Source: a virus. From it: DNA of 28,079 nt. Numbering within the stretch: the first letter of the stretch is position 1; the number at the start of each line of letters is the position of its first letter. The DNA is taken from positions 1 through 28,079 of the IMG/VR virus record IMGVR_UViG_3300027733_000170; one strand, given 5' to 3'. Shown here piece by piece: positions 1 through 28,079 of this stretch. The notes beneath the pieces were generated by a model. That model saw nothing but the letters and a program-made list of their open reading frames with translations, was not told where the DNA came from and ran no database searches. A program made the position numbers and the translations under genes.

Positions 1-2167
1 AGGCTGCAATAGTGACCTGAAAGTTATTACCTAATGTAAAATCAGGTGTAATCGTTGCACCATCAGTAAGAGTCACAATATTACTTGCTGCATTCCCTTG
101 CACATAAAGTTTAGTTGGATTTGTTGTAGTATTGATACCCAACTGTGTGACAGTAGTAATACCGACATTCAGGTTTGGTGTACCAGAAAGACCAAAAGAA
201 GTTGTTGCAAAAGATACTGATGAGATACCACCACCACCAGAAATACTAATATCAACAGTTTTGGTTGCCGAGTTGTATATAACAGTATTACCAGTACCTA
301 CAAAATTTAGTGCGGTTATAATTCCGGAAGCAATAACAACTCCAGCAGATTGAATACCAATAGCATTAATACCACCAGTTGCAGTAATAATACCAGATGC
401 ATTGATACCTGATGCATTGATTGTAACCCCAGAACCAACAACAATACTGGTTGCTGTTGCAGCACCTAATACAGGAGTTACAAGTGTTGGACTAGTAGCA
501 AATACAGCAGAACCAGAACCAGTTTCATCAGTTAGTGCTGTTGCTAATTGTGCTGATGTAAAGGAACCTAATGATGTTGTAGTATTAACTGATGTGATTG
601 CACCAGTTAGATTGGGAATATTAGTCGTTGATGTAGCAGTTCCACTTAAAGTAGCAGTAATCGTACCAGCACTAAAGTTACCAGAACCATCTCTTGCAAC
701 TATAGTAGATACAGTATTAGCATTTGTTGCATTGGATGTAACGGTGAATGAAGATGACCCAGATTGATTTGCAGTAAAGGATGCAGAACCAGAAAGTCCA
801 GTACCAGAAACTGCAAGAGTTAGAGTACCATTATTGGGAGCAACTGTTGAAACTCCAGTAACTAGTCCTTTACCATTTACGGTTACAACTGGAATTGCAT
901 CAGTTCCACCAAAAGTTCCTACATTAGAGTTAACTGTTGCTAATGTGGTTGCTTTGTTAACTGAAGTAATATCTCCAGTTAGATTTGGTATATTAGTCGT
1001 TGATGATGCGGTTCCAGTAAGTGCTCCAACGAATGTGGATGCAGTTACGATACCAGATGCATTGATACCTGATGCATTTATTGTAACTCCAGAACCCACT
1101 ACAATATTGGTTGCTGTTGCAGCACCTAATACAGGAGTTACAAGTGTTGGACTTGTTGCAAATACTGCGACACCAGAACCAGTTTCATCAGTAAGTGCTG
1201 TTGCTAATTGTGCTGATGTAAAGGAACCTAATGATGTTGTAGTATTAACTGATGTGATTGCACCAGTTAAGTTTGGTATATTAGTAGTTGATGATGCAGT
1301 ACCAGTAAGTGCTCCAACGAATGTAGTAGCAGTCACTACACCAGAAACTCTTACATCACCAATGACGTGAAGTTTTGATGCTGGAGTTGTGGTTCCAATA
1401 CCAAGATTACCAGAAACATAAGCACCACCAGTCACCTGAAGTGGTTGTGATGCTGTTCCTGTAGAAGTACCACTACCTACAAAAATAGTACCATTCGTAA
1501 ATGTAGAGATTCCACCAACAGAAAGATTATTATAAACTGTAAAGTTAGTAACTGCGATTCCAGTTGCATTCAGTGTTGCAATCGTTGCAATGCCAGTTAC
1601 ATTTAGATTTTGAGTTGTGGTAAGACCGGTAACTCCTAATGTTGCAATCGTAGAAACACCAGTAACTATGAAGTTTCTTGCAGTAGAAGTTCCGGTAACT
1701 CCTAATGTTGCAATGGTAGAAATACCAGTTACATTTGAATAAAGAGTCGTTTCTTGATTAGTAACAGTAATATTTCTAACTGTTACTTCATCAAGTGTTA
1801 TGTCATCTCCAACAACTAAGTCACCGGTAATTCTTGCATCACCATAAACATAGAGTCCTGTTGCACCTGTAGAAACCGGAGAACGAACATCTAATAAGTA
1901 TGCAGGTACTGCGGTTCCGATACCAACATAACTACCACCAATTGCAGTAAGTGTAGAACCATTAGTTCCAACATTCAATCTCGTTAAAACAGTAACAATC
2001 CCAACAGCATTAATGTCAGTAACTCCAATTCCTCCACGAACATCTAAAGTGTATTGCGGATTTGTGGAGCCAATACCAACTTTTCTTGTATCTGCATTCG
2101 CAAGAATGAGATTGGTAGAAACCTCAAGTCCGTGTTTTATGACAAATGATTTCTGAATTCCAGACAT
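1..2167 (-). CDS. Tail-fibre-like structural protein, C-terminus off the window
   Basis: The frame opens at an ATG ending at 2167 and contains no stop down to base 2, so at least 722 codons are present and the C-terminus lies outside the window. The protein begins MSGIQKSFVIKHGLEV, a start I recognise from cyanophage fibre-like proteins. It then carries VGIGS/VGIGT modules followed by hydrophobic LDVRG/LDVRS strands, and later low-complexity Ser/Thr/Gly/Ala beta repeats containing FTSAQLATALTDETGSG and VFATSPTLVTPVLGAATAT, each present twice. Such repeats are typical of trimeric fibre shafts. A late promoter motif lies about 25 bases upstream (2191-2200), so it has its own late transcription start after the 708-aa adhesin gene. 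Inferred role: virion fibre or baseplate-attached appendage used in host contact. Exact location in the particle cannot be told from sequence. Confidence 0.85.
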   Translation of the reverse strand, partial: MSGIQKSFVIKHGLEVSTNLILANADTRKVGIGSTNPQYTLDVRGGIGVTDINAVGIVTVLTRLNVGTNGSTLTAIGGSYVGIGTAVPAYLLDVRSPVSTGATGLYVYGDARITGDLVVGDDITLDEVTVRNITVTNQETTLYSNVTGISTIATLGVTGTSTARNFIVTGVSTIATLGVTGLTTTQNLNVTGIATIATLNATGIAVTNFTVYNNLSVGGISTFTNGTIFVGSGTSTGTASQPLQVTGGAYVSGNLGIGTTTPASKLHVIGDVRVSGVVTATTFVGALTGTASSTTNIPNLTGAITSVNTTTSLGSFTSAQLATALTDETGSGVAVFATSPTLVTPVLGAATATNIVVGSGVTINASGINASGIVTASTFVGALTGTASSTTNIPNLTGDITSVNKATTLATVNSNVGTFGGTDAIPVVTVNGKGLVTGVSTVAPNNGTLTLAVSGTGLSGSASFTANQSGSSSFTVTSNATNANTVSTIVARDGSGNFSAGTITATLSGTATSTTNIPNLTGAITSVNTTTSLGSFTSAQLATALTDETGSGSAVFATSPTLVTPVLGAATATSIVVGSGVTINASGINASGIITATGGINAIGIQSAGVVIASGIITALNFVGTGNTVIYNSATKTVDISISGGGGISSVSFATTSFGLSGTPNLNVGITTVTQLGINTTTNPTKLYVQGNAASNIVTLTDGATITPDFTLGNNFQVTIAA
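381..645 (-). repeat. Direct repeat copy 1 inside the fibre gene (pairs with 1041-1305)
   Basis: This segment reappears 660 bases away at 1041-1305 with only scattered differences. For example 448-480 matches 1108-1140 base for base. It encodes the shaft unit with the ATSPTLVTPVLGAATAT motif. The offset is a whole number of codons (220), so the duplication preserves the frame. Confidence 0.85.
1041..1305 (-). repeat. Direct repeat copy 2 inside the fibre gene
   Basis: Partner of 381-645 at 660-base offset. A shorter sub-repeat (the segment around 950-1040, with a TNIPNLTGxITSVN-type motif) recurs near 1245-1335 at an offset of about 300 bases, so the gene is built from nested repeat units. 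Confidence 0.8.
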
Positions 2168-2190
2168 CTGAGGAGAGCGCCTCTACTTTT

Positions 2191-2200
2191 TATTATTTAG
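2191..2200 (-). promoter_or_regulatory. T4-type late promoter motif upstream of the fibre gene
   Basis: On the minus strand this reads CTAAATAATA, close to the T4 late -10 element TATAAATA. It lies in the 37-base gap between the 708-aa gene's stop (2205) and the ATG at 2167. The same CTAAATA core is found before several other genes in the window, which is the main support. Confidence 0.6.
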
Positions 2201-2204
2201 TAAA

Positions 2205-4331
2205 TTATACAGCTCTAATTATAATCTTTGCACCACCGATATTTCCTCCTTGTTGAGTAGAAACTACAGTAACCGAACCATCGGTATATCCACTTCCTCC
2301 ACCACCTCCACTACTATTTGTTCCACCATTACCACCAGTAGCACCAGCTCCACCATTTCCACTACCAGATACTGTAATTGTTGAATAATATCCACAGTCA
2401 TAAGGATCTCCTCCCGAACTATAAGAAACCCAAAGATTTTCATCTCCCCATACTGTAAATATAAAATATCTAATATAAGTTGATATTCCACTTCTTAAAA
2501 ATCTTACTGTCCAAACTTGACTTCCAGAATCAGAAACTACTGATTGTACTGTAAATCCATCAGGATATTCAACTCCAGAAGCAGCAGTTTTTACAATACT
2601 TCTATCTGGATAAATTACCTTTCCGTTATCAGTCTCAACATAAGATCTTCCCCAATTTGGAGAAAATGTAGATGTAGATTTTGTACTATAAATGGTGTAC
2701 CACCTATCTTCACCATTTATTCCTCTGGATATATCAAAATAACCACTAACACTTTGACCTTGATAACCTGAAGGTCCGACTGCTCTTACTTCATTATGGC
2801 TCATAGATCCAGCAACATCAGTGTTTCCCATTTGAAATGCCACTTGTCTCATTTCGTAGTGATAACCAGTATCACTTGGAGTATAACAAGTTTGAGAAAC
2901 ATAAGGTCCCTGTGTACTATATTGTGCTTCTCCTTTTCCCACAGTTTGACGAATATCATATCCAGATTTAAATCCTCTGGTAATTGATGCCGAGTTAGTA
3001 ACTAATGTTCCATTTGAGAGATATATTTGTGTTCTACCGACATCGGCACAAGCAGAATATCCTCTAGATATCCAATAGTTTCCTTTCGGGCAAGGAAGTA
3101 CTCTTCCTCCGGTTTGTCCGGTTGCTTTGGTATCTGGACTAATTGCAGTTGAACTTGATGATGAACCAAAAATTCCATTAGATGGTAATGTTCCTGCCGA
3201 ATATACATTTGCACCATTACCACCACCTCTACCACCACCGGATGTACCAGCAACGTTTATTCCTCCACCATTACCACCATTGCCTCCAGATGCAGCATCG
3301 CCACCCTTTCCACAAACTGCAATTAGTGAACCTTTACGATAAAGAAAAGGACACTGATTAATTGAATCTAATCCGGCAATAGTATATTCCTCATTCTTTT
3401 TCATAGTAAATCTGATTTTAGAAACTCCACCCTGGCCACCGGAATTTGATCCAGAGTTTGCCCCTGCGCCAGCGTATATCTCCATTTCAACATCAGTATC
3501 AATATCTTTAGCATAAAGAGATATTAAACTTGTTGCACTTGTATTGTCTTGAGCATATAAAATCACATCTCCACTTACCAATAAGTCAGTAGTACTTAAT
3601 GTTGCAGTTGATGATGTTGTATCATATTTCTCTATGGTTATATTTTTAGATGGAGGGACATTGTAAAAATTAACTATATTGGAATATAATGGAGAATTTG
3701 AAGCGGAAGAATTGATAATTCTTGCCTGAATTGCAAAAACACCAATATTTGGATTTGAAATTATGAGATTGGGTGTACTGGAACCACTTACCGTAGAACT
3801 ATCAACAATATCAGTTCCATCAAGTGTCCATTTATAGGATAATGTTCCTTGAGAAGTATCTGTAGAGGATGCAACAACACTAAATGTTGCTGGGAAATTT
3901 ATAGTTGCAGTTGTTTCTACTGGTTGAGTTGTAATACTCAGTGATGGGTAGACAGTTACGATTCCAACATTTGAACTTGTAGGTTCATTCAGTGCATTAC
4001 CAGTGACTCCTGATGGTACATAATCTACCTGCAAATAAATCTGACGATTATGATCTGTTGGGCTTACAAGTCTACTAATGGTTAATGTGGTTGTTGCCGC
4101 ACCGGTAACATAAGTTCCATTTGATATGGCACCATTTTGATCGTACCACTGATAAACAATACTTCCGCTATTTGATGCTGCCTGAGAAAAAGTAGCAGTC
4201 GCAATTCCAATAAAAGTTGCAGAACTACCATTAGTAGTTGCTACTCCCACAGGTTGTCTAGTGAATGATAAAGTCGGACCGTTTAATTCAAAATTTGTGG
4301 GAGTTTCGCGGAAAAGATTATTGTCTATCAT
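2205..4331 (-). CDS. Ig-like plus polyglycine-loop adhesin (tail-fibre tip type)
   Basis: 708 residues. The N-terminal third contains two Ig-like beta domains with 'QPVGVATTNGSSATF...YQWYDQNG' and 'QPVETTATINFPATF...YKWTLDG' signatures. From about residue 285 there are clusters of glycine: about 287-300, about 337-377 (GGNGGNGGG, GGGRGGGNG) and about 654-684 near the C-terminus (GGAGATGGNGGTN, GGGGGSGY). Stacked glycine-rich motifs separated by variable segments are the hallmark of T-even gp38-type fibre-tip adhesins, where polyglycine helices pack together and the intervening loops bind the receptor. I infer a host-recognition adhesin. The start overlaps the preceding 1913-aa gene's stop (ATGA, 4328-4331), implying translational coupling. 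Cysteines near residues 326 and 340 and several in the central part are unusual for a fibre shaft and may stabilise the tip. Confidence 0.75.
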   Translation of the reverse strand: MIDNNLFRETPTNFELNGPTLSFTRQPVGVATTNGSSATFIGIATATFSQAASNSGSIVYQWYDQNGAISNGTYVTGAATTTLTISRLVSPTDHNRQIYLQVDYVPSGVTGNALNEPTSSNVGIVTVYPSLSITTQPVETTATINFPATFSVVASSTDTSQGTLSYKWTLDGTDIVDSSTVSGSSTPNLIISNPNIGVFAIQARIINSSASNSPLYSNIVNFYNVPPSKNITIEKYDTTSSTATLSTTDLLVSGDVILYAQDNTSATSLISLYAKDIDTDVEMEIYAGAGANSGSNSGGQGGVSKIRFTMKKNEEYTIAGLDSINQCPFLYRKGSLIAVCGKGGDAASGGNGGNGGGINVAGTSGGGRGGGNGANVYSAGTLPSNGIFGSSSSSTAISPDTKATGQTGGRVLPCPKGNYWISRGYSACADVGRTQIYLSNGTLVTNSASITRGFKSGYDIRQTVGKGEAQYSTQGPYVSQTCYTPSDTGYHYEMRQVAFQMGNTDVAGSMSHNEVRAVGPSGYQGQSVSGYFDISRGINGEDRWYTIYSTKSTSTFSPNWGRSYVETDNGKVIYPDRSIVKTAASGVEYPDGFTVQSVVSDSGSQVWTVRFLRSGISTYIRYFIFTVWGDENLWVSYSSGGDPYDCGYYSTITVSGSGNGGAGATGGNGGTNSSGGGGGSGYTDGSVTVVSTQQGGNIGGAKIIIRAV

Positions 4332-7300
4332 AGGAAGTTCTGTCCTCCAACAATACCAAACATTCCTGCAGTCGTAACATTTGTTCCATCAAATATCTTA
4401 AAAGAGTAAATATCGGTTCTGTTTGCTGTGGTTGTCACAGTCGGAACAACCCCACCACCAGACCAATAAATCGGTATACTTCCACTATTAAAATTATCAA
4501 TATTAACAGAATACCCCGTAGAACCTTGAGTAATCTTAATTGTGAATGCAGTAGAACCTGTCGGTGGATTTAATAATGTAAATGATGTTACTGCTTCTGA
4601 TGGAGTAAACGTAAATGTCTGTGCTTTAGCAAGGTCAATTGTTACAACTCCAGAAGAACTCGTAAGTGTCTCTACAACTTCAGAATAAGTCTTGAATCTC
4701 GTATGTCCTTCAATATCAAGTGTTGCTCTTGGAGATGATGTACCAATACCTACACCAGTAGAAATAGTGGAAAGTATCGTTCCACCAGTACCAACATTTA
4801 GTGTTGATGTTGTAATAATACCAGCATTAATTGTACCATTTAATCCATTTAATTTATATGACGAAGCAGTAAGCATACCACTAACAAAAATATTATTCGC
4901 CGTGATGAAACCAACAAACTTTGCTTCTCCATTTACATAGATTGAAGTTGTTGAACTCCCAACAGCACCAAGTTCAAGATTAAATCTTGGAACAGATGTA
5001 CCAATACCAACATTATTAAGACTAGTATTATAAATTCCATTTGTAATATTTACCCAACCGGAAAGAGATGGATCTAAATTAGTTAATAGACTACCATCTC
5101 CAGAGAATTTAGTTGCATAACAAGTTCCAATAATATTAGTGTTTCCATTAACTTGTAATTTATATGTCCCATTAGTGGTCCCAATACCCACTCCATCAAA
5201 AGTAATAATATTAGAATTATCTGAAATACTAATATTACCAAATCCATACCAACCATTATCTATGGTATATACCCAACCAAGAGTACTTCCTTTGGTGGGA
5301 TTTGCATCATATACTACATCTCCAGGATTTCCTGCAATAGATGGTTGAGTAACTCCAACAGTATATTTTCTAGAAACTGTAACATCCCCCTGCATAAAGA
5401 GTGATGCTGCTTCAATTCCTTTATTGGATGTTGAAGTAATCTTATTATTGAAGATTACTGGTCCATCAAACTCTGAAATTATATTATTTGATGGACCACC
5501 TTCTACCCTAAGAGAATTACTAATTGTGGCATCTGTTGGAGTTAATATATCATAACCAATATCTGCACCAGATATATTAACATCTTCTCCAGCAACAGTA
5601 GGAATTGGAGCATCAAATATCTCTTCCTGTCCGGTAGAGTAACTAAGTTTTTTATTGCCAGCATAAGAATCACCAGCACTATTCATACCGGTATATACAG
5701 TAACACCACCATCAAGCTTCAGGGATTGAGCAAGTAATTCTTCTTGAGAAGATAGAATACGGTCCTGTCTTTCTGGTAATGCAGTTGAATAATTACCAGG
5801 ACCAAATCCAATATATTCAAAAGTATGTCCAGATGCTCTAATTATGGAATTTCTTCTCAATTCAATTGGAGAAATTTTTACTCTACGAACAACCGAATTA
5901 ATATCGTGAGATACTGCACGAGTACCTAAAATGCCTCTAAAGACTTTTACTGGATTAGTTGTAACTGTAGTCTTTACTCTAACCAGTTCATTATCAATAA
6001 TTAAATAATCTCCAATATTAATATCTAAACTCGTAATATTAGTAATTGAGACATCTTCTGTGGTTGCATTGGATATAGCAGTAAATAAGGTAGTTGTTAT
6101 TCCAGCATATGTTAGAACCATTCTACCGCCAATATTTTCATTATCAAAACTTACATTTCCATCATTTGCAATAAATCCATTACGATGAGCATAAATTGTT
6201 CCGGTAGTTGCTGGACTTGTGTCTGATGTTCCTATATTTAAAGTGAATGTAGTTATTCCAGAGTTATTCCTAACAATAAAATCACCATTGAATAGATTGT
6301 TGGTAGCCCCAGAAAGACGAATTTGATTATCTACTTGTAGCCCGTGATTCTGAGCAGTAGTTACTGTGGCAATTCCAGTCGTTGAATCATAAACCAGGGA
6401 ACTAACACTCAAAGAACTACCAGTTAAATATCCATATGCATTCGTTGTTAATATTGAACCAACACTGGATACGCTATTTGATATTGTAGAAGCAGAACTA
6501 ACAATAATTGATTTGGTATTTCCTACTGGTATATTAGTAATTCTATAGAGGTCATTATATTCAATATAATCTTCAGAATCAACTCCAGAAATTCTTAAAG
6601 AGTCACCAACATTATTATATACCTTAGTAACCGTTAGAACCGCCGGAGAGTAGCCTGTGGTCGTCGCTACGCCCACTACAGTGAGAGTATTACCAATTCC
6701 ATAGGCGGACCCACCATCCATAATTTTAACAGCCGTAATGGAACCGGTGCCATCAACGGTAATTCTGGCAGTTGCATGAGACCCAGTGGTAGAACCGGCG
6801 AATCCAACTAATTGGGCATTATACAGATTACCAATAGCCCCATAACCATATCCAGAACCAGAATATGTGGTATTAACTGTTGTTATCCTATTTAATCCGT
6901 GGTCAATATCAGTATGAATGGTATGTGATGTACCAACATTATTAGATACAATATCAGTGATACCAAAACCAATACGACTATCAACTAGATTTTTATCAAT
7001 AGTTTCTCTTGTGATACTATGTTTGGGGTCATCTGTTACCACCTGTCCAATCATAGTTGGTAATGCAAATGAAACGGAACTCTTTGGATTTGATTCCGGT
7101 TCGTCTCTATTTGCCTGAGGATATAAATCTTTAATTGGTTGAGAAAGTTTAAGATTTGTAAATGGATCTACTGTTGGGGAATTAGATGAATTTAGTACAA
7201 TTAAATGATATACTCCATCTTGTTTTCCCGGTATATATTTCTTAATTTCTTGAGAACGATAGATGTAATATGTATTATTATATCTCTTACGGGCAAACTG

Positions 7301-10069
7301 AGGAAGATCTGTGGTTCTTGCAGATGTATTATTTGTAAATGTTCCTGGGTCTACCGTTAAATCCACACTAAAATGCTTAGAACTACTAATTCCAATTACA
7401 TCAAATGTCCCATTGTATCCAACATTTTTGGTTCCGGTGGTGTTATTGGTACTGGTAACATTTGTAATCTCAATCTGAGACCCAATAGACAATAAATGTG
7501 GTAGTTCAGTAAAAATACTAGCAGTATTGTCACTAATATTCCAATTAGCATCGGCAATGAATTTAAAATTTCTTAATTCATTTACATTACTCATAGTCAC
7601 AGATGTTGGACTATATGAATAATTTACTTCAGTATTAGTTGCTCCAGATGTGTCATTAGATTCTTGTAATACGAATCCATCTGAAGGTGGTCTAGCAGAA
7701 ATTACACCGGAACCAGAAGGAATAACATACCGAAGTCTATAGATAGTATCAATTAAGTTTCTAGTATCTGGATTTCGTTTAATATAAGTTCTTGGTGTAG
7801 CAGCTCCAAGTGCAGCGGTTCCAAGACTTACAATTTCTGGATATATTGTATTTGTTACTGTAGAAACACCAATATACCATTGAGAATTTCCACTATCCCA
7901 CTGAATTGGATGCCCAATATCCCCAGAGTTTTTATCACTTACTTTACTAGAAACACTAATAACTCCACCCATGCTATTAATGGCTAATTCTTGTCCATTA
8001 ATAGCATCATTTAATGTTTGGGATATCTTAATTTGATTAGCTCCCAATCCAGTGGTAATAGCATAATACAGACGATTATTATCTACACCATCTGGTAGTC
8101 TACTATTATCACTATAGAATCTAACAGATTCACCAGAACCAAATGTATGGGAACTAGTAAATGTTAATATATTTGATGCAATACTATTAATACCAACACT
8201 TCTTCCTACAATGTATTTTTTCTCTCCAGTAATTTCTGTATTGGGCATTACAATATTTGCCGAATACTCATTAGCCGAGAATTGAACATTCAGTGTATCA
8301 TTAGACCTAGCACCAATTCTATATCCCTCAATAACATTCTGAGGAGGAGTCGCTAATGTTTGTTGATTGTGTAGATACAACCGACTAGATACACCAACCC
8401 CAATTGTCTTTACTACATCAACCGCATCAAATTCAATTCCATTATCTATTGTCGTTAATTGTTTTGGTGGTATTATATGTGTAATATAACCAACATCATC
8501 ACGACCAAACGCAACATTTCTGAATCCAGATGCCTGAAGTGCCTTTGCTCCAAAGTTAGAATTAGAGTTGGTAATTGAGAAATCCCCACCAGATTCTGCT
8601 ACAAAATGTGTTGCATAACCAATAGCAAAAATACTAACTAACTGCATAAACGCATTATTGGATGCTTTTATGTGGAAATTCTCATAAGATGGAGTAAATC
8701 TAGCTAGAGAATCTGAATGTATATTCTCATTATCTGCATAAGAGGAATTTTTATATGTTCCACTAGATGAATCATATTTAACAAATGCCTTATCATCTTT
8801 CTGTAATCCAATACCAGTAAATTGAGCAACCACCATAGACTTGAATCCAGTTGCCTTATTCCCATCGGCATAAACACCACACATACCATAAACAGATCTC
8901 AATGAAATATTGAAGATGTATGGAGAAGCAGATGTAACAGTATCCACACTCAAACTTACCTTAGCCCCAGTCACACCAGGTAAAGGATTAGTTGGAGCGT
9001 TCTGTACTTGATATTCAAATTCTGTAGTTCCATTTGAGTCTACAGAGATAACATCACTAACAACATATTGACCATTATATCCACCAGAACTGATTCCTTC
9101 TATCTGGAATGTGGTATCTACATCTAATCCAGAATATCCACTATCTAAAGAAACTGTGATAATTGGAGTAGATATAGTACCATTACCAGCTCTAATGGTA
9201 GTAATTCCAATTTCTCCACCAGTTGGACCAACGATACGATATTCATCAATTTTTGCTTGAATATCTAAAGGTGCTGTTGGGTAATCTGGTTGGATTTCTC
9301 TCCCCGAAGATTGACCATAAGCAAGTCCAACTTTCTCATAATACATATCCAGATCTGTTCTTTCTGTTGAATATGTAATGAATGTATCTTTAATGGATAC
9401 GGGATTTATTCCATCACAATACTCAAAGCAAGTTAGCTTATGATGAGAGAAGTTTGGAACATATGTATTGGTAGTGTAATCTTTATAGCATATCCCATTT
9501 GGATTTGAATCTAAAATACTAAATCCCCAAAGGAAATTACCACCAGTTAACCGAAATATTGCACTTCTTTCAATATTATCATTCTCTGGATTTGGTACAT
9601 ATTTTGGCCTAAATATTGTCTTTCTTAGATCTGAGTGTGCACTAACTAGGCTACATCCTCTTGGAAGAATTACTCCACCGTAAATACTGTTAAGTTTATA
9701 TAGTGCATTATTATTGGTAGTTATATCAAAATTAGTAGTTAAATCCCAGGCGGGGAAATCATCTGTATTTTGTCCATTTCTTAATACATAATTATTTGAT
9801 GTATCCGGTATAAATCCCGGACGATTATCAATATCATATATTCCACTACCAACTACAATTGTAGTTTCAGCAAATCTATCATTGTTAAGTCCTCGTTGAT
9901 ATGAGAATCTAGCACATTCAATAATTGCCCTCTGGACACTTATAAATGGTCGGATTGGACTGTTTCCACGATTCTCAATACTATCACTTGAATCAAGACT
10001 ATGCTTATCAACATAAATCGCATTGCCACGAACAGATTTTAATAAATTATCTAATCTTGATAGAGCCAT
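4328..10069 (-). CDS. Giant (1913 aa) tail-fibre/baseplate structural protein
   Basis: The largest gene in the window. The N-terminus (MALSRLDNLLKSVRGNAIYV, then SIENRGNSPIRPFISVQRAI) matches a family I recognise as conserved among cyanomyovirus structural proteins. The 'RPF-S-VQRAIIECARFSY' segment resembles the start of pectate-lyase-like parallel beta-helices. The long middle is rich in Asn, Ser, Thr and Gly with many short beta strands and no enzyme motif that I can see. The C-terminal 400 residues carry repeated VGIGT(S/T) modules like those in the gene at 2167, plus a terminal block with FTPSEAVTSFTLLNPP and ending GIVGGQNFL. It follows a late promoter motif (10096-10104) placed directly after the terminator of the small-gene cassette, and its stop overlaps the adhesin start. 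Inferred role: a large fibre or baseplate-anchored spike. Confidence 0.85.
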   Translation of the reverse strand: MALSRLDNLLKSVRGNAIYVDKHSLDSSDSIENRGNSPIRPFISVQRAIIECARFSYQRGLNNDRFAETTIVVGSGIYDIDNRPGFIPDTSNNYVLRNGQNTDDFPAWDLTTNFDITTNNNALYKLNSIYGGVILPRGCSLVSAHSDLRKTIFRPKYVPNPENDNIERSAIFRLTGGNFLWGFSILDSNPNGICYKDYTTNTYVPNFSHHKLTCFEYCDGINPVSIKDTFITYSTERTDLDMYYEKVGLAYGQSSGREIQPDYPTAPLDIQAKIDEYRIVGPTGGEIGITTIRAGNGTISTPIITVSLDSGYSGLDVDTTFQIEGISSGGYNGQYVVSDVISVDSNGTTEFEYQVQNAPTNPLPGVTGAKVSLSVDTVTSASPYIFNISLRSVYGMCGVYADGNKATGFKSMVVAQFTGIGLQKDDKAFVKYDSSSGTYKNSSYADNENIHSDSLARFTPSYENFHIKASNNAFMQLVSIFAIGYATHFVAESGGDFSITNSNSNFGAKALQASGFRNVAFGRDDVGYITHIIPPKQLTTIDNGIEFDAVDVVKTIGVGVSSRLYLHNQQTLATPPQNVIEGYRIGARSNDTLNVQFSANEYSANIVMPNTEITGEKKYIVGRSVGINSIASNILTFTSSHTFGSGESVRFYSDNSRLPDGVDNNRLYYAITTGLGANQIKISQTLNDAINGQELAINSMGGVISVSSKVSDKNSGDIGHPIQWDSGNSQWYIGVSTVTNTIYPEIVSLGTAALGAATPRTYIKRNPDTRNLIDTIYRLRYVIPSGSGVISARPPSDGFVLQESNDTSGATNTEVNYSYSPTSVTMSNVNELRNFKFIADANWNISDNTASIFTELPHLLSIGSQIEITNVTSTNNTTGTKNVGYNGTFDVIGISSSKHFSVDLTVDPGTFTNNTSARTTDLPQFARKRYNNTYYIYRSQEIKKYIPGKQDGVYHLIVLNSSNSPTVDPFTNLKLSQPIKDLYPQANRDEPESNPKSSVSFALPTMIGQVVTDDPKHSITRETIDKNLVDSRIGFGITDIVSNNVGTSHTIHTDIDHGLNRITTVNTTYSGSGYGYGAIGNLYNAQLVGFAGSTTGSHATARITVDGTGSITAVKIMDGGSAYGIGNTLTVVGVATTTGYSPAVLTVTKVYNNVGDSLRISGVDSEDYIEYNDLYRITNIPVGNTKSIIVSSASTISNSVSSVGSILTTNAYGYLTGSSLSVSSLVYDSTTGIATVTTAQNHGLQVDNQIRLSGATNNLFNGDFIVRNNSGITTFTLNIGTSDTSPATTGTIYAHRNGFIANDGNVSFDNENIGGRMVLTYAGITTTLFTAISNATTEDVSITNITSLDINIGDYLIIDNELVRVKTTVTTNPVKVFRGILGTRAVSHDINSVVRRVKISPIELRRNSIIRASGHTFEYIGFGPGNYSTALPERQDRILSSQEELLAQSLKLDGGVTVYTGMNSAGDSYAGNKKLSYSTGQEEIFDAPIPTVAGEDVNISGADIGYDILTPTDATISNSLRVEGGPSNNIISEFDGPVIFNNKITSTSNKGIEAASLFMQGDVTVSRKYTVGVTQPSIAGNPGDVVYDANPTKGSTLGWVYTIDNGWYGFGNISISDNSNIITFDGVGIGTTNGTYKLQVNGNTNIIGTCYATKFSGDGSLLTNLDPSLSGWVNITNGIYNTSLNNVGIGTSVPRFNLELGAVGSSTTSIYVNGEAKFVGFITANNIFVSGMLTASSYKLNGLNGTINAGIITTSTLNVGTGGTILSTISTGVGIGTSSPRATLDIEGHTRFKTYSEVVETLTSSSGVVTIDLAKAQTFTFTPSEAVTSFTLLNPPTGSTAFTIKITQGSTGYSVNIDNFNSGSIPIYWSGGGVVPTVTTTANRTDIYSFKIFDGTNVTTAGMFGIVGGQNFL

Positions 10070-10095
10070 TTTATCTTTTCATAAGAACCTTATGT

Positions 10096-10104
10096 CTTAT
10101 TTAG
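10096..10104 (-). promoter_or_regulatory. T4-type late promoter motif for the 1913-aa gene
   Basis: Minus-strand CTAAATAAG, followed by ACATAAGG, ending 27 bases before the ATG at 10069. It sits just past the rho-independent terminator at 10108-10131, so the fibre genes restart their own transcription here. Confidence 0.65.
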
Positions 10105-10107
10105 TAC

Positions 10108-10131
10108 AAAAAAAATCCCTTAAGGGATTTT
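10108..10131 (-). terminator. Rho-independent terminator closing the small-gene cassette
   Basis: Minus strand reads AAAATCCC-TTAA-GGGATTTT followed without a break by further T, giving eight T in a row. The 8-bp stem with a four-base loop and the U tract begin at the stop codon of the 54-aa gene. It separates the cassette from the late promoter of the 1913-aa gene. Confidence 0.8.
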
Positions 10132-10294
10132 ACTGGTTGATAATATACTCAACTGTATTTGCTATATCATCCATTGCTTTTCTTAAATCTGGCTGCCCAC
10201 CAGATTCTTGTAATGGTATCTCCACCTCTGAATATGAAGTTAGAGTCCATCTCCATTGCTGCATTGATTTTGAGTACCACAGATTAATTTTCAT
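10130..10294 (-). CDS. Small conserved-looking phage protein, 54 aa, unknown function
   Basis: A very short frame: ATG at 10294, TAA at 10130-10132. The protein starts MKINLWYSKSMQQWRWTLTS and ends with an amphipathic helix (PDLRKAMDDIANTVEYIINQ). Its ATG lies two bases after the stop of the 91-aa gene, and the terminator stem begins in its stop codon. Both facts support it as a real last gene of a cassette. The Trp-rich N-terminus looks like a small beta hairpin. I have a faint memory of similar short proteins in cyanomyoviruses but no function is known to me. Confidence 0.7.
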   Translation of the reverse strand: MKINLWYSKSMQQWRWTLTSYSEVEIPLQESGGQPDLRKAMDDIANTVEYIINQ

Positions 10295-10296
10295 CG

Positions 10297-10572
10297 TTAA
10301 TCTTGAGGCAATGCTTCTGGATTTGATATTTCCAATTCAAATAATAATGGATGCGCCTCTTCATCTATTAAGTAAAACGCGGAAAGATACATCTGTTCCG
10401 CGTTATATCTTTTATTGCTATTAGCTTCTTCTATGATTGCTGGATCATTTTTTGCAATTTCTGGTAATTCATCAAATGTAAATGGGGTACCTTGAATGAA
10501 AAAAATTCTAGCAATGAATTCGTTGTTAGAAACACTGTACCAGTGGACAGATGAACTGATTAAGTAGTCCAT
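10297..10572 (-). CDS. Small phage protein, 91 aa, unknown function
   Basis: Acidic protein starting MDYLISSSVHWYSVSNNEFI, with an N-terminal beta-rich half and a helical, Glu-rich second half (FTFDELPEIAKNDPAIIEEA). There is no membrane segment, signal peptide or catalytic motif. It is the third gene of the four-gene cassette. A late-type motif (10581-10592) lies just upstream, so this gene and the next may be expressed from both the early promoter and a late one. No family recognised. Confidence 0.75.
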   Translation of the reverse strand: MDYLISSSVHWYSVSNNEFIARIFFIQGTPFTFDELPEIAKNDPAIIEEANSNKRYNAEQMYLSAFYLIDEEAHPLLFELEISNPEALPQD

Positions 10573-10580
10573 TGTTTTTT

Positions 10581-10592
10581 TAAATATTTAGG
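10581..10592 (-). promoter_or_regulatory. Possible late promoter motif inside the small-gene cassette
   Basis: Minus strand CCTAAATATTTA in the 26-base gap between the 53-aa stop and the 91-aa ATG. It keeps the CTAAATA core shared by the other late motifs but lacks the following A, so the match is weaker. Confidence 0.4.
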
Positions 10593-10598
10593 TAATCC

Positions 10599-10760
10599 CT
10601 ACTCTACTTCGTATGAAGTTGGGTGTAATTTACAATATTCGTTAAACACAATCTTCATTTCTTTATTGGTCAATCCACAATTTTCTGCTGCCTCAGGAAC
10701 ATTCCACCTAGATTTAAACAACATTTCTAATGATTTCAATGTCTGTGGTCTTGTGCTCAT
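10599..10760 (-). CDS. Small putative helix-turn-helix protein, 53 aa
   Basis: ATG at 10760, TAG at 10599-10601. The start overlaps the stop of the 66-aa gene as ATGA (10757-10760), supporting translation by coupling. It starts MSTRPQTLKSLEMLFKSRW, and the central segment NVPEAAENCGLTNKEMKIVF has the helix-Ala-turn-helix spacing of small DNA-binding folds: an AA pair, a Gly in the turn and a basic second helix. This makes a regulatory or DNA-binding role plausible, but the assignment rests on pattern alone. The position under an early-type promoter fits a protein acting on the host or on phage gene expression rather than a structural part. Confidence 0.7.
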   Translation of the reverse strand: MSTRPQTLKSLEMLFKSRWNVPEAAENCGLTNKEMKIVFNEYCKLHPTSYEVE

Positions 10761-10957
10761 ATTAAGGGAACATAGCTGAGAGTTTCTGATGTTAGAACAC
10801 TACGCACATAAGTTAAAACTTCAATAAATTGAGCAATAGTTTCACACTCAACTAATCGTTCATTTCCTTCTGTAGAATATATTAAAAAATTCTTAGCCCC
10901 AGTATTAACCACACACTTAGCCAAATATTCCTCATCAATCATAGTCTCAATACCCAT
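10757..10957 (-). CDS. Small phage protein, 66 aa, first gene of the early-type cassette
   Basis: Starts MGIETMIDEEYLAKCVVNTG. A second possible start (Met6, base 10942) lies after a GAG and would give 61 residues. The centre (NFLIYSTEGNERLVECETIA) looks like a small alpha/beta fold, followed by a helix. Two cysteines are present. There is no signal peptide or membrane segment. It is directly downstream of the sigma70-type promoter (predicted transcription start about 20 bases before the ATG) and overlaps the 53-aa gene. Function unknown. Being first in an early transcript fits an accessory host-takeover protein, which is inference. Confidence 0.75.
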   Translation of the reverse strand: MGIETMIDEEYLAKCVVNTGAKNFLIYSTEGNERLVECETIAQFIEVLTYVRSVLTSETLSYVPLI

Positions 10958-10982
10958 ATTGTTGCATTCTCATTGCTTTCAT

Positions 10983-11011
10983 ATTATAGCAAGTCCTCTC
11001 AGAAAAGTCAA
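10983..11011 (-). promoter_or_regulatory. Near-consensus sigma70 (early-type) promoter with extended -10
   Basis: Minus strand: -35 TTGACT (11011-11006), exactly 17 bases of spacer, -10 TATAAT (10988-10983) preceded by TGC (extended -10). It reads leftward into the 66-aa gene. This is a host-type promoter, quite unlike the CTAAATAA late motifs around it, and it is the strongest promoter-like sequence I see in the window. Confidence 0.85.
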
Positions 11012-11013
11012 GT

Positions 11014-11036
11014 GTGCCAGTTTTCAAACTGTCCAC
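11014..11036 (-). repeat. Imperfect palindrome abutting the early promoter
   Basis: Core CAGTTTTCAAACTG (11018-11031) is a 6-bp inverted repeat around a two-base centre, flanked by GTG and CAC to make a 23-base imperfect palindrome. It lies between the stop of the Gly-rich structural gene (11036-11038) and the -35 element. It could be an operator or a weak hairpin; there is no U tract, so terminator function is not favoured. Confidence 0.6.
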
Positions 11037-11806
11037 TATGTCAATATATCAATTAACGTATCAATAGCTGCTGCTCTAGCAGTATTATTTTCCATAACTC
11101 TATTATAACTCCAAATCTCTAATTGATAATTATATTTTTGTTCTTTAAGAAGAGTAACAGCATCTACATATGATGTAATACCAGCACGAAGAGTAACTAT
11201 CTCGGAAATAAGGGAGGTAATAGAAGAAGCATAATTAGCACAAGAACCCGCTGGTCCAGTAATATTTACAACCGTTCCAATAAAACCACCACCAGTGTCA
11301 TTAATTACCAATATTGTACTTTTTCCAATACCAACATTTCCGGTGGTAATTTGGGCATAACCTGCGCCAGTAAATGGATTATCCTCTGGGGCAGTTCCAT
11401 TTTCTAGATAAGGATAATAATATCCTTGTGCTGTATCTTGACGAACAGTTCCAAATCCAATAACACCACCTGTACCAAATCCCACAGAAGTACCAATACC
11501 AGTGGTTGCTACTCCAGTCAAGATAGAAGAATAAACTAAAGTCACAGACCCAGCGGTAGAACCAATTCCACAAGTAGATGCAGTACCGATACTAGCGGCA
11601 TCCGCACATATCTGTACTATCTGTTGTTTCTTTGTATTTATTTGGTATATATTGGATAAAATTAAATTATCCATAATGATGGCTGGGTCGTTAAAATATC
11701 CAATTCTAGTTTGTGCCGTATCAATAATGGTAGGTAAAACTACATTACTATCAATCAATCCCGCTCTTTCTGTTGTTAATATACCAACTGCTGTTGAAAT
11801 AGTCAT
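11036..11806 (-). CDS. Gly-rich structural protein, about 256 aa
   Basis: Start chosen at 11806 (MTISTAVGILTTERAGL) because ATG there overlaps the previous gene's TGA as ATGA, the junction style of its neighbours. An ATG five codons upstream (11821) is the alternative. The N-terminal 75 residues are helical. The middle is a Gly/Thr/Ser/Val-rich beta region with repeated (V/I)GIG(T/K) motifs similar to those of the fibre proteins. The last 75 residues are predicted helical (SSITSLISEIVTLRAGITSY), possibly a trimeric coiled coil. Two or three cysteines lie near the start of the Gly-rich region. No enzyme motif is visible. Position at the end of the hub/spike gene block suggests a virion component, perhaps a fibre connector; exact role unknown. 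Confidence 0.75.
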   Translation of the reverse strand: MTISTAVGILTTERAGLIDSNVVLPTIIDTAQTRIGYFNDPAIIMDNLILSNIYQINTKKQQIVQICADAASIGTASTCGIGSTAGSVTLVYSSILTGVATTGIGTSVGFGTGGVIGFGTVRQDTAQGYYYPYLENGTAPEDNPFTGAGYAQITTGNVGIGKSTILVINDTGGGFIGTVVNITGPAGSCANYASSITSLISEIVTLRAGITSYVDAVTLLKEQKYNYQLEIWSYNRVMENNTARAAAIDTLIDILT

Positions 11807-12570
11807 TTTAGTTGTAACCAATCTTGGCCTGGATAATCTTTGGGAGATGTCCCTTCATATTCTACAATCAATTTATCCATATCTTTTCTTTCGGCATAAA
11901 CAGTATAATAACAATTTATGGCTGCCCCAGAGTTATTTTTTATATGAATTATTTTACCCCAATCAATTTTGTCAACAAACAATTCCTGATAAGACCCAAT
12001 AGGAGTAAGATTTACTGTAATAGTTTCGGCATCAACTAAATTTGCCCAATACTCAGGAACAGTTATTGTAGTAGAATTTTTTAATTTCCCCCTAAAATAA
12101 ACTCCAATTTCTGGACCTTCCAAACTAACGTGCCTTAACCGATGCGTTGACTTAGATGGATGTGGAATATCAAATGGTTTTGCTGGTAGTGCTTTTGCTA
12201 GATTAATTTGAGAAGCAACATCCCCAATTCCAGCCAGAGTAATCGTATTATTAGCCGAAATTGTGCCATTTACAACAATATTACCATTAGCAATAATTTT
12301 ACCATTTACAATCATCTGACTGACTTTGGCAATCAAACTTGGTAAATTAGAACCAGCATTCTTTTCTAATATAATATTACTGGTACTTGTTCCAGCACAA
12401 TGGAAATAGGCATAATCACCTGGGTTATTAAAAAATACAACTCCAATATCAGTTAATTTAAAAGATGTATCAATTGGAATTTCTTCCCACCAAAGTGGTT
12501 CAGTATCTATAAAAGTATAATCATTTGCTGGACCAGTGAAAGTCCCATAATTAATAAAATTAAATGGCAT
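11803..12570 (-). CDS. LEGPE-domain structural protein, 255 aa
   Basis: Residues 1-80 form a beta-rich N-domain with aromatic NYGTFTGPANDYTF. Residues 87-113 are short repeated strands (VNGKIIANGNIVVNGTISA) that look like a small beta-helix or prism. Residues 131-245 contain a C-terminal domain beginning KPFDIPHPSK and carrying RHVSLEGPEIGVYFRG, followed by PEYWANLV and PIGSYQELFV. I recognise this domain from cyanophage fibre-type proteins. The neighbouring 224-aa protein has a clear paralogue of it. The start lies inside the end of that gene (11-base overlap). Inferred: a trimeric baseplate- or fibre-associated structural protein. No catalytic residues are assignable. Confidence 0.75.
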   Translation of the reverse strand: MPFNFINYGTFTGPANDYTFIDTEPLWWEEIPIDTSFKLTDIGVVFFNNPGDYAYFHCAGTSTSNIILEKNAGSNLPSLIAKVSQMIVNGKIIANGNIVVNGTISANNTITLAGIGDVASQINLAKALPAKPFDIPHPSKSTHRLRHVSLEGPEIGVYFRGKLKNSTTITVPEYWANLVDAETITVNLTPIGSYQELFVDKIDWGKIIHIKNNSGAAINCYYTVYAERKDMDKLIVEYEGTSPKDYPGQDWLQLK

Positions 12571-13234
12571 TGTTTATCTCAATAATAAGTTTTTCTACGT
12601 CATTTCTTTCTGCAAAGATATGATAATAACAATCAATGGGTATACCACCATTAGATTGTAAAAAAATCTTATTCTCTCCGATTCTTTTTACAATCACATT
12701 CTGATGGGCACCAATTGGCTGTAGCTGTACTGTTATTGTATCAGAATTCACTAATTTTGTCCAGTATTCAGGAAGAGAAATTTCTTTTTTATTTGTAATT
12801 CTTCCTCTCACATATACTCCATTCTCCGGACCCTCAAGACAAGAATGAATTAATTGCTTTCCTGGTTTTGTTGGATGATTAATAATGAAGTTCTTGGTTT
12901 TTGCCATTAGAACTTCTGTATAGATAATCTTAGATTTAATAGTCTCAACTGAAAGTAAAGTATCTACCTTAAGGAAACTTTTAATTCTAGCATAAGTTTT
13001 CACTACCAAAGAATAGAAAGGAATTGGTTTCATTTCTATATTTGTAGTTCTTCCAACCATCAATGACCCCAATTCTGTGGGAATTGGTTCTATGAATTCG
13101 GTTGAATCACCCACAATCTGCGGACCCTCAATTGCTGCTGTTCCATTTACTGTTGTTGGTCCTCTTCCGAATATTTCTGGTTTATTACTACCAACAAATA
13201 ATCTTTCCCCAACTGTCACTCTATCAAATTCCAT
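12560..13234 (-). CDS. LEGPE-domain structural protein, 224 aa
   Basis: The start is well supported by an AGGAG five bases before the ATG, one of few good ribosome-binding sites here. Residues 1-110 form a beta-rich N-part with FVGSNKPEIFGRGPTTVNGT and a likely beta-prism stretch. Residues 111-224 carry the domain KTKNFIINHPTKPGKQ...HSCLEGPENGVYVRG, then PEYWTKLV, PIGAHQNVIV and CYYHIFAERNDVEKLIIE. This aligns along its length with the C-domain of the next gene (PEYWANLV, PIGSYQELFV, CYYTVYAERKDMDKLIVE), so the two are tandem paralogues whose N-parts have diverged. Likely a virion appendage subunit; function beyond that is not visible. Confidence 0.75.
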   Translation of the reverse strand: MEFDRVTVGERLFVGSNKPEIFGRGPTTVNGTAAIEGPQIVGDSTEFIEPIPTELGSLMVGRTTNIEMKPIPFYSLVVKTYARIKSFLKVDTLLSVETIKSKIIYTEVLMAKTKNFIINHPTKPGKQLIHSCLEGPENGVYVRGRITNKKEISLPEYWTKLVNSDTITVQLQPIGAHQNVIVKRIGENKIFLQSNGGIPIDCYYHIFAERNDVEKLIIEINNAI

Positions 13235-13242
13235 ACATTCTC

Positions 13243-13818
13243 CTACAAATCTCCACCATTTAATCCGAATTTAGTTTCTTTTATTTTTGAAATATTAGTT
13301 GCACATTTTGTGTAACCTGCACTTATATTTAACCCAGTTTTACAAGTGATTTCACCAACTCCAGAAGTAACAAATCTTGCTGCTGCCTTTCCATTAACAG
13401 TAACTTCTTTTGCCGTAATATTAACTCGTTCATTTCCTTCTATATTTACATTCCCATTTTTATTATCCCCAGCATTTTTCTTCGCTAAAATATTAATATT
13501 TCTGGCTTGAAGTTGAATATCTCCATTATCAGCATTTAATATAATATTTCCATTTACTGCTTCAATATAAATTGCTGGATTACCATCTTTTATATCATAT
13601 CCATATTTTATCTGGAATGCACCAGGACCGTGGGATATCGTACCACCTTTTCTACCATTTTCTGAATTACCGGTCCCATCCATTGAAATATAATGACGGG
13701 CATCATATCCACTGCGTACCATAAATGCGGAAATGTTATCATCTTCGTGAATATGTCCAAATTTCAGTTCACCATCTTTATTTCCATATCTAATTGTATG
13801 ATAGTTTTCAATAGCCAT
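13243..13818 (-). CDS. Beta-helix needle/spike-like protein, 191 aa (gp5 C-domain type)
   Basis: After an N-terminal region with GNKDGELKFGHIHEDDNISA, residues about 80-145 are short strands of alternating hydrophobic residues: IYIEAVNGNIILNADNG, DIQLQARNINILAKK, GNVNIEGNERVNITA, KEVTVNGK. This resembles the intertwined triple-stranded beta-prism of T4 gp5's C-terminus and VgrG spikes. The ATG overlaps the stop of the gp5-like hub (TAATG, 13816-13820), so it is made right after it. I infer a trimeric needle mounted on the hub, supplied as a separate chain rather than as the gp5 C-terminus. Three cysteines lie in the last 50 residues; no metal-binding HxH tip motif was seen. Confidence 0.65.
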   Translation of the reverse strand: MAIENYHTIRYGNKDGELKFGHIHEDDNISAFMVRSGYDARHYISMDGTGNSENGRKGGTISHGPGAFQIKYGYDIKDGNPAIYIEAVNGNIILNADNGDIQLQARNINILAKKNAGDNKNGNVNIEGNERVNITAKEVTVNGKAAARFVTSGVGEITCKTGLNISAGYTKCATNISKIKETKFGLNGGDL

Positions 13819-16800
13819 TAGAATTTACCCACACAATCTACAACATCAATAACCTTTGTCTGTATTGGAATTTGGCCCTGCTTCTGAGGAATATTTCCAA
13901 TTCTTTGAACACATAATGTTGGAATGAGTTTAGCATTATAACCAGTTTGTGACTCAATGTAAATATTTGGCATTTGTTTAAATCCAGACCCAGATTCAAT
14001 AATTTTAACACCTATTAATGCCCCAAATGGACCAAATGTTGGTTCTAAGATGGCTCCATTTGCTGGATCTACAACTATCTTATCTGTTGTTGCATAATTA
14101 ACACCAGTGTTACTAATAGTGATACCACAAATATATAGAATTACTGGATATGAGCCAGTATTTGTATTTGGATAATTTGATGTTGCTGTTCTTGAACATC
14201 CCTTGGGTGCAGTGTAGGTATAATTACTAGACGCTCGGAATTTTGGTTGGCAGGGTGGGGATACCTCATCACATTTATTTAATTGTACCGTTTCTCCTGG
14301 TGAATATGGTGTATCATAAGTCCCATCTAATCTTTGAACTATAGTGTCATCTGAATTTGCCCAAGTTCTTCCACTCCCCCCTAAACTACCATTTGGGGAA
14401 GATAGATATCCAGAACCTGGATTAGTAATAACAACCCCAATAACCCCAGTATATGCTGGATTTTGTGCTGATGTTGTTGCTGGTGGAGGAGAGGAGATTT
14501 GAGGTATTGGTGGACACGGATCATTTATTGGAGTAAGTTCAATAGATTTCTCAATTTCTACAATTCCCCAATAGGCAGTTACAATATAATTAGTTTTTAT
14601 ATTGGGGGTTACCTCAATTTTTCCAGAAATTGTAGTCCCCCCGAAATTAGTTTTTATACTACTAGCTTTTATGGCATCCCATTCAAGTTCGTATGTATTC
14701 TTTCCGCGAATTAATTTTGCAGTAAATGTAAGAACATTGTTTGTTACTGGTGGCGTTGTTACTGGGGTAAACACCAAAGTTAAAGATTTGGAAATATCCT
14801 TGTTATCTACATTATATGCTGTAAGTGTTACTACAGTAGTTTTAGTAATATCAATTATAGTTGAAGAAGATAAATCGGTTTTACCAAAATTACTAACCAC
14901 TCTTGTGGCATCTGTTGTTTTCCAAGTCAACTCATATTTATTTACATCTACTTGTTTAGAAGTAAAATCTAATTGTGGTAACGGATTTGTTGGTGGTGGT
15001 GTATTTGTATTGGTTGGTTGTAAAAATATTGTTTTCTTAATTGATATATTATTAACATCAAATGCTGTCATTTCATATAATTTTCCAACATCTGGTGGGT
15101 CAACTTCAATTATTCCATTTACAATACTATTGTTGGCAGCCGCTGTAAAATTAGAATCAATTCTTACAGCATTTTTTGTAGAATAAGTTATCTTAAATCT
15201 TTTTTGTGTTGATGGGACAGCACTTAAAGTCAAGTCTGGTAAAAGTGATCCGGTAGAGCATCTTACAAACGACCCAATACTAACAACCAATACCATATCA
15301 TCCCAATCATCTCCACCCTCTTCCACAATCAATTTATTATCTCCACCTACTGGAGTTTCTTTACCAATATAAAGTTTTCCATTTGGTGTGGTACACGGAC
15401 CATAAACCCTACCTCCCATAAGAGTAAAAGTTTGGGTTTTTAATGTTTTTGGTATATTCCAAACGCCTTGTATATTAATACTGTGTGCAATTGCAGAAGA
15501 TTCTGAAGTAGTAAATATAATTACTTGGTCACCAACATACTTTGTTAAATCTAAATAAATTCCATCACCACTATGTCCAATAGTTGTTGCCTGACACGCT
15601 TTACCAGGTGCAACTGGAGTTGTTACTGGTGTTGGGCATCTTATGAATTTACCAACATCAACAGTTAGTGTCATATCATTCCAGTCATCACCACCTTCTT
15701 CTATTATAAGTTTATTTTTTCCACCGGCAGGAGTTTCTTCTCCAATATACAGTGTACCAATTGTTGCTGTACACGGACCATATACCTTTCCTCCTTCTAA
15801 ATCATATGTTTTATCAGGTGCATTTTCATCAATAGCTCCAACTCCAGGTATATTAATAGTATGAAATATTGATGACTCTTCTGATGTTTTAATTGTAACT
15901 TTTTGTATTCCAGTATATCCAGTTAAATCTAGATAAATCCCTGGACCACCAGTTGCCAATTGACAAGCAGATTTAGTTGAACCAGTTGGTCCAGTGGGTC
16001 CAGTGGGTCCAGTGGGTCCAGTTGGTTTTGTTATTGTTGGATTAGCAACAACAGTTTTTGATACGGAAGTATTATTTTTTCCATATGCGGTCAATGTATA
16101 TGTTTTCCTTGATATTGGGGAATCAACAATAAATCCATTTAATCCAGAAGCATTGAAATCTGAAGTTATGTTATCGGCATTGGTTGTTGTCCATTCAATC
16201 TTATAATTAGTAGAATTTATTTGTGTTGCTACTAATGTCAATTCTGGGGGAACTATTGGAATTGAACCTATTATCGGAGTACCAGTAGCCCCAGAACCAT
16301 TACCACATGCATCCACAAATTTGATTGTTGGTGTAGAAGTATAATTTGTTCCTGGAGATGTTATATCTACTCCAAGTATATTACCAGCAGCATTTATGAT
16401 AGCATTACCAGAAGCACCAATGCCACCACCACCAAAGAATTCAACTGTGGGCGGTCCACAAAAAATCGGACCAACATTACAAGAATCCTCAAAGATATCA
16501 TCAAAATTCATATCAAAACTAAAATTATTTGGGTCTACAATTTGCTGAGCAGTACTAGAAATTTGTTTTGCCTTATCAAATATTTTCCCCATATCTAATA
16601 ATGTACTTGAAGATGGACCATTCCAAGTACTCCATTTATTAATTGTTGGGCAATTTTGCTGCTCATCACATAAAAATATACCCAATATATTAGAAATAAT
16701 TCCAAGAATATCACCAGCAATGTCTATTGCTCCACCAACAATAGATGTAATTTGTTGAACTGCATTAAGTATAGTTCCCTCAATAAGACCTATAAGTTTT

Positions 16801-17849
16801 CCTAATATAGATGAAATAATATTCTCAACAGCACATAATGGAACATTTATGTATCTATCAATAATTTGAGATAAAATCTTACTAATCATCTTCAATAGAT
16901 TACTGATAATTTTATTGAAGAGGCAGGTAATAGTGTCTATAACCTTACGATGAGCCAAACATAATTTAGATTCCTCATCAGGAAACAATGTAAAATAAAA
17001 ATCTGAGATTGCGTTATTTATTTTTTCAATAACTTTTTGTCTAATAGAATTTAATAAGTTCTTAATCCATCCAGAAATAGCAGTTGCGGCACTCAGAATA
17101 AAACCTTCTATTTGAGAGGTTATTTCACTTGTTTTATTGTTAATCCAATATGACCAATTTTTCGTTCTTTTCTTGAAATTCTCAATATTTCTAATAAACT
17201 TTTTAATTTCTGTTTGAACCCCATCTAATTGAACTCGGCAACTCTCTGGAGAGAGAATATCAGACTCCTCCTCTCCAGATTTTTTTTGCGCTATATCAGC
17301 TTCAGTTGTCCTAGTAACTAATCCAACACCTTCAATTGGGTTTTCTGGTGGTGGTGACCCACTTCCAGACCCTTGTGGTGGTGACCCACCTGGAGAAATT
17401 GCATATGGGGGAACAATTTCTTTTGAAAATCCACTAGTCGGCTTAAATCCCTGCAGAGTAAATGTTGATGCTAATTTTGTTTGGTCATTATTACCTAGAC
17501 ATCCCATTATTATGGGTTCTTGTCTACTCATTCCATCCTTATAAAACCCAATAACATAAGAACCCTTTCTTAAATTAGATGTCTGAAAACTTGCTGCGTG
17601 TCCAGTACCAGCAGTTACTGGATACATAACTTCACACATCTCAAGACTATCTGCGGGAAGAACTCTGCGATCCTCAGAATGCTTACCTATAATTCTTACC
17701 TTATACCGCATTCCCCATCCGGGAATCTTATCTGGGTCTGTCCACTTTTCACCAATTTGATTAGTTTTCCACGAGCTATCATCCTCAATTTGCCCTATCC
17801 ACCAATTGAAGCCATTGGACCCAAGTTTTTGGTTGTTAAAATGACTCAT
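13818..17849 (-). CDS. 5: gp5-like baseplate hub, OB-fold N-domain, 1343 aa
   Basis: Residues 1-125 (GFNWWIGQIEDDS, GWGMRYKVRIIGKHSED, then LRKGSYVIGFYKDG and PIIMGCLG) match the OB-fold of T4 gp5, which sits on the gp27 trimer. No T4-lysozyme domain is visible. Residues about 205-405 are strongly helical and hydrophobic with several Cys (KKFIRNIENFKKRTKNWSYW, ISSILGKLIGLIEGTI). Later come an Ig-like repeat (about 535-605), a collagen-like GPTGPTGPTGPTG stretch (about 610-624), two copies of a Cys-flanked domain (about 625-742 and 750-868), three more Ig-like repeats (about 875-1110) and a Gly/Pro/Ser-rich tail ending VVDCVGKF. Its start overlaps the 70-aa gene's stop (ATGA). Gene order after the gp27-type hub agrees. 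The length is far above T4 gp5 (575 aa); the extra domains are probably exposed. Confidence 0.85.
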   Translation of the reverse strand: MSHFNNQKLGSNGFNWWIGQIEDDSSWKTNQIGEKWTDPDKIPGWGMRYKVRIIGKHSEDRRVLPADSLEMCEVMYPVTAGTGHAASFQTSNLRKGSYVIGFYKDGMSRQEPIIMGCLGNNDQTKLASTFTLQGFKPTSGFSKEIVPPYAISPGGSPPQGSGSGSPPPENPIEGVGLVTRTTEADIAQKKSGEEESDILSPESCRVQLDGVQTEIKKFIRNIENFKKRTKNWSYWINNKTSEITSQIEGFILSAATAISGWIKNLLNSIRQKVIEKINNAISDFYFTLFPDEESKLCLAHRKVIDTITCLFNKIISNLLKMISKILSQIIDRYINVPLCAVENIISSILGKLIGLIEGTILNAVQQITSIVGGAIDIAGDILGIISNILGIFLCDEQQNCPTINKWSTWNGPSSSTLLDMGKIFDKAKQISSTAQQIVDPNNFSFDMNFDDIFEDSCNVGPIFCGPPTVEFFGGGGIGASGNAIINAAGNILGVDITSPGTNYTSTPTIKFVDACGNGSGATGTPIIGSIPIVPPELTLVATQINSTNYKIEWTTTNADNITSDFNASGLNGFIVDSPISRKTYTLTAYGKNNTSVSKTVVANPTITKPTGPTGPTGPTGPTGSTKSACQLATGGPGIYLDLTGYTGIQKVTIKTSEESSIFHTINIPGVGAIDENAPDKTYDLEGGKVYGPCTATIGTLYIGEETPAGGKNKLIIEEGGDDWNDMTLTVDVGKFIRCPTPVTTPVAPGKACQATTIGHSGDGIYLDLTKYVGDQVIIFTTSESSAIAHSINIQGVWNIPKTLKTQTFTLMGGRVYGPCTTPNGKLYIGKETPVGGDNKLIVEEGGDDWDDMVLVVSIGSFVRCSTGSLLPDLTLSAVPSTQKRFKITYSTKNAVRIDSNFTAAANNSIVNGIIEVDPPDVGKLYEMTAFDVNNISIKKTIFLQPTNTNTPPPTNPLPQLDFTSKQVDVNKYELTWKTTDATRVVSNFGKTDLSSSTIIDITKTTVVTLTAYNVDNKDISKSLTLVFTPVTTPPVTNNVLTFTAKLIRGKNTYELEWDAIKASSIKTNFGGTTISGKIEVTPNIKTNYIVTAYWGIVEIEKSIELTPINDPCPPIPQISSPPPATTSAQNPAYTGVIGVVITNPGSGYLSSPNGSLGGSGRTWANSDDTIVQRLDGTYDTPYSPGETVQLNKCDEVSPPCQPKFRASSNYTYTAPKGCSRTATSNYPNTNTGSYPVILYICGITISNTGVNYATTDKIVVDPANGAILEPTFGPFGALIGVKIIESGSGFKQMPNIYIESQTGYNAKLIPTLCVQRIGNIPQKQGQIPIQTKVIDVVDCVGKF
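15258..15635 (-). repeat. Second copy of duplicated Cys-flanked domain in the gp5-like hub
   Basis: Pairs with about 15636-16013 at a 378-base (126-codon) offset. Both copies contain IYLDLT, then (S/F)xINI(P/Q)GV, a GGxVYGPC motif, LYIG-ETP-GG-NKL and EEGGDDW(N/D)DM, and end near a RC(P/S)T. The DNA has diverged while the protein motifs are kept, so the duplication is old and under selection. Confidence 0.75.
15981..16026 (-). repeat. Short collagen-like repeat (9-bp units)
   Basis: Tandem 9-base units (plus strand CCAGTGGGT with T/G variants) encoding GPT repeats in the gp5-like protein, between an Ig-like repeat and the duplicated domain. It has only four or five triplets, so it is more likely a flexible or slippage-prone linker than a stable collagen helix. 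Confidence 0.8.
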
Positions 17850-18058
17850 GACTCATACAGACGACATTCAATGGATTCCGGATTTTTAAAACAGTATAAT
17901 TCCAACGAGTTCGGCGTATATTCCGATTCTGGATGATATTCCAAATATTCTAGAAGTTCTTCCAATCTATCTTCTAAATATCTTCCTCTCTGAGAAGAAT
18001 GTTGGAGAATAAGCTCAACTTCTATCTCGTTTATGGTTTCGGAAATGAGCTTTTTCAT
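17846..18058 (-). CDS. Small acidic helical protein between gp27-type hub and gp5-like hub, 70 aa
   Basis: Starts MKKLISETINEIEVELILQH and continues as Glu/Leu-rich helices (RYLEDRLEELLEYLEYHPES), with two cysteines near the end. A late promoter motif lies within the last codons of the preceding hub gene, and its stop overlaps the gp5-like start (ATGA), so it is translated just before gp5. The position invites a role as a chaperone or assembly factor for the hub, but nothing in the sequence proves this. I recognise no family. No membrane segment. Confidence 0.75.
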   Translation of the reverse strand: MKKLISETINEIEVELILQHSSQRGRYLEDRLEELLEYLEYHPESEYTPNSLELYCFKNPESIECRLYES

Positions 18059-18069
18059 ATTAACTATTC

Positions 18070-19377
18070 TTATGCTTTATTTATGGATTTACCATAACTA
18101 TCTCTAACTAATTGCATTTTAGTATAATTAGGACCATTTGGTGAAATATAGTGACATAAACCAACAATTAGATATTTACCAGATTTTTTATTACTTACCA
18201 TTTGAGTTGTCTTAGAAGAAATCTCCGGGAAATTGCAATTAATTATATCACCAACGTGTAGAGTTATATCACCAAAGATAGTAATGACTAATTTAATGGC
18301 AAATAACTGATTAAATCTCATAAAAGATTGATTAAGTATTTCATCAACATTAAAATTCATCTCTTTAGATTTTTCTAATTGTTGTTTGATATTATTTCCA
18401 TCTGGATTAACACCAATATCCTTATTTACCACTGTTCTTCTAGAAGATTTTCTAAATTCTTCTGGAAGTTGAGGTAAATTATTACCAGCATATATTGAAC
18501 CATCCTGTTGATTATCTGAGGTAATCTCTTCTTCTTTATATTCATTGGTGAATGGATTAAATGTTATTCTCTTATTACTATCAGTTCCCATTTTCAATCT
18601 ATTTAAAACATCCATTGTATTTGGAAAATTATATGCTAAGATTTTTTCATCATATCCATTTGGAATTCCTATAGTATTGTTAAAAATAAACTTCTTTTTT
18701 GGTGGAGTATTTAATAAATTATCAATTGATTTAAATTTAAATCCCTCTGCCGTCTCATAAAAAAAGAATCCAGCAGTCTTTCCTTTGGCATTATGTAATT
18801 GTGGAACAGATCTTGTTGCTAGCCACACCAATTTACTAAATACCGTATCATTAGCCAAATCTCCAGTAAAATTTAATTTGTTTATAGTTTTATCAATATC
18901 AAATTCTTTTTCTGTTTTTAGTACATTTTTAAGTATTGATTCAACAGTATCTGAAATAAAACCATTATATTTTTTTGTAACAACATACTCTGTCAATTGA
19001 TTTTTTATATACTCGTTAGTACATAAATCCAATGTAATAAATGTACTTTGAGTATGCTCCATTATATCTCTAATTCTATGAACTCGTAATTCATTAATAC
19101 TATCAGAGAACTTCAATTTATTACCCAACTCATCCTCAATAGAAAGATATACTTTTTCCCCACCTTGAAGATTAACATCCGATTCTTCTGTTGCTGCACC
19201 CTCTCCAGTATTTCTATTTCCAGTATCTGCAAATATAACAGTTGCCTTTATTGAATTCTCAAAAATATTTTCATAATACATTAATGAGGATAGACCACCA
19301 GAAATATCTGTTTTTTTATCTCCATAATTGGAATGTATAATGAATTTTTTTACGTCTATCTTGTTGTTATCTTGCAT
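18070..19377 (-). CDS. 27: Baseplate hub protein, gp27 type, 435 aa
   Basis: Near the length of T4 gp27 (391 aa). The N-part (KKFIIHSNYGDKKTDISGG...YYENIFENSIKATVIFAD) fits the first tube-like domain of the hub, which typically begins by describing a local field and its derivatives. The second half has the NFPNTMDVLNRLKMGTD segment, and the C-terminal GDIINCNFPE...SGKYLIVGLCHYI is the closing barrel motif I associate with gp27/gpD-type hubs. In T4 three copies form the ring that joins the tail tube to gp5. Position next to a gp5-like gene, with only the 70-aa gene between, agrees. A late promoter motif for downstream genes overlaps its final codons. Confidence 0.8.
   Translation of the reverse strand: MQDNNKIDVKKFIIHSNYGDKKTDISGGLSSLMYYENIFENSIKATVIFADTGNRNTGEGAATEESDVNLQGGEKVYLSIEDELGNKLKFSDSINELRVHRIRDIMEHTQSTFITLDLCTNEYIKNQLTEYVVTKKYNGFISDTVESILKNVLKTEKEFDIDKTINKLNFTGDLANDTVFSKLVWLATRSVPQLHNAKGKTAGFFFYETAEGFKFKSIDNLLNTPPKKKFIFNNTIGIPNGYDEKILAYNFPNTMDVLNRLKMGTDSNKRITFNPFTNEYKEEEITSDNQQDGSIYAGNNLPQLPEEFRKSSRRTVVNKDIGVNPDGNNIKQQLEKSKEMNFNVDEILNQSFMRFNQLFAIKLVITIFGDITLHVGDIINCNFPEISSKTTQMVSNKKSGKYLIVGLCHYISPNGPNYTKMQLVRDSYGKSINKA
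18078..18084 (-). promoter_or_regulatory. Late promoter motif inside the 3' end of the hub gene
   Basis: Minus strand ATAAATA, the T4 late core, followed by AAGCATAAG, 20 bases before the ATG of the 70-aa gene. It lies in the last codons of the gp27-type gene, so the 70-aa and gp5-like genes can be transcribed from here. The downstream CATAAG is shared with two other late motifs. Confidence 0.6.
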
Positions 19378-19385
19378 TTGATTAA

Positions 19386-22300
19386 TTAGGTAAAGGAATA
19401 AGCGGGAGCAAATCCAGTATTATTTGTAGGAATTTGTTGTATTATTGGTTGTATAGCTATGATAGTATCGGTATATTCATCATCATATGTATCTGATAGC
19501 CGAGTAACTCTTGGGGTTGTTCTTGCTATTTGTGCTTCTTGTGATATTGGAGCAGCAGAATTATCAAATACTTGCGGTTTACCATTTGATGATGGTCGTT
19601 CGGGAGTTGGGGGTTTAAATGGATTTAATATATTCAACCAATTTGGTGGTGTAGGTGGTTGTGGTTGTGGTTGTGGTTGTGGTTTTTTAACCATATCATA
19701 CATTTCTTTACCGACATCATATTCTAGATTATTTTCCTCGGACATATAATATTTACCACCACGCTCAAAATATGTTCTTTTTCCTAATTTTAATATTCCA
19801 GTCTTTTGTGCTTGCTGAGTATTTCCAGTTGGTGTTGGAGATGCTTTTGGTTTATTTTCTAATGTTGGTGTTCCTACACTATCCATTGGTTTATTTGCTA
19901 CCTTTGCTCGTACCGACCCACCAAATCTCAAATAACTATTCACCACAGATGCTGGATCAACCTGACCACTATATGACATTGCATTACCAGATGGGAAATA
20001 TTCAAAGTGCAAATGAGGGCCGGTGCTGGAGCCGGTGCTTCCCTCTTTCCCAATTAATTGCCCAGCTGATATTTTTTCCCCACGTCTTACATTAACCTGA
20101 CTCAAGTGACCAAATCTAGTCTCTGCTCCATTGGAATATTTTAAAACAACAGAATAACCATAACCATCATTCTTCCATCCAGAATGTACTACCGTGGCGT
20201 CTTGGGCAGAAGATATTGGTGAGTTATTCCCACCATCAATATCAATACCTTTGTGCATTTTCCCCCATCTCCATCCAAAACCAGATGTTGCTACTCCAGG
20301 AGTTCCTCCAGTTACCATTGATTCTGGCCCAGCTCCAGGTGGACCCTGCCCCTGTGTCATTCCCTGTTTCTGCCAAAGGTTATATGTTTCTCTCATCTTT
20401 GCCGAATCTGCTGCTGGATTTAGTGGAACTTCCCACTTTTCCATCCACCAATCAGCTGCTTCAAGTGGGGAATTGAATTTTTGTTTTTGGTATTGTGGAC
20501 CAACAGATTCATTAATAGCATAATCTATCTGACCTTTCCAATTAGTCTTCCAATCAGGAACTGCTTTAATCATAGCCGCAAATCTTGGCCCATTCCATTG
20601 AAATGCTCCACCAACCATTAAGTTATTACTATCAATATGAGAATCTGATGGATTAAATTTGCTTTCTCTATCAACGTTTAATGTGATACCTAATGCATTA
20701 TTTGGTTCTAATCCTTTAGAAATTAAATAATCATAATATTCTTTTGCATTTCCCTGTAATCCAGTTACAGGACCACCAGGACCACCTCCACCACCTCCAC
20801 CACCAGAAGGATCTGTAAGATTAAGTTCTTTCATAATATTCTGAAATATAACATTAACTCTATTATTCAACATTGAATCTAAAGAACTAGCGATTGAATC
20901 GGCAACTTTCTCTCCTATTGATGGGCCACCTAATGTTCTACCAACTACTCCACCATCTGCCATTGCAAACATTCCATCAGATTGAGTATCAATAGTGTTC
21001 TGAACTATATTTCCAATATTTTCTGCAAATTCTTTATATACAAATCTATTTGGAGCTTGTCCCATTGCAATATCTATGGAATCTCCCATAATTCCACGTA
21101 TTAGTGTTGGTCCAGTTTTTAATATCTGTGATGTATGTTGAAGAGACCGCAATGCACTACGCTGTTTTGGATCCGTTGAATTTTGGAATAATTTTTCAAT
21201 ATTTTTCAATCCACCAATATTTTTCCCTGGTTGAGATTTTTGTGGAATGGATGATTTAATTCTTTTTGGTTCTCTTCTAAGGGTTCTCTTAATAGGACCA
21301 CCAACCTTGCTTCCACCACTTGGCGATACTCTACCACCAGTTGCGTGTTTTTTTGGCTTCTCTTGATTACCTAATGTAGCATCATAAAGAGATTTACCAA
21401 GCATATCTCCAAGAGTTGAACCAGCAATGGATGTAGCCCCCATAATTAAACCAGAGGCAAGCAATCCAACTCCACCAGTACCAAGAGCAAGGGCACCAAC
21501 TGCTAATCCACCTAATATATCTCCAATGGCCATACCAATACCTGCACCAACTGCACCAGCTGCTGCTTTTCCCGGATCTACTCCGGTTGCTACATCAAAC
21601 GCAAAGTTAATTAATGAACCAATAATTGGTATAGAACCAAATCTTAATGCTTTACCAAATTTGCCAGCTGGTTTAGGAATATTAGGGGGGAGTCTACTTC
21701 CTCTATTAGTGACTCTTGAGGTTCCGCCGCCACCACCACCAGGTGGTCTTCTATTATTTTTTGGTGTTCCAGTTGGTGAAGTTGGTGGTTTTTTTGGAGG
21801 GATTTTAGGTTTAAACCAATCACTTTGCCCAGATCCAGCAATTGCTAATCCAATAATAATTGCTTTGTTCAGATAATCATTTAAATTTTTAGATAAATCA
21901 TCAAAAATCTTTTCATATTTTTCTCCACCAACTTGTTTAACTAAACCTCTTACTTTATCATATTGTTTATAGCCAAAATCAATGGCATTAACAGTTGCTG
22001 TGAATAGAGTACCAATAAAAAGTTCCGTAAAATCAATAATTGGTTTTATTACCTGTACTATCTTAAGAATTTGGGGGAGATATTTAAATAACTTCGTAAT
22101 TGCAAACCCCATAAAGGTATACAATATAAAATTCTTAATACCATCTAAAAATCCAACTTTCGGAGTGGCTCCGCTTAAGAATAAATTCGGGTCAATATTC
22201 TTTTGTGTAGTTGATTCCTTTTCTTTTTCAGACACACTCCTAGCGGATTCTTCCTTTTTTATTCTATCTTGGTCGTTAATCTTCCTCATATTTGTTGAGG

Positions 22301-22436
22301 TTGAAGTAACAATGGTATTAATAGATTTAAGATTTTTCTCAATTGATATCAATACATCAAGAATTGGTGTTGAATTCTCAATTTGAGTTGTGGTAGCAAC
22401 TGGTCGTGGAATTAATCTACTTGGATTTATTGCCAT
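19386..22436 (-). CDS. Tape-measure-like tail protein with tail-lysozyme and M23 peptidase domains, 1016 aa
   Basis: N-terminus has a short helix and a charged coiled coil (to about 80), then hydrophobic helices (about 95-120, 130-150, 263-281) and a Gly/Ala-rich membrane-like stretch (about 290-345), as in phage tape-measure proteins. From residue 562 a domain resembles the phage tail lysozyme family: GNAKEYYDYLISKGLEPNNA with a candidate catalytic Glu591 in NVDRESKFNP, then GAFQWNGPR. Residues about 700-840 are an M23 endopeptidase: H728-K-G-I-D732 and H808-L-H810 (the metal-site motifs), plus ATVVHSGW and GSTGSSTGPHLHFE. A QPQPQPQPP linker precedes the end. Likely cuts both glycan and peptide bonds of peptidoglycan at DNA entry, replacing the lysozyme missing from the gp5-like hub. 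Confidence 0.85.
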   Translation of the reverse strand: MAINPSRLIPRPVATTTQIENSTPILDVLISIEKNLKSINTIVTSTSTNMRKINDQDRIKKEESARSVSEKEKESTTQKNIDPNLFLSGATPKVGFLDGIKNFILYTFMGFAITKLFKYLPQILKIVQVIKPIIDFTELFIGTLFTATVNAIDFGYKQYDKVRGLVKQVGGEKYEKIFDDLSKNLNDYLNKAIIIGLAIAGSGQSDWFKPKIPPKKPPTSPTGTPKNNRRPPGGGGGGTSRVTNRGSRLPPNIPKPAGKFGKALRFGSIPIIGSLINFAFDVATGVDPGKAAAGAVGAGIGMAIGDILGGLAVGALALGTGGVGLLASGLIMGATSIAGSTLGDMLGKSLYDATLGNQEKPKKHATGGRVSPSGGSKVGGPIKRTLRREPKRIKSSIPQKSQPGKNIGGLKNIEKLFQNSTDPKQRSALRSLQHTSQILKTGPTLIRGIMGDSIDIAMGQAPNRFVYKEFAENIGNIVQNTIDTQSDGMFAMADGGVVGRTLGGPSIGEKVADSIASSLDSMLNNRVNVIFQNIMKELNLTDPSGGGGGGGGPGGPVTGLQGNAKEYYDYLISKGLEPNNALGITLNVDRESKFNPSDSHIDSNNLMVGGAFQWNGPRFAAMIKAVPDWKTNWKGQIDYAINESVGPQYQKQKFNSPLEAADWWMEKWEVPLNPAADSAKMRETYNLWQKQGMTQGQGPPGAGPESMVTGGTPGVATSGFGWRWGKMHKGIDIDGGNNSPISSAQDATVVHSGWKNDGYGYSVVLKYSNGAETRFGHLSQVNVRRGEKISAGQLIGKEGSTGSSTGPHLHFEYFPSGNAMSYSGQVDPASVVNSYLRFGGSVRAKVANKPMDSVGTPTLENKPKASPTPTGNTQQAQKTGILKLGKRTYFERGGKYYMSEENNLEYDVGKEMYDMVKKPQPQPQPQPPTPPNWLNILNPFKPPTPERPSSNGKPQVFDNSAAPISQEAQIARTTPRVTRLSDTYDDEYTDTIIAIQPIIQQIPTNNTGFAPAYSFT
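19657..19684 (-). repeat. 6-bp tandem repeat encoding Gln-Pro linker
   Basis: Plus-strand GGTTGT repeated about four and a half times, giving a QPQPQP linker near the C-terminus of the 1016-aa protein. Simple repeats of this type are prone to slippage and can change linker length by two residues per unit. Confidence 0.8.
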
Positions 22437-22437
22437 T

Positions 22438-25329
22438 TTACACTAATCCATATATTTCTGCATTAATTCTTCTTTCCTCTGGATTTGGTGAATATACGGA
22501 GAAATCGGGAATTTCATTAGACCCAGATTGTCTGGTTGAGGTTCCAGAATTAGAAGATATTGGTGGTAAAGTAGTAAAACTAACTCTTCCACCTCTTGCC
22601 CTAGGATTTGGTGCTGTTAATTTTGGTTTTACTGGAACAATATCTGCTGTTTTCTGTCCAGTGAATTGTTGAAATGTATTAACAACTTGGTCAAAGAAAT
22701 TCATTGATTTTGTTGCTTGAGGAGTAGATTTAATTGCTGCTGCTGGTGGTTGAATCATCTGTGGTATTGGAGCAGCAATATCCCCCCTCTCTTTCTCATA
22801 AGATGACCCTCTAGTAGTCCAATGAGAGAAGAAATTAGATTTGTTATCTCTAACCACATCACCTAAATTGGGCTTCATATTTTCAATCTGAGATGCCCCC
22901 AGAAAGAAAGTTCGTCCCTGAACATGCTTCTGCGCGTTCTTCTGAAGTTGTGGTAACTTTATTGCCTTTTCAGTATCTTCTAATTGGGACATTGCCATTT
23001 TCATATCCCAATTATATTTCTTTCCTTTTGTGGAATTCATAACGGCAACTGCAGCCGATTTTCTATCTACAATACCATTCCAATCTGGTATATTATCAAA
23101 CATTGGTTGATATTGTTTTGATGCTACAATCAGTCCCTTAATACTGTTTTTAGATTGTAAGAAATTTTCTCCATATTTATTTGCGGCATATAATCTATTA
23201 TAAATGGATTGGGCAACATCTGCTCTTCCTTGTGGTTTATCATCTTCTAATGCGGATATAGCAAGAAGAGCATTATAATCTGGGATACTAATCTTTGGTG
23301 CCTCAATAGTATTAGAACCTGTTTTTAAATTTATATTTGGTTTAATTTTATCCCCAATTCTACCACCAGTCTGAGCAAGTCTGATATTATTAACAAAGTT
23401 AGATTGATTAGCATTAGGTCCACCAGCTTCCTGATTTAATCTAAGTAAGGAATCACCATATTTATCTGACGCTGCCTTATTCATAACAATCTCACCAGGC
23501 TGTGCGGCAATGAGATTGGTATCTGGACCAGCACCAGTAATATTCAATCCAGAATCATCAGAAATTTCTCCACCACCCTTAAAGGCTATATCATCTATGT
23601 GATGGACTGTAGGTGGAGCTTGTTTGAATATGTTAATGGGAAGAACTTTTCCACCACTCTGTAACTTTTGTGGTTTTGGTGGGGTTGGTTGTTTTGGTGG
23701 GGTTGGTTGTTTTGGTGGGGTTGGTTGTTTTGGATTATCTTTATTCTCATCTTTATTAATAAGCTTATCTACAACCAATCCAGTGCCGACCACAGCACCA
23801 GCAATTAATGCCGCTTTTGCAGAACCTTTAGCGAAATTTCCAAGTAATTTTAATAAACCAGGAATTCCTATAGTAGCAATGTACTTACTAAGACGAAGAG
23901 ATAATCCAATTGTAGACCGAATAAATGACCCAAAGCTGGTTCCGAATAATACAAATGCCCCAAGAATAGCTGGCCACCAGTCTTTAAAGAATCTAGTTAG
24001 GCTATGGACCTTTTCTTTATTCTTTGGGTCCATTACCCACTTCATAAGAGAAGTAAATGCTCTTCCTAAGAAAGTAAACACAATAAAATTTATAATCTTA
24101 TCTAATATACCAGAAATTGGAGCCATCATTTTCATAAAAGCGCCTCCAACTTTTTTAGTAGAAGATTCTAATAATTTTTCTTGTTCCCTACGTTTCTTTT
24201 CTTCTTCCGAAATTCTAGATTTTCTAATTTGTTTTTTAGTTATCAATGATTGAGATTTTATAACATCTAAAATACTAGAAGTGAGTTTCTCAATATTTTG
24301 AAGAATACCCAAAATCCCATCATCTCCAGTAATGTTGGCTGGAGATATTCCTCCACCACCAGAAGTGAGTCTGGATACCGATGAAGATGGTCTTGGTGCT
24401 ACAATATTTCTTGGGGTTACTCTAGGAGTTGATGATGTAGTAACTGTAAAATCAATAGGTACTGGTGGTACCGTAATTTCATCATCTTGTGCATTCTTCT
24501 TATTATCTTTTACTGCTTGTAATACTTTTTCACCGTGCGCCTTAAGGGTATCTATATTTTGGCCACTTACTTGAATTGCCCAATCAACAAACAATTTATC
24601 TTTTTTGGATATTCTTTTTCTATTTCTTATAATATAACAACATCTATCAAAATCAAGTTCAAATTTTAATGAGTATCTATAATATCTTGGTTCAGCAAAA
24701 TCCAATTCCGGTGGGAATTTGTTTTTTATGTATCTATTGGATGATGCTGATGGGGTATCTGTTTTTAACGGAGTTGGGGAGGTATCTAATGTTACTGGAG
24801 TTTGAGGAGTATTAGCTGATGCTGGAGTTTGAGGAGTATTAGCTGATGCTGGAGTTTGAGGAGTATTAGCTGATGCTGGAGTTTGAGGAGTATTAGTTAC
24901 TGTTGTGGTAGATGCGTTTGGTGTTGGCAATGGTCTTCGATTTATTATTATCTTTATTTCATCCTCTGCATTCTTAACTATTATCTTTGCAAGGACATAA
25001 AAACGTTTTATACATTGTATACCTTCTTCAAGGATTTTGAGTATTCCTTTATTGCTTAATACCCCCTCATACTCTTTATCTTTATAATTATTGATGTTTC
25101 CTCCAATATTATATAAAACATCAAATGCCTGATAATATTTTCCTTTCTTCTCTGATATGAGCTGCCCAACTTCCCACATTAAATCATATAAATCATCACC
25201 ATAAAATTTCTCTACGTCATCAGATACCTTAATTTTAGCAGGAAGTAATACAAATCCGGGAGGAACAACCCTTTGTGCGTCCTCTCGAATTTGTTGGGCT
25301 TTATATGCAATTAACTCCTTTGTATTCAT
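22438..25329 (-). CDS. Tape-measure-like tail protein with a SleB-like hydrolase region, 963 aa
   Basis: Helical N-terminus (QQIREDAQRVVPPGF), then a Pro/Thr linker with four TPQTPASAN-type units (about 145-180). A coiled-coil segment (about 330-400) leads to a hydrophobic stretch (NFIVFTFLGRAFTSL, 414-428) that matches NFILYTFMGFAITKL (102-116) of the 1016-aa neighbour. Two further hydrophobic segments follow (about 450-466 and 500-516), then PPKQPT repeats. From about 683 the protein resembles SleB-type cell-wall hydrolases: LLAISALEDDKPQGRADVAQ with candidate Glu695, then QSIYNRLYA and ASKQYQPMF. Family assignment is by pattern only. The gene overlaps the gp51-like stop (TAATG at 25327-25331). 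Whether this or its neighbour is the true tape measure is unresolved. Confidence 0.7.
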   Translation of the reverse strand: MNTKELIAYKAQQIREDAQRVVPPGFVLLPAKIKVSDDVEKFYGDDLYDLMWEVGQLISEKKGKYYQAFDVLYNIGGNINNYKDKEYEGVLSNKGILKILEEGIQCIKRFYVLAKIIVKNAEDEIKIIINRRPLPTPNASTTTVTNTPQTPASANTPQTPASANTPQTPASANTPQTPVTLDTSPTPLKTDTPSASSNRYIKNKFPPELDFAEPRYYRYSLKFELDFDRCCYIIRNRKRISKKDKLFVDWAIQVSGQNIDTLKAHGEKVLQAVKDNKKNAQDDEITVPPVPIDFTVTTSSTPRVTPRNIVAPRPSSSVSRLTSGGGGISPANITGDDGILGILQNIEKLTSSILDVIKSQSLITKKQIRKSRISEEEKKRREQEKLLESSTKKVGGAFMKMMAPISGILDKIINFIVFTFLGRAFTSLMKWVMDPKNKEKVHSLTRFFKDWWPAILGAFVLFGTSFGSFIRSTIGLSLRLSKYIATIGIPGLLKLLGNFAKGSAKAALIAGAVVGTGLVVDKLINKDENKDNPKQPTPPKQPTPPKQPTPPKPQKLQSGGKVLPINIFKQAPPTVHHIDDIAFKGGGEISDDSGLNITGAGPDTNLIAAQPGEIVMNKAASDKYGDSLLRLNQEAGGPNANQSNFVNNIRLAQTGGRIGDKIKPNINLKTGSNTIEAPKISIPDYNALLAISALEDDKPQGRADVAQSIYNRLYAANKYGENFLQSKNSIKGLIVASKQYQPMFDNIPDWNGIVDRKSAAVAVMNSTKGKKYNWDMKMAMSQLEDTEKAIKLPQLQKNAQKHVQGRTFFLGASQIENMKPNLGDVVRDNKSNFFSHWTTRGSSYEKERGDIAAPIPQMIQPPAAAIKSTPQATKSMNFFDQVVNTFQQFTGQKTADIVPVKPKLTAPNPRARGGRVSFTTLPPISSNSGTSTRQSGSNEIPDFSVYSPNPEERRINAEIYGLV
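23674..23735 (-). repeat. 18-bp tandem repeat in the 963-aa gene (PPKQPT)
   Basis: Three perfect 18-base units (23674-23691, 23692-23709, 23710-23727; plus-strand TTTTGGTGGGGTTGGTTG) and a partial fourth, encoding a (PPKQPT)n linker between the hydrophobic part and the C-terminal region. The bases are identical between units, so amplification is recent or ongoing. Confidence 0.85.
24797..24896 (-). repeat. 27-bp tandem repeat in the 963-aa gene (TPQTPASAN)
   Basis: Three perfect 27-base units (24797-24823, 24824-24850, 24851-24877) plus a 19-base partial unit. They encode an extended Pro/Thr/Ser/Ala linker near residues 145-180. The unit length is a multiple of three, so copy-number change keeps the frame. 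Confidence 0.85.
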
Positions 25330-25505
25330 TACCTATTGGCTGTTTTGTTTTTTAACTCTTCTTCTTCAAGATGTTGGTTCAATAATCCAACGAATACTTC
25401 TCTCTCCCAGGGCATCCAATTTTCTATTTCAGTAAGAGAATATTTATGGAATTGTACTAATGAGAAATTTAATCTGTAATAATACTCTAGAGTATTATGA
25501 CTCAT
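25329..25505 (-). CDS. 51: gp51-like baseplate hub assembly protein, 58 aa
   Basis: Start chosen at ATG 25505 (MSHNTLEYYYRLNFSLVQFH). A GTG two codons earlier (25511) would overlap the gp26 stop. The LNFSLVQFHKYSLTEIENWM and PWEREVFVGLLNQHL segments match the short cyanophage proteins annotated as gp51, the baseplate hub assembly catalyst, as I remember them. They are far shorter than T4 gp51 (249 aa), so this corresponds to the conserved core only. Gene order gp26 then gp51 fits. Helical and soluble. The stop overlaps the start of the 963-aa gene, coupling the two. The SLTEIENWMPWERE pattern is also found in small tail-assembly chaperones, an alternative role. Confidence 0.65.
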   Translation of the reverse strand: MSHNTLEYYYRLNFSLVQFHKYSLTEIENWMPWEREVFVGLLNQHLEEEELKNKTANR

Positions 25506-25510
25506 ACACA

Positions 25511-26224
25511 CTAAAAAAAACTAGATAACCCTTCTAACACTACAGTACTTTCAACTCCAGTATTTTTATTTGTTACCTTCACCTCGTGAGATAATTTAGG
25601 CATTGTAGCAAAGAATTTCTCAATATCCTTGAATTGATTACTATTCATATCCTCAAGAAAATCATTTAACTCTTTTTTAGTAACATCAGCAGCAACCCAT
25701 ACTTCTTCCTCAGTATAAATCTTATCAATACAACTAGCTATCAAATCAAAGGATTGATCTATGTTGTTGTCGCTATTAAAATCAAAGTTATTCTTAATGA
25801 ATTGATTCAGTGATGGGTATTTCATTTCCATTGAAATAGAATCATCAATCTTTATTTTCTTATTATGTGTTTCATCAGTCTTAACCTTAATCTCATCAAT
25901 ATTAATCTTAATTGTATCAGTTGTCTCATTATCATCAGGGCAGATAAGAGTCACTTCAATTTCTTCACCAACAGACTTAGCACGAATATTTAAAAATAGA
26001 AACTCAATATCAAATGTTGGTAGGGTTTCAACCTTGATATTTTCAGTAATACAATTTTTAATTACTGTCTTAATTGCAGTTGTAATTTGTTTAGTGTCTT
26101 CGGATTCTAATGCTAGTAGAAGAAGTTTTTCTTCCTTCACTAGAAATGGACGATATTTAATTACTTGCCCACTTGATGGCAATTCCAACTCAAATGTTGG
26201 CACAGAAATTTTAGGTAAAGCCAT
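25511..26224 (-). CDS. 26: Baseplate hub/assembly protein, gp26 family, 237 aa
   Basis: The opening PTFELELPSSGQVIKYRPFL followed by VKEEKLLLLALES is the strongest signature of the T4 gp26 baseplate family (T4 protein 208 aa). The rest is alternating helices and strands, with a Cys-containing TLICPDDNE turn (about residue 128) and a C-terminal PKLSHEVKVTNKNTGVES hairpin. Soluble, no membrane segment. In T4 gp26 assists hub assembly; whether it stays in the virion here cannot be told. A late promoter motif (26246-26255) sits before its ATG, at the end of the tube gene, so it can start its own transcript for the downstream tail genes. Confidence 0.8.
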   Translation of the reverse strand: MALPKISVPTFELELPSSGQVIKYRPFLVKEEKLLLLALESEDTKQITTAIKTVIKNCITENIKVETLPTFDIEFLFLNIRAKSVGEEIEVTLICPDDNETTDTIKINIDEIKVKTDETHNKKIKIDDSISMEMKYPSLNQFIKNNFDFNSDNNIDQSFDLIASCIDKIYTEEEVWVAADVTKKELNDFLEDMNSNQFKDIEKFFATMPKLSHEVKVTNKNTGVESTVVLEGLSSFF

Positions 26225-26245
26225 AGTTAATTAATGATATGTACT

Positions 26246-26255
26246 GTTATTTAGG
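26246..26255 (-). promoter_or_regulatory. Late promoter motif before gp26
   Basis: Minus strand CCTAAATAAC, ending 21 bases before the gp26 ATG and immediately after the tube gene's stop codon (26256-26258). Same CTAAATAA core as the other late motifs. Confidence 0.6.
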
Positions 26256-26984
26256 TTAACCAATAGATGGTAAATCATTTAATCCAACATTTTCTTGTTG
26301 GTCTATAGGAGTTGTAGTGTCACCTATTTTAATTCCCTTAACATATCTAATATATGTGAATGATACTGTGCATTTTAATAATTGAGACGCTTCATAACTT
26401 AATGGAATACTAGTAATTGAGATTGGATATGCCCCTATAAATTCATAATCCAATTTTTTTTGATCTTTTTCTCCAGAACCAGAATTCCTCTCAAATTTAG
26501 TAATGAAAATTGAAGTTCTATATTTGCTGGGGAAGTTGAATCTATATGGTATTGTTATATCACTATAACTTTTAGCTTTGGATTTTGCATCAGTGGCCCT
26601 AGTTGGATTTTCATCAGATATATAATTCATCCAACCCTCAAATAATTCTATAGCATCATAATTAGTATTTACATAAAAAGTAAAATCTGCTCTATCATCA
26701 TATTGTCTACGATATGCAATTTTTTCAGTAACTCCAGTATAATCATTAGTTACATCTGTAGTATAAAGTGTACTTCCAGGGAGACTAGCATCACAACAAG
26801 CTAGATTTATTACTGGCATTGCAGTAAAATATCTACCATCAAATCTACCCTCATGATCAATAAACGTCTGAACTTCCTTTGGGGGGGATACATCAACAAT
26901 ATAATGAGAAGTTAGTGCAGGTTGCAATAACAAACTCTTTATTTCACTAGTTTTATATATTTTTGGTTTTGGTGATTTACCCAT
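26256..26984 (-). CDS. Tail-tube/baseplate junction protein (gp48/gp54/gp19 fold), 242 aa
   Basis: The C-terminal half has EFIGAYPISITSIPLSYEAS followed by CTVSFTYIRYV, a signature of the T4 gp19/gp54/gp48 tube superfamily, where that strand pair ends the tube barrel. The N-terminal half contains SHYIVDVSPPKE and ACCDASLPGSTLYTTDVTND, a loop-strand region typical of tube proteins ('lPGs' turn), and a FEGWMNYISD helix. At 242 aa it is longer than a plain gp19 tube subunit (163 aa) and shorter than T4 gp48 (364 aa) or gp54 (320 aa), so I call it a tube-initiator/cap without choosing between them. It is read leftward from a promoter that faces the gp4 gene's promoter. Its ATG directly abuts the inverted-repeat element. 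Confidence 0.7.
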   Translation of the reverse strand: MGKSPKPKIYKTSEIKSLLLQPALTSHYIVDVSPPKEVQTFIDHEGRFDGRYFTAMPVINLACCDASLPGSTLYTTDVTNDYTGVTEKIAYRRQYDDRADFTFYVNTNYDAIELFEGWMNYISDENPTRATDAKSKAKSYSDITIPYRFNFPSKYRTSIFITKFERNSGSGEKDQKKLDYEFIGAYPISITSIPLSYEASQLLKCTVSFTYIRYVKGIKIGDTTTPIDQQENVGLNDLPSIG

Positions 26985-26996
26985 CTCTAAATAATA
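26985..26996 (+). promoter_or_regulatory. Late promoter motif for gp4 (left arm of inverted repeat)
   Basis: CTCTAAATAATA on the plus strand. It reads rightward to gp4 with a predicted start near 27002, about 19 bases before the gp4 start. It forms a perfect 12-bp inverted repeat with 27008-27019, and its complement directly precedes the ATG of the leftward tube gene. Confidence 0.65.
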
Positions 26997-27007
26997 TGCA
27001 TCTTATG

Positions 27008-27019
27008 TATTATTTAGAG
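27008..27019 (-). promoter_or_regulatory. Late promoter motif for the tube gene (right arm of inverted repeat)
   Basis: Minus strand CTCTAAATAATA followed by CATAAG, reading leftward to the tube gene (ATG at 26984) with a predicted start near 27002. On the plus strand the same bases lie one base before the TTG start of gp4. Confidence 0.65.
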
Positions 27020-27020
27020 C

Positions 27021-27464
27021 TTGGCTAACTATGTTCAGGGTTTTTATAAATTAAAAAATCCACATAAGTATATGGGGAATCCACACAATGTTGTGTTTCG
27101 TTCTTCTTATGAATATAGAGCATTTCAGTGGTGCGATTTAACCGAGAATATAATTGAATGGGGTAGTGAAGAATTCTTCATTTATTATATCTCACCCAAG
27201 GACAATAGAAGACATAGGTATTATCCAGATTTGTTTATTAAAATAAAAAATTCTGAGGACAACGTGACTAAGTATGTGTGTGAGATAAAACCAGCAAGGC
27301 AAACAATTCCACCAAAGCAAAAATCAAGAGTCACTAAGAATTTTATCAACGAATCTATTAGATATTCCGTGAATAATGCAAAATGGGAAGCAGCAAAAGA
27401 ATTCTGTGAGAGGAATGAATTTGAATTTATGTTACTAACCGAAAAAGAACTTGGAATAAAATAA
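27021..27464 (+). CDS. 4: Head completion protein gp4 (PD-(D/E)XK nuclease-like fold), 147 aa
   Basis: T4 gp4 family: N-terminal KLKNPHKYMGNPHNVVFRSS is the conserved 'K-NP-KY-G-P--VV-RSS-E' opening. Glu31 (RSSYEYR), Pro69-Asp70 (RHRYYPDLFI) and Glu88-x-Lys90 (YVCEIKP) form the PD-(D/E)XK nuclease-like core. gp4 finishes the capsid after DNA packaging, before tail joining. The start is a TTG at 27021 (MANYVQGFYK), needed to keep the family N-terminus; the next in-frame Met is residue 18. No clear ribosome site is present, only GAG next to the start. Family length is about 150 aa, so it is complete. It overlaps the next gene by one base (TAATG). Confidence 0.9.
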   Translation: MANYVQGFYKLKNPHKYMGNPHNVVFRSSYEYRAFQWCDLTENIIEWGSEEFFIYYISPKDNRRHRYYPDLFIKIKNSEDNVTKYVCEIKPARQTIPPKQKSRVTKNFINESIRYSVNNAKWEAAKEFCERNEFEFMLLTEKELGIK

Positions 27465-28015
27465 TGTTCGGAAAACCATTATCGTGGGCCAAAAAAAAGG
27501 TAACTAAAATATTCCGTAATATTTTAATGCCTTTATGGCGTAAATTAATTGGTGACCAGAATATAATTGAAGAAATTCAAAATCTTCCTGGTGTTGGAGA
27601 ACCAGATTTCTTTGATACTGTAACCGTAACTTATGATGACGAACAGGTTGAACAGGTCAAAGTAATTCAACGAATTAGAGAACTTCCAGGAAATCAAACA
27701 CCAGAATGGTATAATAATAAATTAATTGAAATATTATCTAAGGCTGGACGAGTTAGAGAAACCTTAAATGTCGGTAGTACATATGTATATGTATATCAAG
27801 CTAGAACAAGAAAAAAATGGTATGATAGACATCCAGTAACAACTATTACTCATATGCATAAGTGGGGATTCTCTGGTTATGCATTTCATTGGGACCAAAT
27901 TCGTAATTATAAGTTGGGTGATGGTAGAGTCTTAAGTAAATTTTATTATGTAAAGCCAGGAGAAATAGATGCTGTCTTATCTATTCCTATGGCTAGGTTT
28001 TATTATATTCACTAA
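27464..28015 (+). CDS. Conserved-looking T4-like phage protein of unknown role, 183 aa
   Basis: Follows gp4 with a one-base TAATG overlap. In T4 gene 53 occupies this place, but I see no gp53 (LysM-type) signature, so I do not assign it. N-terminus is basic and helical (KKKVTKIFRNILMPLWRKL, possibly membrane- or DNA-associating). Then come beta strands (DTVTVTYDDEQVEQVKVIQR), a helix (PEWYNNKLIEILS) and a C-terminal half with TRKKWYDRHPVTTITHMHKW, GFSGYAFHW and FYYV. The YDRHPV...GFSGYAFHW pattern recalls a motif (YD-hP ... GFhGhNhHW) in short proteins near gp4 in other T4-like phages, from memory only. May be a head-tail or DNA-packaging accessory factor; unproven. Confidence 0.6.
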   Translation: MFGKPLSWAKKKVTKIFRNILMPLWRKLIGDQNIIEEIQNLPGVGEPDFFDTVTVTYDDEQVEQVKVIQRIRELPGNQTPEWYNNKLIEILSKAGRVRETLNVGSTYVYVYQARTRKKWYDRHPVTTITHMHKWGFSGYAFHWDQIRNYKLGDGRVLSKFYYVKPGEIDAVLSIPMARFYYIH

Positions 28016-28019
28016 ATAG
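28011..28019 (+). promoter_or_regulatory. Late promoter motif before the partial gene at the right edge
   Basis: ACTAAATAG, overlapping the stop codon of the 183-aa gene and 16 bases before the ATG at 28035. It shares the CTAAATA core of the other late motifs. Confidence 0.5.
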
Positions 28020-28034
28020 TTAGAAATAATAAAA

Positions 28035-28079
28035 ATGGCACCACCACATAAATCAGTTGCTGCCCCTGGATGGTCGGAA
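28035..28079 (+). CDS. Start of a further rightward gene, cut by the window edge
   Basis: ATG at 28035 follows an A-rich leader and the late-type motif at 28011-28019. The visible 15 codons read MAPPHKSVAAPGWSE with no stop. Too short for a family assignment. In T4-like gene order a structural or packaging gene would be expected. Confidence 0.6.
   Translation, partial: MAPPHKSVAAPGWSE

Follow-up and report, generated by a model that had tools for sequence, protein, structure and literature searches.

Four small genes with an early-type promoter and an internal late motif inside the tail gene cluster of a T4-like cyanophage

Four tiny genes among tail and baseplate genes

We evaluated a 28-kb virus record (28,079 nucleotides, G+C 34.9%), the whole of which we call the window. 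By family and profile matches it is made up of T4-like tail and baseplate genes, among them a fibre gene (phrog_529), a gp5-type hub/lysozyme, a gp26-type baseplate hub, a hub assembly catalyst, tail tube, head closure and a DNA end protector. Judged from its CP12 gene and its closest records, the source is a T4-like cyanophage (Kyanoviridae). The CP12 gene itself (70 aa; 17846–18058, minus strand; Pfam CP12, E = 3.5e-10) is flanked by the gp5-like gene and a gene for a tail protein and has ATAAATA 26 nt ahead of its start, and S-SM2 carries CP12 at the equivalent place; CP12 is a Calvin-cycle inhibitor carried by cyanophages. Also in the tail cluster is a 1016-aa protein (19386–22436, minus strand) whose Phage_lysozyme2 domain precedes a Peptidase M23 domain.

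The cassette studied here lies on the minus strand between the end of a 256-aa gene (11036) and the start of the fibre gene (10069). In order of transcription, it consists of a 66-aa gene (10757–10957; phrog_662, 2.9e-11; Pfam DUF7294, 2.4e-14), a 53-aa gene (10599–10760; phrog_1920/1308, 7e-23; T4-GC 160), a 91-aa gene (10297–10572; phrog_4134, 8.8e-29; T4-GC 730) and a 54-aa gene (10130–10294; phrog_2818, 1e-22), the first two overlapping by ATGA at 10760–10757, just as an earlier note on this DNA had described them. The downstream neighbour is the 1913-aa tail fibre gene (4328–10069, minus strand, about 5.7 kb; phrog_529 tail fiber protein, E reported as 0). The upstream neighbour, the 256-aa gene (11036–11806, minus strand), probably starts at ATG 11806 rather than at TTG 11821; family searches with it returned no match, and weak homologues occupy the equivalent place in SynMITS9220M01 and several contigs. 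Farther upstream stands the gp5-like 1343-aa gene, with genes of 191, 224, 255 and 256 aa in between, of which the 255-aa and 224-aa genes (11803–13234, minus strand) are tandem relatives that both match phrog_17490 and phrog_28536 and show a DNA self-match. The earlier view of the cassette as an insert of non-structural genes, headed by an early-type promoter and lying among virion genes, is supported.

All four PHROG families are annotated as of unknown function, the 66-aa product also matching DUF7294. Homologues were found in 434 phage records for the 53-aa protein, 80 for the 91-aa protein (plus 148 IMG/VR stretches) and 79 for the 54-aa protein, while the 66-aa protein reached 23 records directly and 275 via its S-SSM5 homologue; among the matches listed, nearly every phage is one of Synechococcus or Prochlorococcus. 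When IMG/VR was searched with the 66-aa protein by itself, its divergence was too great for any relative to be recovered.

Structural modelling makes one of the four products a candidate DNA-binding protein. The AF2 model of the 53-aa protein (mean pLDDT 71.5) has three helices (6–16, 21–28, 32–45) with a turn joining helices two and three, and its top structural neighbours are mostly DNA-binding helix-turn-helix domains (PrrA, NtrC1, HetR, DeoR), at scores that are weak (best Z 6.7, in the common range for the tool; no Foldseek E below 0.4). One of 25 family members matches HTH_8 at E = 0.039, below significance, and the S-SCSM1 homologue is annotated as a ‘Rob transcription factor’. The helix-turn-helix candidate of the earlier note is supported as an HTH-like three-helix model, with HTH-led matches of Z at most 6.7, and we consider the protein probably, not certainly, helix-turn-helix. 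For the 66-aa protein, a confident small alpha/beta model was obtained (pLDDT 87), to which structural comparison brought up nothing convincingly related; assignments to a ribosomal protein, FtsH N-domain or PH domain fold were rejected at Z of at most 6.4 and low identity, such matches being discounted because small alpha/beta arrangements are common. When the profiles of the four families were run against PDB sequences, nothing meaningful was matched: the 91-aa and 54-aa proteins yielded no usable hit, and what the 54-aa family did pick up was mostly short stretches of designed helical proteins.

Promoters, late motifs and terminators

Host-sigma70 early promoters have been described for cyanophages (PMC2984593), and a near-consensus one precedes the first cassette gene at 11011–10983 on the minus strand (TTGACT, 17-nt spacer, TATAAT, with the extended -10 TGC), with a start expected near 10976. 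Taken on the window sequence alone, the match is moderate evidence: three minus-strand sites across the whole window match at least 11 of 12 hexamer positions as compared to 0.9 expected by chance, with 0.08 expected on that strand once the 17-nt spacer and TG are added. Conservation turns this into strong evidence, such that we regard an early-type promoter as well supported, and the promoter call of the earlier note is strengthened. Among relatives dereplicated at 90% identity, which are all cyanophages and hence give counts that are not fully independent even then, 53 of 54 have TTGACA-17-TATAAT, with at least 11 of 12 positions matching, at this place ahead of the first gene, as against 0.1% of shuffles, and 0–1 relatives have it ahead of any other gene tested. 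Across these relatives the hexamers are near-invariant, near 2 bits at most positions, while the flanks are mostly unconserved, which is the pattern expected from selection on a promoter.

A few individual genomes deserve mention. No clear sigma70 promoter was found before the first gene of P-TIM68 or S-SSM5. In S-SKS1 (L009, 4959–4995) the annotated start of the first gene falls within the promoter, and a start 36 nt downstream fits better and would give the gene a perfect promoter. The first 48 kb of S-SM2 hold only three perfect TTGACA-17-TATAAT sites: the cassette promoter, one in front of a 2OG-Fe(II) oxygenase/ferrochelatase island and another leading into a series of small genes (L094, 36829 and 43249, respectively), such that perfect promoters seem to mark non-structural islands in that region.

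At the other end of the cassette, before the fibre gene, a hairpin (AAAATCCCTTAAGGGATTTT; about -8 kcal/mol, z = -1.9) followed by a T-run forms an intrinsic terminator (10112–10131, minus strand), so the rho-independent terminator reported earlier also holds. Terminators precede the fibre gene in 21 of 44 relatives (window included) versus 0.5% of shuffles, implying that in about half of these phages cassette transcripts would be stopped short of the fibre gene. Upstream of the cassette a terminator was found at none of 52 loci, and late transcripts from upstream could consequently enter it. Between the 53-aa and 91-aa genes, 4 of 25 relatives have an intergenic terminator, so read-through from one to the other may not be general.

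The published cyanophage late promoter is NATAAATA (PMC2984593), to which NTAAATA is close, the form in the window being CTAAATA. Two copies matter here: one 35 nt before the fibre start (10098–10104, minus strand) and one inside the cassette, 19 nt before the 91-aa gene (10585–10591, minus strand). The internal copy was missed in the earlier note. After dereplication, 47 of 48 relatives have NTAAATA within 60 nt upstream of the 91-aa start (3.6 expected), and all 44 have it likewise ahead of the fibre start (3.1 expected); the 66-aa, 53-aa and 54-aa genes and those upstream structural genes that were tested show no enrichment. The 19-nt gap in the window would leave a very short leader, and this counts against reading the internal motif as a late promoter. 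It had further been claimed that all neighbours carry CTAAATAA late motifs, and this was not confirmed: on the minus strand of the window raw counts are near chance (CTAAATA 5 versus 5.2 expected; CTAAATAA 4 versus 2.0), and few starts are preceded by a motif. Whole-window counts are uninformative here, the informative measure being motif position relative to gene starts; within 70 nt, only the fibre (35 nt), 91-aa (19 nt) and CP12 (26 nt) genes, together with those at 26224 (30 nt), 26984 (33 nt) and, on the plus strand, 27021 (34 nt), have one.

These features bear directly on whether the cassette is a single, self-contained early operon running from promoter to terminator, acquired in moron-like fashion and without late expression, as the earlier note had proposed. 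The conserved promoter, the terminator and the tight packing of the genes fit such an operon, and the early promoter and terminator of that proposal stand; its extension to all four genes is not supported, given that 47 of 48 relatives have a late motif ahead of the 91-aa gene and that none of the 52 loci shows an upstream terminator. The member genes also occur apart elsewhere, the 53-aa gene lying between td and phoH in S-CRM01, for example. As for a moron, the cassette has its own promoter and terminator, and it also has an internal late promoter motif and long-conserved synteny; dozens of diverged relatives share the gene order, which argues against a recent self-contained acquisition. We judge the single early operon to be unlikely. 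The earlier note had named as telling against its proposal a set of related phages that always hold these genes here and express them only late: the genes are indeed usually here in relatives, whereas the conserved sigma70 promoter argues against late-only expression.

Relatives, tRNAs and a known hot-spot

Comparing loci revealed that Bellamy, S-SM2 and dozens of IMG/VR contigs hold the genes in the same order ahead of the fibre gene. In S-SM2 and Bellamy the cassette runs T4-GC 29, 160, tRNA-Leu, 730, tRNA-Thr, 1162, and thus shares with the window all four genes in order (proteins 41–65% identical), the same first-gene promoter and a late motif before both the 91-aa and fibre genes; it differs in having tRNA-Leu and tRNA-Thr and, in S-SM2, extra small ORFs. 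GenBank coordinates of the S-SM2 cassette tRNAs (L006 / NC_015279.1, 22300–22830) are about 55 nt off the ARAGORN positions, and because of this shift they seem to run into the genes that follow. The slot and its tRNAs are also present in SynMITS9220M01, where the 53-aa gene was not detected. In another variant, the phrog_662 gene of S-SSM5 comes first after gp5; in S-SSM5 and S-RIM8 a Phd-like antitoxin gene (phrog_375), which the window does not have, follows the first gene, and the 53-aa gene adjoins tRNA-Leu. Other phages fill the slot with cpeT, 2OG-Fe(II) oxygenases, ferrochelatase, endonuclease V or a Phd-like antitoxin.

Most relatives carry tRNA-Leu(UAA) between the cassette genes, and many tRNA-Thr(UGU) too, whereas ARAGORN and Rfam found no tRNA or RNA family in the window. 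At 10572–10760 the window holds the 53-aa gene without the tRNA-Leu that accompanies it in relatives, and the 53-aa frame, as annotated in several phages, extends into the tRNA gene. An obligate tie between the 53-aa gene and tRNA-Leu was rejected on account of its td–phoH location in S-CRM01.

This distribution raises the question of whether the cassette is mainly a tRNA expression unit, with the proteins secondary and tRNA-less phages holding the remnant of a decayed tRNA island. At 44 of the 62 loci with the 66-aa, 91-aa and fibre genes there are one to three tRNAs, and all 22 of those loci with a detectable 53-aa gene have tRNA-Leu, as such a unit would have it; yet the remaining 18 loci retain the 66-aa and 91-aa genes without any tRNA, and the sigma70 promoter is retained at tRNA-less loci as well, which argues that the proteins are kept for their own sake and makes a tRNA unit improbable. 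We consider it very unlikely that NTAAATA before the 91-aa gene is part of a tRNA 3' trailer or a translation signal rather than a promoter, for although it stands near the start codon and, in many relatives, directly behind the tRNA-Leu 3' end, it is kept with or without a preceding tRNA (as in the tRNA-less loci L016, L022, L029 and L042 and in the window) and the identical motif stands upstream of all 44 fibre genes.

A hot-spot ‘near gp5 with tRNAs’ was named by Sullivan et al. 2010 (PMC3037559). As in that hot-spot, the window cassette lies in a slot beside gp5, with gp5-side baseplate genes on one side and the long fibre gene on the other, and is made of small hypothetical genes where the hot-spot has such genes along with tRNAs and auxiliary genes between baseplate and fibre. 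The window version holds four small genes only and no tRNA, but tRNAs are not required for belonging to the hot-spot, since 18 of 62 relatives are also without them. With the hot-spot in the literature and all four families in databases, the suggestion that this might be an undescribed small system falls away. The split proposed here between early and late promoters is not described in the available text of PMC3037559. Overlapping early and late promoters are known from RB49 and S-PM2 (review, PMC2984593), and both types from cyanophage psbA (PMC5931967); like these cases, the cassette combines host-sigma70 and gp55-type promoters in one region, and it differs in that its two promoters precede different genes instead of the same one.

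A probable early head and late-restarted tail

We interpret the region as, very probably, a minimal, tRNA-less version of a conserved T4-like cyanophage accessory cassette with an early head and a late-restarted tail. From the observed genes, their order, the terminator and the conservation of both promoter types, we infer the following course of timing and read-through. The unmodified sigma70 RNA polymerase of the host would begin near 10976 early in infection, copying the 66-aa and 53-aa genes (and tRNA-Leu in relatives) and continuing across the 91-aa and 54-aa genes as far as the hairpin at 10131–10112, which would shield the 5.7-kb fibre gene from early transcription. At the late stage, a gp55-type late polymerase would restart at CTAAATA 10591–10585 for the 91-aa and 54-aa genes and start at CTAAATA 10104–10098 for the fibre gene, and upstream late transcripts would also run into the cassette because no terminator precedes it.

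As for function, the cassette products are probably small host-takeover or regulatory proteins, the 53-aa product most plausibly a small helix-turn-helix DNA-binding protein. A further-reaching possibility, which we think rather unlikely, is a two-stage and undescribed regulatory module in which the helix-turn-helix protein and the DUF7294 protein are made early, the 91-aa and 54-aa genes are re-expressed late, and the helix-turn-helix protein acts on the late switch.

The early-head/late-tail split adds detail to a type of locus already known, and what seems new is so sharp a comparative demonstration of it within the hot-spot. To our knowledge, cyanophages do not have the MotA/AsiA middle system of T4. 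Sequence by itself points to a highly conserved sigma70 promoter within a tail gene cluster, with a late promoter a few hundred bases on. The cassette thereby offers a clear, testable case for the timing of accessory genes in cyanophages, and it flags four very widespread families of tiny genes for functional work.
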